Positions 1-64,000 of a stretch of 64,000 bases of DNA are shown piece by piece. A program made the translations under genes and the position numbers. This DNA comes from Rhizobium sp. AAP43 (GTDB lineage: Bacteria; Pseudomonadota; Alphaproteobacteria; Rhizobiales; Rhizobiaceae). Numbering within the stretch: position 1 is the first letter of the stretch; every line of letters starts with the position of its first letter. The stretch spans positions 1 through 64,000 of the forward strand of contig NZ_LJHS01000045.1 in NCBI RefSeq assembly GCF_001296045.1, in the 5' to 3' direction. The notes under the pieces were generated by a model. It ran no database searches. It worked only from the letters and a program-made list of their open reading frames with translations, and had not been told where the DNA came from.

Positions 1-52
1 ACACCAGATTTTCATTCTGGGAAGAGGGGTTCGACTCCCCTAGGGCGTGCCA
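1..52 (+). tRNA. tRNA-Glu (anticodon TTC), 5' part cut by window edge
   Basis: The anticodon stem CCAGA/TCTGG (4-8 with 16-20) encloses the loop TTTTCAT, which gives anticodon TTC at 11-13. It is followed by a T arm with AGGGG/CCCCT around TTCGACT, an acceptor strand AGGGCGT, discriminator G and an encoded CCA ending at 52. The D arm and 5' acceptor strand lie before the window. It converges on recJ. Confidence 0.9.
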
Positions 53-70
53 CTTCCAATTTCCTTCTCG

Positions 71-1885
71 TCAGGCAATCAATTTCGTTCCCGCGGCATC
101 AAGCACGCGGAACTGGACCCGACGGTTGCCCTGCCATTGGTCGGCGCTCAGATTGCCAGCGACATGGATCTGGTTACCCTTGTTGTTCATGAGAAAACGA
201 CCCAAGTCCGTCTCGGCTGCGCGGAAGGCGATGCCGTCGAGACGGCTACCGTCCATGCTCTCCAGCGTAATCTTGATGTGTGTGGTACCAACGGGCCGAA
301 CATCGCGCAGACGGTGCAGTGGCACAGCAAAGACCGGCTGCGGATGACCGGAACCGAACGGGCCTGCCGATTCGAGCTGATCGACCAGTGCCAGCGTCGC
401 TCCGGATGCCCCGATTGCTCCGTCAATTTTGAGCGTCTGATTAGCCGCGAGGGCGGACACCTGCGTCATGGCCTGCTCGTCAAAAAAGGCGCGAAGCCGC
501 CCAAGATTGGTACGCTCCACGGTCAAGCCTGCCGCCATGGCATGGCCGCCGCCCTTGAGCAGCAAGCCCTCATCAACAGCGGCCCGCACCATACGCCCAA
601 GATCGAAGCCGCTGATCGAGCGGCCGGAGCCTGTCCCTTTGCCGAGCGGATCCAAGGCGATCGCAAAGGCCGGGCGCTTGAATTTTTCTTTGAGTCGCGC
701 GGCAAGCAGGCCGACGATCCCCGGATGCCACTGCTCCTTGGCCGTGACGATAACGGCCGCGCGTTCGCCGGACCCATATTCGGCCATGGCCTCTGCCTCG
801 GCCTCGGCCAGCATCACCGCTTCCATCGCCTGTCGCTCGCGGTTGAGTTCATCCAGCTTGGCTGCGATCTCCTCCGCCTGCCCGGCGTCGTCAAGTGTCA
901 GCAACCGGCTGCCGAGGGCAGCATCGCCGATTCGGCCACCGGCATTGATTCTGGGACCAACCAGAAATCCGAAATGGTAGGGAGTGACTGGCCCGCCGAT
1001 GCCAGCCACACGCAAGAGCGCGGCAAGGCCAGCATTGTTCTGATGGCGGGCAGCGATTAGCCCTTTCGTCACATAAGCGCGGTTGAGGCCCTTCAGTGGC
1101 ACCACATCACACACGGTCGCCAGCGCCACGAGATCAAGCCAGGCCAGGAGATCGAGCGAGCGCGCATAAGGGTGCCCCGCCTCGCGAAGGTGTCTCAGCG
1201 AAGCGACCAGAACCATGAATACAACACCGGCGGCGCAGAGATGCCCCTGCCCCGACAGGTCATCCTCCCTGTTCGGATTGACCAGAGCGTGACAGACCGG
1301 CATTTCGTGGCCCATCTGGTGGTGATCGATTACAACAACATCCACACCGCGCCGCTCTGCCGCGCCGAGCGCCTCAATACTGGTCGAGCCGCAGTCAACC
1401 GTGATCAGCAGATCCGCGCCCCGGTCGATCAATTGGTCGATGGCCGCTGCATTCGGGCCGTAACCTTCAAAGATGCGGTCGGGAATATAGATTTCCGCTT
1501 CGACGCCGAAATGGCTGAGGAACCGGTACATCAGCGCAGACGACGCGGCACCATCCACGTCATAGTCGCCAAAGATCGCCACTCTCTGCTTCTTATCGAT
1601 CGCCAATGCGATGCGGCTTGCCGCCTTATCGCAATCTGTCAGCTTTGATGGATCGGGCATGAGATTGCGGATCGTCGGATCAAGGAAGGTGGGTGCATCG
1701 TCGACACCGACACCTCGACCGGCGAGAACGCGGGCCACGAGTTCCGGGATCCCATGCAACTGGCTGATGGCCAACGCCCTGTTTTCACCGGCCTGATCGG
1801 TGCGCGACATCCATCGCTGACCGCTTGCGGATTGCTCGACACCCAGGAATGCGCGTTGGACGGGATCTACCGGTTGCGTCGACAT
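71..1885 (-). CDS. recJ: Single-stranded-DNA-specific 5'-3' exonuclease RecJ
   Basis: RecJ degrades single-stranded DNA 5' to 3' in recombination (RecF pathway) and mismatch repair. The 604-residue protein shows the DHH-family signatures in order: a GDYDVDGA motif near residue 110, a VDCGS motif, and VIDHH in motif III, followed by the DHHA1 region with GGGHAMAAG. Length fits the family. I chose the ATG at 1885, 13 codons inside the longest frame, because GGAAGG lies 5 bases upstream and the protein then starts MSTQPVDPVQRAF, as rhizobial RecJ proteins do. It is transcribed toward the tRNA-Glu gene with no visible terminator between them. Confidence 0.95.
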   Translation of the reverse strand: MSTQPVDPVQRAFLGVEQSASGQRWMSRTDQAGENRALAISQLHGIPELVARVLAGRGVGVDDAPTFLDPTIRNLMPDPSKLTDCDKAASRIALAIDKKQRVAIFGDYDVDGAASSALMYRFLSHFGVEAEIYIPDRIFEGYGPNAAAIDQLIDRGADLLITVDCGSTSIEALGAAERRGVDVVVIDHHQMGHEMPVCHALVNPNREDDLSGQGHLCAAGVVFMVLVASLRHLREAGHPYARSLDLLAWLDLVALATVCDVVPLKGLNRAYVTKGLIAARHQNNAGLAALLRVAGIGGPVTPYHFGFLVGPRINAGGRIGDAALGSRLLTLDDAGQAEEIAAKLDELNRERQAMEAVMLAEAEAEAMAEYGSGERAAVIVTAKEQWHPGIVGLLAARLKEKFKRPAFAIALDPLGKGTGSGRSISGFDLGRMVRAAVDEGLLLKGGGHAMAAGLTVERTNLGRLRAFFDEQAMTQVSALAANQTLKIDGAIGASGATLALVDQLESAGPFGSGHPQPVFAVPLHRLRDVRPVGTTHIKITLESMDGSRLDGIAFRAAETDLGRFLMNNKGNQIHVAGNLSADQWQGNRRVQFRVLDAAGTKLIA

Positions 1886-2037
1886 GCCTGCCTTCCGGGC
1901 GACCATGCGCGGCCATGCCCTCACTCGATCAATGGACTTGAGCGGCCGTCAATGACGGCCAGCTCTCTCCTTCTATAGAGATCGGACAGAATCGCCAGTG
2001 GCCTCGCAGCTCTCTCCGCAAGCCTCGGGAATAGAGA

Positions 2038-2238
2038 TTAGGAAAAAAGCCAGGCGACGAGCACGAAGGGAAGCATCATAATGAGCGCCAGTGTCAGCAA
2101 TTGGAGCCAGCCTGTCGTGCCCTCAAGGTCGGAGTTCGCACTATCATGTGCACCCGCTTCAGCGCCCGCATCATGGCGAGCGCTTCGCAATTCCCCCGAT
2201 CGATCGATGACATGAGCACGGCTGCTACCGCTGATCAT
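2038..2238 (-). CDS. Small predicted membrane protein, unknown function
   Basis: This 66-residue frame has a strong ribosome-binding site (GGAGGGG, 7 bases before the ATG). It has a polar N-terminal half and one hydrophobic C-terminal helix of about 20 residues (from LQLLTLALI to the end), the layout of a tail-anchored or single-pass protein. I recognise no family. It sits between hom and recJ on the same strand. The good ribosome-binding site and membrane helix argue for a real gene; the short length and absence of known relatives argue for caution. Confidence 0.5.
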   Translation of the reverse strand: MISGSSRAHVIDRSGELRSARHDAGAEAGAHDSANSDLEGTTGWLQLLTLALIMMLPFVLVAWLFS

Positions 2239-2392
2239 TCTGGAACCCCTCCCAAGAATCCATATGATGCTGTCAGCCTAGCCGAGTCCGGTCCTTTTGG
2301 CGAGCACTACCTATCGGCGCAAGTGATGCGGTCGACCCGCCAGTTCTGGCGGTCTGATCGGTCCGGGTCAACCTTGGTAAGAGATTATCGCC

Positions 2393-3712
2393 TCAGCCTT
2401 TCGGCCGCTCGATCCGGATAACCTGCGGTTCACCAATGAGGTAGCCCTCGCCCTTGATGGCGCCGACGGCCTTGCGGACCGCACTCTCCATCGTGGCATG
2501 GGTGACCAGGATGATCGTCTGCGGCCGGTCGGCTGTCGCAGGTTCCTTGGCGTGCTGGACGATCGATTCGAGCGAAATGGCGTTTTCCGCCATACGCGTC
2601 GCGATGCTGGCAAAAACGCCGGTGCGATCCTGGACCGTCAGGCGGATGAAATAGCCACCTTCATGGCTTTGCATTTCAGCTTGCCGGTAAGCGTCGAGAA
2701 GATGGGCGGGACGCCCGAGAACTGGCACGTTCTGAGCGCCTGGACGGCTCTTGGCAATATCGGTGACGTCGCCCAGGACAGCCGAGGCCGTGGCGTTACC
2801 ACCGGCACCCGGACCAACCATCAGCAGTTCTCCGAGAATGTCCGATTCCAGTGCCACGGCATTGGTGACACCATCGACCTGCGCAATCACCGAATCATGC
2901 GGCACCATGGTCGGGTGAACCCGCTGTTCGATGCCGCTTTCGGTTTTTTGCGCCACGCCGAGAAGCTTGATGCGATAGCCGAGATCGGCCGCAGCATGGA
3001 TATCCTCGATCGAGATATTGGTGATGCCTTCAAGATAGATCTGGTCGGCTGCGATTTCGCAGCCAAAGGCGAGCGTCGTCAGGATCGACAGCTTGTGTGC
3101 CGTGTCGTTGCCTTCGATATCGAAGCTCGGATCGGCTTCGGCATAACCCAAGCGCTGCGCTTCCTTGAGGCAATCGGCAAACGACAACCCTTCGCGCTCC
3201 ATCCGGGTCAGGATGTAATTGCAGGTGCCGTTCATGATCCCGTAGATGCGGGAGAAATTGTTGCCGGTCAGCGACTCGCGCAGCGTCTTGATCACCGGAA
3301 TACCACCGGCGACAGCGGCCTCATAGTTCAGAAGGCAGCCCTTGGCCTCGGCAAGCTTGGCGAGCTCGACGCCATGGCGCGACAGCAGCGCCTTGTTGGC
3401 CGTTACGACATGCAGGCCACGGGTGAGCGCTGTCCGGACCGACTGTTCAGCCGCCCCTTCCGCGCCACCGACGAGTTCGACAAAGACGTCGATGTCCGCC
3501 GTCTCAGCCATCGTTACCGGATCGTCGAACCAAAGGATGCCATCCATCGCAATGCCGCGATCCTTCGTCTTGTCGCGTGCCGAAACCGCCGTGACAATGA
3601 TCGGACGGCCGCAGGCGACCGTGAGTGCGTTCGAACGCTGATGAAGGATACGGACGAGCGAGGCGCCGACGGTTCCGAGACCCGCCACGCCGATTTTGAG
3701 GGCATCAGCCAT
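2393..3712 (-). CDS. hom: Homoserine dehydrogenase
   Basis: It reduces aspartate semialdehyde to homoserine with NAD(P)H, the branch step to threonine and methionine. The 439-residue protein has an N-terminal Rossmann motif GLGTVG (residues 11-16), the conserved substrate-region motifs AAVAGGIPVI and GIMNGTCNYIL, and a C-terminal ACT domain starting around GGYFIRLTV that usually gives feedback control by threonine. Length and domain order match the monofunctional enzyme. The start has AGGA upstream. The aminotransferase gene lies 61 bases upstream on the same strand, so the two are probably co-transcribed. Confidence 0.95.
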   Translation of the reverse strand: MADALKIGVAGLGTVGASLVRILHQRSNALTVACGRPIIVTAVSARDKTKDRGIAMDGILWFDDPVTMAETADIDVFVELVGGAEGAAEQSVRTALTRGLHVVTANKALLSRHGVELAKLAEAKGCLLNYEAAVAGGIPVIKTLRESLTGNNFSRIYGIMNGTCNYILTRMEREGLSFADCLKEAQRLGYAEADPSFDIEGNDTAHKLSILTTLAFGCEIAADQIYLEGITNISIEDIHAAADLGYRIKLLGVAQKTESGIEQRVHPTMVPHDSVIAQVDGVTNAVALESDILGELLMVGPGAGGNATASAVLGDVTDIAKSRPGAQNVPVLGRPAHLLDAYRQAEMQSHEGGYFIRLTVQDRTGVFASIATRMAENAISLESIVQHAKEPATADRPQTIILVTHATMESAVRKAVGAIKGEGYLIGEPQVIRIERPKG

Positions 3713-3773
3713 GAGGCATTCCTGAAAGTTCTGTAGGTGGGACAGGCGGTCGGCAACGACCGCCCGGTAAGAC

Positions 3774-5000
3774 TCAACGATGGGCGTTGAGCGAGATCAC
3801 GTTGTGCATGGTCTCGTCAGCCGTCGAGAGGAACTTCTTGATGTTGCGCGCGGCCTGACGAATGCGGTGTTCGTTCTCAACCAGCGCGAGACGGACATAT
3901 TCGTCGCCCATTTCGCCAAAGCCAATGCCCGGAGCCACCGCGACATCAGCCTTCTCGACCAACAGCTTGGAAAATTCCAGGCTGCCGAGATGACGGAATT
4001 TCTCCGGGATCTTTGCCCAGGCAAACATGGTTGCGGCCGGCGGCGGCACTTCAAAACCGGCCTTGCCGAAGCTTTCGACCATGACGTCACGGCGACGCTT
4101 GTAGACGCTGCGCACTTCGGCGATGTCGGTGCCGTCGCCGTTCAATGCATGGGTCGCGGCCACCTGGATCGGGGTGAAGGCGCCGTAGTCGAGGTAGGAC
4201 TTCACGCGCGTGAGCGCTGCGATCAGACGCTCGTTGCCGACGGCAAAGCCCATGCGCCATCCCGGCATCGAGAAGGTCTTGGACATCGAGGTGAACTCGA
4301 CGGCGACGTCCATTGCGCCCGGAACCTCAAGCACCGACGGCGGCGGATTGTTGTCGTCGAAATAGATTTCAGAATAGGCCAGATCCGAGAGCACGATGAT
4401 ATCGTGCTTCTTCGCGAAGGCGATGACATCCTTGTAGAAGTCAAGGCTTGCAACACGCGCTGTCGGGTTCGACGGATAGTTGACGATCAGCGCCAGCGGC
4501 TTTGGAATCGAGTGACGCACGGCGCGCTCAAGCGGCGGGAAGAAAGTCTCGTCCGGCTCGATCGGGATCGACCGGATAACGCCGCCCGTCATCAGGAAGC
4601 CAAAGGCGTGAATGGGATAGGTCGGGTTCGGGCAGAGGATCACGTCGCCCGGCGCGGTGATGGCCTGCGCCATGTTGGCGAAGCCTTCCTTCGATCCGAG
4701 CGTGGCAACGACCTGTGTGTCCGGATTGAGCTTCACGTTGAAGCGGCGGGCATAATAGGCGGCCTGGGCGCGGCGAAGGCCGGGAATGCCCTTGGACGAA
4801 GAGTAACGGTGCGTGCGAGGGTCCTGGACCACTTCGCAGAGCTTGTCGACGATCGCCTGCGGGGTCGGCAGGTCGGGATTGCCCATGCCGAGATCGATGA
4901 TGTCGGCGCCACCGGCTCGGGCGCTGGCCTTCAGACGGTTGACCTGTTCGAAAACATAAGGCGGCAGCCGCCGAACTTTGTGAAACTCTTCCATCTTCAA
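3774..5000 (-). CDS. PLP-dependent aminotransferase (LL-diaminopimelate / alanine aminotransferase type)
   Basis: This is a class I/II fold-type I aminotransferase of 408 residues. Visible features are NYPSNPT (174-180), the phosphate-site aspartate in LSDLAYSE (Asp206) and the PLP-binding lysine in SMSKTFSMPGWRMGF (Lys241). Close rhizobial relatives are labelled LL-diaminopimelate aminotransferase or AlaC-type alanine aminotransferase, and the sequence alone does not settle the substrate. Its position directly before hom suits a role in aspartate-family or alanine metabolism. ATG 5000 starts MKMEEFHKVRRLPPYVF, typical of the family. Confidence 0.88.
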   Translation of the reverse strand: MKMEEFHKVRRLPPYVFEQVNRLKASARAGGADIIDLGMGNPDLPTPQAIVDKLCEVVQDPRTHRYSSSKGIPGLRRAQAAYYARRFNVKLNPDTQVVATLGSKEGFANMAQAITAPGDVILCPNPTYPIHAFGFLMTGGVIRSIPIEPDETFFPPLERAVRHSIPKPLALIVNYPSNPTARVASLDFYKDVIAFAKKHDIIVLSDLAYSEIYFDDNNPPPSVLEVPGAMDVAVEFTSMSKTFSMPGWRMGFAVGNERLIAALTRVKSYLDYGAFTPIQVAATHALNGDGTDIAEVRSVYKRRRDVMVESFGKAGFEVPPPAATMFAWAKIPEKFRHLGSLEFSKLLVEKADVAVAPGIGFGEMGDEYVRLALVENEHRIRQAARNIKKFLSTADETMHNVISLNAHR

Positions 5001-5222
5001 CCCCTGAAACTGCGCGAATGCTGTTCGCCGCAGGCGGGTTCGTTCTCGCCAGTGATCACGCGCTCCGCAACGAACCGCAGAACCGAAGTCGCGTTAGTGT
5101 ATACCCGTTACAGCGCTGCCATCTAATCGTGTCGCAAATCCGGTCGAAAGGCCGGGATCAGCAGGAAAAAGCGCTGTTTCAACATTCGCTGCTTTGCGGA
5201 AAAATCACGCGAAGCGCAAGTC

Positions 5223-5621
5223 TTAATTGGCGATCTCGGCCTGGGTCTCAGCCCCGTGTCCAGCCGCCAAGCGTCGAAGCTCGACGAGCCGGCGCTGATA
5301 TTCGGCCTCGGTGATCGTGCCGGCCTTCCTCGCGGTCGACAGAGCGGTCAGGCGCTGCTGCAGAGCCGACGCCTCCTCGTTGTTCATCTGGACGCTCGCA
5401 GCCGTCAGTGACCCGGAGAAATTCGGATAGCCGTCCGGATAAGTGGGACGCTGTGTCGGGGCCTTCGGCTGGTCCTCGTCTTCGACCGTGACTTCCAACG
5501 CGGTGGACATTGGATTGGGCGCAGGCGGGGCCGACTGGCAGCCGGAACCGGCAAGCGCGATCACACCAACAACAAGGAGGGCAGACCGTGTCCGGTCCCA
5601 TTCACTCAGAAAGCTTTTCAC
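5223..5621 (-). CDS. Small predicted lipoprotein with SHOCT-like C-terminus
   Basis: From the GTG at 5621 (GAGG about 5 bases upstream) the protein has 132 residues. It has a short charged start, a hydrophobic stretch and a lipobox LAGSGC with the lipidated cysteine near residue 28. The middle is proline-rich and low-complexity. The C-terminal 35 residues (LSTARKAGTITEAEYQRRL) resemble the short oligomerisation SHOCT motif. Longer frames starting at 5753 would put 44 extra residues before the signal peptide, which makes no sense for a lipoprotein. It is divergent from phaC. Function is unknown; outer-membrane or periplasmic location is inferred. Confidence 0.65.
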   Translation of the reverse strand: MKSFLSEWDRTRSALLVVGVIALAGSGCQSAPPAPNPMSTALEVTVEDEDQPKAPTQRPTYPDGYPNFSGSLTAASVQMNNEEASALQQRLTALSTARKAGTITEAEYQRRLVELRRLAAGHGAETQAEIAN

Positions 5622-5784
5622 ATCAGCCTCGGTCCGCCGCATCCTTGCGGCAAATTCTGTCATAGCAGCGCATCCGGCATGACCGTTCTCATAAAGACTA
5701 TGCGCCAATCGCTGGAACTTGTAGTCGTTTTCGGGCAGGATAGGCAAATACAAAAGATATCAGAAGAATGGTCTGGGGGAGGTC

Positions 5785-7617
5785 ATGGACAGCACGCGCG
5801 AACACACCGACAGCGGCGCCGCCTTCGATCCCAAGCTGATCGAACCCTATATCGTCAAAGACCCGCAGGCACTGGCAATCAACGCGGCCAAGGCTCTGGA
5901 AAACCTTGGCAAGGCCGCATCCGTCTGGCTGAAGCCGCGCGAAAGCGGCGAGATCATCGACCCCGTGGGCGAGCCGGTGACCGAACTCACACGCACCTTG
6001 GGCAAGGTGGCCGAATACTGGATGTCCGACCCCAAGCGGACGCTCGAAGCCCAGACGCATCTGCTGAACGCCGTGTTTGGCGTCTGGAGCCGGTCACTTG
6101 CCCGATTCGCAGCACCGGAGGTGCCCGTCCCGGATCCGCTGCCGAAGGACAAGCGCTTCTCCGACGAGGATTGGGAGCGCAATCCCTTCTTTGACTTCCT
6201 GCGCCAGACCTATGTCGTGCTGTCGCAGTGGGCCGAAAAGATGGTCGACGAGGCCCAAGGCTTGGATGAACACACCAGACACAAGGCTGCCTTTTACGTT
6301 CGGCAAATCACCGCGGCGATGTCCCCCGCCAATTTCGTTGCGACCAATCCTCAGCTCTATCGTGAGACGGTAGCGAGCAACGGCGCCAATCTCGTCAAGG
6401 GCATGCAGATGCTCGCCGAAGACATTGAAGCCGGCGGTGGCGACCTCAAAATGCGCCAAACCGACAACAGCAAATTCGCCGTCGGCATCAACATGGCCGT
6501 GACACCGGGGAAGGTGATTGCCCAGAGCGATATCTGTGAGGTCATCCAGTACGAAGCGACGACCGAGACGGTGTTGAAGCGCCCTCTCCTCATCTGCCCG
6601 CCCTGGATCAACAAGTTCTACATCCTTGATCTCAACCCGCAGAAAAGCTTCATCAAGTGGTGTGTGGACCAGGGGCACACGGTCTTCGTCATATCCTGGG
6701 TTAATCCCGATGAGCGACACGCAGACAAGGGTTGGGAAGCCTATATTCGTGAGGGCGTCGATTTCGCGCTCGATACCGTGGAAAAGGCGACCGGGGAGAA
6801 ACAGGTCAACGCGATCGGCTACTGCGTCGGGGGAACACTGCTTGCGGCGGCACTGGCGCTGCATGCGCAGGAAAACAATAAGCGAATTGCAAGTGCAACG
6901 CTATTTACGACGCAAGTCGACTTTACCTATGCCGGCGACCTGAAGGTCTTTGTCGATGAGGGCCAGCTGACATCGCTCGAAGCCCGAATGCAGGAGAGTG
7001 GCTACCTGGACGGCTCGAAAATGGCGTCGGCCTTCAACATGCTGCGCGCCTCGGAACTGATCTGGCCCTATTTCGTCAACAACTACCTGAAGGGCCAGGA
7101 TCCGATGCCCTTCGACCTTCTCTTCTGGAACTCCGATTCGACCCGAATGGCCGCAGCGAACCACTCCTTCTATCTGCGCAATTGCTACCTCAACAACACG
7201 CTTAGCCACGGCAAGATGCAGCTGGCCGGCAAAACCCTGTCGCTGAAGGATGTAAGGATCCCGATCTATAATCTGGCAACCCGTGAGGACCACATAGCGC
7301 CGGCGAAATCTGTTTTCGTTGGTAGCAGCCTGTTTGGCGGACCAGTCGATTTCGTCCTCGCCGGCTCTGGTCACATCGCCGGCGTCGTCAATCCGCCGGA
7401 TAAAAACAAGTATCAGTTCTGGACCAACGGCTCGGCTGTCGGCAGCTATGAGGACTGGCTTGCCGAAGCGAAAGAGACTACCGGTTCCTGGTGGCCCCAC
7501 TGGCAGATGTGGATAGAAGCGCTCGACGACGCCCGCGTTCCAGCCAGAGCGCCAGGGGGCGGTGCACTCAATGCGATTGCCGATGCGCCGGGCGCCTATG
7601 TCATGGCCCGGGTCTGA
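5785..7617 (+). CDS. phaC: Class I poly(3-hydroxyalkanoate) synthase PhaC
   Basis: It polymerises 3-hydroxybutyryl-CoA into the storage polymer PHB on the granule surface. The 610-residue protein has the class I N-terminal region and an alpha/beta hydrolase core. The lipase-like box is GYCVGG with nucleophile Cys347, and the rest of the triad is Asp502 (ATREDHIAP) and His530 (GSGHIAGV). GGGGGAGGTC directly before the ATG is a very strong ribosome-binding site. It is divergent from the lipoprotein gene; sfsA begins 12 bases after its stop. The aminotransferase/phaC proximity is seen in other rhizobia. Confidence 0.96.
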   Translation: MDSTREHTDSGAAFDPKLIEPYIVKDPQALAINAAKALENLGKAASVWLKPRESGEIIDPVGEPVTELTRTLGKVAEYWMSDPKRTLEAQTHLLNAVFGVWSRSLARFAAPEVPVPDPLPKDKRFSDEDWERNPFFDFLRQTYVVLSQWAEKMVDEAQGLDEHTRHKAAFYVRQITAAMSPANFVATNPQLYRETVASNGANLVKGMQMLAEDIEAGGGDLKMRQTDNSKFAVGINMAVTPGKVIAQSDICEVIQYEATTETVLKRPLLICPPWINKFYILDLNPQKSFIKWCVDQGHTVFVISWVNPDERHADKGWEAYIREGVDFALDTVEKATGEKQVNAIGYCVGGTLLAAALALHAQENNKRIASATLFTTQVDFTYAGDLKVFVDEGQLTSLEARMQESGYLDGSKMASAFNMLRASELIWPYFVNNYLKGQDPMPFDLLFWNSDSTRMAAANHSFYLRNCYLNNTLSHGKMQLAGKTLSLKDVRIPIYNLATREDHIAPAKSVFVGSSLFGGPVDFVLAGSGHIAGVVNPPDKNKYQFWTNGSAVGSYEDWLAEAKETTGSWWPHWQMWIEALDDARVPARAPGGGALNAIADAPGAYVMARV

Positions 7618-7629
7618 GGTCGCAACAGC

Positions 7630-8364
7630 TTGCGGTTCCACCCTGCCCTGGTTCCTGCGGTCCTTGTTCGCCGCTACAAACGCTTTCTGTTCGATGCGGT
7701 CCTTGATGATGGCACGCAGATCACCGGATTCTGCCCGAATACCGGTTCCATGCTCGGATTGACGACCCCTGGCTCCCGGATCTGGTTGTCCGATCATCAG
7801 GGATCTGACCGCAAGCATCGCTACGCCTTTGAGATCATCGAGGCTGATGGCACGATGGTCGGCGTGCATGCTGCAATTGCCAACCGTCTCGCCGAGGAGG
7901 CGATCTCCGCCGGCCTTGTCACTGACCTTGCAAACTATTCCACGCTACGGCGCGAGCAGCGTTATGGTCGCAATTCGAGGGTGGACTTCCTTCTCTCCGC
8001 GACCGGACGGCCGGATGCCTATGTCGAAGTCAAGAACGTGCATTTCACCCGCGAACCGGGACTTGCCGAGTTTCCCGACACGGTGACAACGCGCGGTGCG
8101 CGGCACCTGGAGGAACTCGCCGTGGTATCTGCATCCGGCCAGCGTGCCATCATGCTCTACGTGGTACAAAGGTCAGACTGCAATCGCTTCAGACTGTGCG
8201 GCGATCTTGATCCGGGTTATGCTGCCGCCTTCGCACACGCCATTGCAGCAGGCGTCGAGGTCTATGCCGTCAAATGCCAGGTGAGTGCCGAGGAAATCAG
8301 CCCAACCGGACGCATTGGCATGGACGAGCCTGCCCTTGCTGCATTACAAGCGGCCCGACGGTAA
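7630..8364 (+). CDS. sfsA: SfsA family DNA/RNA nuclease-like protein
   Basis: SfsA was named for sugar fermentation stimulation in E. coli; family members bind DNA and carry a PD-(D/E)XK-like nuclease core. This 244-residue copy has the family motifs FCPNTGSMLGL (around residue 33), YGRNSRVDFLL, and YVEVKNVHFTREPGLAEFPD, where the E-x-K pair supplies nuclease-type residues, then TTRGARHLEEL. The start is a TTG at 7630 with GAGG about 10 bases before; no suitable ATG exists before the conserved region. It follows phaC by 12 bases and precedes map by 19, so an operon is likely. Confidence 0.9.
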   Translation: MRFHPALVPAVLVRRYKRFLFDAVLDDGTQITGFCPNTGSMLGLTTPGSRIWLSDHQGSDRKHRYAFEIIEADGTMVGVHAAIANRLAEEAISAGLVTDLANYSTLRREQRYGRNSRVDFLLSATGRPDAYVEVKNVHFTREPGLAEFPDTVTTRGARHLEELAVVSASGQRAIMLYVVQRSDCNRFRLCGDLDPGYAAAFAHAIAAGVEVYAVKCQVSAEEISPTGRIGMDEPALAALQAARR

Positions 8365-8383
8365 AAAGACGGAAAGCACTCCG

Positions 8384-9211
8384 ATGGTGACATATATCGA
8401 CGCCGCTTCGGCTCCCCTCAAGAATACGGGCGCGATCCGGCTCTACAGCGCTGATGATTTCGAGGGCATGCGGCGGGCATGCCAGCTAACGGCACGCTGC
8501 CTCGATGCGCTGGTGCCGATGGTTCAGCCCGGGGTGACGACTTCGGCCATCGATCGCTTTGTCTTTGAATTCGGCATGGATCACGGCGCCCTGCCGGCGA
8601 CGCTGAACTACCGGGGCTACAAATATTCCGTCTGCACCTCGATCAACCATGTTGTCTGCCACGGCATGCCGGAAGACAAGCCGCTTCGTGACGGCGATAT
8701 CGTCAATATTGACGTCACCTTCCTACTCGACGGCTGGCATGGCGATTCGAGCCGTATGTATCCGGTCGGCCAGGTGAAGCGGGCGGCAGAGCGGCTTATG
8801 GAAGTGACCCATGAATGCCTGATGCGCGGTATCGCTGCGGTGCGCCCCGGCGCCCGGACGGGTGCCATCGGTGAGGCGATCCAGACCTTTGCCGAGGCTG
8901 AGCGCTGCACCGTGGTGCGCGATTTCTGCGGCCATGGCGTCGGCCGCCTGTTCCACGACAGCCCGAACATCCTGCATTACGGCAAGGCCAATGAAGGGCC
9001 GGAAATGCGCGAAGGCATGATCTTCACCATCGAGCCGATGATCAATCTCGGGAAGCCGCATGTGAAGGTTCTTTCGGACGGCTGGACGGCCGTGACCCGC
9101 GACCGCTCGCTCACCGCACAGTACGAACACACAGTCGGCGTAACTGCGACCGGTTGCGAGATCTTCACGCTGTCGCCCGCCGGCCTCGATGCACCTGGCC
9201 TCAATCGCTGA
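8384..9211 (+). CDS. map: Type I methionine aminopeptidase
   Basis: It removes the initiator methionine from nascent proteins with a two-metal centre. The 275-residue protein has the metal ligands in order: two aspartates in NIDVTFLLDGWHGD, the histidine in GHGVGRLFH, and glutamates in TIEPM and QYEHT. I chose the ATG at 8384 because the product then begins MVTYIDAASAPLKNTGAIRL, the normal rhizobial start; the longer frame (from 8285) overlaps the end of sfsA. GGAAAG lies about 8 bases upstream. Confidence 0.95.
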   Translation: MVTYIDAASAPLKNTGAIRLYSADDFEGMRRACQLTARCLDALVPMVQPGVTTSAIDRFVFEFGMDHGALPATLNYRGYKYSVCTSINHVVCHGMPEDKPLRDGDIVNIDVTFLLDGWHGDSSRMYPVGQVKRAAERLMEVTHECLMRGIAAVRPGARTGAIGEAIQTFAEAERCTVVRDFCGHGVGRLFHDSPNILHYGKANEGPEMREGMIFTIEPMINLGKPHVKVLSDGWTAVTRDRSLTAQYEHTVGVTATGCEIFTLSPAGLDAPGLNR

Positions 9212-9353
9212 CCTTCGGCGAACCGAGCCCGTTCCTGCTGTTTGAGGGGACGGGCTTGCGCAACTTACGCTTGCGCTGACCGCAAGTCATGGCAGAATAC
9301 CGGTGCGGCGGCGAGCGCTGCGCGACCAAAGTGGTCGAAGCCGGGACCGAGAG

Positions 9354-10202
9354 ATGACGAAGTCTTACCTTTCCGATCTTGCAACACCCCTTCCCGACGG
9401 GAGCTTATATCCCACGGACGGTCCAATACCGGCCACGCCAGCAACGATCGACGAACGTAGCTTTTTTGCCGAACGCCCAACCAAGAGCGACAGGCTGGTG
9501 CAACCGCAAACATCGCGGCCAACAGCGACCGACCAACATTATCACGGCCACCGTGACCGTCTGCGAGCACGTTACAAGGATGGCGGCGATGGTGTGCTCG
9601 CCGACTACGAAATTCTTGAACTGCTCCTGTTTCGCCTCATCCCACGCCGAGACACGAAACCCATCGCCAAGGCACTGCTCACACGTTTCGGCACGCTTGC
9701 GGGCGTGCTCGGCGCACCTTCAGCCCTTTTGCAGGAGGTGAAGGGCGTCGGCGAAGCCGTCGCCCTCGATCTCAAGCTGATCGCCACGGTGGCGCAGCGA
9801 ATGTTGAAGAGCGAGTTGCGCGAAAAGCAGGTCCTGTCATCATGGTCTGCCGTCATCGATTATTGCCATGCAGCGATGGCTTACGAGACGACCGAGCAAT
9901 TCCGCATTCTGTTCCTCGACAAGCGCAATGCTCTGATCGCAGATGAAATCCAGGGGCGTGGGACGGTTGACCATACGCCGGTCTATCCGCGCGAAGTGGT
10001 CAAGCGCGCTCTTGAGCTCTCGGCGACCGCCGTCATTCTCGTGCACAATCATCCTAGCGGCGACCCGACACCGTCAAGGGCCGATATCGACATGACCCGG
10101 ACCATCGTAGAGACGGCCAAACCCCTCGGCATCACCGTCCACGATCACATCATCATCGGCAAGGAAGGTCATGCAAGCCTCAAAGGGCTGAAGCTGATGT
10201 GA
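9354..10202 (+). CDS. radC: RadC family JAB/MPN-domain protein
   Basis: The 282-residue protein has a variable N-terminal 75 residues, a helix-hairpin-helix-like region (residues about 80-150, [14 protein letters not shown]) and a C-terminal JAB/MPN metalloprotease-like domain. The JAMM motif is intact: a glutamate upstream and [17 protein letters not shown]. The biological role of RadC is still unclear, and a DNA-repair role is not firmly supported. ATG 9354 has GAGAG just before it; a GTG at 9303 would add 17 arginine-rich residues and is less likely. It follows map by 142 bases. Confidence 0.9.
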
Positions 10203-10351
10203 GTTGGAGGTGTGCCGTTCTGTCGTCATTGGACCATAAAAACGTCGCTCGACGCGCGGGAGATAACGAAACGGTCAGATTGCTCTGGTAGAAAACGCTT
10301 AGGAACCCGACCGAGTCGCATGCGGATCCGGGCAAGGCAAAGGCAGTTTTC

Positions 10352-11776
10352 ATGAACACGTATGACTTCGTCGTCATTGGCAGCGGACCGGCCGGACGTC
10401 GCGCAGCGATCCAGGCGGCTAAGCTCGACAAGAAGGTTCTCGTCATCGAGAAGGGAAGCCGCGTCGGCGGCGTCTCCGTCCATACCGGCACGATCCCGTC
10501 GAAGACGCTGCGCGAAACGGCCCTTAATCTGACGGGCTGGCGCGAACGCGGCTTTTATGGCCGCAGCTACCGGGTCAAGCAGGAGATCAATGCCGACGAT
10601 CTCAGACGGCGCCTGCTGATCACGCTTGACCATGAGGTCGAGGTTCTGGAGCACCAGTTCTCGCGCAACCGGGTCCATCACCTGCGCGGCAAGGCGAGCT
10701 TCATCGATGCCCATACGCTTGAAGTGGTGAAAGAGGATGGCGAAGTGCTGCATGTCGGCGCGACCTCGGTCTTGCTTGCTGTCGGCACCCGGCCCTTCCG
10801 GCCCACGCATATTCCATTCGACGGCACGAGCATCATCGACAGCGACGAGATCCTCGACATCAAGCAACTGCCGCGATCCATGGTGGTGATCGGCGCGGGC
10901 GTCATCGGCATCGAATATGCGACGATCTTTTCCGCGCTCGATACTGCGGTAACCGTGGTCGAACCGCGCGATACGATGCTCGACTTCATCGACAAGGAAA
11001 TCGTCGAGGACTTCACCTACCAGCTGCGCGACCGCAACATGAAGCTGGTCTTCGGCCAGACTGTCGAAGGCGTGGAGAAGGTCGATGGCAAGTGCCGGGT
11101 GACGCTGAAGAATGGTCGCATCCTGACTTCGGAAATGGTGCTCTTCGCGGCCGGCCGTGTCGGTGCGCTCGATTCACTCAATCTCGGAGCGATCGGTCTC
11201 GAGGGAGACAATCGTGGTCGGCTCAAGGTAAACCCCGAGACATTCCAGACAGCCATACCGCATATCTACGCCGCTGGTGACGTCGTCGGCTTCCCCTCGC
11301 TTGCCTCGACCTCGATGGAACAGGGCCGAATTGCCGCCCGTCATGCCGTTGGCGCTCCAGCGCAGGAACCGCCGCAATATTTCCCCTATGGCATCTATGC
11401 CGTGCCGGAGATTTCGACCTGCGGCCTGACCGAGGAAGAAGTTATCCAGCGCGGCATTCCCTATGAGGCCGGCATCGCGCATTTCCGCGAGACCTCGCGC
11501 GGCCACATCATGGGCCTCGACAGCGGCATGTTGAAGATGATCTTTTCGCTCAAGACCCGTCGCCTGCTTGGTGTGCATATCGTCGGCGAGGGTGCGACCG
11601 AGCTTGTTCATATCGGTCAAGCTGTTCTCAATCTCAAAGGCACAGTTGAGTACTTCGTCGAGAATACCTTCAACTATCCAACGCTAGCCGAAGCCTACAA
11701 GATCGCTGGTCTCGACGCCTGGAACCGCATGGGCGAGTTGAAAGTCGAGAAGGTGGAACGAAAGGCCGCTGAATAA
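10352..11776 (+). CDS. sthA: Soluble (Si-specific) NAD(P)+ transhydrogenase
   Basis: This FAD flavoprotein moves reducing equivalents between NADPH and NAD+. It has 474 residues: the FAD-binding motif GSGPAG near the N-terminus, a second Rossmann motif GAGVIGIEYA for NAD(P), the FAD signature IYAAGDVVG and a C-terminal dimerisation domain. In place of the redox disulfide of dihydrolipoamide dehydrogenases it reads GGVSVHTGTIPSK, with no cysteine pair. Loss of that disulfide is expected for SthA, so this supports the call over lipoamide dehydrogenase or glutathione reductase. Confidence 0.9.
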   Translation: MNTYDFVVIGSGPAGRRAAIQAAKLDKKVLVIEKGSRVGGVSVHTGTIPSKTLRETALNLTGWRERGFYGRSYRVKQEINADDLRRRLLITLDHEVEVLEHQFSRNRVHHLRGKASFIDAHTLEVVKEDGEVLHVGATSVLLAVGTRPFRPTHIPFDGTSIIDSDEILDIKQLPRSMVVIGAGVIGIEYATIFSALDTAVTVVEPRDTMLDFIDKEIVEDFTYQLRDRNMKLVFGQTVEGVEKVDGKCRVTLKNGRILTSEMVLFAAGRVGALDSLNLGAIGLEGDNRGRLKVNPETFQTAIPHIYAAGDVVGFPSLASTSMEQGRIAARHAVGAPAQEPPQYFPYGIYAVPEISTCGLTEEEVIQRGIPYEAGIAHFRETSRGHIMGLDSGMLKMIFSLKTRRLLGVHIVGEGATELVHIGQAVLNLKGTVEYFVENTFNYPTLAEAYKIAGLDAWNRMGELKVEKVERKAAE

Positions 11777-11916
11777 CTCTGAGAGGGTTAGCTTGCGCAG
11801 CCTTTTGCGGCCGTTGCTCATGAAGGGCTGACGGCAGCGACGACTCGTGCGAAAGTAGCAACCTCCACACCTTTTTCGCCCGTCATCCGCGCATTTTCAG
11901 CACCAGAGCTTGTTTC

Positions 11917-13125
11917 ATGTTCGCTTCCTTCGGCCATATTGGTGGCCGCCCGCAACTGCTCGTCCTCTCACTGATGATCTTTGCGCAGGGGTCCGCCTAT
12001 GGTGCCACCCTGCCCTATCTCTCCGTCACGGCGATCGGTACGCTTGGGATGAGCGACCAAGCCTATTCACTTCTCATCTTCGTCTCGTCGCTCGCAGCTG
12101 TCACGATCAGCGTGTCACTTGGCATCCTCTCCGACCTCCTCGGAGACCGCAGACAGATGATGATCCTCATGTCGCTCATGGGATTCGCGGGTTATGGCGC
12201 GATCTATCTCTATCCGTCGATCCCGGTCTTTGTCGGCGCGACCTCGATCGTAATCCCCTTTTTCTATGCCACCAGCTCCCTCATTTTTGCCAGTGCACGA
12301 GGAGAAACTGCCGAACTCGCGCCAATCGACGCTGCCTCGATCAATGCCACCATGCGGGCTTTCGTATCCGCTGCCTGGGTCGTGACACCTGCGGTTCTCG
12401 GGCTAGCCCTCGGCGCGTCCGGCTCGATGCTCGGGGCCTGGGGGGCGGCGTCCATCTTCTCGCTCTTCATCTGCCTGTGCGCCACGGCGCTGCTGAAGCG
12501 ACAAGCACAAAGGCCAGCGCGAGATCCTGGTGCGCCGGGGTTCTTTTCGGCACTACGTGAACTTGCAGCCCCCATCATGCTGGTGCGCATGGCGGCAATG
12601 GCAGCAATCACCGCCACGCTCAGGCTGTCCGGCACGATCTGGCCCCTGATCCTCACCCTGCAGCTCGGCGGCACAACCGCCGATGTCGGTCTAATCTCGG
12701 GATTGACGGCCCTGATTGAGATCCCCTTCATGCTAATCTGCTCAGAACTGCTGAAACGCTACAGCATTGTCACCATGATCGTCAGCGCCGCCCTGCTTTA
12801 TGGCGGCTACATGGCGGCGTTGAGCCTGGCGTCAGAACCCTGGCACATCTATGCCCTGTCCGTGCCGGGTGCCGCTTTCGCCGCGGCACTTCTCTCGCTG
12901 CCACTCACCTATTTCCAGGATATCTTCCCGACTCGCCCTGGCCTGGGAACCGCCTTCATGCCGATCAACTCATTCCTCGGCAATGGCATCAGCGCTCTTG
13001 CTTTTGCCCTTGGCTCGCAAACCTTTGGCTATTCGGGCACCGCCTGGATCGGGCTTGGTCTTGCCATCGCCGGCGTCGGCGGACTGGTGCTGGTGGAGAG
13101 GCAGCCGCCGACCGAACGGCCCTAA
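11917..13125 (+). CDS. Major facilitator superfamily transporter
   Basis: A 402-residue polytopic membrane protein with about twelve hydrophobic segments. The loop after the second segment carries SDLLGDRRQMM, the MFS signature, and there is a matching charged loop near the middle. The substrate cannot be read from the sequence; efflux of a drug or sugar-like compound is possible. The ribosome-binding site is weak. It stands alone on the plus strand, and its 3' end faces the tig 3' end across a shared terminator. Confidence 0.82.
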   Translation: MFASFGHIGGRPQLLVLSLMIFAQGSAYGATLPYLSVTAIGTLGMSDQAYSLLIFVSSLAAVTISVSLGILSDLLGDRRQMMILMSLMGFAGYGAIYLYPSIPVFVGATSIVIPFFYATSSLIFASARGETAELAPIDAASINATMRAFVSAAWVVTPAVLGLALGASGSMLGAWGAASIFSLFICLCATALLKRQAQRPARDPGAPGFFSALRELAAPIMLVRMAAMAAITATLRLSGTIWPLILTLQLGGTTADVGLISGLTALIEIPFMLICSELLKRYSIVTMIVSAALLYGGYMAALSLASEPWHIYALSVPGAAFAAALLSLPLTYFQDIFPTRPGLGTAFMPINSFLGNGISALAFALGSQTFGYSGTAWIGLGLAIAGVGGLVLVERQPPTERP

Positions 13126-13210
13126 ACGGCTCAATGCCGACAAACCATTCTCACATGCTGCCTCACTTCGACCCAGCGCAGCCCTCATCGCAACCATAGG
13201 CCGGAAACGC

Positions 13211-13236
13211 AAAAAGCCGCCCCGGAGGGCGGCTTT
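13211..13236. terminator. Bidirectional rho-independent terminator between MFS gene and tig
   Basis: AAAAGCCGCC and GGGCGGCTTTT pair around CCGGA, with an A-run on one side and a T-run on the other. It can end transcripts from both convergent genes. Confidence 0.85.
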
Positions 13237-13259
13237 TCACAAGTGTTTGCGGCTTGCGA

Positions 13260-14735
13260 TTACTCGGCGTCGCCTTCGGCGGCCTTCTTCTTCGCTGCAG
13301 CCTTCTTCTTCGGGGCTTCGTCGCCTTCAGCGGCGTCGTCAGCCTTCGCAGAAGCCTTCTTCTTCGACGCCTTCTTAGGCGACTTGTCGCCATCTTCCTG
13401 GCCGTCCTCGGCCATCAGTTCTTCCTTGGTCACGGTCTTGTCGGTGACGGTGATCTCGGTCAACAGCTTGTCGATGACCTTCTCTTCGAAGATCGGAGCG
13501 CGCAGCGAAGCGGCAGCGCCGGGGGTGTTGCGGAAGAAATCGAGGATTTCCTTCTGCTGGCCCGGGAACTGCTGCAGCTGGGCGTAGAGCGCGCGCTGCA
13601 TTTCTTCTTCGGTGACATCAACGCCACCCTTTTCACCGATCTCGGAGAGAACCAGGCCGAGACGGACGCGGCGTTCAGCCAGCTTGCGATATTCGTCGCG
13701 GGCTTCTTCCTCTGTCGTGTCTTCATCGGCGAAGGTCTTGCCGGACTGTGCAAGATCGGTGTTGATCTGGCGCCAGATGTTTTCGAACTCGGCGTCGACG
13801 AGCTTCGACGGTGCTTCGAACTTGTAGAGTTCGTCAAGCTGGTCGAGGATCTGACGCTTGACCTTCTGGCGGGTGATGTTGCCGTACTGGCCTTCGATCT
13901 GGCCGCGGACGATTTCCTTCAGCTTCTCAACCGATTCAACGCCAAGCTTGGTGGCGAGTTCATCGTTGATCTCAACTGCTGCAGGAGCTGCGACTTCCTT
14001 GACGGTGATGTCGAAAGTGGCTTCCTTGCCGGCGAGATTTGCTGCCGGGTACTCGGTCGGGAAGGTCACGGTGATGACCTTTTCGTCGCCGGCCTTCAGG
14101 CCAACCAGCTGCTCTTCGAAGCCCGGGATGAAGCGGTTGGAACCGATAACGAGTTCTGCATCTTCGTCCTTGCCACCGTCGAAGGCAACGCCGTCGACCT
14201 TGCCGAGGTAATCCATGGTGACGCGGTCGCCGTCGGCGGCCTTACCCTTCTTGGTTTCGAAGCTGCGAGCATTTTCAGCGATCTTGAGGATCTGCTCGTC
14301 GATTTCCGACTCGGCGATCTCGACCACTTCGCGCTCAACCTTGATGCCATCAACCGGCTTCAGTTCGATTGCGGGGATGATTTCGTAGGAGAAGGAGAAT
14401 TCCAGGTCAGCCTGAGCCGACAGGATCTTTTCCGCTTCCTTCTCGTCTTCGGTCATGACGATTTCCGGCTGGGTTGCCGACTTTTCGCCGCGCTCCGACA
14501 GGATCGCCGACGGCTTGTCGCGGATGATCTCGTTGACGAGCTCAGCCATGATCGACTTGCCATACATCTTCTTGACGTGCGACGTCGGTACCTTGCCCGG
14601 ACGGAAGCCGTTGATACGGACCTTGTCCTTGACGTCGGCGAGACGCTCGTTCATCCGCTGTTCCATGTCCTTGGCCGGGATGACGACCTTGATTTCGCGC
14701 TTCAGCCCTTCAGCGAGCGTTTCGATAACCTGCAT
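13260..14735 (-). CDS. tig: Trigger factor, ribosome-associated chaperone and peptidyl-prolyl isomerase
   Basis: Trigger factor meets nascent chains at the ribosome exit tunnel. The 491-residue protein has an N-terminal ribosome-binding domain with GFRPGKVP (about residues 43-50), an FKBP-type isomerase domain in the middle (from about [10 protein letters not shown] to the ITVKEV strand), and a long helical C-terminal chaperone domain. The last 45 residues are an unusual lysine/alanine/glutamate-rich tail. ATG 14735 ([10 protein letters not shown]) has GAAGG 7 bases upstream and matches family starts. tRNA-Leu lies 187 bases upstream. Confidence 0.97.
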
Positions 14736-14921
14736 GTTCTTACCTTCATGTCGTGGCGGCCGTGCTCGGACACCGTTGGTTTCTCTGAGCACGACGCCGG
14801 AATCCATCTGTTTCCGGACGTGGCTGCGTCGCAATCGTCAAACAATCTGCCAAGCAAAACGGCGCCGGACTGACGGAAGATGCACCAATGTGCCCCTCTC
14901 ATCGATCCCGCGCGGCTCAGC

Positions 14922-15006
<85 letters not shown>

Positions 15007-15153
15007 GTCCAAAAGCGCATGCTGCATTCGCGCATGGCCCCTCCGGAGCGCGCGTCTCTATAACACCCGTTTTCCCGCACGCAAAGGAAAAATGACAGTG
15101 TCACGAGGGGGATCAACAGCGGTTCGGGGCGCTCAGCCGGACGAGTGACGGCG

Positions 15154-15741
15154 TCAGTAGAGCGGCTCCTCATAAAGCGGCTGGCCATCGAGCATCAAAG
15201 CTCGGATCTGCGCCTGGCCGGCGGCCGAGACCCGGGCAGCGACCGAGACCCTGTTTTCGTTGCGCCCATCCTCTATCGGCCTGCCCTCTCCTTCCGGAAC
15301 GTAGTAACGCTCGATGCCATAGGAGACACTGAGTTCGCTGCCAGCCGTCCACATCCATTCCCCGACAAAGACGGGTGCCGAGCGCAAGATCACCGACCCG
15401 GGCATCTCGGCCAGCGTTGCGAAGGAGGCCGCCTCGACCTGCCAGAAGCCCGTGGTATCAGGCCGCAAGCGAACGAAAAGCGGCAATTTGGCGCCATCCT
15501 TCGGACGCTCACCGCGGATGCGGTCCGTCGGAATGCTCGAGATCTCGTAACTCAGAATGACATAGTCGCCCCGCAGCAGATCCCGTGGATCGACAGGGGT
15601 CGTCTTCAGCAGGACCTCGGTTCCGGCCTGCAGAATCGCGGCCCGGCTCTGGATCATGTAGCCGAGGACACCACACTGGGTGAGGCTCACCAAGAGGGCC
15701 GCAAGGAGGAAGCGCCTGGGAGAACGAACGGTCGGGATCAT
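15154..15741 (-). CDS. GDYXXLXY-domain protein
   Basis: A 195-residue protein with one N-terminal hydrophobic segment (residues about 10-30, signal peptide or anchor) and the defining motif GDYVILSY at residues 58-65. The family is uncharacterised and usually sits next to DUF2157/DUF4401 membrane proteins, as here. Its ATG overlaps the stop of the upstream DUF2157 gene by 4 bases (ATGA), which suggests translational coupling and a shared function at the inner membrane. No catalytic function can be assigned. Confidence 0.85.
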   Translation of the reverse strand: MIPTVRSPRRFLLAALLVSLTQCGVLGYMIQSRAAILQAGTEVLLKTTPVDPRDLLRGDYVILSYEISSIPTDRIRGERPKDGAKLPLFVRLRPDTTGFWQVEAASFATLAEMPGSVILRSAPVFVGEWMWTAGSELSVSYGIERYYVPEGEGRPIEDGRNENRVSVAARVSAAGQAQIRALMLDGQPLYEEPLY

Positions 15742-16847
15742 GCGACACCTCCTGCGGATTTTGCACCAAAACGTTTCTCTAGCCGGACGACGATGAAAGC
15801 GATGACGGCGACGAAGAGGCCGGCCAGCAGGAAGAAGGCCGAGGTTCCAAGGATGCTGTCTATCGTTTCATAAGATAGATACAGGACCTCCGCTGCGAAA
15901 ACTCCATAGGCGAGATAGCGGACGGCGCCATTCCCACGTCCCTCTACGATGACAGCAGCGAGACAAAGCCCGAGTACGGCAATGGCGATGACCGCCGTTG
16001 GCAGCGGACCGGAGGTGTTCACATGCAGGGTGCCGAGAGCGCTCAACGCCAGAACGAGGGGATAGAAGGTCCCAGAGGGTCCGAACCGATTGCGCAGAGC
16101 AGAAAGCGGTGATTGCGGCACGGCGAGCAGGAGGAATATCGCGACAGAGACCGTGGCAACACCTGCTGCCATCCAGATTTCCCCATCAATCAGCCAGAAC
16201 CACCAGACCCATTGCAGCAGCAGCAGCCAGGCAAGATGCTTCGCCCGGCCAGCGGACGTCCAGACGCAGAGCCAACCGACGCCAGCGGCAACGACCGGCG
16301 GCCAATAGGCCCACATGCCCTGCGCGGCCGTTGTATATCCGACATCCTCCAAACCAGCCCAGAACGCGGCGATCGCCAGAAGACCCGTGACAGCACTGAG
16401 TGCAGCTGAGCCGAACAGCAAGGCGGAAACGAAGGTAACGCTCAACCAGACGAGAAGCGCCGTAAAGTTATCGCCAGACAGATGATACATCTGACCAACC
16501 AGGGCAATGCCGGCGCCGAAGCTCGCGGAGCCCAGGACGAGACAGGCGGCAGCGATACGCTTGGCCTCCCGCGCCCGCGCCAGCCAACCGCCAAGATTGA
16601 AGATCCAGATCATCGCGATGATGCCGCCGAGTTTGACCAGGCGCGGGATCGCATCCCAGTTGGCAGCGACCAGCATCAGGATCGAAGCGGCAATAAGCGT
16701 TGCCGCAAGCATGCCGAGGACGGATCCCAGACTGAAGCCGCCGGCGCGTTGGTCGTGGTCTGCGAGGAGCCGTTCCGCTAGGGGTGCATCGATCAGTCCG
16801 CGCTGCGCCCAATCATCCAGATCCCGTTTCAGTCGTCCACGATACAT
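15738..16847 (-). CDS. DUF2157 polytopic membrane protein
   Basis: A 369-residue protein with a cytoplasmic N-terminal stretch (RDLDDWAQRGLIDAPLAERLL, typical of DUF2157) and then about ten hydrophobic segments. Function unknown. It is the first gene of a two-gene unit with the GDYXXLXY protein. The start at 16847 has GAGG a few bases upstream (complement of cgcgagcctcccc). Confidence 0.85.
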   Translation of the reverse strand: MYRGRLKRDLDDWAQRGLIDAPLAERLLADHDQRAGGFSLGSVLGMLAATLIAASILMLVAANWDAIPRLVKLGGIIAMIWIFNLGGWLARAREAKRIAAACLVLGSASFGAGIALVGQMYHLSGDNFTALLVWLSVTFVSALLFGSAALSAVTGLLAIAAFWAGLEDVGYTTAAQGMWAYWPPVVAAGVGWLCVWTSAGRAKHLAWLLLLQWVWWFWLIDGEIWMAAGVATVSVAIFLLLAVPQSPLSALRNRFGPSGTFYPLVLALSALGTLHVNTSGPLPTAVIAIAVLGLCLAAVIVEGRGNGAVRYLAYGVFAAEVLYLSYETIDSILGTSAFFLLAGLFVAVIAFIVVRLEKRFGAKSAGGVA

Positions 16848-17082
16848 CGCGAGCCTCCCCTCTTGTTAGGTTTGTTGTTCCACCAAGCAGCATGATTGGC
16901 AAGATTCGCAATGCGTGGCACTGGCGCTCAGCCCATACATCGGCGGCCAAGAGCCGAGGCGGCCCTCATGCAAACAGCGCATGCCTTCCATGATGATATT
17001 GCACTGCACAAAATTTGGCGTTCGCGTTACTGAAAGCATGACTGAGACGCGAAGAACATTAGTTCTGCCTCAGGAGAGTTTC

Positions 17083-17200
17083 AGGAAGCACGCTCCTCCT
17101 CCCAGTGCTTTTTGATCTGATCGATGACTACCTCCTCCCGGTTGTCGATCTTTACCAATGACGCCCACCGGTCCTCCTCCCCCGGTGGGCGTTATTTTTT
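17083..17200 (+). ncRNA. Small-RNA locus with three CCUCCUCCC hairpin loops (cuckoo/CcsR- or MmgR-like)
   Basis: Three consecutive hairpins each place the same 9-mer CCTCCTCCC (17095-17103, 17131-17139, 17173-17181) in the loop. Stem 1 is AAGCAC/GTGCTT (17086-17110) followed by TTTTT. Stem 2 is GATCGA/TCGATC (17119-17150). Stem 3 is an 11-bp GC-rich stem (17161-17192) followed by T6, a strong terminator. The loop sequence is complementary to the Shine-Dalgarno consensus. Loops of this kind are known in Rhodobacter CcsR (cuckoo) RNAs and in the Sinorhizobium MmgR/alpha-r8 RNAs. The 5' end and processing are not determined; hairpin 1 could end a separate short RNA. Confidence 0.72.
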
Positions 17201-17420
17201 GCTCACCTTTCCCCAAATACTGCGTTATCGAGCGGCGAGCCACGCGCAGGGAGACCATTTTTTCATCAGTTTACTCATGGTTAACTATTGAGCTATGCGA
17301 CGCACGCATGGTTGCTCTGATGCATTGGCTCTTCAATCGTTTCGCACCGCAGCATATATTCGGATCAACAAATTCGAACGCGGCCCACGATCGGGTCCAT
17401 CCACTGAAGAGGGTAACCCC

Positions 17421-17567
17421 ATGAACATCGCTCGCTCGCTCACCAACTGGCGCAAGTATCGTCAGACTGTTACCGAACTCGGCCGCATGTCGGACCGCGA
17501 ACTGCGTGACCTCGGCATCGGCCGCGAAGACATCCGTCGCGTTGCACGCAGCGCCGTCCACGGCTGA
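17421..17567 (+). CDS. DUF1127 small basic protein
   Basis: A 48-residue arginine-rich protein. It has the DUF1127 core: a W-x-x-Y-R segment followed by ELGRMSDRELRDLGIGREDIRR. DUF1127 proteins in alphaproteobacteria are stress-related, and some bind RNA or affect small-RNA maturation (CcaF1 in Rhodobacter). The ATG at 17421 has GAAGAGGG 7 bases upstream. The gene starts 220 bases after the CCUCCUCCC small-RNA locus and is followed by a strong terminator. Confidence 0.88.
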   Translation: MNIARSLTNWRKYRQTVTELGRMSDRELRDLGIGREDIRRVARSAVHG

Positions 17568-17606
17568 TCCTACGCAGCGGCCTTTGTCGCCCGCGTGAGC
17601 AGATAT

Positions 17607-17641
17607 AAAAACCCCGGATCGCAATGCGTTCCGGGGTTTTT
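17607..17641. terminator. Bidirectional terminator between DUF1127 gene and nucleoside hydrolase gene
   Basis: AAAAACCCCGGA pairs with TCCGGGGTTTTT across an 11-base loop, with an A-run and a T-run at the two ends. It serves both convergent genes. Confidence 0.88.
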
Positions 17642-17662
17642 CATTGTCGATTGTCTTTTCAA

Positions 17663-18628
17663 TCAGTCTTCGCGAACCGAGACGATCACATCGTGGATCA
17701 GCTTGAGAACAGCATTCGCGTCGATGTCGGTGCAGATCTTCTGGCTAGGCAGATCCCCATCCCAATCGGAGGGACCGAATCCACGCCCATCAGGCTTCTG
17801 GATCGTCTGGCCATCGGCAATGCCGCCACAGACGACCCGGATTTTCCCGGAGCGGGTCTTGAAGAGTTCTGGCGCCACGACATAGACGCAGGCGCAGCTG
17901 TCATGCACGACCATACCGTCATCGACGAGGCCTTCGTAGAAGTCGATGTAAAACTGCGACAGATCGAAAAGCAGGCGCGCACGGCTGGTTCCGGCCGCAT
18001 CGCGGATGTCGGCAAGCTGGCTTCGCGTCATCACAGTCTTCATCGTCACGTCGAGACCAACGACGACGACGGGCCATGTGGCCGTCATAACGATATCGGC
18101 CGCCTCAGGATCGCCGTGAATATTGGCTTCGGCCGCCGGCGTGACATTGCCGTTGCAGTCGAAGGCGCCGCCCATGATGACGATTTCCTTGACCAGTCCG
18201 ACGATCTCAGGATCTTCCTTCAGCGCATTGGCCAGATTGGTCATGCGACCGACAGCCACGATGGTGACTTCACCCGGATTTGCACGAACCGTGTCGACGA
18301 TGAAGCGATGGGCTGCACGCGGGTCTGGATCGACATCGGTGACTTCAGGCACACCGATATTGCCAAGGCCGTCGTCACCATGGATGAACTTCGGGGGTGC
18401 ATGGCTGACACGATGCGGAATGAAGGTCTCACCGGCGCCTCGAGCAACCGGGGCCTCGATCTTCCATTCCCGCTTCAGGAACAGTGCATTGCGCGTGGTA
18501 ATGTCGATCTCGGCATTGCCGAACACCGTTGTGATCCCGAGGAGATCGATCTCCGGGTGGTGATGGAGGAAGAGGAGCGCCATGGCGTCGTCGACGCCGG
18601 GATCCGTATCAAAGATGACTTTATGCAT
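17663..18628 (-). CDS. Nucleoside hydrolase (inosine-uridine preferring family)
   Basis: It splits the N-glycosidic bond of ribonucleosides. The 321-residue protein starts with the calcium-binding DTDPGVDDA motif (residues 7-15). It also has the MGGAFDCNGNVTPAAEANIHGDPEAA region that lines the ribose site, and a conserved aspartate in VHDSCA. The exact base specificity cannot be read. The upstream gene on the same strand encodes a GFA protein 64 bases away. Confidence 0.9.
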   Translation of the reverse strand: MHKVIFDTDPGVDDAMALLFLHHHPEIDLLGITTVFGNAEIDITTRNALFLKREWKIEAPVARGAGETFIPHRVSHAPPKFIHGDDGLGNIGVPEVTDVDPDPRAAHRFIVDTVRANPGEVTIVAVGRMTNLANALKEDPEIVGLVKEIVIMGGAFDCNGNVTPAAEANIHGDPEAADIVMTATWPVVVVGLDVTMKTVMTRSQLADIRDAAGTSRARLLFDLSQFYIDFYEGLVDDGMVVHDSCACVYVVAPELFKTRSGKIRVVCGGIADGQTIQKPDGRGFGPSDWDGDLPSQKICTDIDANAVLKLIHDVIVSVRED

Positions 18629-18692
18629 GAAATCGATCGCCTATTAGATGGAAGCGCGCCTTCTATCGCAGGCGCTGAGAAGGAGTAAGCAC

Positions 18693-19148
18693 TCAGTTTC
18701 GTGTTTCGGAGAACTCCGCCATCAGCTTGGGGAAGTCCTCCATTGGGGGAAACTGCGGGTAACTGTGGCGCGTTGGTATGGTGACCCAGGGCAGTTTTTC
18801 CGTGGTGCAGGTTTCGACAAACGGCACAAGATCAGCGGCGTGATCCAGCATGGTGGCGCGAACGTTGATCAACGGTCCGAACAGCTCCGCCCGCGTAAAC
18901 ACCCAGCTCAGGCAGTGCGGGCAGAAGTGGTGGCGGAGCTCTCCGTGCATACCGCCAATCACGGGCTCAGGTCCCGTGATCTCGACACAGTCTTGCGGAT
19001 AGAGGGCGCTCAGGGAAAACGCACTGGCCGTCATTTTTTGGCAGCCCTTGCAATGGCAAGCCAATGTCATCACCGGCCGCCCCCGAACCTTGAGGGTAAC
19101 CTGTCCGCAGCGACAGCTGCCTTGATCCACGTCTTTGATTCCAGTCAT
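18693..19148 (-). CDS. GFA (Mss4-like) zinc-binding protein, first copy
   Basis: A 151-residue protein of the GFA family, named after a glutathione-dependent formaldehyde-activating enzyme. The zinc ligands are visible: SCRCG (CxC), ACHCKGC (CxCxxC) and FCPHC (CxxC). The name does not prove that formaldehyde is the substrate. GGGAAGG precedes the ATG by 4 bases. It begins 36 bases after cobM on the same strand, and a second GFA gene lies inside the other cob operon. Confidence 0.85.
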   Translation of the reverse strand: MTGIKDVDQGSCRCGQVTLKVRGRPVMTLACHCKGCQKMTASAFSLSALYPQDCVEITGPEPVIGGMHGELRHHFCPHCLSWVFTRAELFGPLINVRATMLDHAADLVPFVETCTTEKLPWVTIPTRHSYPQFPPMEDFPKLMAEFSETRN

Positions 19149-19184
19149 CAGCCTTCCCGCCGTGTCCTTTCGGTGCCGGCCTGC

Positions 19185-19970
19185 TCAGCTTGAGAGCTTT
19201 GCCGTCTTCTTCTTACCAACATTGCGCAAAACATGCGAAAAACCGGCATTGTACAAGTCGCTGTCGCGGAACTCCACGTTTCCGAAGACCTTGCCGACCA
19301 TGATCAACGCGGTGCGCGTGATCTTCGCCTTGCGCACGTCGTCTGCCATGTCCTTCAGCGTCGTGCGGATGAAGAGCTCGTCCGGCCAGGTCGACCGATA
19401 GGCGATGACCACGGGGCAATCCTCACCATAATAGGGCGTCAGTGTATCGCGGATATGAGGAAGATTGCGGATCGACAGATGGATGGCGAGGGTGGCGCGT
19501 GATTTCCCCAGGATCTCCAGCGTCTCGAATTCCGGCATCGAGGATGCCTTCATCTCGGTTCGGGTGACAATCACCGTCTGGGCGATTTCCGGCAGGGTCA
19601 GTTCGGTCTTCAGGCGCGCGGCGGTCGCGGCAAAAGCCGGTACGCCGGGAACGACATCATAGGGAATATCCAATGCGTCGAGCCGGCGCATCTGCTCAGC
19701 AATCGCGCCATAGATCGACGGATCTCCCGAATGCACGCGGGCAACATCCTCTCCGCGTTCGTGGGCGGCCACCATTTCTGCCACGATCTCATCGAGATGC
19801 ATGGGTGCGGTATCCTTGACGATCGCCCCCTCGGGCGCCGCCTCAACGATTTCCGCAGGAACCAGCGAACCCGCATAGAGGCAGACCGGGCAGCGTTCGA
19901 TCAGGCGCAAGCCGCGCACGGTGATGAGGTCGGGGGCGCCCGGGCCGGCACCGATGAAATAGACGGTCAT
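19185..19970 (-). CDS. cobM: Precorrin-4 C11-methyltransferase
   Basis: It adds the C11 methyl group in corrin ring synthesis, using S-adenosylmethionine. The 261-residue protein has the tetrapyrrole-methylase signatures: GAGPGAPDLIT at the N-terminus, HSGDPSIYGA, and VPGVPAF, all typical of CobM/CbiF. Its ATG overlaps the stop of the cbiG-cobJ fusion by 4 bases. It is the last cob gene of this operon. Confidence 0.95.
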   Translation of the reverse strand: MTVYFIGAGPGAPDLITVRGLRLIERCPVCLYAGSLVPAEIVEAAPEGAIVKDTAPMHLDEIVAEMVAAHERGEDVARVHSGDPSIYGAIAEQMRRLDALDIPYDVVPGVPAFAATAARLKTELTLPEIAQTVIVTRTEMKASSMPEFETLEILGKSRATLAIHLSIRNLPHIRDTLTPYYGEDCPVVIAYRSTWPDELFIRTTLKDMADDVRKAKITRTALIMVGKVFGNVEFRDSDLYNAGFSHVLRNVGKKKTAKLSS

Positions 19971-21847
19971 GCTTCAACTCCCTTCATTCCCGTGTCCGCT
20001 TTGCCCGAATAGCCGCGCGGCGTGTAGACCCAGGTCTTGCCATCGCCCGTCCTGACGGTGCGGCTCTCGGACGAACCAACGACGACGACGGTCAGCATGT
20101 CGACATCGTCGACATTCAACTCCCCGAGTGGCACGGTGCGAACAGTCTCACCCTCACGACCCAGATTGGTGGCAAGGATGACCGGCGTCGAGGCCGGGCG
20201 GTATTTCAACAACTCATCGCGGGCATAGGCGAGTTGGGTCCGACGCTTCATCGATACCGGATTGTAGAAAGCGATGACGAAGTCACCCTCGCCTGCCGCC
20301 TTGACCCGACGTTGGATATGTTCCCAGGGGGTCAGCAGATCCGAGAGCGAGATCGTGCAGAAATCATGGCCCAGCGGCGCGCCAATTCTCGCGGCAGCGG
20401 CCTGAAGCGCCGAAATGCCGGGCGAGACCTGGACTTCGATTCGGCTCGCCGCATTGCTGATGCCACCCTTGTCGAAGAGTTCAAAGACCAGCGTCGCCAT
20501 GGCGTAGATGCCGGCGTCGCCAGAACAGACGAGCGAGACTGTCTTACCCTCACCCGCCAGCTCCATGGCACGCACCACGCGAGCCTCTTCCTTGCCCAGA
20601 TCGAAATCGTGGCGGATCTTGTCCGCAGCAAGCGCCCCGAGCAGGTCGAGATAAAGCGAATAACCGACGAGATCCGTCGAGGTGGCGACCATGCGCGACA
20701 CTTCCGGCGAGCGCCAGTCATCAGACCCCGGGCCTATGCCGACGACAAAAAGCGTACCTCGGGCACGGCCGATCGTGGCGGGATCGATTGTGTCAGCGGC
20801 TTCGGCAATGGCCGCCGTTACGCCTTTTGACTTGATCTTTTCGACAACGAGCGCGCCCGCCTTCCCGACCGCCGCCAGTGCGGCCCCTTCAGCGACGCCG
20901 TGGCAACCGACTTCGGCGAAGACTACCTCGGACGGGTTCTTAAGGCGTGAGGCTTCGGCTTCCAGCGTTTCGGCAGAAAAGAACCGGGCCGGCACGCCGA
21001 AATGGCGGGCGACCGCATGGATCGCCGTTTCGTCTGCCTTCAGATCGATGGAGCACACGGCAGCCAGGCTCTGGCGGGCGAAACCGCCCTTGGCGAGTGC
21101 CTCTTCGGCCAGCGCAATCGCCTCCTCAGCATGGGCATGGCGCTCGCAACCCATGCCAAGCACCAGCGTCTTTGGATGATAGACGAGTTCCAACTCGCCA
21201 GCGGCTTTGTTCTCTGTGGTCACGGTCAGGGTCACGTGGGCCTCTTGATCGAATGGAAGTCTGGATTGGGTGAGCCAGGCAGCGACATTGGATTGTCGGC
21301 CATGGGCGCTGAGGGAACCGTCTTCCTGCATGTGGGACGGTGGAAGGTTAAGATGGACGCTGGCACCGGCAACCAGTTCGGCCATAACGGCCTTTGCACT
21401 GGCTGGATTGGCGAGCACATGGCTCTTCGGTGGCTGGTCGAGTGCGACGCCGAATTTCAAATCGCCGGCCGTGGTGATGGCGGCTTGGACGCCCAGGGCG
21501 GATGCGATCTGGCGGGCGAGATCATTGGCGCCATGATGGCCACCCAAAAGGGGAACGACAGAGGCTCCGTCCTCGGCGACCGCCAGAACCGGTGGCTCGG
21601 ACTGTTTATTGGAAAGAATTGGCGCAAGAAGGCGAATCAACGCACCGGATGCCATGATCGAGACGATCGGGCGGCCCGCCAGGAAAAGCTGCTGGACGTG
21701 GTCCTTGACCGAGGCAAAGAGCACATCGGCTTCACCAACCCGTGCGGCAGCACCATGCAATTCGCCGCCGATCATCGTCGCCAGACGGCAACCGAGCGGC
21801 CGTGCTGCTTCGCTTAGAATGATCACAACGGGTACGGTTGCGCTCAT
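19967..21847 (-). CDS. cobJ: CbiG-CobJ fusion: cobalt-precorrin-5A hydrolase-like domain plus precorrin-3B C17-methyltransferase
   Basis: The 626-residue protein joins two activities. Residues 1 to about 345 match CbiG, which opens the lactone ring of cobalt-precorrin-5A: GGHHGAN (about 102-108) in the middle domain and GMGCERH (231-237) in the C-terminal CbiG part. From about residue 365 it is CobJ, the ring-contracting C17 methylase, with GIGPGS (370-375), CSGDAGIYAMA and VSPGISA. The ATG at 21847 overlaps the cobI stop as ATGA, so a start 14 codons earlier is rejected. Fusions of this kind occur in other bacteria. It is notable because CbiG belongs to the oxygen-independent route. Confidence 0.92.
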   Translation of the reverse strand: MSATVPVVIILSEAARPLGCRLATMIGGELHGAAARVGEADVLFASVKDHVQQLFLAGRPIVSIMASGALIRLLAPILSNKQSEPPVLAVAEDGASVVPLLGGHHGANDLARQIASALGVQAAITTAGDLKFGVALDQPPKSHVLANPASAKAVMAELVAGASVHLNLPPSHMQEDGSLSAHGRQSNVAAWLTQSRLPFDQEAHVTLTVTTENKAAGELELVYHPKTLVLGMGCERHAHAEEAIALAEEALAKGGFARQSLAAVCSIDLKADETAIHAVARHFGVPARFFSAETLEAEASRLKNPSEVVFAEVGCHGVAEGAALAAVGKAGALVVEKIKSKGVTAAIAEAADTIDPATIGRARGTLFVVGIGPGSDDWRSPEVSRMVATSTDLVGYSLYLDLLGALAADKIRHDFDLGKEEARVVRAMELAGEGKTVSLVCSGDAGIYAMATLVFELFDKGGISNAASRIEVQVSPGISALQAAAARIGAPLGHDFCTISLSDLLTPWEHIQRRVKAAGEGDFVIAFYNPVSMKRRTQLAYARDELLKYRPASTPVILATNLGREGETVRTVPLGELNVDDVDMLTVVVVGSSESRTVRTGDGKTWVYTPRGYSGKADTGMKGVEA

Positions 21848-22584
21848 CGCATCTCGCTTCCGAGCGTCTTTGCCAATGCCGGGTGCCAACGCTCTTCGCC
21901 CTTGTAGATCAGGATCATCGAGAAATACGGCGCGGTATCGTCGGCCACATCGGCAAGCGGCACGAGTTTCTGTTCGGCGAGACTTACCCGTTCGGCATAA
22001 CCCGATTGTCCTGTCAGCCCGAGGCTTTCAATCAGCGCACGGATGCGGGCGAAATGGCGACCAAGCTTGATGATGGCAACAGCGCCCGAGGCTTGGATCC
22101 GGGCGGCAAGCTCCTCATCCGACAGTGGGCCCGGCAGGACGGTCAAGACGTCATTGCGGGCCGCGAGCGGCCGTCCGAGACCGGCGGCGGCGGCCATCAT
22201 CGAGGAAACGCCGGGCACAACTTCGGTCGGATAGCGATCGGCCAACCGTTCGAAGAGATACATGAAGGAGCCGTAGAAGAAAGGATCGCCCTCGCAGAGC
22301 ACGGCGACATCCGAACCCGCATCCAGATGACGCGACAGCGTCTCGGCGGCCTGGGTATAGATGTCCTGAGCCGGGAACCGCTCGACGCGCATCGGCACGA
22401 TGATTGGCACTTCAAGTTGGGCGGCCGTCAGGTAGGGCGCTGCAATCTGGTGCGCAAAGCTCGGGCCCGTATCTGGTGCCGGATAGGCGACCACGGAGCA
22501 GGAAGTCAAAATGCGGTGCGCCTTGAGCGTCAGGAGTTCCGGATCGCCGGGACCAAGGCCCAGTCCATAAAGTTTCCCCGTCAT
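21844..22584 (-). CDS. cobI: Precorrin-2 C20-methyltransferase
   Basis: It methylates C20 of precorrin-2, the first committed step to the corrin ring. The 246-residue protein has GLGPGDPELLTLKA, the C-E-G-D-P-F-F-Y-G-S motif and VPGVSSM, all diagnostic for CobI/CbiL. ATG 22584 is preceded by GGGAGAGG and overlaps the cobL stop by 4 bases; a longer frame starting inside cobL is rejected. Confidence 0.95.
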   Translation of the reverse strand: MTGKLYGLGLGPGDPELLTLKAHRILTSCSVVAYPAPDTGPSFAHQIAAPYLTAAQLEVPIIVPMRVERFPAQDIYTQAAETLSRHLDAGSDVAVLCEGDPFFYGSFMYLFERLADRYPTEVVPGVSSMMAAAAGLGRPLAARNDVLTVLPGPLSDEELAARIQASGAVAIIKLGRHFARIRALIESLGLTGQSGYAERVSLAEQKLVPLADVADDTAPYFSMILIYKGEERWHPALAKTLGSEMR

Positions 22585-23822
22585 ACACCCTCTCCCTTCA
22601 CCACCGTCCACATCGTCACGGGCATCAGTGACTTCCAGCCGCAATAGCGACCGACCGGCGCAGCGCGCGCGACCTGGATGCGCGTAAGCTCACCCCCCCA
22701 GATGCCGCGCAGTTCGGCGAGCCGCGCCTCTCCCTCGATGGTCACGGCATTGGCGACCAGAAGTCCGCCGGGGCCGAGTGCCTGCCAGCAGGTCTCGAAC
22801 AGGCCCTCGCCTGTAATCCCACCACCGATGAAGACGACATCAGGGACTTTCAGGCCGACGAGTGCTGTCGGCGCCTCCCCTTCAACGATTTCCAGATCCG
22901 GGACCCCAAGCGTGTCGGCATTCTGCCGGATCATCATCAGACGCTCCGGCTTTGCCTCGATCGCAATCGCTTTCGTGCCCATGCCGGCGCGCATCCATTC
23001 AATCGCGATCGACCCGCAGCCCGCGCCGACATCCCAAAGCAGTGCATTGGGGAATGGCGCCAACTGGGCCAGCGTTGCAGCACGGATCTCGCGTTTGGTG
23101 AGCTGACCATCATGGCGAAAGGCCTCGTCCGGCAGACCTGGCACGGGGGCGAGTAGCGGGCCATCCTGAGCGCAGTCGATGGCAAGCGTGTTGAAGTCGG
23201 ATATCTTGGGGCGGGTTTCGGCCATTTCCAGCGCCATCATGCGCAGCAGACGCTCCCTCGCCCCGCCCATATGTTCGAGCACATGCAGGACCGAAGCCCC
23301 GAAGCCGCGCTCGGCCAGTAGCACCGCGGCAGCCTGCACGGTCGAGGCATCTGATGTTAACGCCAGAATGCGGGCCCGCGGCAGGACATGGCGATTGAGG
23401 AAAGACAGCGGACGACCATGCAGCGAGATCTGCGTGACCGATTGCAACGGCCATCCGAGGCGTGCAGCAGCGAGCGAAAAGGCCGACGGGCTCGGCAGGA
23501 CAAACATTTCCTCCGATGCCACGTAACGCCGGAGTGTTGCACCAATGCCAAAATGCATCGGGTCGCCAGTTGCCAGCACCGTTACCGGCGTGCCGCGCAG
23601 CTTCAAGATCTCGGCCAGCGTCTCGCGGAAGCCCGCGCCCCAGGTCAGGATGCGCTTGAGGCTCGGCAGAGAACTGCCATCGATCACAGCATCGAGGCGT
23701 TCGCCGATCACCAGTGTCTCGGCCTGCCAGACCACAGATTGGGCCTCTGGTGTCAGGCTTTCGAGGCCATTGTCGCCGATACCGATGATGGTAAGCCAGG
23801 GCCCCTGGAGAAACTCAGACAT
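22581..23822 (-). CDS. cobL: Precorrin-6Y C5,15-methyltransferase (decarboxylating)
   Basis: A natural fusion of CbiE and CbiT that methylates C5 and C15 and removes the C12 acetate carboxyl group. The 413-residue protein has an N-terminal tetrapyrrole-methylase domain (IIGIGDNG at about 12-19, LATGDPMHFGIGATL) and a C-terminal Rossmann methylase with DVGAGCGSIAIEWMR. ATG 23822 lies 8 bases inside the end of cobH and gives the usual short N-terminus. Confidence 0.95.
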   Translation of the reverse strand: MSEFLQGPWLTIIGIGDNGLESLTPEAQSVVWQAETLVIGERLDAVIDGSSLPSLKRILTWGAGFRETLAEILKLRGTPVTVLATGDPMHFGIGATLRRYVASEEMFVLPSPSAFSLAAARLGWPLQSVTQISLHGRPLSFLNRHVLPRARILALTSDASTVQAAAVLLAERGFGASVLHVLEHMGGARERLLRMMALEMAETRPKISDFNTLAIDCAQDGPLLAPVPGLPDEAFRHDGQLTKREIRAATLAQLAPFPNALLWDVGAGCGSIAIEWMRAGMGTKAIAIEAKPERLMMIRQNADTLGVPDLEIVEGEAPTALVGLKVPDVVFIGGGITGEGLFETCWQALGPGGLLVANAVTIEGEARLAELRGIWGGELTRIQVARAAPVGRYCGWKSLMPVTMWTVVKGEGV

Positions 23823-25542
23823 TGGTACCGAGCCCTCCCGCCAGCGCGTTAACCGCAGCGGACGCCATGGCCGAGCCGCCCCGACGGCCACGCACCGCAA
23901 TATACGGAATGCCGCGGCTGTCGGCGATCAGCGCGTCCTTGCTTTCTGCGGCCCCGACAAAGCCAACGGGAAAACCGAGAATGATCGCCGGCTTGGGACT
24001 CCCCGAATCGATGCGTTCCAACAGACGGAACAGAGCCGTCGGGGCATTGCCGATTGCGACGACCGCACCTTCAAGCCGGTCATCCCAGAGATCGACCTGG
24101 GCCGCCGAGCGCGTATTGCCGATCTCGCTCGCCCTGGGCCGCACACGCTCATCATTCAGCAGGCAGAGTATTTCGTTGTCTGCAGGCAGCAAGCGACGGA
24201 TCACCCCATGGCGTACCATTTCGACATCCACCAGCACCGGGGCGCCGGCCTCAAGTGCTGCAGCACCGGCTTCAAACGCACCATCTGAAAAGGCAATATC
24301 ATTGGCGAGATCGACCATGCCGCAGGCATGGATGAGGCGGATGGCCAGCGGCTGCAGGTCGGGCGGGAACCGGTCGAGATCCACCTCCGTCCTAATCGTG
24401 GAAAAGGACTGACGATAGATCTCGGCGGGGTCGCGGATGTAGTCGAGAGATGTGTCCAGGGCAGCCGCGCTATTTTCGGTTTTTGACTCGCTCAGGGCCG
24501 GCGAGAAACACAAGGAAAGCGGAACGCCGCAATCCGTTTCTGCCAGACCAGTTACCGATGGAGAAACCTCAATGTTGGCTTCGTATTTGAGTTCGAGAGA
24601 GACCTCAGTCTGAGGCGGGCGGTGGCTATCAGGCAAAGTCGCGGCAGCCGCCCCCACCAGGTCGCGGTGACCGATGCCAAGCACCCAGCCTTCCTCTGCG
24701 ATCGAAACCTCAACGTCTTCGTCCGACAACATGATCGGTCGCTCCATCAGCATGGCCAGACGTCCGTCGATGTCAAATTCTCCGAAGGCTTCCGCGACCG
24801 TGCGAACCTGTGCTGCGTCCTTGACCTCTGCACTATCTGGGAGCGTGAACAACGAGGGATAGGTCTCTGCAAAGACCACTGGTTTGTCGAGAGACGTGCT
24901 GAATCCGGTCTCGAAGGGCCAGACGGCGATATGCTCGTTCAGGCCGGAATCGTCGAGGAAATGAGAGAGGCGGGCAATCCCGAGCAACGACTGACTGCCG
25001 ACCACGCCGACGCCCACCAATTGCCAAACAGATTTCGCCGTCGCGACAGACACCTCAGAGCGACGGAACGCGAGTGGTGCGGTTTGCCACGGGCCGGGCT
25101 TCTTGGCGCCCAGATGCGGATAGGCATGTTGATGCGGCCGTCCCCAGAAGCGCGGTTCCCCGGGAAAATAGGTTCCATTCCAGAGCGAGGCGAGAGCGAA
25201 GCGATTGTTGGCATTATTGTCGCCATCCTCGATCTCGGCTGCAATTTTCCGCCACAGGGCTCGCCAGTTGGCCCGGCCGGTCAAACGCTCAGCTGTCCCT
25301 TGTGGATAGCCAAAGGCAAAATCAAAACCACACAGCAGTTTTTCGCCCGCATCCAGAGCGGATCGGACGATCGTTTCGAGACGACGCATGAACCCGTGAC
25401 GGGTCGACACGTTCTCCACCCATTCAACCACGATCCGGTCGCCCTCACGCCGGGCCATGCAGGCCCAGAGCGAGTTACGGCCCGTCACCGGTTGTCCAGC
25501 GCCTGACCAGTCAACAACCAGATAGCGATCGAAAAGAGGCAT
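23815..25542 (-). CDS. cobH: Precorrin-8X methylmutase with N-terminal RNase H-like (DUF429-type) extension
   Basis: The C-terminal part, about residues 367-575, is CobH, which moves the C11 methyl group to C12 to give hydrogenobyrinate. It has YIRDPAEIYRQSF and VDVEMVRHGV, with the catalytic histidine at 444. CobH alone is about 210 residues; this protein has 575. The extra N-terminal part of about 340 residues starts YLVVDWSGAG (Asp11) and has CGFDFAFGYP (71-80), spacing that recalls DUF429/RNase H-like proteins. It is joined by a low-complexity linker. Its role is unknown. The gene starts directly after the cbiX stop. Confidence 0.88.
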   Translation of the reverse strand: MPLFDRYLVVDWSGAGQPVTGRNSLWACMARREGDRIVVEWVENVSTRHGFMRRLETIVRSALDAGEKLLCGFDFAFGYPQGTAERLTGRANWRALWRKIAAEIEDGDNNANNRFALASLWNGTYFPGEPRFWGRPHQHAYPHLGAKKPGPWQTAPLAFRRSEVSVATAKSVWQLVGVGVVGSQSLLGIARLSHFLDDSGLNEHIAVWPFETGFSTSLDKPVVFAETYPSLFTLPDSAEVKDAAQVRTVAEAFGEFDIDGRLAMLMERPIMLSDEDVEVSIAEEGWVLGIGHRDLVGAAAATLPDSHRPPQTEVSLELKYEANIEVSPSVTGLAETDCGVPLSLCFSPALSESKTENSAAALDTSLDYIRDPAEIYRQSFSTIRTEVDLDRFPPDLQPLAIRLIHACGMVDLANDIAFSDGAFEAGAAALEAGAPVLVDVEMVRHGVIRRLLPADNEILCLLNDERVRPRASEIGNTRSAAQVDLWDDRLEGAVVAIGNAPTALFRLLERIDSGSPKPAIILGFPVGFVGAAESKDALIADSRGIPYIAVRGRRGGSAMASAAVNALAGGLGTNV

Positions 25543-26883
25543 TTACGTCTTCTTCTGCATCGACTTCGGGCCTAGAGGATGGTCCGCATGAGGATACGGC
25601 GCGTGATGGTGCCCGTGATCATGGCCGTGGCCGTGATTATGGCCATGGTCGTGATCATGGGAATGCCCGTGTGCATGGTCATGACCGTGGTCGTGGTTGT
25701 GATGATCGTGAGCATGGTGACCACCGCAGCCGCAATTGGGGCCATGCTCGTGTGCGGCACTCTTGCCGCTGGACGGCGCATTCATCACGGCTTCCAGACC
25801 GGCATCGGGAGCCGCGTTTAACAGATGGCCATATTTGCCGCCAAGCGTGGTGGAGGCTGCATAGTCAAAAGCCGGTTCCAAGTCGTTCGGTTCGGCGTGG
25901 GAGTGGACGGGCGTATAGGGCAAGCCATGCTCCTTGCAGAAATCGGGATCGCGGCAGGAGGCGTCACAATCCCCCTTGCACGGACAGTTTTCCAGTCCGC
26001 CACCAATACCCTCGACATGGTGGTGATGGCTTTCCTGGCGCTGGCCGACATCGGCTTCGAAGCCGAGAACCTGTTCGCGGTATTTGCACATCTGACAGTT
26101 CATGACGGCCGCGCCTTCGAGGATCTCCCGGACACGGTCCTGGAAGGCATCAAGAACCAGCGGGTGGTCGTTCAGATAGCTTGCCTTGACGAACTGGATC
26201 TCTGGATGACGCGCCGCGACCTCATCTGTGTAGCTGTAGATGCGCTTGACCAGGACGCCGGTGAAGAGAAAGTACGGGAACACGATGATGCGCTTGTAGC
26301 CAAGCTTTGCGGCATGGGTGAGACCCGGCTCGACAAGCGGAAATGTCACGCCGGAATAGCAGGTCTCGCCCCAGCCGAAGCCCATGCCTTCCCAGAGCAT
26401 GCGCATGACCTTGGTAGCATTGGAATTCGCATCCGGGTCTGACGATCCGCGGCCGACGACCATCAACAGCGTATCGTGTTTCTCGACAAAGCCGAGGGTT
26501 TCGTTCGCCTCGTCGACAGCCGTCTGGATCCGGTCGCCGGCGGCCCGGATCATTTTCAAGTCGATCCCGAGTTCGCGGCCGTAATTGATCACCATGCCCG
26601 GGTTCTGGGCCTGGTATGTGTTGAGGACGGAGGGGATGTCGTTTTTGGCGTGGCCAGCAGCAAACAGCATGCCGGGCACAGCCAGGACCCGGGTCACGCC
26701 CTTTTCGCGCAAGCTGTCGAGACCGGAAGCGATGACCGGATTGCAAAATTCAAGGTAACCGTATTCGACCGGCATATCGGGATTGCGCGCGCGCAGCGCC
26801 TGCGCGATCACGGCAAATTCCTTCGCCGCATTCTGATTGCGGCTGCCATGGCCACAGACCATGATTCCGAGTTTTTCCGCCAT
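25543..26883 (-). CDS. cbiX: CbiX-type sirohydrochlorin cobaltochelatase, long form with His-rich tail
   Basis: CbiX inserts cobalt into sirohydrochlorin. The 446-residue protein has two chelatase-like halves (about 1-125 and 135-260) with metal histidines in GHGSRN (His12) and AAGHAKND (His78). Then comes an M-x-C-x-x-C motif (261-266), known from long CbiX proteins as an iron-sulfur site, and a further cysteine cluster (300-316). The tail (378-433) is largely histidine alternating with aspartate and glycine, and probably stores or delivers cobalt. AGGAGG before ATG 26883 is an excellent start; upstream residues in the longer frame are rejected. First gene of this cob operon. Confidence 0.92.
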   Translation of the reverse strand: MAEKLGIMVCGHGSRNQNAAKEFAVIAQALRARNPDMPVEYGYLEFCNPVIASGLDSLREKGVTRVLAVPGMLFAAGHAKNDIPSVLNTYQAQNPGMVINYGRELGIDLKMIRAAGDRIQTAVDEANETLGFVEKHDTLLMVVGRGSSDPDANSNATKVMRMLWEGMGFGWGETCYSGVTFPLVEPGLTHAAKLGYKRIIVFPYFLFTGVLVKRIYSYTDEVAARHPEIQFVKASYLNDHPLVLDAFQDRVREILEGAAVMNCQMCKYREQVLGFEADVGQRQESHHHHVEGIGGGLENCPCKGDCDASCRDPDFCKEHGLPYTPVHSHAEPNDLEPAFDYAASTTLGGKYGHLLNAAPDAGLEAVMNAPSSGKSAAHEHGPNCGCGGHHAHDHHNHDHGHDHAHGHSHDHDHGHNHGHGHDHGHHHAPYPHADHPLGPKSMQKKT

Positions 26884-27212
26884 GTCGGCCTCCTGCTTCG
26901 TTGCTCTCCCTGTACGAAGCGCCGGACGCGCGCGGTTTGCAGCACGGTCCATGGCCTTTGGGACAGCTCCGGAATTGGCCCCCTGCTTGGGTCGGCCGCA
27001 CCGGACTATTTCCAGCCTGTCGAACAGGCGCCGTCGCACATTACCCTGAGCTTTATCGAAGCGTCATCAAACGGTCAAACCAGATTGCGGCGCATTCTAT
27101 GATGGAAGCGCCAGTCCACAGAGCCGACCGTCGCAGGACGGGTCAAACGCAGTTGCCCACTTTGCGGCTTTGGTGCACAAGGGCCGCACCCCAGACAAAC
27201 CCGAGTGTCCCC
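26884..27212. other. Intergenic region between divergent cbiX and TSUP transporter genes
   Basis: I looked here on both strands for a second cobalamin riboswitch (the GCCAGGAGACC and GCCACTG boxes) and found none. The region must hold the promoters of both genes, but I cannot point to convincing boxes. Open frames across it are extensions of the flanking genes. Confidence 0.5.
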
Positions 27213-27998
27213 GTGGCCGATCTCGCCCTGCACACCCTTGCCCTCCTGTTCGTTGCTGCCTTCATTGCCGGTTTTATCGATTCAATTGCCGGTGGCGGCG
27301 GATTGGTCACCATACCGATCATGCTGATTGCCGGTATCCCGCCGCTAGAAACATTGGGAACGAACAAGCTGCAGTCGATGTTCGGGGCCGGTTCCGCGAC
27401 ACTCGCATACGCCCGTAAAGGCCATGTCGATCTGAAAAAACAGTTGCCGATGGCGGGGATGGCGACACTTGGTGGCGCGCTTGGCGCCTTGATCGCCACG
27501 ATCGTGCCGGGCGACGTTCTGCGAGCGCTGATGCCCTTCCTGCTTGTCGCCATCGGACTCTATTTTGCACTCAAGCCGAATATTTCCGACGAAGACCGTC
27601 ACCAGCGCATTGCCCCCCTTGTATTCGGCCTGACATTTGTTCCCCTGATCGGCCTCTATGACGGCGTCTTCGGTCCCGGCACAGGTTCCTTCTTCATGCT
27701 CGCCTTCGTGTCCCTGGCCGGGTTCGGCATGCTCAAGGCGACGGCTCATACCAAGCTTCTCAATCTTGGCTCGAATACCGGCGCCTTCCTGATCTTCCTG
27801 CTCAACGGCGTGGTGTTGTGGAAAGTCGGCCTGATGATGGGTATCGGGCAGTTCCTCGGCGCGCAGACAGGATCGCGTTTCGCGATAAAAAAGGGGGCCA
27901 AGATTATCAAGCCACTGCTGATCTTCACCTGTGTGGCTCTCGCCATCCGACTGCTGATGGATCCGACGAACCCCATTTGGGTCTTCCTTGGCGTCTAA
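27213..27998 (+). CDS. TSUP (TauE/SafE) family membrane transporter
   Basis: The 261-residue inner-membrane protein has about eight hydrophobic segments and the family motifs AGFIDSIAGGGGL near the N-terminus and YDGVFGPGTGSFF in the second half. TSUP proteins move sulfur-containing or other organic anions; some are next to metal or cofactor genes. The substrate here is not evident. I place the start at GTG 27213, just before the first membrane segment, since the upstream frame is arginine-rich and overlaps the cbiX leader. Between two cob operons, but on the opposite strand. Confidence 0.82.
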   Translation: MADLALHTLALLFVAAFIAGFIDSIAGGGGLVTIPIMLIAGIPPLETLGTNKLQSMFGAGSATLAYARKGHVDLKKQLPMAGMATLGGALGALIATIVPGDVLRALMPFLLVAIGLYFALKPNISDEDRHQRIAPLVFGLTFVPLIGLYDGVFGPGTGSFFMLAFVSLAGFGMLKATAHTKLLNLGSNTGAFLIFLLNGVVLWKVGLMMGIGQFLGAQTGSRFAIKKGAKIIKPLLIFTCVALAIRLLMDPTNPIWVFLGV

Positions 27999-28238
27999 GT
28001 CGAGCAAGCAAGGGTGCGTTTATAACGGCTACGGCCGTTCGATTGCAGGTCGAATGACGTTAGGGCGATACCGTGACTAAACGCGCGGAACCGTGCAGTC
28101 GTCGTCTAATACCCCTAGATCGCTGAGAATTGACGCCACCGGCCGATTTTTTGCACCATGGGCAGGGCATGGGACACCGGCGATTTCATCACCTAATCCT
28201 TTTCATCACCCATGCCGTCTTCAGCAAGGGCTTGGCGA

Positions 28239-29537
28239 ATGCGCATCACGATTTTCACCATCGGCACCGAGGGTGATGTCCGGCCGCTCGTTGCGCTAGG
28301 CGTCGCCCTTGCACGGTGTGGCCATGCCGTGACCGTAGCGACGGACCAGAGTTGCGCAGACCTCGTCACCGCCAACGGCCTCGACTATTTCAGGCTCTCT
28401 GGCGATTTCCACACCTGGATGCGACAGGACAAGGATCTGCAGGGCCAAGGACTGGCCACGCTCGCGATGATCCGGAAGTTCCGCGCCCGGCTGAAGCTGC
28501 TTGCCGCTGACTGGCCTCAGCAGGGACTGGCAGCGGCAAAGGATGCCGAACTTCTGATCGGAAACGGCATGGTCTTCCTGCTGGCAGCAGCACTTGGCGA
28601 ACGCCTTGGCGTGCCTGTTGTCGAGACACAGGTGGTTCCCACCCTGCCTTCCGACAATCCGCCACTCATGCCGCTTCCGCACTGGATGTATCGGTTACCG
28701 GCATGGGTCAACCGGCGTCTCGGTCAACTCTCGCGCCGCATGGTCTGGCATGTGATGAGCCCGGCCTATCAGGAGGTTGTCCGCCCGACACTCGGCCTTG
28801 CGCCCTATTCAGGACGCGGGCCGCTTACATCCGTGGAGGCAGCCCATCTTCGGCTCTTCGGCTATAGTTCCGTTCTGGCACCACCGCCGTCGGATTGGCC
28901 CGCTACGATCGCAGTCACCGGTCCCTGGGTCCTGGACACGACTGGCGGCTTCGAACCGTCACCGGCGTTGCTGGCCTTCCTCGCCTCGGGCGCGAAGCCG
29001 ATCTATGTCGGTTTCGGCAGCATGTTCAGTGCCGATGCCGAGGCTCTCACCGCGATGATCCGCGCCACGGCACGGGCTACCGGACGGCGCTTCGTTCTGG
29101 CGACTGGCTGGGGTGGTCTGGACGGCGCGCAGATTGCGGCTGGTGATCCAATCCACGTCGTGCGCCACGTGCCGCATGACTGGCTCTTTCCCCGTATGGC
29201 GGGCGCTATTCACCACGGCGGGGCCGGAACGACGATTGCCGCAGCACGGGCTGGCATTCCCTCCATTGTCGCGCCGGTCTTCGGCGACCAGCCCTTCTGG
29301 GCCTCGCGCCTCCATCGGCTCGGGGTCGCGCCCCCGGCTCTTGCCCGTAACAACCTTACCGTCGACAAGCTCGCAGCGGCGATCCGAAGGATCGAAGCAC
29401 CAGATATGCGGGCATGCGCCGAAGCATTGGCCAAGCGTCTGCGGCAGGAAGACGGCTCAGCGACGGCGATTTCCCGTCTGCAAGCCGAAGGCCTGCTCGA
29501 CGAGCCGCGCCTGCGGCAAAGCCTGGAAAGCGATTGA
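28239..29537 (+). CDS. Glycosyltransferase, GT1 family (sterol/UDP-glucosyltransferase-like)
   Basis: The 432-residue protein has an N-terminal nucleotide-sugar transferase fold starting MRITIFTIGTEGDVRPLVALG. Its C-terminal donor-binding signature HHGGAGTTIAAARAGIPSI...PVFGDQPFWA is characteristic of GT1 enzymes acting on lipids, sterols or polyketides. ATG 28239 has AAGGG upstream and begins exactly at the first beta strand. The acceptor is unknown. It converges on cobO with 33 bases between stops and no clear terminator. The 240 bases before it hold no other gene I can support. Confidence 0.85.
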   Translation: MRITIFTIGTEGDVRPLVALGVALARCGHAVTVATDQSCADLVTANGLDYFRLSGDFHTWMRQDKDLQGQGLATLAMIRKFRARLKLLAADWPQQGLAAAKDAELLIGNGMVFLLAAALGERLGVPVVETQVVPTLPSDNPPLMPLPHWMYRLPAWVNRRLGQLSRRMVWHVMSPAYQEVVRPTLGLAPYSGRGPLTSVEAAHLRLFGYSSVLAPPPSDWPATIAVTGPWVLDTTGGFEPSPALLAFLASGAKPIYVGFGSMFSADAEALTAMIRATARATGRRFVLATGWGGLDGAQIAAGDPIHVVRHVPHDWLFPRMAGAIHHGGAGTTIAAARAGIPSIVAPVFGDQPFWASRLHRLGVAPPALARNNLTVDKLAAAIRRIEAPDMRACAEALAKRLRQEDGSATAISRLQAEGLLDEPRLRQSLESD

Positions 29538-29570
29538 CCGGCACGCTCTCGGGACGCGCCTCAATTGCGT

Positions 29571-30200
29571 TCAGTATTCGACGCCAATCTGCGCTTTGAT
29601 GCCCGAGCGGAACGGATGCTTGACCAACTCCATCTCCGTCACCAGATCGGCGCGCTCGATCAGCTCTTCCTTGGCGTTTCGACCGGTCAAAACCACATGG
29701 GTCATCTCAGGCTTCTCGGTCTCCAGAAACTCCAGAACCTCGGAGAGATCAATATAGTCGTATCGGATGGCGATGTTGATCTCGTCCAGGAGCACCATCA
29801 AGTTCGAGGGATCGCGGATAAGGTCCTTGGCCTTTTGCCAGGCGGCCTGGGCCATGGCGATATCGCGTGCCTTGTCCTGGGTCTCCCAGGTAAACCCCTC
29901 ACCCATGGTATGAAATTCGCAGAGATCCGAGAAGTGGCGGAGGATCAGGTCCCGCTCGCCCGTCGACATGGCCCCCTTGATAAACTGGACGACCGCGCAT
30001 TTACGACCATGGGCGATATGACGGAAGATCATGCCGAAGGCGGCGGAGGACTTACCCTTACCCTTGCCGGTATGGACGATGATCAGGCCCTTCTCGTCGG
30101 TCTTGGTCGCCATGATCTTGTCGCGGGCGGCCTTCTTCTTCGCCATCTTCTCGGCGTGACGGGCGAGATCAGCCTCTGGAGCTGGAATGTCTTCTGTCAT
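29571..30200 (-). CDS. cobO: Cob(I)yrinic acid a,c-diamide adenosyltransferase
   Basis: It transfers the adenosyl group of ATP to the cobalt of the corrinoid. The 209-residue protein has a charged N-terminal region, the P-loop GKGKGKSS at about residues 45-52, and conserved VQFIKG and LLDEINIA motifs of the CobA/CobO type. It is the last gene of the riboswitch-led operon, 3 bases after the GNAT gene. Confidence 0.95.
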   Translation of the reverse strand: MTEDIPAPEADLARHAEKMAKKKAARDKIMATKTDEKGLIIVHTGKGKGKSSAAFGMIFRHIAHGRKCAVVQFIKGAMSTGERDLILRHFSDLCEFHTMGEGFTWETQDKARDIAMAQAAWQKAKDLIRDPSNLMVLLDEINIAIRYDYIDLSEVLEFLETEKPEMTHVVLTGRNAKEELIERADLVTEMELVKHPFRSGIKAQIGVEY

Positions 30201-30203
30201 CGT

Positions 30204-30638
30204 TCAGTCCTTTTCAAATGTCTTGGCAAACCAGATTCGGGCGGGCCGACCTTCCGTCTCCGGGAGTCGGCCGATCTCGACATAGCCCGCGCGCAGATAA
30301 AATCGCGGCGCCTGGAAAGAGAAAGTATCGAGATAAACCCCAGCAAGCCCCAACCGTTTTGCTTCCATCTCGGCTTTGGACAGAAGACGCGCACCGATAC
30401 CCCGGTTGCGCGCGGCCTCGGCAACGGCCAGATATTTAACAAAGAGCCAGCCCTGAATTTCCCGGGCAAACAATCCGCCGACCAGCTCCCCGTTGTCATC
30501 ATCGGCCCGGATCTGCAAATCGCATCCGTCAAAGGGTTTTCCGATTGCGGTCGCGGTACGGTCAAGGATGTCGAGCGTCGCGGCGATAAAGGCCTCATCC
30601 TTGTCATCGACGACGTCGACACGGATCGCATCCGTCAT
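30204..30638 (-). CDS. GNAT family N-acetyltransferase
   Basis: A 144-residue protein with the acetyl-CoA-binding motif of the GNAT fold (VAEAARNRGIGARLL) followed by a helix rich in charged residues and a C-terminal YLRAGYVEIGR strand. The acceptor is unknown. The start overlaps the GFA stop by 4 bases and has GAGGG upstream. It lies inside the cob operon between cobN and cobO. Another frame over almost the same bases codes an arginine/serine-rich shadow and is rejected. Confidence 0.85.
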   Translation of the reverse strand: MTDAIRVDVVDDKDEAFIAATLDILDRTATAIGKPFDGCDLQIRADDDNGELVGGLFAREIQGWLFVKYLAVAEAARNRGIGARLLSKAEMEAKRLGLAGVYLDTFSFQAPRFYLRAGYVEIGRLPETEGRPARIWFAKTFEKD

Positions 30639-31054
30639 ACGCCGCCCTCGCTCTTCGGCAGATCGTCGACCACATTCAGCCAGTCGACGCGCTCGTCCCA
30701 GTGCCAGTGCTCACGAATGGGCACGAACAATCCGGCATCAAGGCTTGCGACATAGAGATCAATGTCCTCGGGGCGGCGTACCGTCTCGAAGGACATGGGT
30801 GAACCGCAGGTGCCGCAGAAACCACGGCGCACCCCCGGAGACGAGGCGTAGTAGCGCAGACTGTCGCCGACAAGTTCGGTACCCTTTCGAGGGACCGTGA
30901 AGAAGGTCGTGACGGGTGATGACGCCGCACGGCGACAGCTCTCGCAATGGCAATGGCCAGAGGTGCGCACCAGGCCGCTCGTCTTGTAGCTTACGGCGCC
31001 ACACAGGCACCGACCGCTCAACGGCATTGCCCTTCCCACAGCTGCTTCAGTCAT
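30635..31054 (-). CDS. GFA (Mss4-like) zinc-binding protein, second copy
   Basis: A 139-residue GFA-family protein with zinc motifs RCLCG, HCHCESC and FCGTCG. GGAGGAGG lies about 6 bases before ATG 31054, which overlaps the cobN stop by 8 bases. It is clearly different in sequence from the GFA protein at 18693-19148. Genuine placement inside a cob operon suggests, but does not prove, a link to thiol or corrinoid chemistry. Confidence 0.87.
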   Translation of the reverse strand: MTEAAVGRAMPLSGRCLCGAVSYKTSGLVRTSGHCHCESCRRAASSPVTTFFTVPRKGTELVGDSLRYYASSPGVRRGFCGTCGSPMSFETVRRPEDIDLYVASLDAGLFVPIREHWHWDERVDWLNVVDDLPKSEGGV

Positions 31055-34000
31055 GCTGTCCTCCTCCAGCCAGTTCGACCAGGGAAAACTTGGCGGAATT
31101 GCTCTTCGGCGTCCATAAGCCACGGTCGATCGCCTCGGTCAGGCGCTCAGCCAGTTCCTTCTGAGCCGGCGCATTTTTCTCAGCCATGAACGCGCGCACG
31201 CGCTCATCCAGAATAAAGGCCTGATAGACCGCTTCGAAGTGATGGTCGCGCACAGCCCCGGTGGTGGCAGCAAAGGCGAACATGTAATCCACCGTGGCGG
31301 TGATCTCAAAGGCACCCTTGTAGCCGTGGCGCATCACGCCTTCGATCCACTTGGGATTAACGACGCGGGCGCGGATGACGCGGCCGATCTCTTCCTCAAG
31401 GCTGCGGATGACCGGTTTTTCCGGTCGCGAATGGTCGTTGTGATACACCTTGGGACGGCTTCCGGCGACCTGCTCGACCGCCGCCGTCATGCCGCCCTCG
31501 AACTGATAGTAGTCGTCACTGTCGAGCAGGTCGTGTTCGCGGTTGTCCTGGTTCTGGACCACGGCTTCGACCGAGCGCAGGCGCTGCTCGAAGAGGCCAC
31601 GTTCGGACTTGCCCTCTTCCCCGGCGCCATAGGCATAAGAACCCCAGACGAGATAGCTTTCGGCGAGATCGGCGCGGTCACTCCAGCCCTTCTCGTCGAT
31701 CAGCGCCTGCAGGCCCGCGCCATAGGCTCCAGGCTTGGAGCCGAAGACACGGTAGCCGGCGCGGCGGGCCGCCTGCTTTTCGTCGAGCCCTTCGCGCTTG
31801 AGCTTTTCGGTTTCGGCCTTCACGCGTGCAGCAATGGGATTGTCGATTTCGTCCTCGTCAAGACCCGCCACCGCCCGCACCGCCTTGTCAAAGAGCGTGA
31901 TCTGTTCGGGAAAGGCATCGCGGAAAAAGCCGGAAATGCGCAGTGTCACATCAACACGCGGACGGCCGAGTACGGCCTGCGGAATTACCTCGAAGCCGGT
32001 GACACGACGGGATGCCATATCCCAGAGCGGCTTGACGCCGATCAGTGCCAAGCCTTGCGCAATATCATCGCCACCAGTGCGCATATTGGACGTGCCCCAG
32101 GCCGTCAGGCCGAAGGAGGTCGGCCATTCGCCATTGTCCTGCACATAGCGTTGGATCAAGAGTTCGGCCGACTTCTTGCCGAGTTCGTAAGCCGCCGGTG
32201 TCGGCACGGCACGGCTATCGACGGAGTAGAAGTTGCGGCCGGTCGGCAGCACGTCCGGTCGGCCCCGAGTGGGTGCGCCAGATGGCCCAGGAGGTACGAA
32301 GGTTCCGGCCAACCCCTTCAGCAGACCCTCGATTTCGGCGGTACCGGACAAGACGACGGCGGGTTTGAGGCGTGTTTCGATCTCGGTGAGAACGGCCCGG
32401 GTCCGCGGCCAATTCTCAGGGCAAGCGATCTCTCCGGATACGAGTTTGGCAGCGAGCAATTCAATGCGCTCGACGGTGTCGCCATGGGTGCGCCAGGGCG
32501 CATCGGTGAGATCGGCGAGGATGGCCGGTTTCTCTCCGGTCCAGGGATCGGAGAGGACGCAGTCGAGAGGATCGAATGGCATTCCGTCATCCGCCGCGAT
32601 CGCCCGCTGCAAACTGGCGTCGCCACCCTCGCCCATGCCACGCGGCACCCGTGCGAGCGCCACAACGAGATCCGTCAACAGCCGGCCTTCGGGCGCCCGA
32701 CCGAAGATATGCAAGCCGTCTCGGATCTGCATTTCCTTCAGGTCGCAGAGATAGGCGTCGAGCTTCTCCAGCGCCGTTTCCTCGGCCTCGCCCTTGGTTA
32801 TGCCCGCATCCTGATCAAGGCCGATATCGGCGATCAGGTCGAGGATCTGCGTCTTCAGCAAAACGAGACGGCGTGGATCGCTGCCCGATGCCTCGTAGTA
32901 TTCGTCGACCAGCGCCTCAAGATCCTTTAGCGGCCCATAGCTTTCGGCGCGCGTCAAAGGTGGCGTCAGGTGGTCAATGATGACGGCGGAGGATCGGCGC
33001 TTGGCCTGCGTGCCCTCGCCGGGATCGTTGACGATGAAGGGATAGAGATGCGGCATTGGTCCGAACACGGCTTCGGGAAAGCAGGTTTCGGACAAGGCCA
33101 GCGCTTTGCCTGGCAGCCATTCGAGATTGCCATGCTTGCCCATATGGATGACAGCTTGAGCACCAAATTCGCGGCGCAGAAAAGCGTAGAAGGCAAGATA
33201 CCCATGCGGCGGCACGAGATCCGGTGAGTGATAGGTTTCCTTGGGGTCGATATTATAGCCACGGGCTGGCTGAATGCCGATGACCAGCTTGCCAAAGCGC
33301 ATCAGTGGCAGGGCGAAGGATCCGTCGAGATGAAAGGGATCATGAACCGGATCACCCCAGCGCCCCACGACTCTTTCTTGAACTTCTTTCGGAAGAGATT
33401 GGAAGAAACTTTTGTATTGACTTACAGATATCCGTTCACGGATGATCCGCCCATCGGTCGCCGCATTGGTTGGGCCCGCCATCAAAGACTGGATCAACGC
33501 GTCGCCATCTTCAGGAAGATCGCCGACATCGTAGCCCGCGATCTGCATCGCCCGCATGACCTCGATCGTGCCGGCCGGCGTATCGAGCCCGACGCCATTG
33601 CCGAGACGGCCGTCACGGTTCGGATAATTGGCCATGACAAGCCCAACACGCCGCTGAGACGGCTCGGTATTGCGCAGTCGGACCCAGTTGGCGGCAAGCG
33701 CTGCGACGAAGCGCATGCGGCCCATATCGGGTTCATGGCTGACCAGATTGGTCTCTACCCGTTCGTCAAACCGGGCCTTCGACTTGAAGGAGACCGCACG
33801 CGTGAGCACGCGGCCATCGACTTCCGGCAGGGCGACGCTCATGGCCAGATCGCGGGCGCTCAGGCCTTGCGTTGATGCCTCCCAGGTGCTGCGTGGCGAT
33901 GATGAAAACAGCGCCTGTAGAATTACGGCACCGGTTTCATCTAGGACTGTCCCGGGGTTGCGCGCCCCCGGCGTCGAGACAGCAAAGCCAGTTGTGTTGA

Positions 34001-34886
34001 TCACCACGGCCGGCGGCGCCACGACGAAGATCGTTCTCAGTGTATCAACGGAGACCTGGTCTTTCAGGCTCGAGACGAAAATCGGAAGCGGCGTGAGGCC
34101 CTCTGCCTGGAGCGCACCGATCATCGCTTCCACCGGCGCCGTTTCACCGCTCTGAACAAGGGCCCGGTAGAAGCAGATGGGGACGACATCCGCCCTCGTT
34201 GGTTCAGGGGCAGTGGTGAGGGCAAAGGGCCGATCTTGCTCGGTGCCATGCCCCTTATCCGCTTTTCGGGCACCCTCTCCTTGGCCACGGGCTGAAGGAA
34301 GAGCCAGCGCTCGCCATTCCTCGACACCCATCACGCCCCGGCCCGGCCACCAGATTCCAGCCTTCAGCAAAGGGCGCGCCGGTTCGGGTTTTTCTACATC
34401 AGCCAGCATTGCCTCGGCATAGGCCACGAAGGCCCGGGCATTCGCTTCGCCACCCTCGGTCAAGTAGCTCCACAGGGCCTGGCGATCCTGCTCCATGCAG
34501 GATTGAAACGGCTCGAGCCCGGCATCGGGCTTGTCGTCACCTGGCAGGACGATGATGGCGGCACCGGACCGTCGCGCCGCCGCATGCAAAGCCTCCAGCG
34601 CATACTGGAAATAGCTTGCACCGCCGAGCGCCCGCACCACGATCAGCCGCGCATGGCGCGCGGTTCGCTCGATATAGGTGTCGACCGACATCGGGTGCTT
34701 TAACGCCATCAGGCTGGCAAGCCGCCAGGAAAACGTCTCGTCACCCCTTATAGCAACGGCTGCGGCGACGGCTGCCAATTCCGTGTCCGCCGCCGAGAGG
34801 AATAGAACGTCCCCGGCTGTTTGGCCGAGGTCGATTGCCTCGTCGCCGTCGCTGATCGACCCCTTCTGGGCAAGAAGCAGATGCAT
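31047..34886 (-). CDS. cobN: Cobaltochelatase subunit CobN
   Basis: The large subunit of the ATP-dependent aerobic cobaltochelatase (with CobS and CobT), which inserts cobalt into hydrogenobyrinic acid a,c-diamide. The 1279-residue length is typical. Conserved CobN/magnesium-chelatase-H segments are visible: LVMANYPNRDGRLGNGVGLD, HMGKHGNLEWLPGK, and TAWGTSNMRTGGDDIAQ. ATG 34886 (MHLLLAQKGS) follows the cobW stop by one base. The cobS and cobT partners are not in this window. Confidence 0.96.
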   Translation of the reverse strand: MHLLLAQKGSISDGDEAIDLGQTAGDVLFLSAADTELAAVAAAVAIRGDETFSWRLASLMALKHPMSVDTYIERTARHARLIVVRALGGASYFQYALEALHAAARRSGAAIIVLPGDDKPDAGLEPFQSCMEQDRQALWSYLTEGGEANARAFVAYAEAMLADVEKPEPARPLLKAGIWWPGRGVMGVEEWRALALPSARGQGEGARKADKGHGTEQDRPFALTTAPEPTRADVVPICFYRALVQSGETAPVEAMIGALQAEGLTPLPIFVSSLKDQVSVDTLRTIFVVAPPAVVINTTGFAVSTPGARNPGTVLDETGAVILQALFSSSPRSTWEASTQGLSARDLAMSVALPEVDGRVLTRAVSFKSKARFDERVETNLVSHEPDMGRMRFVAALAANWVRLRNTEPSQRRVGLVMANYPNRDGRLGNGVGLDTPAGTIEVMRAMQIAGYDVGDLPEDGDALIQSLMAGPTNAATDGRIIRERISVSQYKSFFQSLPKEVQERVVGRWGDPVHDPFHLDGSFALPLMRFGKLVIGIQPARGYNIDPKETYHSPDLVPPHGYLAFYAFLRREFGAQAVIHMGKHGNLEWLPGKALALSETCFPEAVFGPMPHLYPFIVNDPGEGTQAKRRSSAVIIDHLTPPLTRAESYGPLKDLEALVDEYYEASGSDPRRLVLLKTQILDLIADIGLDQDAGITKGEAEETALEKLDAYLCDLKEMQIRDGLHIFGRAPEGRLLTDLVVALARVPRGMGEGGDASLQRAIAADDGMPFDPLDCVLSDPWTGEKPAILADLTDAPWRTHGDTVERIELLAAKLVSGEIACPENWPRTRAVLTEIETRLKPAVVLSGTAEIEGLLKGLAGTFVPPGPSGAPTRGRPDVLPTGRNFYSVDSRAVPTPAAYELGKKSAELLIQRYVQDNGEWPTSFGLTAWGTSNMRTGGDDIAQGLALIGVKPLWDMASRRVTGFEVIPQAVLGRPRVDVTLRISGFFRDAFPEQITLFDKAVRAVAGLDEDEIDNPIAARVKAETEKLKREGLDEKQAARRAGYRVFGSKPGAYGAGLQALIDEKGWSDRADLAESYLVWGSYAYGAGEEGKSERGLFEQRLRSVEAVVQNQDNREHDLLDSDDYYQFEGGMTAAVEQVAGSRPKVYHNDHSRPEKPVIRSLEEEIGRVIRARVVNPKWIEGVMRHGYKGAFEITATVDYMFAFAATTGAVRDHHFEAVYQAFILDERVRAFMAEKNAPAQKELAERLTEAIDRGLWTPKSNSAKFSLVELAGGGQHD

Positions 34887-34887
34887 A

Positions 34888-35964
34888 TCAGGCCGCGGCT
34901 GCCTGGACGTCCTCAACGACCGAGGCGAAATCCCATTCATGCAGTCCGATCACCACCAGGCGCGTTTCGCGCTTTTCGCTAGATGTCCAGGGGCGGTCGA
35001 AATACGTGTCGACGCGGGTTCCGACGGCCTGGATGACGAGGCGCATGGGCTTGCTGGGCACGTCGATGAAACCCTTGAGGCGGAGAATGTCGTGCTTCTC
35101 GATGACAGGCTTCAGCCGATCGATAAAGGCCGAGGGATCGGAGACTTCGCCCAGCTTCAGAACAAAGCTTTCAAACTCATCGTGATCATGGTGGTGATCG
35201 TGGTCGGCGCCAGAGGCATGCAGCGCCTCATGCTCCAGTTCATGATGGGACTTGCGATTGTCGATATCGTCTTCAGTGCTGGCGCCGATCCCGAGCAGGA
35301 CGAGCGAGGGCACTTCGCCGTTCTTCGCCTCGATCATCGACGGTTTGCGGCTGGTGCGACCGGTCACCTCGGCGCGCACGGCAGCAATGCCAGTGGCGTC
35401 GAGCAGATCGGTCTTGTTGAGAACTATTAGATCGGCACAGGTCAGCTGATCCTCGAACAGTTCCTCGATCGGGCTTTCATGGTCGAGGTTGTCATCCTCG
35501 GCACGCTGTGCCGCGACCGCGTCATGATCATCGGCGAAGCGGCCCGCAGCGACGGCGGCACTATCGACCACGGTGACGACGCCATCGACGGTCACACGTG
35601 TGCGAATGTCCGGCCAGTTAAAGGCGGCGACCAGCGGCTGCGGCAGAGCCAGGCCCGAGGTCTCGATGACAATGTGATCCGGCTTTACATCGCGATCGAG
35701 CAGCTTTTGCATGGTCGGCACGAAGTCGTCTGCAACCGTGCAGCAGATGCAGCCATTGGTCAGTTCGATGATGTCATCTTCCGTGCAATTGTCAGCGCCG
35801 CAGCCCTTCAACACGTCGCCATCCACGCCAAGATCACCGAATTCGTTGATGATAAGAGCGATCTTCTTGCCGCCGGCATTCATCAGCATGTTGCGGATGA
35901 TGGTGGTCTTGCCCGCACCGAGGAAGCCAGTGATAACGGTCGCGGGGATCTTCTTCTGCAACAT
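34888..35964 (-). CDS. cobW: CobW family GTP-binding metallochaperone
   Basis: CobW is a GTPase thought to deliver cobalt to cobaltochelatase. The 358-residue protein has the P-loop GFLGAGKTT (13-21), the metal-binding motif NGCICCT (C-x-C-C), a NKTD guanine-specificity motif and a histidine-rich segment (HHELEHEALHASGADHDHHH). The C-terminal CobW_C domain follows. It lies between cobU (3-base gap) and cobN (1-base gap), so the three are co-transcribed. Confidence 0.95.
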   Translation of the reverse strand: MLQKKIPATVITGFLGAGKTTIIRNMLMNAGGKKIALIINEFGDLGVDGDVLKGCGADNCTEDDIIELTNGCICCTVADDFVPTMQKLLDRDVKPDHIVIETSGLALPQPLVAAFNWPDIRTRVTVDGVVTVVDSAAVAAGRFADDHDAVAAQRAEDDNLDHESPIEELFEDQLTCADLIVLNKTDLLDATGIAAVRAEVTGRTSRKPSMIEAKNGEVPSLVLLGIGASTEDDIDNRKSHHELEHEALHASGADHDHHHDHDEFESFVLKLGEVSDPSAFIDRLKPVIEKHDILRLKGFIDVPSKPMRLVIQAVGTRVDTYFDRPWTSSEKRETRLVVIGLHEWDFASVVEDVQAAAA

Positions 35965-35967
35965 GGT

Positions 35968-36498
35968 TCAACCCTTCATTTTCAGCGGCAATCCGGCCGC
36001 AACGAAATAGACGTCTGTCGCCTCTACGGCGACCGACTGGTGGAGGCGGCCGGCATGGTCGCGGAAGGCACGGGCCATCCGGTTTTCCGGCACGATGCCG
36101 AGACCGACTTCATTGGAAACAAGGATGACGGAAGCGCTTAGTTTCGGGAGCAGCGCGGCAAGAGCTACGCCCTCGGCATCCACGTCTCGCCCCTCCTCCA
36201 TCATCAGATTGGTGACCCAGAGCGTCAGGCAATCGATCAGGATGACGCTGTCGGATCGATCGAGCAATTTCAGTGCACCGACCAGATCGAGAGGTTCTTC
36301 ATGCGTCGTCCAGCCATCGCCGGCGCGGTCTGCCTTGTGGGTCTCGATACGGGTTTGCATCTCGTCATCCCAGGCACGGCCGGTGGCAAGATAGATGCGG
36401 TTAAGCCCGCTTTTGCGCGCCAATCCTTCGGCAAAACGCGACTTGCCGGACCGGGCGCCGCCAAGCACCAGTGTGGAGAGCCGATCATGGCCGCTCAT
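35968..36498 (-). CDS. cobU: Adenosylcobinamide kinase / adenosylcobinamide-phosphate guanylyltransferase
   Basis: The bifunctional enzyme (CobU, or CobP in Pseudomonas denitrificans naming) phosphorylates adenosylcobinamide and attaches GMP during nucleotide-loop assembly. The 176-residue protein has the P-loop GGARSGKS, the [12 protein letters not shown] segment, and a conserved IDCLTLW stretch. ATG 36498 has GGAGG 6 bases upstream; a longer frame runs back into the riboswitch and is rejected. First gene of the riboswitch-controlled operon. Confidence 0.94.
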
Positions 36499-36633
36499 GG
36501 CCGTCCTCCGTGGAGGGAGCCTATGGCGCGCACAAACCGTCGACGGCCCCGGCAGGGACAGCCCATCTGAAACGTCGCCACGACAACCTCCGTGCTGGCA
36601 ACGGGGAAATTTCCCCAATGTGGACACCATGTC

Positions 36634-36984
36634 CGCCGGATGGCAGGTCTCCTGGCTCACAGGTCGTGGCGCTTAGCCAACGGGTCTCCCTCGCCTTCCC
36701 GGAGTTTAGAGGCGACACGAAAGAGCGGACGATTCGTAGAGAAAGAGGCGTCCTGCCCCGGCTGATCGTGTCGCCACCCCAGTGGCTTTTCCGGCTTTGG
36801 CGAAGAACGGAGCAACGAACGCACCATGCGTATGCTGCCCGCCCAGCTTCATCCGGATAGGAGACCCTCGCTGCAATACAGTCGCGGGGTCGGCTGCGTT
36901 CGACATGCCCGATCTGGGTCCATGTCCTCGCATTCCCTTTTGCTTTCCGGATTGCATTCCTGCGATCCGAAAACCATCCGACAT
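36634..36984 (-). promoter_or_regulatory. Cobalamin (B12) riboswitch upstream of cobU-cobW-cobN operon
   Basis: Reading the minus strand, the conserved elements appear in order: AAAGGGAATGCG, CCCCGCGACTGTA, GCCACTGGGGTG, GGGAAGGCGAGGGAGACC, and the B12 box GAGCCAGGAGACCTGCC (about 36642-36658). The closing helix P1 forms between CGGATGG (36974-36980) and CCATCCG (36637-36643). The total is longer than usual because the peripheral arms are extended. Between it and cobU is the perfect palindrome GGGGAAATTTCCCC (36604-36617). The switch should reduce cob gene expression when adenosylcobalamin is plentiful. Confidence 0.93.
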
Positions 36985-37081
36985 CAGAATTAGGCGGCCC
37001 CAACGCGCAAGTCAATCACGCCGACGACACGGGTTGGCGCGTCCACTTGAGGACAAACAGTCACAGGGAAGGCATAAAGCG

Positions 37082-37822
37082 CTATGGCGCGAGGCAGTTC
37101 GGGTTGGTGGTCGCATCGCAGCCTTTACCGAGCCGGACGGCTCCGCTGGCGCCATCCGTCACCGTGCTGGGAGGCCTCGCCGCAGCGCGTGGCGGTGGCG
37201 CCTGAACGGGCGTATCCCCGTTTGCGGCAGGCGGCAGTGGGGCCTTCGTCGGCAAGGCCGGCGCGCGGGCGTCCGGGCGCGCTGCCTCTGCAGGTTTTGC
37301 AGGCCAAGCCGCGATCTGATCCATCAACCGGGTCGACAGCGTCCGTTGTGGGGGTAGCCGTCTAACCTGTGGTGTCTTCAGCGAAAAGGCGTAACGGATG
37401 CGAGCTGCAATCTCCTCCGCCAAAGCCTCATTGGCATAACGCGGATCGTCTGTCGGCGCGTTGGCCACCAGCTGGCCCTCAGCCACCGGTTCGCCAGTTT
37501 CGACGGAGGTAGCGGTCACCGTAAAGCGGGCGCGGTCCATGCGGCGGCGCGCATTATCACCCTTGTCGAGGCGATCGATACGAACGAGAAGAACGACCCT
37601 TTGGGCGCCTTGCGGCGGGCGGGTTGCAGCAATCGCCGATCCCACCCGCTGATCGACGCTGCTAAGCAGATCAAGTGGCAGAGTGGCATTCGCCATCACG
37701 CTGACGCTGCGGATATTGTAGACGAGCGGTCTGCCGGTCCCCGCATTCGGCAAGCCGATACAGGAGGAAAGGCAAAGCATGAGCCCGAGCGCAATGATCG
37801 AGCGGAAGCTGCGGGCGAGCAT
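37082..37822 (-). CDS. Predicted lipoprotein, unknown function
   Basis: A 246-residue protein with a signal peptide ending in the lipobox CLSSC (cysteine near residue 21). An alpha/beta region follows, with VVLLVRIDRLDKGDNARRRMDRARFTVT, and the last 80 residues are a proline/alanine-rich, probably disordered tail ending in a two-cysteine segment (GCDATTNPNC). I recognise no named family. It is downstream of the ATP12 gene by 61 bases on the same strand. Confidence 0.72.
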   Translation of the reverse strand: MLARSFRSIIALGLMLCLSSCIGLPNAGTGRPLVYNIRSVSVMANATLPLDLLSSVDQRVGSAIAATRPPQGAQRVVLLVRIDRLDKGDNARRRMDRARFTVTATSVETGEPVAEGQLVANAPTDDPRYANEALAEEIAARIRYAFSLKTPQVRRLPPQRTLSTRLMDQIAAWPAKPAEAARPDARAPALPTKAPLPPAANGDTPVQAPPPRAAARPPSTVTDGASGAVRLGKGCDATTNPNCLAP

Positions 37823-37883
37823 TTCGGTCCCTGGCTGCTGATTCTACCAGCCAGAGCATCCGCCCATCATAGTTATCGAGCGG

Positions 37884-38690
37884 TTAATCCCGCGACTGAA
37901 GGGCCGTAAACAACGACGCCGCAGCAGCGAATTCGCGGTAACGGCTTTCGCGTCGTGCTTGGGCTTCGGCATCCGTCCCCCAATGTTCGATTGTCCAGTC
38001 TTCATCGAGATGGGCAAGCGACCAGACATCGTCGAGATCAAAGGCGCCTTCGGCAAAGGCGAGACCGAGAATGGCCGACCCTGTCAGCGTCGTGACAACA
38101 TTGATAGACGACAGGGCAAACGCGTTGCGATGCCGTTCCAGCGCCGCGGCGTATGCGGAGATGGCCTCAGATGGCTGAGCCTGGTGGATCACACCCTCTG
38201 CCAGAATGAAGCGGGCTGCATGCGCCTCGGCGATCCATGCCAGCACGGGGTCCCAGCGCGCAGCCTGGCGCTCAACGAGTTCCTTTGGGGCCTCGGCTCG
38301 GTAGCAAAGCATGTCCGAACCGGCAAAAAGAACGATCTCGTCAAAAACGGCATCAAGGCTCTGACTGACGGCGTCAATGGCGGTGTTGGACAGTCTCGTG
38401 ATCGGCATGGTGCCAGGGTCAATCTCCTCGCCCTGCCCGGCCCATTCGGCAGCCACCAGTTCGGCAACCTCCAGGGTCGGCAGCACAAGGGCGTTCTTGG
38501 CCGGCGTCTTCACGGACTTGCCATCAAGCAGGATGGCGAAACCGCCCTCGTTCTCCCCGATCGTCACGTCTGTGTAGAACCGCTTCGGCAGCGGGCGTTT
38601 CATCTGGATCTGCGCCCGCCGGACAGGATCTGCGTGGCTGGGTTCCGGCACGAATGTGCCAAAGATGTCCTGGCTGAGTTCGTCACGCAT
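37884..38690 (-). CDS. ATP12 family F1-ATPase assembly chaperone
   Basis: ATP12 proteins help assemble the F1 alpha subunit in mitochondria and alphaproteobacteria. The 268-residue protein has the family segments KRFYTDVTIGENEGGFAILLD, a KTPAKN motif, and WDPVLAWIAEAHAARF. ATG 38690 has GAGGAG 7 bases upstream; 23 additional residues in the longer frame lack support. It follows the HAD hydrolase gene by 112 bases in the crcB-rluC-HAD-ATP12 row known from rhizobia. Confidence 0.9.
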   Translation of the reverse strand: MRDELSQDIFGTFVPEPSHADPVRRAQIQMKRPLPKRFYTDVTIGENEGGFAILLDGKSVKTPAKNALVLPTLEVAELVAAEWAGQGEEIDPGTMPITRLSNTAIDAVSQSLDAVFDEIVLFAGSDMLCYRAEAPKELVERQAARWDPVLAWIAEAHAARFILAEGVIHQAQPSEAISAYAAALERHRNAFALSSINVVTTLTGSAILGLAFAEGAFDLDDVWSLAHLDEDWTIEHWGTDAEAQARRESRYREFAAAASLFTALQSRD

Positions 38691-38802
38691 GTCAGTCTCC
38701 TCGAGCATTTCCAGCAAAAGCGCCTTGTTGGGTTTGCGTCCGGAAATGCGAAACAACAATCAGATAGGGCATGTCGGGCGACCTTGCGCCACCCGAGACA
38801 GC

Positions 38803-39456
38803 CTAGTGAATATAGGCCAGAAGGTCGGCCGGTTGGGTCACGACGGCGTCGGCGCCGGCTTTCCAGAGGTCGTCGACGGCAGCATAACCCCAGGAAACGC
38901 CGATTGCTGTGGCGCCGGCAGCCTTGGCCATCTGCATGTCATAGATCGCATCACCAATCACGATCGTCTCGCGCGGTGCGATACCCGCCTCGGCACAGCA
39001 TTCGGCGACCATGGCCGGATGCGGCTTCGAAGGGCAATCATCGGCGGTGCGGTTGAACAGGAAACGCTCCTTCAAGCCGTGCCCCTCCAGAATGATCTCG
39101 AGCCCACGCCTCGACTTGCCGGTCACGGCACCGAGCAAGATGTCGTCGCGGGCGATCAGCGTGTCGAGCACGGCGCGCATGCCGTCAAACATGGTTTCGC
39201 CAAAGCCGGACGTCTCGCGCACGTCTCGAAAGATCGATTTGTAGTGCGCCGCCATGGCAACAGCCTCATCGTCGGCATGGGGCTTGCCGTCCATGCGCGC
39301 GATGGCAATATCGAGCGTCAGTCCGATGATCGACTTTGTCGTCTCGAATGCCGGCTCCGGCTTGCCAAAGGCCATAAAGCTGTGGCGCATAACCTCATGG
39401 ATCAGGCCTGCGCTGTCGACCAGCGTCCCGTCGCAATCAAAGAGAACCAGCTTCAT
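38803..39456 (-). CDS. HAD superfamily hydrolase (phosphoglycolate-phosphatase-like)
   Basis: A 217-residue HAD-IA protein. The nucleophile motif FDCDGTLVDS opens the chain (residues 6-15); motif II is AVTGKS, with a lysine in SKPHP and motif IV in VIGDAIYDMQMA. The substrate is a small phosphorylated metabolite, not identifiable. The start overlaps the rluC stop by 4 bases. Confidence 0.9.
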   Translation of the reverse strand: MKLVLFDCDGTLVDSAGLIHEVMRHSFMAFGKPEPAFETTKSIIGLTLDIAIARMDGKPHADDEAVAMAAHYKSIFRDVRETSGFGETMFDGMRAVLDTLIARDDILLGAVTGKSRRGLEIILEGHGLKERFLFNRTADDCPSKPHPAMVAECCAEAGIAPRETIVIGDAIYDMQMAKAAGATAIGVSWGYAAVDDLWKAGADAVVTQPADLLAYIH

Positions 39457-40442
39457 TCGTCGTCCCTGTCACCATCGCGCTGGTCGAGGCCGAGCAGGTT
39501 CCAGGTCTGAACCATATGCGGCGACAGGGGTGCCGTGACCTTGAGACGCCCGCCATTGGGATGCGGCAGATCGATGGAGCGTGCATGCAGATGCAGACGC
39601 TTCTGCACACCGCCCGGAAAATCCCAGTTGTGGTCGTCGATGAAGTATTTCGGGTCGCCGATGATCGGATGGCCGATATGCAGCGCATGCAGGCGCAGCT
39701 GATGGGTGCGCCCCGTATAGGGTTCCATCTCCAACCAGGCGAGATTCTGGGCCGCGGTATCGATTACACGGTAATAGGAGACGGCGTGGTCGGCGCCCTC
39801 TTCACCATGACGGCAGACCCGCATGCGGTCGCCCTCGTCCGTCTGGTCCTTGACCACCCAGGTCGAGATCTTGTCTTCCAGCTTGCGCGGCACACCCTTG
39901 ACCAGAGACCAGTAGATCTTCTTGGTGTCGCGCTCGCGGAAGGCCGCCGTCAGCTTCTGGGCGGCGCCACGCGTGCGGGCGACGACCAGGACGCCGGAGG
40001 TATCGCGGTCGAGGCGGTGCACGAGGCGCGGCTTTTCACCCCGCTTGCTGGTCCAGGCTTCCAGCATCTGGTCAATGTGACGGTTGAGGCCGGAACCGCC
40101 CTGCACAGCAAGGCCGGCGGGCTTGTTCAGCACGAAGACCTTTTCGTCCTCATGCAGCAGCATGCGCGACAGAAGTTCGTGGTCGTCACCATGTTTCAAG
40201 TCGTGACTGGCGATCGGGCCGGTCTTCTTGGCGTCGACATCCATGGGTGGAATGCGCACAACCTGACCGGGCTGAACTCGGGCATCTGTCTTAACGCGGC
40301 CGCCATCAACGCGGACCTGACCCGAGCGCAGCAGTTTCTGCAACGCACCGAAACCGAGGCCCGGGTAATGGACCTTGAACCAACGGTCGAGCCGCATGCC
40401 CGCCTCGTCAGCCTGGACGGTGATATGTTCGATGCCAGCCAT
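39453..40442 (-). CDS. rluC: RluA-family 23S rRNA pseudouridine synthase (RluC-like)
   Basis: It isomerises uridines in 23S rRNA. The 329-residue protein has an N-terminal S4 RNA-binding domain (from RLDRWFKVHYP) and the catalytic motif HRLDRDTSGVLV with the essential aspartate, then GRTHQLRLHALHIGHPIIGDPKY. The RluC assignment over RluD rests on S4-domain form and family resemblance. A 93-base gap separates it from crcB. Confidence 0.9.
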   Translation of the reverse strand: MAGIEHITVQADEAGMRLDRWFKVHYPGLGFGALQKLLRSGQVRVDGGRVKTDARVQPGQVVRIPPMDVDAKKTGPIASHDLKHGDDHELLSRMLLHEDEKVFVLNKPAGLAVQGGSGLNRHIDQMLEAWTSKRGEKPRLVHRLDRDTSGVLVVARTRGAAQKLTAAFRERDTKKIYWSLVKGVPRKLEDKISTWVVKDQTDEGDRMRVCRHGEEGADHAVSYYRVIDTAAQNLAWLEMEPYTGRTHQLRLHALHIGHPIIGDPKYFIDDHNWDFPGGVQKRLHLHARSIDLPHPNGGRLKVTAPLSPHMVQTWNLLGLDQRDGDRDDE

Positions 40443-40535
40443 CAGTCTTCTTTCATCCTTGCGGGCAAAGCCCTTCGTTCCGTGCCTTTAGTAGATTTCG
40501 GCCCTAAAGGGAAAGCGAAATGAGACAAAGGTCGC

Positions 40536-40913
40536 TCAGAACAGGCTACGCCCCAGGCTAAGACCTGAAAAGACGGCAGCAAAGGACAGCAAAAGACTGC
40601 CAGCGATATAGGCCATCCCCTGAAGTGCAGCCCCCCGCTCGACCAACGCCAGCGTATCCAGCGAAAAGGAAGAGAAGGTGGTGAAACCGCCGAGGAAGCC
40701 GACAATGAGCAGGAGCCGCAGTTCCATTGAGGCATCAAACTTGCGCGCAAACAGCTCTGCGAGAAAGCCGATCGCGAAGGAGCCGACAACATTGACCGTC
40801 AACGTTCCCCAGGGAAAGGCAGGCCCAAGCAGCCGCGTCATCGCCAATCCCGTCAGGTAGCGACACACGGAGCCCAAGGCGCCACCAAAGGCAACGAGCA
40901 GAACATTGAACAT
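40536..40913 (-). CDS. crcB: Fluoride efflux channel CrcB/Fluc
   Basis: A 125-residue membrane protein with four hydrophobic helices. It has the Fluc motif GGALGSVCRYL near the start, the TLTVNVVGSFAIGF segment and the GFLGGFTTFSSFS pore motif. Two copies make a dual-topology fluoride channel. GGAGACTTC precedes ATG 40913. I saw no fluoride riboswitch upstream. Confidence 0.92.
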   Translation of the reverse strand: MFNVLLVAFGGALGSVCRYLTGLAMTRLLGPAFPWGTLTVNVVGSFAIGFLAELFARKFDASMELRLLLIVGFLGGFTTFSSFSLDTLALVERGAALQGMAYIAGSLLLSFAAVFSGLSLGRSLF

Positions 40914-40969
40914 GAAGTCTCCGGCACAAAAGAGGACCAGAGCCTTCAAACCCCTGCCGCAGGTCGGCG

Positions 40970-41506
40970 TCAAGCCTTGGGCGCAGCAAGAAAGGTCCCG
41001 ACAAAGGATTTGAGCGCCGCCCAATCGGTGAATTCGTGATCCTCGTCGGCATCCGTGGGAGCGTGTCTCTCTCTGGCCATGCGTTGCATCATCCAGCGCT
41101 TGAAGAAATCATATTCGCGGTACCGCAGGGCCCCGGCTGCGTGATGGGTCATGGCTGGCCGCCATCCGGTTTCTTCAACGAAATGATCGGCAAACCCTCT
41201 TGCCTCCTGACGCTCCGCCTCGACATCGCTTGCGATCAGAAGACTTACAGAAACGAAAGACGTCGGCACAGTGCTCAACCAGGGCACCTCTCGCATGACA
41301 AAGTCACGGAACACGGTCGGGTACTTCCCAGCATGGATCGGCGCACAGAGGATCGCGGCTTCGGGATGTCCAACGGCGTATTCCTCAAGTGAGGCGATGT
41401 CGAAAAGCAACGCCCTTTCTCCCGCAGCTTCAATCTCTCCAGCAATACTGTCTGCAATCTTGCGCGTCTGACCTTCAATCGAAACATAGCCAACCAATAT
41501 CATCAT
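40970..41506 (-). CDS. hemG: HemG-like flavodoxin-fold protein (menaquinone-type protoporphyrinogen IX dehydrogenase family)
   Basis: The 178-residue protein has the flavodoxin start (VGYVSIEGQTRKIADSIA, the FMN phosphate loop). Its spacing of WRPAM, AGALRYREYDFFKRWMMQRM and FTDWAALKSFV resembles E. coli HemG. It may oxidise protoporphyrinogen IX in haem synthesis, but other flavodoxin roles cannot be excluded. Start ATG 41506 has GGAGG 8 bases upstream; longer frames begin in AT-rich sequence and lack a ribosome-binding site. crcB lies 56 bases downstream. Confidence 0.75.
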   Translation of the reverse strand: MMILVGYVSIEGQTRKIADSIAGEIEAAGERALLFDIASLEEYAVGHPEAAILCAPIHAGKYPTVFRDFVMREVPWLSTVPTSFVSVSLLIASDVEAERQEARGFADHFVEETGWRPAMTHHAAGALRYREYDFFKRWMMQRMARERHAPTDADEDHEFTDWAALKSFVGTFLAAPKA

Positions 41507-41705
41507 CCAGACATCCTCCATGTGCGTCAGATGCAAAAAATGTAGCGCTGACGGCATGATAAGGACTTGATTCAGGACAAATCCGGAGGCGCAATCCTCG
41601 AAAATCATTGATTACAGATTTAATAAAACCGACCGGAACGACTTAAAGATGCATAGATAACCGCGTGTTATCCTAATATCATTACATAATATCTGGAAAA
41701 CAACG

Positions 41706-41981
41706 ATGACCCAGGTCGTGACAGTCTCAGCACATACCGCCGCCTATGCTATGGAGCCTGTAAAAGCACCACTGCGTACAGGAAGAACATCCTACGCGGA
41801 GGAACATACTCGACTGCTGGCCGAACAGGCATCGCAGAGCGAGGACCTACGGCTAAGGGCCCTGGTCAACGTGGTGCAGCCGCCAGCCCTCGCGCTCTAC
41901 TTTCTGACGTCGAGCCAGAAGCGCTTCGAGCAATCCACACTGAAGGAAACCATCGAGGCCTACAAGAACTCGGTGACCTGA
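41706..41981 (+). CDS. Hypothetical small protein
   Basis: A 91-residue soluble protein with an unstructured start and a predicted helical centre (YAEEHTRLLAEQASQ). I recognise no family. The 80 bases upstream are markedly AT-rich against this GC-rich genome, consistent with a promoter, but the ribosome-binding site is weak (GGAAAA). Codon use looks normal. It is divergent from the hemG-like gene. Confidence 0.5.
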   Translation: MTQVVTVSAHTAAYAMEPVKAPLRTGRTSYAEEHTRLLAEQASQSEDLRLRALVNVVQPPALALYFLTSSQKRFEQSTLKETIEAYKNSVT

Positions 41982-42059
41982 CATAAAGCGGGGTCGTGAC
42001 CCCGCCCCTTCGCGGCCCATGATGGCCGCGAATGTAAAGTCGTCGCCGATTTGCGATGG

Positions 42060-43109
42060 TTAGCGCGCCCCGACCGGCAGCATGACCTCAACCTGTCCTG
42101 CCTTTTCAAAGGTCAAGGTTACCGGAACGCTGTCACCTTGCCTGAAGGGCTTTACCACCTTGTAGAACATCATGTGCATGCCGCCCGGTGCCAGTTCGAC
42201 GGTCTGACCGGCCGGAATTGTGATGCCATCCTTCAGCTGCCGCATCTTCATCACGTCACCCTGCATGCTCATTTCGTGAAGCTGAACTTCCCCCGCCTGC
42301 TCGGAGGTTGCTGACACGAGGCGGTCGTCAGCATCACCCTTGTTGGTCACGGTGATGAAACCACCGCCAACCGGCTGGCCGGGAAGCATCGCCTTGGTGA
42401 AACCGGCGGTCAGTTCGAGGTTGCCCAGGGTGACCGGTTCGAAGCCGCCCGGATTGGCATCCGCCATCTGCGCATCGTGACCCGCATGCGCAGCATGGGC
42501 TCCGTGCGCACCGCCAGCTGCGTCTGCAGTGGAAACCTGACCTTGGGAACTGTCGGCAGCATGCGCCGCATGACCCGCATGCTCATTTCCTTGCCCAACT
42601 TCGACCGCCAGCACAGGTGCCGGCCCCTTCAAGGCATGGGGATCCTGCCCCGGAGCGGCAATCTCGGTCCAGGCAACCTTGGCATTGGCACCACACAATT
42701 GCACGGTGGGGAAAGCAAGGCCGGTTGCCGGATCGCCGGCTGCGACTTTGCCGTAGACGACAAACGTATCGTAGAAATCGTCCGGCAACTCGCCATTCTT
42801 AAAGCGGATCTCCACCGGACCAGAGGTTATCGCCTTGCCGTGATTGTCGTAGCTTTTCTGGTAGTCGCCAGTGATGATTTCAATCTCCCAGCCAGGCTTG
42901 ACCATCGGCTTAGCGGAAATGAAGCCTTCCGGCAGCTTGATCTGAACCTCATTGGTCGCCTTGCCGTCACAGCCATGCGGTACCTGCAGGGTGGCGGCGA
43001 CGTAAGAGCCGATCTTGACCGGCTGATTGGCAAAGCTTGCATGCGCCAGAGCGGCCGTCGAGGATGCCAGCGTCAGCATGGCAGTTGCGAAAATAACCTG
43101 GGTTTTCAT
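42060..43109 (-). CDS. YcnI (DUF1775) - PCu(A)C copper chaperone fusion, periplasmic
   Basis: The 349-residue protein starts with a signal peptide (cleavage near ALAHASF, so the mature chain begins with a metal-binding histidine). Residues about 23-165 are a YcnI/DUF1775 domain. Then comes a histidine/alanine-rich linker (HAGHAAHAA, GAHGAHAAHAGHD), and from about 225 a PCu(A)C domain with its copper ligands HEMSM...MKM...HMM. Both domains bind copper for periplasmic delivery, for example to cytochrome oxidase. A small DUF2946-like gene lies upstream, probably in the same operon. Confidence 0.9.
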   Translation of the reverse strand: MKTQVIFATAMLTLASSTAALAHASFANQPVKIGSYVAATLQVPHGCDGKATNEVQIKLPEGFISAKPMVKPGWEIEIITGDYQKSYDNHGKAITSGPVEIRFKNGELPDDFYDTFVVYGKVAAGDPATGLAFPTVQLCGANAKVAWTEIAAPGQDPHALKGPAPVLAVEVGQGNEHAGHAAHAADSSQGQVSTADAAGGAHGAHAAHAGHDAQMADANPGGFEPVTLGNLELTAGFTKAMLPGQPVGGGFITVTNKGDADDRLVSATSEQAGEVQLHEMSMQGDVMKMRQLKDGITIPAGQTVELAPGGMHMMFYKVVKPFRQGDSVPVTLTFEKAGQVEVMLPVGAR

Positions 43110-43175
43110 GGATATCTCTCCGTGCCGCGCCTCGTGGGCCAGCGGCGATACTGTCTTTTCAAGGTGAAGATCAGA

Positions 43176-43544
43176 TCAGGCGGATAGCGGGGGCCCCCGG
43201 GAGCGCGGCTGCTCGGAGGCTTGAGGGACATACGGACGAGCCTCAGCGGCATCGGCCTTGCCAAGGCTCTGGAATGCGGAGATGAGCCAGCCATCACAAG
43301 GCACCGGCAAAAGCACGGCGCCGGCCAACCGGCACGCCTCACAATCACCGGTCTGGTGGCTTCGGGTATGGCCGCGATCTGCAATGCACAGATCTGCAAA
43401 GGTGCCATCTGGCAGACTATAGGCAGCGGACTGGAAATCAGTCGCAATTGCCGCTGGCGTGCGATGGGCAAAACCCACCGACAGGAAGACCATGGCGCAC
43501 AGAATGCGCAGGATCTTTGCCGCAGGGTGTGACTTCGTCTTCAT
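43176..43544 (-). CDS. Small membrane/secreted protein, DUF2946-like
   Basis: A 122-residue protein with an N-terminal hydrophobic segment (ILRILCAMVFLSVGF) and a region with LCIADRGH...GDCEACRLAGAVLLP that resembles DUF2946 proteins linked to copper genes. The C-terminus is low-complexity. ATG 43544 has GAGGAC upstream. It precedes the copper-chaperone fusion by 66 bases, so a copper-linked role is inferred from context. Confidence 0.65.
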   Translation of the reverse strand: MKTKSHPAAKILRILCAMVFLSVGFAHRTPAAIATDFQSAAYSLPDGTFADLCIADRGHTRSHQTGDCEACRLAGAVLLPVPCDGWLISAFQSLGKADAAEARPYVPQASEQPRSRGPPLSA

Positions 43545-43743
43545 CGCCGTCCTCGTCTCGACGTCTGCTTTAGCGCGATGCTTGGCCGAAGCCAAGCGAC
43601 GAGATGCCGCGTGGGTATGGAAAGGCTAACCACCATTCAGCGATACTCCCGCAGGCGGCTATGGCGCTGACACGACAAAAATCTGCTCGTGAGCGACGCG
43701 CCCCCTTGCCAAGTCACCCCGCAACCGGATAATGCCGCCAAGA

Positions 43744-43909
43744 CCTTGTTGGGAGAAACCGGTTCAATCCGGTGCCGAAGGAGCAACCGCCCCGGAAACT
43801 CTCAGGCAAAAGGACCACAAGGCGTCGACTGCACTCTGGAGAGAGGCCCGTTTCCAACGCGGGCCAAGCCGAAGGGATAACAATCTCAGGCACAAGGACA
43901 GAGGGGGCT
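43744..43909 (+). promoter_or_regulatory. Tandem glycine riboswitch upstream of gcvT-gcvH-gcvP
   Basis: Two aptamers in series. The first (about 43748-43817) has GGGAGA, GCCGAAGGAGCAA, CTCTCAGGCAAAAGGACC. The second (about 43833-43909) has CTGGAGAGAGGCCCG, GCCGAAGGGATAA, TCTCAGGCACAAGGACAGAG. Both conserved boxes occur twice with a short linker between them, the classical glycine-sensing pair that turns on the cleavage system. Confidence 0.95.
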
Positions 43910-43974
43910 CATGAACCGGCACAACCGTGCCCAGACTTGAGCAAGCGCGTGAGCGCGAACCCGGAGGCGACGTC

Positions 43975-45114
43975 TTGGACGATCAGACCCAACTGAAACG
44001 CACCCCCCTTTACGATTTTCATGTGTCGCTCGGCGCCAAGATGGTGCCCTTTGCCGGCTACGACATGCCGGTGCAGTATCCGGCCGGCGTACTAAAGGAA
44101 CATCTGCACACCCGCGCTGCAGCCGGCCTCTTCGACGTTTCCCATATGGGTCAGGTCGAACTCGTCGCTGCCTCCGGCACCTATGAGGACGCGGCCAAGG
44201 CGCTGGAAACGCTGGTTCCCGTCGATATCCTTGGCCTCAAGAACCGACGCCAGCGCTATGGCTTCTTCACCGACGACAATGGCGGCATTCTCGACGATCT
44301 GATGATTTCGCGGCTCGGCGAGCGCCTGCTGGTCGTCGTCAATGCTGGCTGCAAAGATGCGGATATCGCGCATCTCAGGGCGAAGCTTCCGGCAGGCGTC
44401 AAGGTTCTCGTGCATGACGACCGCGCGCTACTTGCCCTGCAGGGGCCGAAGGCGGAAGCAGTTCTAGCAACGCTCAACCCTGATGTCGCCGCCATGAAGT
44501 TCATGGATGTTCGCGAGCTTGCCCTGGGCGACATCCCTGTCCTGGTGTCACGCACCGGCTATTCCGGCGAGGATGGTTTCGAGATCTCGGTGCCCGAAGA
44601 CCGCGCCACCGACCTTGCCAAGGCGCTGCTCGACAACCCGGACTGTCAGCCAATTGGCCTCGGCGCACGCGATTCGCTGCGGCTCGAGGCCGGTCTCTGC
44701 CTCTATGGCAATGACATCGACACCACCACGTCGCCAGTCGAAGCCTCGATCGAATGGGGCATCCAGAAGGTCCGTCGTTCGGGCGGCGCCCGCGAGGGCG
44801 GCTTTCCAGGTGCCGAGCGCATTCTCGGAGAGCTCGAGAATGGCGTTTCCCGCCGCCGCGTCGGGTTGAAGCCCGAGGGCAAGGCACCCGTGCGCCCACC
44901 GGCAAAGCTCTTTGCCGATGCGGACGGCTCAATCGAAATCGGTCACGTGTCCTCCGGCGGTTTCGGTCCCAGTGCCGAGGGGCCGATCGCCATGGGTTAT
45001 GTACCGACGGAGATGGCCGAGGCCGGCACGCAGGTTTTCGCTGAGGTGCGTGGCAAGTATCTGCCCCTCACCGTCACGGCTCTGCCCTTTGTAACCCCAA
45101 CCTACAAACGCTGA
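43975..45114 (+). CDS. gcvT: Aminomethyltransferase, glycine cleavage T protein
   Basis: It transfers the one-carbon unit from lipoyl-bound methylamine on GcvH to tetrahydrofolate, releasing ammonia. The 379-residue protein shows FAGYDMPVQYP, FDVSHMGQVEL and the SGYSGEDGFEI-type folate region (RTGYSGEDGFEIS). I place the start at TTG 43975, preceded by GGAGG 7 bases upstream and giving LDDQTQLKRTPLYD, which matches rhizobial GcvT; the frame-extended GTG at 43927 lacks a ribosome-binding site. First gene after the glycine riboswitch. Confidence 0.93.
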   Translation: MDDQTQLKRTPLYDFHVSLGAKMVPFAGYDMPVQYPAGVLKEHLHTRAAAGLFDVSHMGQVELVAASGTYEDAAKALETLVPVDILGLKNRRQRYGFFTDDNGGILDDLMISRLGERLLVVVNAGCKDADIAHLRAKLPAGVKVLVHDDRALLALQGPKAEAVLATLNPDVAAMKFMDVRELALGDIPVLVSRTGYSGEDGFEISVPEDRATDLAKALLDNPDCQPIGLGARDSLRLEAGLCLYGNDIDTTTSPVEASIEWGIQKVRRSGGAREGGFPGAERILGELENGVSRRRVGLKPEGKAPVRPPAKLFADADGSIEIGHVSSGGFGPSAEGPIAMGYVPTEMAEAGTQVFAEVRGKYLPLTVTALPFVTPTYKR

Positions 45115-45212
45115 CACGATGAACTTGCATTGTGCTGCCCCTCATCCCCCTGCCGAATGAGAGGCAAGTGCGCAGCATCGACACACCGACAAACACACGA
45201 GAGGAACAAACA

Positions 45213-45574
45213 ATGTTGAAATTCACTGCAGAACACGAATGGCTGAAGATTGAAGACGGCGTTGCCACCGTCGGCATTACCACCCATGCCGCAGGCCAGC
45301 TCGGCGATCTCGTCTTCGTCGAACTGCCGGAGGAAGGTGCAAGCTTCAAGAAGGACGGCACCGCTGCGACCGTCGAGAGCGTCAAGGCTGCCTCCGACGT
45401 CTACTGCCCGCTCGATGGCGACGTGGTCGAGATCAATCAGGCGATCGTCGACGATCCGTCGCTGGTCAATTCCGATCCGGAAGGGGCTGCCTGGTTCTTC
45501 AAGCTGAAGCTCGCGAACCCCGCTGACGCCGACGCCCTGCTCGATGAGGCCGCCTACAAGGAGCTGATCGCGTA

Positions 45575-45575
<1 letters not shown>
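45213..45575 (+). CDS. gcvH: Glycine cleavage system H protein
   Basis: The lipoyl carrier of the glycine cleavage complex. It is 120 residues, with the lipoylated lysine in [12 protein letters not shown] (about Lys60) and the conserved [11 protein letters not shown] stretch. ATG 45213 has GAGAGGAA 7 bases upstream. The stop overlaps the gcvP start by one base (TAATG). Confidence 0.96.
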
Positions 45576-48433
<2,858 letters not shown>

Positions 48434-48458
48434 CGGCCAGCCCTCAAATCGCCTCCTG

Positions 48459-48484
48459 AACGCCGCCCTTGAGGCGGCGTTTTT
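48459..48484 (+). terminator. Terminator of the gcv operon
   Basis: AACGCCGCC pairs with GGCGGCGTT across CTTGA, followed by TTTT. Located 26 bases after the gcvP stop. Confidence 0.85.
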
Positions 48485-48572
48485 CATTTGTGATTACACA
48501 CCGACAAACCCTGTGATGGAACGGAATGCTCGGGCGCCCGTTCTTCAACCTGTCCAACACAGGAGAACAGAC

Positions 48573-48899
48573 ATGCGCAATACTCTTATCCTCGCTGGTG
48601 CAGCGGCACTCATGACGCTCTCGGCGTCGGCCAATGCGCAGGAAACTGTCATCATCCAGCAGGCTCCGGTCGCCACTCAGTCGACCATCGTGGTGCCGGC
48701 ACCGGTCGAAACCTATGTCATGCAGCGCGAAGTGCGCTCGGTGCCTTACGAAGGTGACGTGCTGATCGGCCGTGTCATTGAAGACCCGGTCGAGCTCTAT
48801 CCCGTCGATGGTTATGAGGGTTATGCATACACCGTGGTCAATGATCGACGCGTGATCGTCGATCCACAGACCCGTCAGATCATCCAGATCGTCGAATGA
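48573..48899 (+). CDS. DUF1236 secreted protein
   Basis: A 108-residue protein with a signal peptide (cleavage after SANA, about residue 22) and the DUF1236 core (VPYEGDVLIGRVIEDPVELYPV ... YTVVNDRRVIVDPQTRQIIQI). Function is unknown; common in rhizobial periplasm. AGGAGAACAGAC precedes the ATG at 48573. A terminator follows. Confidence 0.85.
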   Translation: MRNTLILAGAAALMTLSASANAQETVIIQQAPVATQSTIVVPAPVETYVMQREVRSVPYEGDVLIGRVIEDPVELYPVDGYEGYAYTVVNDRRVIVDPQTRQIIQIVE

Positions 48900-48924
48900 C
48901 GGTTGCAGGAGTTTGATCTTTGAG

Positions 48925-48952
48925 AGCCCGGCGCACCGCGCCGGGCTTTTCT
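48925..48952 (+). terminator. Terminator after DUF1236 gene
   Basis: AGCCCGGCGC pairs with GCGCCGGGCT around ACC and is followed by TTTCTT. Confidence 0.83.
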
Positions 48953-49092
48953 TAGAGCCAGCGTCCCTTTCCGTCCCGAAACGGAGCAGGCCGGCAACCG
49001 CATCCACTTTCTGGCAAGACTGTTTTTTCAGACTTTCCTAATGGTGACCCGCTAATACTGCTTCTTGGAAACGCCAGTTGCAGGATCAGCCA

Positions 49093-49419
49093 ATGAGCCT
49101 TTCGGCCGTCATGGGAATTTCCCTCTCCGGGATGCAGGCGCAGCAGACACGGCTGGCCGCCACAGCGAACAATATCGCCAATGTCTCGACACCCGGCTAC
49201 AATCGGCTAGAGACCAAGTTTTCGTCCGTCGAAGGCGGCGGAGTGAGGGCAAGTGTTGAGCCCTCGGGTGGCGCGATCTCCGCCGAGGCCTCCAATGTCG
49301 ATCTCACCACGGAGATTCTGTCTGTGATGACTGCAGAGACGGCCTTCAAAGCCAATGCTGCCGTCTGGGAAACCGGTGCCGACATGTGGGATATGTTGAA
49401 GACCATCGTCCGCGACTGA
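49093..49419 (+). CDS. Miniature flagellar-rod-like protein
   Basis: A 108-residue protein. The N-terminus carries the flagellar rod/hook signature (MQAQQTRLAATANNIANVSTPGYN). The C-terminus has the matching rod-family helix (VDLTTEILSVMTAETAFKANAAV ... DMWDMLKTIV), with almost nothing between. True rod proteins (FlgB, FlgC, FlgF, FlgG) are longer and sit in flagellar clusters; here there are no flagellar neighbours. Start ATG 49093 follows AGGA by 7 bases. Could be an orphan rod-domain protein of unknown role or a reduced duplicate. Confidence 0.8.
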   Translation: MSLSAVMGISLSGMQAQQTRLAATANNIANVSTPGYNRLETKFSSVEGGGVRASVEPSGGAISAEASNVDLTTEILSVMTAETAFKANAAVWETGADMWDMLKTIVRD

Positions 49420-49641
49420 TTCGTCTGCAGTTTGCACCTGCCTCATCCTCCTCCCGCCGGACCCGAGATGCATTTGAGACGAAGGAAGCAGGACCACCCC
49501 TCCGGGTTCAAACTGTCGACAGCCCAAAAAAAGCAGCGGGCATGGTATCTGCTGCGTACGATTTGCGCGCATCCGGCTTGAAAGCACCATCTTCGTGAGA
49601 CCAAATCAGACGGTTGCCACCGTTTGCCCACAGGATGAGCC

Positions 49642-49944
49642 ATGTTCGACCCGTATATCGATAGTCTCAGCAAACTCGTCATGTCTGCCGAGCGTGTGTC
49701 TCGTGCACAGTTCGACGCCTCCTTCCAGCACGCCCTCGCCGAAGCACTCAGCCCTGTCGTCACGAATGATTATGTCGATGATTGCATCGAACTCATCACT
49801 CTCGCCGTAGACGACCTTTTTGCTGCAGACACAGCCCAGGATGTCGCCCGCAATCACATACTCTGCGGCATCGAGGCATTGAGGGACGAATTGGCCTTGT
49901 GCGAGCGTAAGGACATGCCGAGGCGTCTCGCCGCCGGCATGTGA
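49642..49944 (+). CDS. Hypothetical small acidic protein
   Basis: A 100-residue, mostly helical acidic protein (DYVDDCIELITLAVDDLF). AGGATGAG precedes the ATG. No recognised family. It ends 6 bases before the convergent stop of the small gene downstream of luxI. Confidence 0.55.
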   Translation: MFDPYIDSLSKLVMSAERVSRAQFDASFQHALAEALSPVVTNDYVDDCIELITLAVDDLFAADTAQDVARNHILCGIEALRDELALCERKDMPRRLAAGM

Positions 49945-49950
49945 CCGATC

Positions 49951-50160
49951 TCAACCGTGGCGAATGCTTGAAGACGCCTCTAGAGCCGTTGCGCTTGTTG
50001 CAAGCGATACCATTTCGAGCAAGTGGTCGAGAAACAACGTCTCTTCACTGAGAGGCTCCTTCAGCGAGACACTGTGGATGATTTCTCTCAAGCTACGAAC
50101 CTGCTCCCCGACGATTGAACGTACGTAGATATCCGAGGATGGAAACTGGGCGTTCTTCAT
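49951..50160 (-). CDS. Hypothetical small protein downstream of luxI
   Basis: A 69-residue helical protein starting MKNAQFPSSDIYVRSIVGEQ, with AGGAGAATGAG before ATG 50160. It begins one base after the luxI stop, so it is co-transcribed with luxI. No named family; partner or regulator of the quorum-sensing pair is only a guess. Confidence 0.6.
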   Translation of the reverse strand: MKNAQFPSSDIYVRSIVGEQVRSLREIIHSVSLKEPLSEETLFLDHLLEMVSLATSATALEASSSIRHG

Positions 50161-50161
50161 C

Positions 50162-50863
50162 TCATTCTCCTGCCATTCTGTGGTATTCGACAATGCCGTG
50201 CATTTCATCGGCATAGGGAAGCCTTCTCAGAGCGCCCATGCCGAAGGGATTTCCGGGCGAAAGTTCAAGGTCGAGAACGCTGCCCGTGATTGCGTAGAGT
50301 TCGTGGTGCTTCAACAGCCCCCGCGCGGAAGGCTTTGCGCTGATCGGCACAATCAATGAGCCATCAAGCACGCTGGGTGCGGCAAGCGGCATCACATCCC
50401 AGCCGGTGCTGACCAGAAGATTGACCAGTTTGGGGTGCGTCTGGACGATCAACTGATCGATCCCCGCAACGAGGCAATATTCGAGCACACCAGTCATCAG
50501 GATATGCGAGAGCGGCACATTGGCGATCCGCGCGTCCGAGACCGCAGCGATACAGCGCGTCCACTCATAGATCCGATTGCCACGGGGCCACTCCGCGCCA
50601 TCCATCAAATGAGGATAGACATCCGAGAGAAGATGCGGCCCCATTGTCGGCAGCAGGCGACTGTAGCCCCCAACCTCGCCATCGATGAGAAGCGGAAGAT
50701 GAATGGCATCGGGCGTATCGAACTGATCGATTTCCCGCCCATCAGGACGGCGGATGGCCGTCCAGCCGAGACGCTCGACAAACTGCGCATGCCGGAAGCG
50801 CCAGATCTTCTCCATCAGCTGATGATTGGCCCCACCGTGGGAACCGAGGATCGTCACCAACAT
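50162..50863 (-). CDS. Acyl-homoserine-lactone synthase (LuxI family)
   Basis: It makes N-acylhomoserine lactone signals from SAM and acyl carrier protein. The 233-residue protein has the invariant residues: WRFRHAQFVERLGW, the DQFDTPDAIHLPL stretch, GYSRLLPT, and EWTRCI. The particular signal cannot be predicted. A LuxR gene sits immediately upstream on the same strand. A palindrome overlaps the ribosome-binding site (see separate feature). Confidence 0.92.
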   Translation of the reverse strand: MLVTILGSHGGANHQLMEKIWRFRHAQFVERLGWTAIRRPDGREIDQFDTPDAIHLPLLIDGEVGGYSRLLPTMGPHLLSDVYPHLMDGAEWPRGNRIYEWTRCIAAVSDARIANVPLSHILMTGVLEYCLVAGIDQLIVQTHPKLVNLLVSTGWDVMPLAAPSVLDGSLIVPISAKPSARGLLKHHELYAITGSVLDLELSPGNPFGMGALRRLPYADEMHGIVEYHRMAGE

Positions 50864-50871
50864 GTCCCATA

Positions 50872-50890
50872 CCTCTCAATTTTGAGAGAG
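50872..50890 (-). promoter_or_regulatory. Dyad over the luxI ribosome-binding site
   Basis: On the minus strand CTCTCAAAATTGAGAG forms a perfect 16-base dyad whose 3' arm, GAGAGG, is the Shine-Dalgarno of luxI, 8 bases before its ATG. It can act as an RNA hairpin with a 6-bp stem and AAAT loop that masks the site, or as an operator. Which one cannot be told from sequence. Confidence 0.5.
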
Positions 50891-50934
50891 AATGCTTCAG
50901 GCATGGCACGATCCAAATAGGCCGTTTCGCCTAC

Positions 50935-51675
50935 TTAACGAATGATGCCGAGTCGTATCGCCTCGGCAATCAGTTGCGCACGATTGACACTATTCAACCT
51001 GCGGCTTGCAGACGCAACTTCATGCTGGACGGTTTTCTCCGAGATGCCGAGAATCTGGCCGATTTCCCAGTTCGTCTTACCCGCTGCACACCACATGATT
51101 ACCTCACGCTCGCGCGGGGTAACCTTCAATGCTGCGGCCATGCGACGGGTATCGGGCTCCGCCATGAAGGCGCGAAGCTTGTTGTGTGCATAGATCGAGA
51201 TGATCTGAAGCGCACCCCTTTGCGCATCCGAGAGGTCAACCTTGCGGGCCCCGAAGGTGACGATGGCCTGAAAACCGCCGACGGAGTGCAGAGGAACGCT
51301 GTAGCCGTCCATCATTCCGAACTCCGTCGCCTCGTTCATGACCTTTCGGGCTGTCCGGGAGAGCGGCTCCGTGGCAAGGGCCTCGGACCATACAAAGGCC
51401 TCGTCCGACATGCGAGTCCGGTGGATCACCGGGTCCACATGCACATAGTTTTCGTTGACATAGCGCTCAAACCACTCTTCCGGCCAGGCACTCAGCATGA
51501 AGTATGGGTCAATCCGCTCATTTGGCAGCGGAATACCCGAAATAGCATAGCAGTCCATCCCGAAGGCGTCTGCTGCCCGGCCAAGACTGGACAGGACTGC
51601 CGCCTTGTTACTCGCGTTCGCACATTCCGAAATGAAATCGAACATGGCATTCGCTGCCACTTGCCGCCCCACCAT
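50935..51675 (-). CDS. LuxR family quorum-sensing regulator
   Basis: The 246-residue protein has an N-terminal autoinducer-binding domain (W, Y, D and W positions typical of the AHL pocket: SAWPEEWFERYVNENYVHVDPVI) and a C-terminal LuxR helix-turn-helix with LTPRERE-type start (VTPREREVIMWCAAGKTNWEIGQILGISEKTVQHEV). The start codon is uncertain: GTG 51690, ATG 51675 or ATG 51645; I chose 51675, which has a G-rich stretch upstream. Directly upstream of luxI. Confidence 0.9.
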   Translation of the reverse strand: MVGRQVAANAMFDFISECANASNKAAVLSSLGRAADAFGMDCYAISGIPLPNERIDPYFMLSAWPEEWFERYVNENYVHVDPVIHRTRMSDEAFVWSEALATEPLSRTARKVMNEATEFGMMDGYSVPLHSVGGFQAIVTFGARKVDLSDAQRGALQIISIYAHNKLRAFMAEPDTRRMAAALKVTPREREVIMWCAAGKTNWEIGQILGISEKTVQHEVASASRRLNSVNRAQLIAEAIRLGIIR

Positions 51676-51829
51676 TGTCGCCCCCGACACAAGTACAGAA
51701 AATAGCTTTCAGGTTCACGCTAGCACACGTGTCGGAATGCTGCATTAGCGACCTACGGTATCCCTGCAATTTAAGGGGAAATCATCGTGTGAGTGAAAAC
51801 AGATCACCCACGGCACTGTCTGGCGCGAC

Positions 51830-52216
51830 TTATGCCTGCTCGGCTTGCCGCCGTTCCGCAAGATCGGCCAGATCCGCGGCTTTCAGTTCTACCGATTCAC
51901 CGCAACCGCAGGCCGAGGTCTGGTTCGGATTGTGGAAGGTAAAGCCTGAGCGCAAGGTCGTGGTTTCGAACCCCATCTCGGTACCCAACAGATAAAGCAC
52001 GGCTGCCGGGTCAATCCAGACCGTAGCACCATCCTTTTCGATGCGGTCGTCACGGCCGTTAGGCTCGGTCACCAGATCGATGGTGTACTCCATCCCGGCA
52101 CAGCCACCCTTCTTGATACCGACCCGGATACCCTTGGCATCGGGACCGGAATGCTCGACGATCGCTTTTACGCGTGCGGCCGCCGCATCGCTGAGGGTCA
52201 TCACTTGAAAGGCCAT
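51830..52216 (-). CDS. sufA: Iron-sulfur cluster assembly A-type carrier (SufA/ErpA-like)
   Basis: It carries and inserts iron-sulfur clusters. The 128-residue protein has the three cysteines of the family: GGCAGMEY and the C-terminal CGCGESV. ATG 52216 has GGAGTAG 6 bases upstream. In other rhizobia this gene closes the suf operon; here it is separated from sufT by the rut operon and lies on the same strand as the other suf genes. Confidence 0.9.
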   Translation of the reverse strand: MAFQVMTLSDAAAARVKAIVEHSGPDAKGIRVGIKKGGCAGMEYTIDLVTEPNGRDDRIEKDGATVWIDPAAVLYLLGTEMGFETTTLRSGFTFHNPNQTSACGCGESVELKAADLADLAERRQAEQA

Positions 52217-52587
52217 CGGCACTACTCCATCAACCACCGGGTTCAAGGTCCGGCGTTTCTCCGCGCAATGTAAGAGACCAGCCTCGTTGGTTCAATAGCG
52301 TAGGCGCGCATCCACGAACGGGTTTCCCGTCTCCCCCAGGTCCACGCAGGTCATCGTGATCAATCCGTGGGCAAGCCGGATATTTTCTAAAACACGCTTG
52401 TTATCAGAAGCTTGGATCCCCGGTTGCAGCCGGGGCGCATTTGACCACGATCAAAAATGACGCAGCGTGCAGAGGAGATGGATGCAAACACGAGCAAAGA
52501 CGCCGACTTTCGCGAAAATTTTGACCATTCGGTAAAATATTTTCCGACAAAAAATCCAATACATTGATTCTATTATTCTTTTCAGAT
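52217..52587. other. Intergenic region between sufA and rutA
   Basis: No gene found. It contains an AT-rich stretch upstream of rutA and one GC palindrome, CCCCGG-6-CCGGGG at 52418-52435. The sufA promoter must lie in this region but is not clear. Confidence 0.5.
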
Positions 52588-52602
52588 TGGCACGCCATTT
52601 GC
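52588..52602 (+). promoter_or_regulatory. Sigma-54 (RpoN) type promoter of the rut operon
   Basis: TGGCACGCCATTTGC matches the -24/-12 consensus TGGCAC-N5-TTGC: the GG and GC core dinucleotides are correctly spaced. It lies 58 bases before the rutA ATG. Activation by NtrC under nitrogen limitation is expected from rut operons in other bacteria. Confidence 0.75.
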
Positions 52603-52660
52603 TTCGTTATCTGCGAACAAAAACGGCGCTTAGCGCGCCTCCAGAAGCGGAGAACAGGAT

Positions 52661-53752
52661 ATGGAAATCGGCGTCTTCATCCCGATCGGCAATAATGGCT
52701 GGCTTTTGTCGGAGAATGCCCCGCAGTACAAACCGAGCTTCGCGCTGAACAAGGCGATCACGCTGAAGGCCGAATCCTACGGTTTCGACTTCGCGCTCTC
52801 GATGATCAAGCTGCGCGGATTCGGCGGCAAGACAGAGTTCTGGGACTACAATCTCGAGAGTTTCACGCTGATGGCCGGCCTTGCCGCCGTCACGTCAAAG
52901 ATCAAGCTTTTTGGCACCGCCGCCACCCTCATCATGCCCCCGGCCATCGTTGCGCGCATGGCAACGACGATTGATTCGATCTCCGGCGGCCGGTTCGGGG
53001 TCAATCTGGTCACCGGCTGGCAACGTCCGGAATACAGCCAGATGGGGCTGTGGCCCGGCGACGATTATTTCTCCGACCGCTATGAATATCTGACCGAATA
53101 CACGACCGTTCTGAAAGACCTGCTCACCACCGGCCGATCGGATCTCAAGGGCAAGCATTTCCAGATGGATGATTGCCAAATGAAACCGATCCCGGAAGGC
53201 GATGTGAAGCTGATCTGCGCCGGCTCTTCCAATGCCGGCATGGCCTTCTCTGCCCAGTTCGCCGACTACAGCTTCTGCTTTGGCGTCGGCGTGAACACGC
53301 CCAAGGCCTTCGCCCCTACCAATGAACGCCTGCTCGCCGCCACCGAAAAGACGGGTCGCGACGTGCGCTCCTTCGTTCTGACCATGGTGATCGCCGAAGA
53401 AACGACCGAAGAGGCCTTCGCCAAGTGGGAGCACTACAAGGCAGGTGCCGACGAGGAAGCCATCAAATGGCTCGGCCTGCAGAGTGCGGTCGACACAAAA
53501 TCCGGTTCCGACACCAATGTCCGGCACATGGCGAACCCGGTGTCTGCGGTCAACATCAACATGGGCACGCTGATTGGCTCCTATGCGGAAGTCGCCGCCA
53601 TGCTTGACGAGATGAGCGAAGTTCCGGGCACTGGCGGCGTGATGCTCACCTTCGACGACTTCCTTGAGGGGGTCGAGAAGTTCGGCAAGTTTGTACAGCC
53701 GCTGATGAAGAGCCGTGCGCACGTCAACCAGATGCTGGAGGCCGCCGAATGA
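52661..53752 (+). CDS. rutA: Pyrimidine oxygenase RutA
   Basis: A flavin-dependent monooxygenase that opens the uracil ring. The 363-residue protein shows the family's luciferase-like fold: [15 protein letters not shown] at the start, [17 protein letters not shown], and [23 protein letters not shown] lies 8 bases before the ATG. First gene of rutABCDF, overlapping rutB by 4 bases. Confidence 0.95.
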
Positions 53753-54492
53753 GCGAGGCCGTTGTTGCAGGCTATCAGCCACGCCCGGAGCTGACCAAGA
53801 GCGTCACGCTTCCGGCCCGTCCCGAGCCGATCACGCTCAAGCCATCGGAAACGGCCGTCGTCGTGGTCGACATGCAGAATGCCTATTCGACCGAAGGCGG
53901 TTATGTCGATCTTGCCGGCTTCGACATTTCTGGGGCCAAGGGCACGATCGCGAACATTCAGAAGACGGTTGAGGCGGCACGGGCTGCCGGCGTGCTGGTC
54001 GTCTATTTCCAGAACGGTTGGGACAAGGATTATGTCGAGGCTGGCGGCCCAGGCTCGCCCAACTGGCACAAGTCGAATGCACTGAAAACCATGCGCGCAC
54101 GGCCAGAACTGCAGGGGCAACTGCTTGCCAAGGGCACCTGGGACTATGCGATCGTCGACGAGCTGCAGCCGCAGCCGGGCGACATCCTGGTGCCGAAGAG
54201 CCGCTACTCCGGCTTCTTCAACACCAATATGGACTCGGTGCTCAGAGCCCGTGGCATCCGCAACCTCGTCTTTGTCGGCATTGCCACCAATGTCTGTGTC
54301 GAAAGCTCGCTGCGCGATGCCTTCCACCTCGAATATTTCGGCGTGATGCTCGAGGACGCGACCCATCACCTCGGCCCGGACTTCATCCAGCAGGCGACCG
54401 TCTACAATGTCGAAAAGTTCTTCGGCTGGGTGGCGACCGTCAGCGACTTCTGCGGCGCGATCGGACAGGCAGCCCCTGCCGACGCCGCTTGA
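53749..54492 (+). CDS. rutB: Peroxyureidoacrylate/ureidoacrylate amidohydrolase RutB
   Basis: An isochorismatase-like amidohydrolase that splits the product of RutA to a carbamate and aminoacrylate. The 247-residue protein has the catalytic triad segments: [10 protein letters not shown] (Asp), a conserved lysine in PKSRYSGFF and the cysteine in [15 protein letters not shown]. The start overlaps the end of rutA. Confidence 0.93.
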
Positions 54493-54526
54493 TACCATCA
54501 CCATTCAACAAACGGAGAGAGTGAGA

Positions 54527-54916
54527 ATGCCCAAGACCATCGTCGTTCCCGAAGGCACATCCAAGCCGCTTGCCCCCTATTCACCCGGCACGCTTGCCGA
54601 TGGCATCCTCTATGTCTCGGGAACGCTTCCCTTCGACAAGAACAACAATGTCGTGCATGTCGGCGATGCGGAGGCCCAAACCCGGCATGTGCTGGAGACG
54701 ATCAAGTCCGTCATCGAAACCGCCGGCGGAACCATGCAGGACGTCACGATGAACCATATCTTCGTCACTGACTGGGCCAACTACCAGGCGGTGAACAAGG
54801 TCTATGCCGAATACTTCCCCAGCAACGAACCGGCCCGCTACTGCGTGCAGTGCGGCCTGGTGAAGCCGGATGCGCTCGTCGAGATCGCGACGGTCGCGCA
54901 TATCGGGAAGAAGTGA
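54527..54916 (+). CDS. rutC: RutC family aminoacrylate-handling protein (Rid/YjgF type)
   Basis: A 129-residue RidA-fold protein of pyrimidine catabolism. Family residues include the start [16 protein letters not shown], a conserved arginine near [11 protein letters not shown] and the terminal [17 protein letters not shown] is 6 bases before ATG 54527. Confidence 0.92.
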
Positions 54917-54928
54917 GTTCAACCGCTT

Positions 54929-54964
54929 CCCCTCCCCAACCCCTCCCCACAAGGGGGAGGGGCT
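54929..54964. repeat. Left copy of a GC-rich REP-like inverted repeat pair (between rutC and rutD)
   Basis: Sequence with CCCCTCCCC ... GGGGGAGGGG around ACAA. It is repeated in inverted orientation at 55040-55076 with a 75-base spacer. Confidence 0.7.
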
Positions 54965-55039
54965 AAGTCAGCCTCAGTGATGCAACGGTCAACCTCCCTG
55001 CAGGTGCATATTGTGTGGCTGTTACGGTGCCGCGGATTA

Positions 55040-55076
55040 AGCCCCTCCCCCTTGTGGGGAGGGGTTTGGGGCGGGG
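55040..55076. repeat. Right, inverted copy of the GC-rich REP-like pair
   Basis: The reverse complement of the left repeat at 54929-54964, identical except for two positions near its end (TTTGGGGCGGGG against TTGGGGAGGGG). It may stabilise the rutC mRNA or be a mobile remnant. Confidence 0.7.
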
Positions 55077-55103
55077 TTCTTCATTCTGAAACAAGAGCAT
55101 TCC

Positions 55104-55889
55104 ATGCATTACGACATCCACGGCCTCACCTCTCCCGATGCGCCGACCATCCTGCTCTCGTCTGGCCTCGGCGGCTCTGGTGGCTATTGGGCACCGCAAA
55201 TCCCTGCCCTGTCCGAACGGTTCCGCGTGATCACATACGACCATCGTGGCTGCGGAAAGACGGGTGGCTCAGTTCCTGAAGTCGGTGGCATTGCAGCCAT
55301 GGCGGACGACGTGCTCGAGATCGTCGAGACGCTTGAGCTCAAGAAATTCCACTTCATGGGCCATGCGCTGGGCGGTCTGATCGGGCTGGATCTGGCGCTG
55401 CGCCGTCCGGAACTGATCGAAAGTCTCGTGCTGATCAATGCCTGGAGCAAGGCAGATCCGCATTCCGGACGTTGCTTCGACGTGCGCATTGCGCTGCTCG
55501 AAAACGCCGGTGTCGAGGCTTTCGTCAAGGCACAGCCGCTCTTCCTCTATCCGGCCATCTACATGGCGGAAAACCCGGAAAAGATGGCGACGGAAGAGGC
55601 GCATGCGCTCGCCCATTTCCAGGGGCGCGACAATATACTGCGCCGGATTGCGGCACTGCGCGCCTTTGATGTCGACGGCCGTCTCGGCGAAATCCAGGCA
55701 CCGACGCTGGTCATTGCCACCCGCGACGACCTGCTCGTCCCCTATTCGCGGTCGCTGCGCCTCGCAGAAGGGCTGCCGAACGCAAATCTCGTGCTGACCG
55801 TCGCCGGTGGACACGCCGTGAACGTCACCTACCCCCAACAATTCAACCGTGCGGTAATCGACTTCCTGTCGACCCTCGAACACACCTGA
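55104..55889 (+). CDS. rutD: Aminoacrylate hydrolase-type alpha/beta-fold protein RutD
   Basis: It speeds spontaneous hydrolysis of aminoacrylate to malonic semialdehyde. The 261-residue protein has [18 protein letters not shown] in place of a serine nucleophile (normal for RutD) and the His in [10 protein letters not shown]. The REP-like repeat pair separates it from rutC by 187 bases, but the strand and order fit one operon. Confidence 0.92.
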
Positions 55890-55900
55890 AGGAAACGCCC

Positions 55901-56428
55901 ATGTTGGCCACCAAGACCATCACCCCCGTTGCCTCCGTGTCGGAAGGCGTCTCGCCGGAGAAAAGTGCCACCTATCGGAACGGCATGGCCCGCCTCGCCG
56001 CAGCCGTGACCATCGTGACGACGGATGGCCCCGGCGGTCGCGCCGGCTTTGCAGCAACGGCCGTCACCAGCGTTTCGGACAATCCGCCAACGCTTCTCGT
56101 CTGCCTCAACAAGGGTAGTTCAGCCTATCCCGCCGTCAGCGCCAACGGGTTTGTCGCGGTCAACGTTCTCTCGGCAGAACACGAATCCGTCAGCCGGCTT
56201 TTTGGCGGCAAGACGCCCGTCGACGAGCGCTTCGCCGCTGCCACCTGGGAGACCACAGAGACCGGCACGCCGCGCCTTACAGATGCCCTCGTCTCCTTCG
56301 AATGCCGGATCACGGAAGTGCATGACGGCAGCACGCATGACGTTTTGTTCTGCGAGGTTCTCGACGTCACCACCCGTGAGGACGGCCAGGCGCTCGTCTA
56401 TTTCGACCGGGCCTATCGCACAGTCTAA
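55901..56428 (+). CDS. rutF: Flavin reductase RutF
   Basis: Supplies reduced FMN to RutA. The 175-residue flavin reductase-like protein has the domain pattern [39 protein letters not shown] and the family histidine region EVHDGSTHD. It starts 11 bases after rutD. rutE and rutG are not visible here. Confidence 0.9.
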
Positions 56429-56447
56429 ATAGCTGTACCTAAACGCA

Positions 56448-56473
56448 AAACGGCCCGCTCAAAGCGGGCCGTT
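56448..56473. terminator. Bidirectional terminator between rutF and sufT
   Basis: AAACGGCCCGCT pairs with AGCGGGCCGTTT across two bases (CA), in the converging gap of rutF and sufT. Confidence 0.85.
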
Positions 56474-56493
56474 TCGTTGATCGCCTAATTGTC

Positions 56494-56868
56494 TCAATAC
56501 CAGCCGACGGCGACCTGCGCCTCTTCGGACATGCGGTCCGGCGTCCATGGCGGATCGAAGCTCATTTCGACTTCGACGCCCGACACGCCTTCGACCGAAC
56601 CGACGGCATTTTCGACCCAACCCGGCATTTCGCCGGCGACCGGGCAACCCGGAGCGGTCAGGGTCATGACGATCTTCACCGTGCGGTCGTCCTCGATGTC
56701 GATCTTGTAGATCAGGCCGAGTTCGAAGATATCGGCGGGGATTTCCGGATCATAGACGGTCTTCAGCGCCGCAACGATGTCATCCGACAGGCGCGCCACC
56801 TCTTCCGGCGGGATCGCCGTGTTGATGATGCCTTCGCGGACGTCTGGCTTGGTTTCGGTATCGCTCAT
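56494..56868 (-). CDS. sufT: SUF system iron-sulfur assembly protein SufT (MIP18/DUF59)
   Basis: A 124-residue MIP18-type protein that supports maturation of iron-sulfur proteins. Core motifs are VYDPEIPADIFELGLIYKID and LTAPGCPVAGEMP with the conserved cysteine. ATG 56868 has GAGG 9 bases upstream. It follows sufS by 12 bases. Confidence 0.9.
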   Translation of the reverse strand: MSDTETKPDVREGIINTAIPPEEVARLSDDIVAALKTVYDPEIPADIFELGLIYKIDIEDDRTVKIVMTLTAPGCPVAGEMPGWVENAVGSVEGVSGVEVEMSFDPPWTPDRMSEEAQVAVGWY

Positions 56869-56880
56869 GATATTCATTCC

Positions 56881-58125
56881 TCAGGCGAAGAAGCTGCGGG
56901 CGTAATCCAGCGCGTCCGCCAGCGCGTCGACTTCTTCCCTTGTGTTATAGAGACCGAAGGACGCCCGGCAAGTGGAGGTCACGCCGAAACGTGCCAGAAG
57001 CGGCTGGGCGCAATGGGTTCCGGCGCGAACGGCCACGCCGCGACGGTCGATCATGGTCGAGACATCATGCGCATGAATGCCGGCGAGTTCGAAGGAGAAG
57101 ATCGCTCCTTTGCCGGGTGCATTGCCAATGATCCTCAGCGAATTGATCGCCGAGAGGCGCTCATGCGCATAGGCGCGTAGGCTTTCCTCATGGGCGGCGA
57201 TGTTCTGGCGGCCTAGCGTTTCCATATAGTCGAGCGCATAGCCGAGCCCGATCGCCTGGACGATCGGCGGCGTGCCGGCCTCGAAGCGATGGGGCGGCTC
57301 GTTATAGGTGACGCTATCTTCGGCGACCTCAATGATCATCTCGCCGCCGCCCATGAAGGGGTCCATGTCGCGAAGCCGGTCCATCTTGCCCCAGAGCACG
57401 CCGATGCCCGAGGGACCGTAGAGCTTGTGGCCGGTCACGGCATACCAGTCGCAGCCAAGATCCTGGACATCGACGGGCATGTGGACTGCCCCTTGAGAGC
57501 CATCGACCATAACGGCGATGCCACGATCATGCGCGATACGGCAGACCTCCTTGATCGGCACGACGGTACCAAGCGCGTTCGACATATGGGTGATCGCGAT
57601 CAGCTTGGTGCGCTCGGTCAGTGAGGCTTCGAAGGCCTCCATGTCGAAGGCACCGTCATCGGTCACGGGTGCCCAGACGAGCTTGGCGCCCTTGCGTTCC
57701 CGGAGGAAATGCCAGGGCACGATGTTGGAGTGGTGTTCCATGATCGAGAGCACGATCTCGTCGCCCTCGCCGATATGCTTCATGCCCCAGCCATAGGCGA
57801 CCGTATTGATCGCCTCGGTCGAGGACTTGGTGAAGATCACCTCATCGATCGAGGGGGCATTCAGGAAGCGGCGCACCTTTTCGCGTGCCGCCTCATAGGC
57901 ATCCGTCGCGGCGTTTGACAGGAAATGCAGGCCCCGATGCACATTCGCATATTCGTTAGAGTATGCGTGGCTGATAGCGTCGATTACCAGCCGCGGCTTC
58001 TGGGCCGAGGCGGCATTGTCGAGATAGACCAGCTTCTTGCCGTAGACCTCGCGCGACAGGATCGGGAAATCCTGGCGCACGGCCTCGACGTCATATCCTG
58101 TCCGAGCCGCGATCGTGTCAGCCAT
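56881..58125 (-). CDS. sufS: Cysteine desulfurase SufS (group II)
   Basis: Takes sulfur from cysteine, leaving alanine. The 414-residue protein has the PLP lysine in VTGHKLYGPSG, HHSNIVPW around the cofactor, and the nucleophile Cys in the short-loop STCRASFGLYNT, typical of SufS rather than IscS. ATG 58125 lies 8 bases inside the end of sufD. Confidence 0.95.
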   Translation of the reverse strand: MADTIAARTGYDVEAVRQDFPILSREVYGKKLVYLDNAASAQKPRLVIDAISHAYSNEYANVHRGLHFLSNAATDAYEAAREKVRRFLNAPSIDEVIFTKSSTEAINTVAYGWGMKHIGEGDEIVLSIMEHHSNIVPWHFLRERKGAKLVWAPVTDDGAFDMEAFEASLTERTKLIAITHMSNALGTVVPIKEVCRIAHDRGIAVMVDGSQGAVHMPVDVQDLGCDWYAVTGHKLYGPSGIGVLWGKMDRLRDMDPFMGGGEMIIEVAEDSVTYNEPPHRFEAGTPPIVQAIGLGYALDYMETLGRQNIAAHEESLRAYAHERLSAINSLRIIGNAPGKGAIFSFELAGIHAHDVSTMIDRRGVAVRAGTHCAQPLLARFGVTSTCRASFGLYNTREEVDALADALDYARSFFA

Positions 58126-59395
58126 GATGCTCCAGCCAGTCGGTGATGATTTCTTCCAGGGCTTCGACGAGCGGCTCGTTTTCGAGCTCCTCGACGATTT
58201 CGGCAACGAAGCCGTTGATCAGCAGGGCGCGGGCCTGCTTTTCCGGAATGCCGCGCGACATCAGGTAATAGAGATGGCTCTTCTCGATGTCGGCAACGGT
58301 GGCACCATGGGCGCACTGCACGTCGTCGGCGAAGATTTCGAGCTCGGGCTTGACCGAGAATTCGCAATCATCCGACATCAGCAGCGTGTTGCAGGCCATG
58401 CGGGCGTCGGTCTTCTGCGCATCCGGGGCGACCCGGATCATGCCCTGGAAGACGCCGCGTGCACGATCGAAGACTACGTTGCGGATCACTTCCGTCGAGG
58501 TGGTATTCGGCACATCATGGCCGAGCGTCATGGTGACGTCTGTATGCGTGTCACCGCCGAGCAGGTTGACGCCACGCAGCATGAAATCGGAGCCTTCGCC
58601 AACCGTCTTCACATGCACTTCCTGACGCACCAACTTGCCACCGGCATTGATGATGAACAGACGGAACTTGGCATCCGTGCCGAGTTCAACACGGATTTGA
58701 CCCAAATGGGTATCCGCATCGCCTTCGCCCTGAAGAATGATCCAGGTGATCTCCGCACCTTCGCCGAGCTTCAGATCGGCGACGACGGAGGCAAGGGCCG
58801 CAGAACCGCTCTGGCCGATGTGGCGCTCGACCACGGTTGCCTTCGAGGACTTGCCGAAGTTTGCCGGGAAGCGCATGTGTAGCTGGCCGGCAGCATGCAC
58901 CGACTGCAACTCGATCGGCGCTTCGATCTCAGCATCATCGGCCACTTCAAGCGTGTAACCGTCGCGCACAAAGGCGCCATTGATGCGACCGATCGTATCG
59001 TCGCCGTTAAACGCCGTGAGCCCCTCGGCGGCCGTTCCGCTCGACAGGGCGTCACGATAGACAGAAACGCTCAAGCCCTCCGGCAAGGCGGCCGGCATCT
59101 GCCCCACGCCCTGCAGGACGTTCAGCACGGTCGCGCCTGCGACCAGCGGATTGGCCGCCTTGGCGATTGCCTGCGGTTCATCGACGGGAAGCGTGCGCAA
59201 CAGCGCTTTGAGGTCCGTATAGTGGAAGGTCTCGACGCGGCGCGTCGGCAGGCCCTGACGCTTCAGGGCATCGAACAGGCCGTCACGCTTTTGCAGAACG
59301 GCGCCGTCGCCGGGCAGGCTGCCGATCTGGTGGGTATAGGCGTCGATGAGCTGGGTCTCGGCTGTGGTGAGCCGGTTGGCCGCTTGCAAAGTCAT
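58118..59395 (-). CDS. sufD: Iron-sulfur scaffold subunit SufD
   Basis: Forms the SufBCD scaffold with SufB and the SufC ATPase. The 425-residue protein has the SufB/SufD right-handed beta-helix core (from AEITWIILQGEGDADTHLG) and the C-terminal CAHGATVADIEKSHLYYLMSRGIPEKQARALLINGF. It starts 29 bases after the sufC stop. Confidence 0.95.
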   Translation of the reverse strand: MTLQAANRLTTAETQLIDAYTHQIGSLPGDGAVLQKRDGLFDALKRQGLPTRRVETFHYTDLKALLRTLPVDEPQAIAKAANPLVAGATVLNVLQGVGQMPAALPEGLSVSVYRDALSSGTAAEGLTAFNGDDTIGRINGAFVRDGYTLEVADDAEIEAPIELQSVHAAGQLHMRFPANFGKSSKATVVERHIGQSGSAALASVVADLKLGEGAEITWIILQGEGDADTHLGQIRVELGTDAKFRLFIINAGGKLVRQEVHVKTVGEGSDFMLRGVNLLGGDTHTDVTMTLGHDVPNTTSTEVIRNVVFDRARGVFQGMIRVAPDAQKTDARMACNTLLMSDDCEFSVKPELEIFADDVQCAHGATVADIEKSHLYYLMSRGIPEKQARALLINGFVAEIVEELENEPLVEALEEIITDWLEHHG

Positions 59396-59424
59396 CGTTG
59401 CAACTCCTTCAAACTTGAGAGCCC

Positions 59425-60180
59425 TTAGGCTGCCTGACCGGTGATGTCGGCATAGCCGTTGGCTTCAAGTTCAAGCGCAAGATCCTTGTCGCCCGACTTG
59501 ATGATCTGGCCCTTGTAAAGAACATGGACGCTGTCCGGCACGATGTAGTCGAGCAGGCGCTGGTAGTGGGTGATTACCACGGTTGCGCGATCCGGGCGCT
59601 TCAGGGCGTTCACGCCGTCGGCGACGATCTTCAGCGCGTCGATGTCGAGGCCGGAATCGGTCTCATCGAGGATGCACAGCTTCGGCTCGAGCAGCGCCAT
59701 CTGCAGGATTTCGGCGCGCTTCTTTTCACCGCCGGAGAAGCCGACGTTCAGCGGACGCTTCAGCATGTCAGGGTTGATCTTCAATTCAGCCGAGGCTTCC
59801 TTGACGCGGCGGATGAAGTCCGGTGTCGTCAATTCGGCTTCGCCGCGCGCCTTCCGCTGCGAGTTCATCGCCACTTTGAGGAACTGCATGGTGGCCACAC
59901 CCGGGATTTCGACCGGATACTGGAAGGCGAGGAAGATGCCCTTGGCGGCGCGCTCGGCCGGGTCGAGTTCGAGAATGCTCTCGCCGTTGTAAAGGATGTC
60001 GCCTTCGGTGACTTCATAGTCTTCCCGGCCCGACAGGATGTAGGACAGTGTCGACTTACCCGAACCGTTCGGGCCCATGATGGCGGCGACTTCGCCGGCC
60101 TTTACGGTCAGGTTCAGGCCACGGATGATTTCGGTGCCGTCTTCGGCGATGCGGGCATGGAGGTTTCTGATTTCAAGCAT
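59425..60180 (-). CDS. sufC: Fe-S assembly ATPase SufC
   Basis: The ATP-binding partner of SufB and SufD. The 251-residue ABC ATPase has the Walker A GPNGSGKST, signature FSGGEKKRAE, and Walker B LCILDETDSGLD. ATG 60180 (MLEIRNLHARI) has AGGAAG upstream. The 430-base REP/GIY-YIG element separates it from sufB. Confidence 0.96.
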   Translation of the reverse strand: MLEIRNLHARIAEDGTEIIRGLNLTVKAGEVAAIMGPNGSGKSTLSYILSGREDYEVTEGDILYNGESILELDPAERAAKGIFLAFQYPVEIPGVATMQFLKVAMNSQRKARGEAELTTPDFIRRVKEASAELKINPDMLKRPLNVGFSGGEKKRAEILQMALLEPKLCILDETDSGLDIDALKIVADGVNALKRPDRATVVITHYQRLLDYIVPDSVHVLYKGQIIKSGDKDLALELEANGYADITGQAA

Positions 60181-60257
60181 GACTGTCTTCCTGTCCATCG
60201 GGCGGTTCAAGGGCCGCCTGTCGTTTCCTGTTGCGCCTTCGGCGCCTGTTCAATTCC

Positions 60258-60289
60258 GTCATCCTCGGGCTTGTCCCGAGGATCTACTG
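60258..60289 (+). repeat. REP-like repeat, left copy
   Basis: 9-bp stem ATCCTCGGG / CCCGAGGAT with CTTGT loop; reverse-complement partner at 60656-60687. Confidence 0.85.
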
Positions 60290-60294
60290 CCGTT

Positions 60295-60636
60295 TCAGTT
60301 ATAGTCCGACCATTGCGAAGAACTCGGATGCGGTGAATAGACGTTCTGGATCTCGTAAATCCGGTCGTAGAGATCGAGCCATGTCGGGTTTAGCCCTTCG
60401 ATCAGCTTGATCTTCCAGTCCCGCAGATAGCGCTTCAGAGACTTCTCTCGTCGGATCGCGAGGACGATGTTCGGATGCTGCTCGAACCACACCAAAAGCT
60501 TCGCATTGTATCTGGACGTAAAACCTTCCCTCACTTCATTCCGGTGTTCCCAGATGCGCCCCTGCAGGTCGCTGGTCACACCGGTGTAAATCACACCACG
60601 TGGCTTGTCCGACATCATGTAAACGAAGCCGGACAT
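60295..60636 (-). CDS. Small GIY-YIG nuclease-domain protein
   Basis: A stand-alone 113-residue GIY-YIG protein. FVYMMSDKPRGVIYTGVTSDLQGRIWEHRN contains the GIY-like and YTG motifs plus the active-site arginine; the glutamate sits in WFEQHP. This subgroup is common in alphaproteobacteria, usually as an orphan and often mislabelled UvrC. Activity is untested; DNA cleavage is inferred. Between sufC and sufB, framed by REP-like repeats. Confidence 0.88.
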   Translation of the reverse strand: MSGFVYMMSDKPRGVIYTGVTSDLQGRIWEHRNEVREGFTSRYNAKLLVWFEQHPNIVLAIRREKSLKRYLRDWKIKLIEGLNPTWLDLYDRIYEIQNVYSPHPSSSQWSDYN

Positions 60637-60655
60637 CGCGCATCAGCCTTGCCGG

Positions 60656-60687
60656 CAGCAGATCCTCGGGACAAGCCCGAGGATGAC
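60656..60687 (-). repeat. REP-like repeat, right copy (inverted)
   Basis: Reverse complement of 60258-60289 with one mismatch; hairpin of the same 9-bp stem. It ends about 30 bases before the sufB stop. Confidence 0.85.
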
Positions 60688-60716
60688 GACCGCACGTGGC
60701 TGATCGCACCGTTCCA

Positions 60717-62186
<1,470 letters not shown>

Positions 62187-62328
62187 GGTCGTTCTCCAAT
62201 CTTGCCGGGCCAAATTCCGGCAGCTTGTTAACGTTGGGCGGGTGACCCGCCCTACTTAAGGTTCCCGAGCCATCTTTTCACCCCTTTTGGCAAGGGAAAA
62301 AGGACGGCTCACCCAGAATTCCGTCGCG

Positions 62329-63495
62329 TCAGGCGGCTTGGCCTGCCATCCGCCGTCTCGCCGCGATCTTGGCGAATGTCGCGACAAAGCGCTCCATTTC
62401 CGCCTCAGTGGTCTGCGGGCCAAGCGACAGGCGCAAGGCACCGGTTGCAGCATCCTCGCCCATGGCCGTCAGCACATGGCTCGCGCCGACCTTGCCCGAA
62501 GAGCAGGCGGAACCGGCCGAAAGCGCAATGCCCTCAAGGTCGAATGCGATCTGCCCGGTCTCGGCCTTGAGGCCCGGCAGATGAAAAAAGCATGTGTTGC
62601 CGACACGCTCGACATCGCGGCCATAGATGACTGTGTCCGGCGCTACGGCGAGCATGGCGGCCTCTGCTCCATCCCGCAACTCGGCCATTGAGGCGCTGCG
62701 CGCGGAAAGTCCATCGGCCATGTGGGCTGCCGCCGCACCAAACCCTACGATGGCGCCCAGGTTTTCGGTTCCGGCCCGGTGCCCCTTTTCCTGGCCACCG
62801 CCCCGCACCAGTGGCTCCGGCATCAGCGTTTCGCCCCGCGAGACGAGCGCACCAACACCCTTCGGACCGCCCAGCTTGTGCGCCGACAGGATCAGGAAGT
62901 CTGCGCCGAGTTCGGCGATCGAGACAGGCAGTCGCGCAACAGCTTGCACGGCATCCACAACCAGCAAGCCACCAAACTTCTTTACGATGGCGGAGGCTTC
63001 CCGGATTGGCTGGACGATACCCGTTTCATTGTTCACCAGCATGATCGCGACGAGCGGAAGGCCTTTTGCCACATCGTGCCGAGCAAGCGCATCGGAGAGC
63101 GCTTCAAGATCGATAACGCCAGACCGCGTCACTGGCAGAGATGTCACACTGTCGGCCGCGAAACGTCCGCCAGCGCGCACCGCCGGATGCTCGATGGCAG
63201 AGACGTAGAGTGCGCCGATCGAGATCGACGCCTTTCCCATCTTGTAAACGGGCGACAGGACATGGTTCGCCGCTTCGGTGGCGCTTGCGGTAAAGGTCAC
63301 ATGGGCCGGCTCTGCACCAACGAGTGCAGCAACGCTGCGCCGCGCCTTCTCAACAATCGCGCGCGCGGCGCGCCCTTCCGCATGCACAGAGGATGGATTG
63401 CCGGGCATGGCCAGCGCCTCGAGCATGGCATCGCGGGCGCACGGCAAAAGCGGTGCGGTCGCGTTCCAGTCGAGATAGATGCGCTCTGCAGCCAT
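62329..63495 (-). CDS. Cysteine desulfurase (NifS/IscS-type, group I)
   Basis: A 388-residue PLP enzyme. Lysine in SAHKLGGPKG and the catalytic Cys in the long flexible loop SAGSACSSGKVG identify group I, different from SufS. The rhizobial suf operon often carries both types. First gene of the operon, divergent from the alpha/beta hydrolase with a 205-base gap. Confidence 0.92.
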   Translation of the reverse strand: MAAERIYLDWNATAPLLPCARDAMLEALAMPGNPSSVHAEGRAARAIVEKARRSVAALVGAEPAHVTFTASATEAANHVLSPVYKMGKASISIGALYVSAIEHPAVRAGGRFAADSVTSLPVTRSGVIDLEALSDALARHDVAKGLPLVAIMLVNNETGIVQPIREASAIVKKFGGLLVVDAVQAVARLPVSIAELGADFLILSAHKLGGPKGVGALVSRGETLMPEPLVRGGGQEKGHRAGTENLGAIVGFGAAAAHMADGLSARSASMAELRDGAEAAMLAVAPDTVIYGRDVERVGNTCFFHLPGLKAETGQIAFDLEGIALSAGSACSSGKVGASHVLTAMGEDAATGALRLSLGPQTTEAEMERFVATFAKIAARRRMAGQAA

Positions 63496-63602
63496 GCTGC
63501 CCTCAGGCCCCCTGATATTACCGGCGTATTTTCCTTGAAATTTCGGCCGGGCATGTCCTATGACACCTTCACCCCGGATGGAACGCCATCCAGTTTCGAA
63601 CG

Positions 63603-63624
63603 GTTCTAAACTTTGTTCTAGAAA
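63603..63624. promoter_or_regulatory. Possible iron-responsive (RirA/IscR-like) operator for the suf operon
   Basis: GTTCTAAA-CTTTG-TTCTAGAA resembles the two halves of rhizobial IRO-type RirA boxes. It lies about 110 bases upstream of the cysteine desulfurase start, in a suf promoter position. RirA is known to repress suf in relatives; this site is a guess from sequence. Confidence 0.35.
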
Positions 63625-63652
63625 AGCTGACTGGCGTCGTCAAGTCAGCTTT
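63623..63652. repeat. Perfect 10-bp inverted repeat in divergent intergenic region
   Basis: AAAGCTGACT (63623-63632) and AGTCAGCTTT (63643-63652), 10-base spacer. Terminator-like but between divergent promoters, so an operator or leader hairpin of the hydrolase gene is more likely. Confidence 0.6.
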
Positions 63653-63700
63653 CTAATTTGATGTTGACGAACCGCAAAAATTGTCAGGGACCGGAACCTA

Positions 63701-64000
63701 ATGCCCGAAGTGATTTTCAACGGCCCAGCGGGCCGCCTCGAAGGCCGTTATCAGCCCTCCAAGGAAAAAAGCGCGCCGATCGCCATCATCCTGCACCCGC
63801 ACCCCCAGTTCGGCGGCACGATGAACAACCAGATCGTCTACCAGCTGTTCTACATGTTCCAGAAGCGTGGCTTCACGACGCTGCGTTTCAACTTCCGCTC
63901 AATCGGTCGCAGCCAGGGCGAGTTCGACCATGGCGCGGGCGAATTGTCGGATGCAGCCTCCGCGCTCGACTGGGTCCAGAGCCTGCATCCGGATTCGAAG
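63701..64000 (+). CDS. Alpha/beta hydrolase, 3' part beyond window
   Basis: The first 100 residues are present. They start MPEVIFNGPAGRLEGRY and contain IAIILHPHPQFGGTMNNQ, FRSIGRSQGEFDHGAGEL and DWVQSLHP, characteristic of COG2945-type serine hydrolases. The catalytic serine lies outside the window. ATG 63701 has GGGACCGGAA upstream. Divergent from the suf operon. Confidence 0.85.
   Translation, partial: MPEVIFNGPAGRLEGRYQPSKEKSAPIAIILHPHPQFGGTMNNQIVYQLFYMFQKRGFTTLRFNFRSIGRSQGEFDHGAGELSDAASALDWVQSLHPDSK

Follow-up and report, generated by a model that had tools for sequence, protein, structure and literature searches.

The locus lies in the window, by which we mean the whole stretch of 64,000 nucleotides that was analysed, and consists of a small RNA with anti-Shine-Dalgarno (aSD) loops followed on the same strand by a gene for a small DUF1127 protein (Table 1). 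The family of the RNA, its structure and loops, the gene order, the boxes and their spacing can all be read from the sequence, and on this basis the RNA is of a known kind, a member of the alpha-r14/NfeR1 family (ar14). The DUF1127 gene named in an earlier note on this DNA was borne out by its match to PF06568, and a search of NCBIfam with the same 48-residue protein returned no family. An in-frame extension of the DUF1127 frame from 17295, giving 90 amino acids, was dropped because it overlaps the box and the -10 of the DUF1127 promoter. Behind the gene, an inverted repeat with a T-run separates it from a convergent nucleoside hydrolase gene.

Table 1. Features of the locus, with positions counted from the first letter of the window.
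Feature	Position	Strand	Remarks
LsrB/VtlR-type box of the RNA, TGCA-N6-GCAT	16969..16982	+	exact match
TTGCACTGCACAA element between box and -10	17000..17012	+	columns highly conserved among the 39 aligned orthologues
-10 place of the RNA promoter	17027..17034	+	genus consensus CTATATTC; diverged here
Predicted transcript of the RNA	17040..17200	+	approximate; start placed about 7 nt past the -10, box/-10 spacing compared with NfeR1
ar14 (alpha-r14/NfeR1 family) small RNA core	17076..17197	+	RF02344, 97.5 bits, gathering score 58.8, model 1-123 of 123
Hairpin 1	17081..17115	+	loop with CCUCCUCCC at 17095-17103; 3' arm with first T-tract, 17109-17113
Hairpin 2	17119..17150	+	CCUCCUCCC at 17131-17139
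Hairpin 3	17157..17196	+	CCUCCUCCC at 17173-17181; with T-run 17195-17200, likely intrinsic terminator
LsrB/VtlR-type box of the DUF1127 promoter, TGCG-N6-GCAT-N3-TG-N3-T	17296..17318	+	TGCG-N6-GCAT part at 17296-17309
-10 of the DUF1127 promoter, exact TATATT	17355..17360	+	59 nt past box start
DUF1127 gene, 48 aa	17421..17567	+	PF06568, E = 2.4e-16
Inverted repeat with T-run, terminator-like	17610..17641		by reading the sequence, unscored; absent from the list of the generic terminator scan

Three identical 9-base loops had been reported at this place, and the 9-mer CCTCCTCCC indeed occurs exactly at 17095, 17131 and 17173 on the forward strand, spanning 87 nt in all, with one copy in the loop of each hairpin. 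On both strands of the window together, 4 copies were counted; 100 shuffles had 0.70 on average, and as many as 4 turned up in 2 of them. Three hairpins make up the predicted fold of 17076-17200, whose energy of -52.9 kcal/mol (z -7.78) was matched by 0 of 200 shuffles; for the whole predicted transcript, the fold reaches -64.4 kcal/mol with a z of -6.56. The structure agrees with that of alpha-r14/NfeR1 as described in excerpts of PMC10746234, namely three hairpins with an ultraconserved CCUCCUCCC in each, the loops of that family being redundant in silencing. Like the founding member from Sinorhizobium meliloti, the window RNA matches the model over its full length, leaves CCUCCUCCC unpaired in three hairpins with variable, covarying stems and has an LsrB-type box upstream.

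Covariation was measured in an alignment of 39 orthologues from the genus (35 distinct rows). The stem cells were paired in 97.5% of cases and changes on both sides were found at 16 of 30 stem pairs, values that 0 of 500 shuffles equalled, in a test that is biased in its favour by a structure derived from the same alignment and in which a shift by 1-3 columns left 30-46% paired. The loops were kept as well, with three exact 9-mers in 30 of the 39 orthologues and two exact plus one altered in the other 9. Thus, a loss of loops from retained stems, which had been named beforehand as the pattern that would speak against the locus, was not seen.

The presence of two T-tracts had suggested either one RNA with three baits or tandem small RNAs. 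The first tract is paired within hairpin 1 and was seen, by eye, only in the present genome among the 39 aligned, so that only the T-run at the end of hairpin 3 looks like a terminator tail. Because the first tract sits in the stem of hairpin 1, and with a full-length ar14 match at hand, the single RNA with three baits is the version that holds and the tandem version falls away. A generic promoter and terminator scan found nothing at the locus; hairpin 3 is missing from its list, its rules allowing loops of at most 8.

The interpretation given in the earlier note is borne out in part. In a covariance comparison with known families, ar14 passes clearly, at 97.5 bits against 58.8, and the CcsR1 model RF02791 stays below its threshold on the window RNA, at 28.7 bits against a gathering score of 65.3. 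No other Rfam family reached its gathering score over the RNA; elsewhere in the window, a glycine riboswitch at 43740-43827 (+) and a cobalamin riboswitch at 36993-36625 (-) scored higher than their gathering thresholds. The claim of the same loops as in MmgR/alpha-r8 fails because ar14 alone passes and because MmgR, a 77-nt and Hfq-dependent RNA, carries the aSD motif in its first loop (as summarised in excerpts of the review PMC7143759). Both are small RNAs with an aSD motif, but the window RNA has three aSD loops and a core of about 122 nt and is set apart by description and by Rfam gathering score; an identity with alpha-r8/MmgR was accordingly dropped. In the case of AbcR1/ar15, an aSD-type RNA is again combined with an LsrB/VtlR box in the promoter, and in the present genome with the same spacing from box to -10, but the Rfam family is a different one and the genome has three separate AbcR1/ar15 copies.

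A second ar14 copy with a better score lies elsewhere in the genome (C8:101722, 114.8 bits), and the window RNA is a paralogue of this best NfeR1-like copy. Two weak ar14-like matches below the cut-off were also noticed, L003 at C4:196504-196622 (35.1 bits) and L004 at C23:60332-60442 (33.3 bits), the latter with two exact copies of CCTCCTCCC and the former with none. A copy above the cut-off is present in 40 of the 40 genus genomes examined; at the level of the order this is true of 29 of 199 genomes, the number with a match at E 0.001 being 63 of 199.

A further aspect of the locus is its gene order. In excerpts of PMC10253847, ccaF1 of Rhodobacter comes first and CcsR second, both belonging to a single operon that is described with an RpoHI/RpoHII promoter, and the CcsR RNAs (RS0680a) have two hairpins each (excerpts of PMC3927594). 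With CcsR1-4/ccaF1 of Rhodobacter sphaeroides the window shares the CCUCCUCCC loops and the DUF1127 neighbour. In contrast to the CcsR RNAs, which have two hairpins, lie in the 3' UTR of the DUF1127 gene and are described with an RpoH promoter, the window gene follows its RNA, which is not the order of a CcsR-type operon. This reversal had been pointed out from the sequence alone, and the comparison of gene order proposed along with it confirmed it as a kept feature of the genus.

Among the 122 ar14 copies above the cut-off in the 40 genus genomes, at least 57 have a DUF1127 gene within 2 kb. RNA and gene share a strand in all 57; the gene follows the RNA in at least 39 cases and precedes it in at least 18. 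Among the matches listed, 65 of the 122 copies have no DUF1127 neighbour. The RNA-then-DUF1127 order occurs in at least 39 of the 40 genomes, the exception being G016, an assembly that is 84% complete and split into 510 contigs. For the order, 29 of the 63 genomes that gave a match were represented by one locus each, including L182, which scores under the cut-off, and 4 loci that lack an exact 9-mer; DUF1127 lies in front in 23 of the 29, behind in 0, and 6 have none. In a sample of named genomes, where tandem RNAs of one locus were tallied separately and at least 5 non-alphaproteobacterial stretches were retained (Streptomyces, Bacteroidales, Acidimicrobiaceae, Lachnospiraceae, Hungatella), at least 133 triple-motif places were found in 120 stretches, with DUF1127 in front in at least 58 and behind in at least 11. 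Among the matches listed from this sample, no DUF1127 gene lay on the opposite strand and 64 places had none within 1.5 kb, 22 of these 64 being near the end of a stretch. The reversed places, at least 11 in number, come from 9 stretches, belonging to Rhizobium, Shinella, Sinorhizobium, Endobacterium and a Rhizobiales isolate. Based on these counts in the genus, the order and the named genomes, the reversed RNA-then-DUF1127 order is real and, as far as sampled, confined to part of the Rhizobiaceae; linked loci outside the genus are mostly DUF1127-then-RNA.

Some further arrangements were observed among the genus loci. Often the DUF1127 gene is followed, about 400 nt further on, by another one on the same strand (e.g. 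L203 and L192), and some loci consequently read RNA, DUF1127, DUF1127. Two genomes, G006 (L222 and L224, on one contig) and G015 (L237 and L238, on two contigs), hold paired, closely similar DUF1127-then-RNA units, and such similarity within one genome suggests recent duplication.

The linkage itself has a precedent. The association of DUF1127 genes with CcsR-like or cuckoo RNAs in alphaproteobacteria is known as the CIN1 locus (Reinkensmeier and Giegerich 2015, as cited in excerpts of PMC10253847). In agreement with it, a DUF1127 gene and a CCUCCUCCC RNA adjoin here on one strand; the window differs in its reversed order and in having two separate predicted promoters, although CIN1 is represented here by the citing sentence and may already include the reversed order.

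We now turn to the promoters. In S. meliloti, LsrB is reported to activate NfeR1 via TGCA-N6-GCAT at -72 to -60 (excerpts of PMC10746234), and an LsrB/VtlR consensus GCAT-N3-TG-N3-T is placed at -61 to -49 of the abcR1 promoter (excerpts of PMC8844928; the consensus also in those of PMC7486931). The exact TGCA-N6-GCAT in front of the window RNA continues to 16991 as GCAT-N3-TT-N3-T and is thus one letter off the published second half. As TGCA-N6-GCAT is common by chance (5 found in the window against 3.56 expected), the weight of this box rests on its conservation: allowing at most 1 mismatch, 38 of 39 orthologues have it within 260 nt upstream of the RNA, compared with 169 of 1482 control windows. 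The TTGCACTGCACAA element that follows has a similar counterpart, ACTGCACAA, in front of the abcR of the same genome. Compared with the LsrB box and sigma-70 promoter of ar14, the box is exact, yet the -10 at the expected place is poor, the best 6-mer in this genome being GTTACT with 3 mismatches to TATATT. The box also lies farther away, at 107 nt from the ar14 start, than in most search-derived copies, where this distance is 66-67 nt, and the DUF1127 gene behind the RNA is a further difference from NfeR1.

The promoter of the DUF1127 gene is more regular. Its GCAT-N3-TG-N3-T, at 17306-17318, falls at about -61 to -49 of the start deduced from the -10, which is the published position for the LsrB/VtlR regulon. 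Under a rule that allows at most 1 mismatch in the box, a -10 at 58-59 nt and at most 2 mismatches in all, box and TATATT-like -10 were found in the genus in front of all 39 DUF1127 genes that lie downstream of the RNA and of 17 of the 18 that lie upstream; the control for this rule is borrowed from the nearly identical rule of 57-60 nt, which none of 1187 windows satisfied and 6 of 4350 shuffles did. The full TG consensus is present in 27 of 39 and 8 of 18 of these promoters, with 0 of 1083 in the control. Before the RNAs, box and -10 at 57-60 nt occur in 25 of 39 orthologues, 12 of 18 DUF1127-then-RNA loci and 9 of 30 search loci, two of which (L028 and L030) duplicate loci of the other two classes. 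With 3 mismatches, these numbers rise to 32 of 39, 14 of 18 and 18 of 30, and the control to 4 of 1187.

In the named genomes, tandem RNAs again being tallied separately, boxes were counted by gene order among the matches listed. Of the 28 close DUF1127-then-RNA places, 18 have a box before DUF1127, and so do 16 of the 30 wider and 10 of the 11 reversed places. A box belonging to the RNA was present at 0 of the 28 close, 3 of the 30 wider and 8 of the 11 reversed places, and at 12 of the 64 that lack a neighbour. The spacing from box to -10 among at least 81 DUF1127 genes peaks at 59 nt (35 genes) and 58 nt (13), with at most 8 at any other spacing and a background of 7 in 5584 windows, in a test that is partly independent, as the rule was found in the genus and some named genomes belong to it. 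Altogether, many linked DUF1127 genes, in Rhodobacterales as well as Rhizobiales, show this box at this spacing.

Two observations were made alongside. In Rhodobacterales loci (e.g. L043, L108 and L123), the box before DUF1127 often reads TGCATTTGCTGCAT and is followed at 58-60 nt by -10 letters such as TATCTT, CATGTT or TAAATT, hinting at the same type of regulator with another sigma factor. In the present genome, near the end of contig C67 at 129849 (L277, 626-1150), another DUF1127 gene is preceded by a box and followed by a second box about 120 nt from the contig end, which looks like the remnant of a third RNA copy, in DUF1127-then-RNA order, truncated there.

Regarding the regulator, trxB, a LysR gene and abcR stand in this genome in the arrangement published for vtlR/lsrB, and by this gene order the LysR gene is a putative lsrB/vtlR orthologue; the abcR has the same box and the same spacing from box to -10. 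According to excerpts of the literature, VtlR of Brucella activates abcR2 and three DUF1127 genes (PMC12595884), and in Agrobacterium VtlR binds at the promoter of atu1667, which is orthologous to two of these three Brucella genes (PMC7486931). In the same excerpts of PMC7486931, a search of Agrobacterium with the authors' 15-bp consensus gave a single further site, vrsA, and the AbcR RNAs of S. meliloti are said not to be under LsrB, which excerpts of PMC8844928 contradict.

To look at possible targets, pairing with the loop was ranked over 53 mechanically chosen start regions of the window, a set in which first place went to a doubtful 79-residue frame and for which the DUF1127 gene was too short. 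With a median of -8.6, the start of phaC came second at -15.4, and in relatives the phaC pairing had a median of -14.8 (25 of 30 fetched loci with a start found, L244-L273). This makes phaC a candidate target and lends circumstantial backing to the proposed link with PHB storage, although it is not evidence of regulation, because an ordinary strong Shine-Dalgarno sequence explains the same energy. The phaC start region (window 5760-5790) has such a sequence, GGGGGAGG or GGGGAGGA, kept in the 25 of 30 relatives with a start found, and several of these relatives start with TTG or GTG. The known NfeR1 target ntrB paired here at -9.7, near the median, a value that decides neither for nor against it as a target in this genome. 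The DUF1127 mRNA as a target in cis was rejected, as its pairing is weak (-7.5 against the window median of -8.6).

We consider it probable that the locus produces an aSD repressor RNA and a DUF1127 protein that are transcribed separately here and switched on by one regulator. In this explanation, the locus would make a trans-acting small RNA of the NfeR1 family, and each of its three CCUCCUCCC loops would pair with Shine-Dalgarno regions and so block the translation of several mRNAs. The DUF1127 gene would form a transcription unit of its own, because the RNA ends at hairpin 3 with its T-run and the gene has its own promoter. Since both promoters carry an LsrB/VtlR-type LysR box about 58-59 nt from the -10, a single regulator of this type is expected for both and would activate RNA and gene together, and the DUF1127 protein may have an effect on the RNA like that of Rhodobacter CcaF1 on CcsR. 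Several points speak against this explanation: 14 of 39 orthologous RNA promoters fail the rule of 2 mismatches, the RNA -10 of this genome has its 3 mismatches, and ntrB pairs near the median. The many copies without a listed DUF1127 neighbour, the RpoHI/RpoHII promoter of ccaF1-CcsR, the single further box in Agrobacterium and the dispute on AbcR also weigh against it, as does the disputed binding of RNA by DUF1127 proteins; those of Agrobacterium act via the kinase PhoR (excerpts of PMC12501420).

The strongest competitor, which we hold to be possible though doubtful, is that the linkage reflects shared descent of neighbours, with RNA and protein having no working relation and both merely belonging to the LsrB/VtlR regulon. 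It is favoured by the lone copies (the 65 of 122 among the matches listed) and by the protein partner, PhoR, of the Agrobacterium proteins, but the pairing is met repeatedly, in either order and across several families, and CcaF1 affects the maturation of CcsR according to excerpts of PMC10253847. That the window RNA is a weakly expressed paralogue, the C8 copy being the working NfeR1 and the window copy minor in this strain, strikes us as unlikely. The lower score (97.5 against 114.8 bits) and poor -10 are consistent with such a silent copy, as is a report that only one of six copies in S. meliloti is reliably detected on northern blots (excerpts of the review PMC7143759). The three loops, stems and terminator are nevertheless intact, the locus with its covarying stems is kept in at least 39 of 40 genomes, and a good box with -10 is present in 25 of 39 orthologues. 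Even less is to be expected of a common transcript, in which hairpin 3 would be read through and RNase E would excise the RNA. Co-transcription and RNase E processing are published for ccaF1-CcsR (excerpts of PMC10253847 and PMC8625941), all of the linked genus copies (at least 57 of 57) share a strand, and the 28 of 28 close DUF1127-then-RNA places among the named-genome matches listed, with no box of the RNA's own, would suit an operon. In the RNA-then-DUF1127 order, however, a stable hairpin with a T-run intervenes, and the DUF1127 gene has its own conserved box and -10 in 39 of 39 loci.

Going beyond the single locus, we tentatively propose that CCUCCUCCC RNAs and DUF1127 proteins might be one old functional pair under LsrB/VtlR across Rhizobiales and Rhodobacterales. 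The ancestral form could have been a single transcript in the order box, DUF1127, RNA; in Rhizobiaceae, box and -10 would then have been copied to a place before the RNA, which would have allowed the pair to separate, to swap its order as at this locus or to leave RNA-only copies, all under continued co-regulation, and the DUF1127 protein might still mature or tune the RNA.

In conclusion, the RNA and its linkage to DUF1127 are of known kinds, and the locus is real and well conserved. What appears to be added, judging from the letters of the DNA, is the reversed and separately promoted arrangement together with a promoter plan of LsrB/VtlR type shared by RNA and gene. Among the publications searched, none mentions NfeR1 with DUF1127, or CCUCCUCCC with DUF1127. 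LsrB and DUF1127 occur together in three; going by excerpts, one of these names LsrB and another DUF1127 in a reference alone, and the third, on VtlR of Brucella, treats DUF1127 genes as targets of that regulator. In the excerpts compared, no description of the reversed order or the shared box was found; a prior description is possible, for example in the paper that defined CIN1. It is debated why translation-blocking RNAs travel with DUF1127 genes, and likewise whether RNA or protein is what DUF1127 proteins act upon (excerpts of PMC12501420). A common promoter plan would offer a simple reason for the linkage, namely shared control by LsrB/VtlR and not a shared transcript, and it leads to testable predictions about the small proteins and RNAs whose levels would increase jointly.
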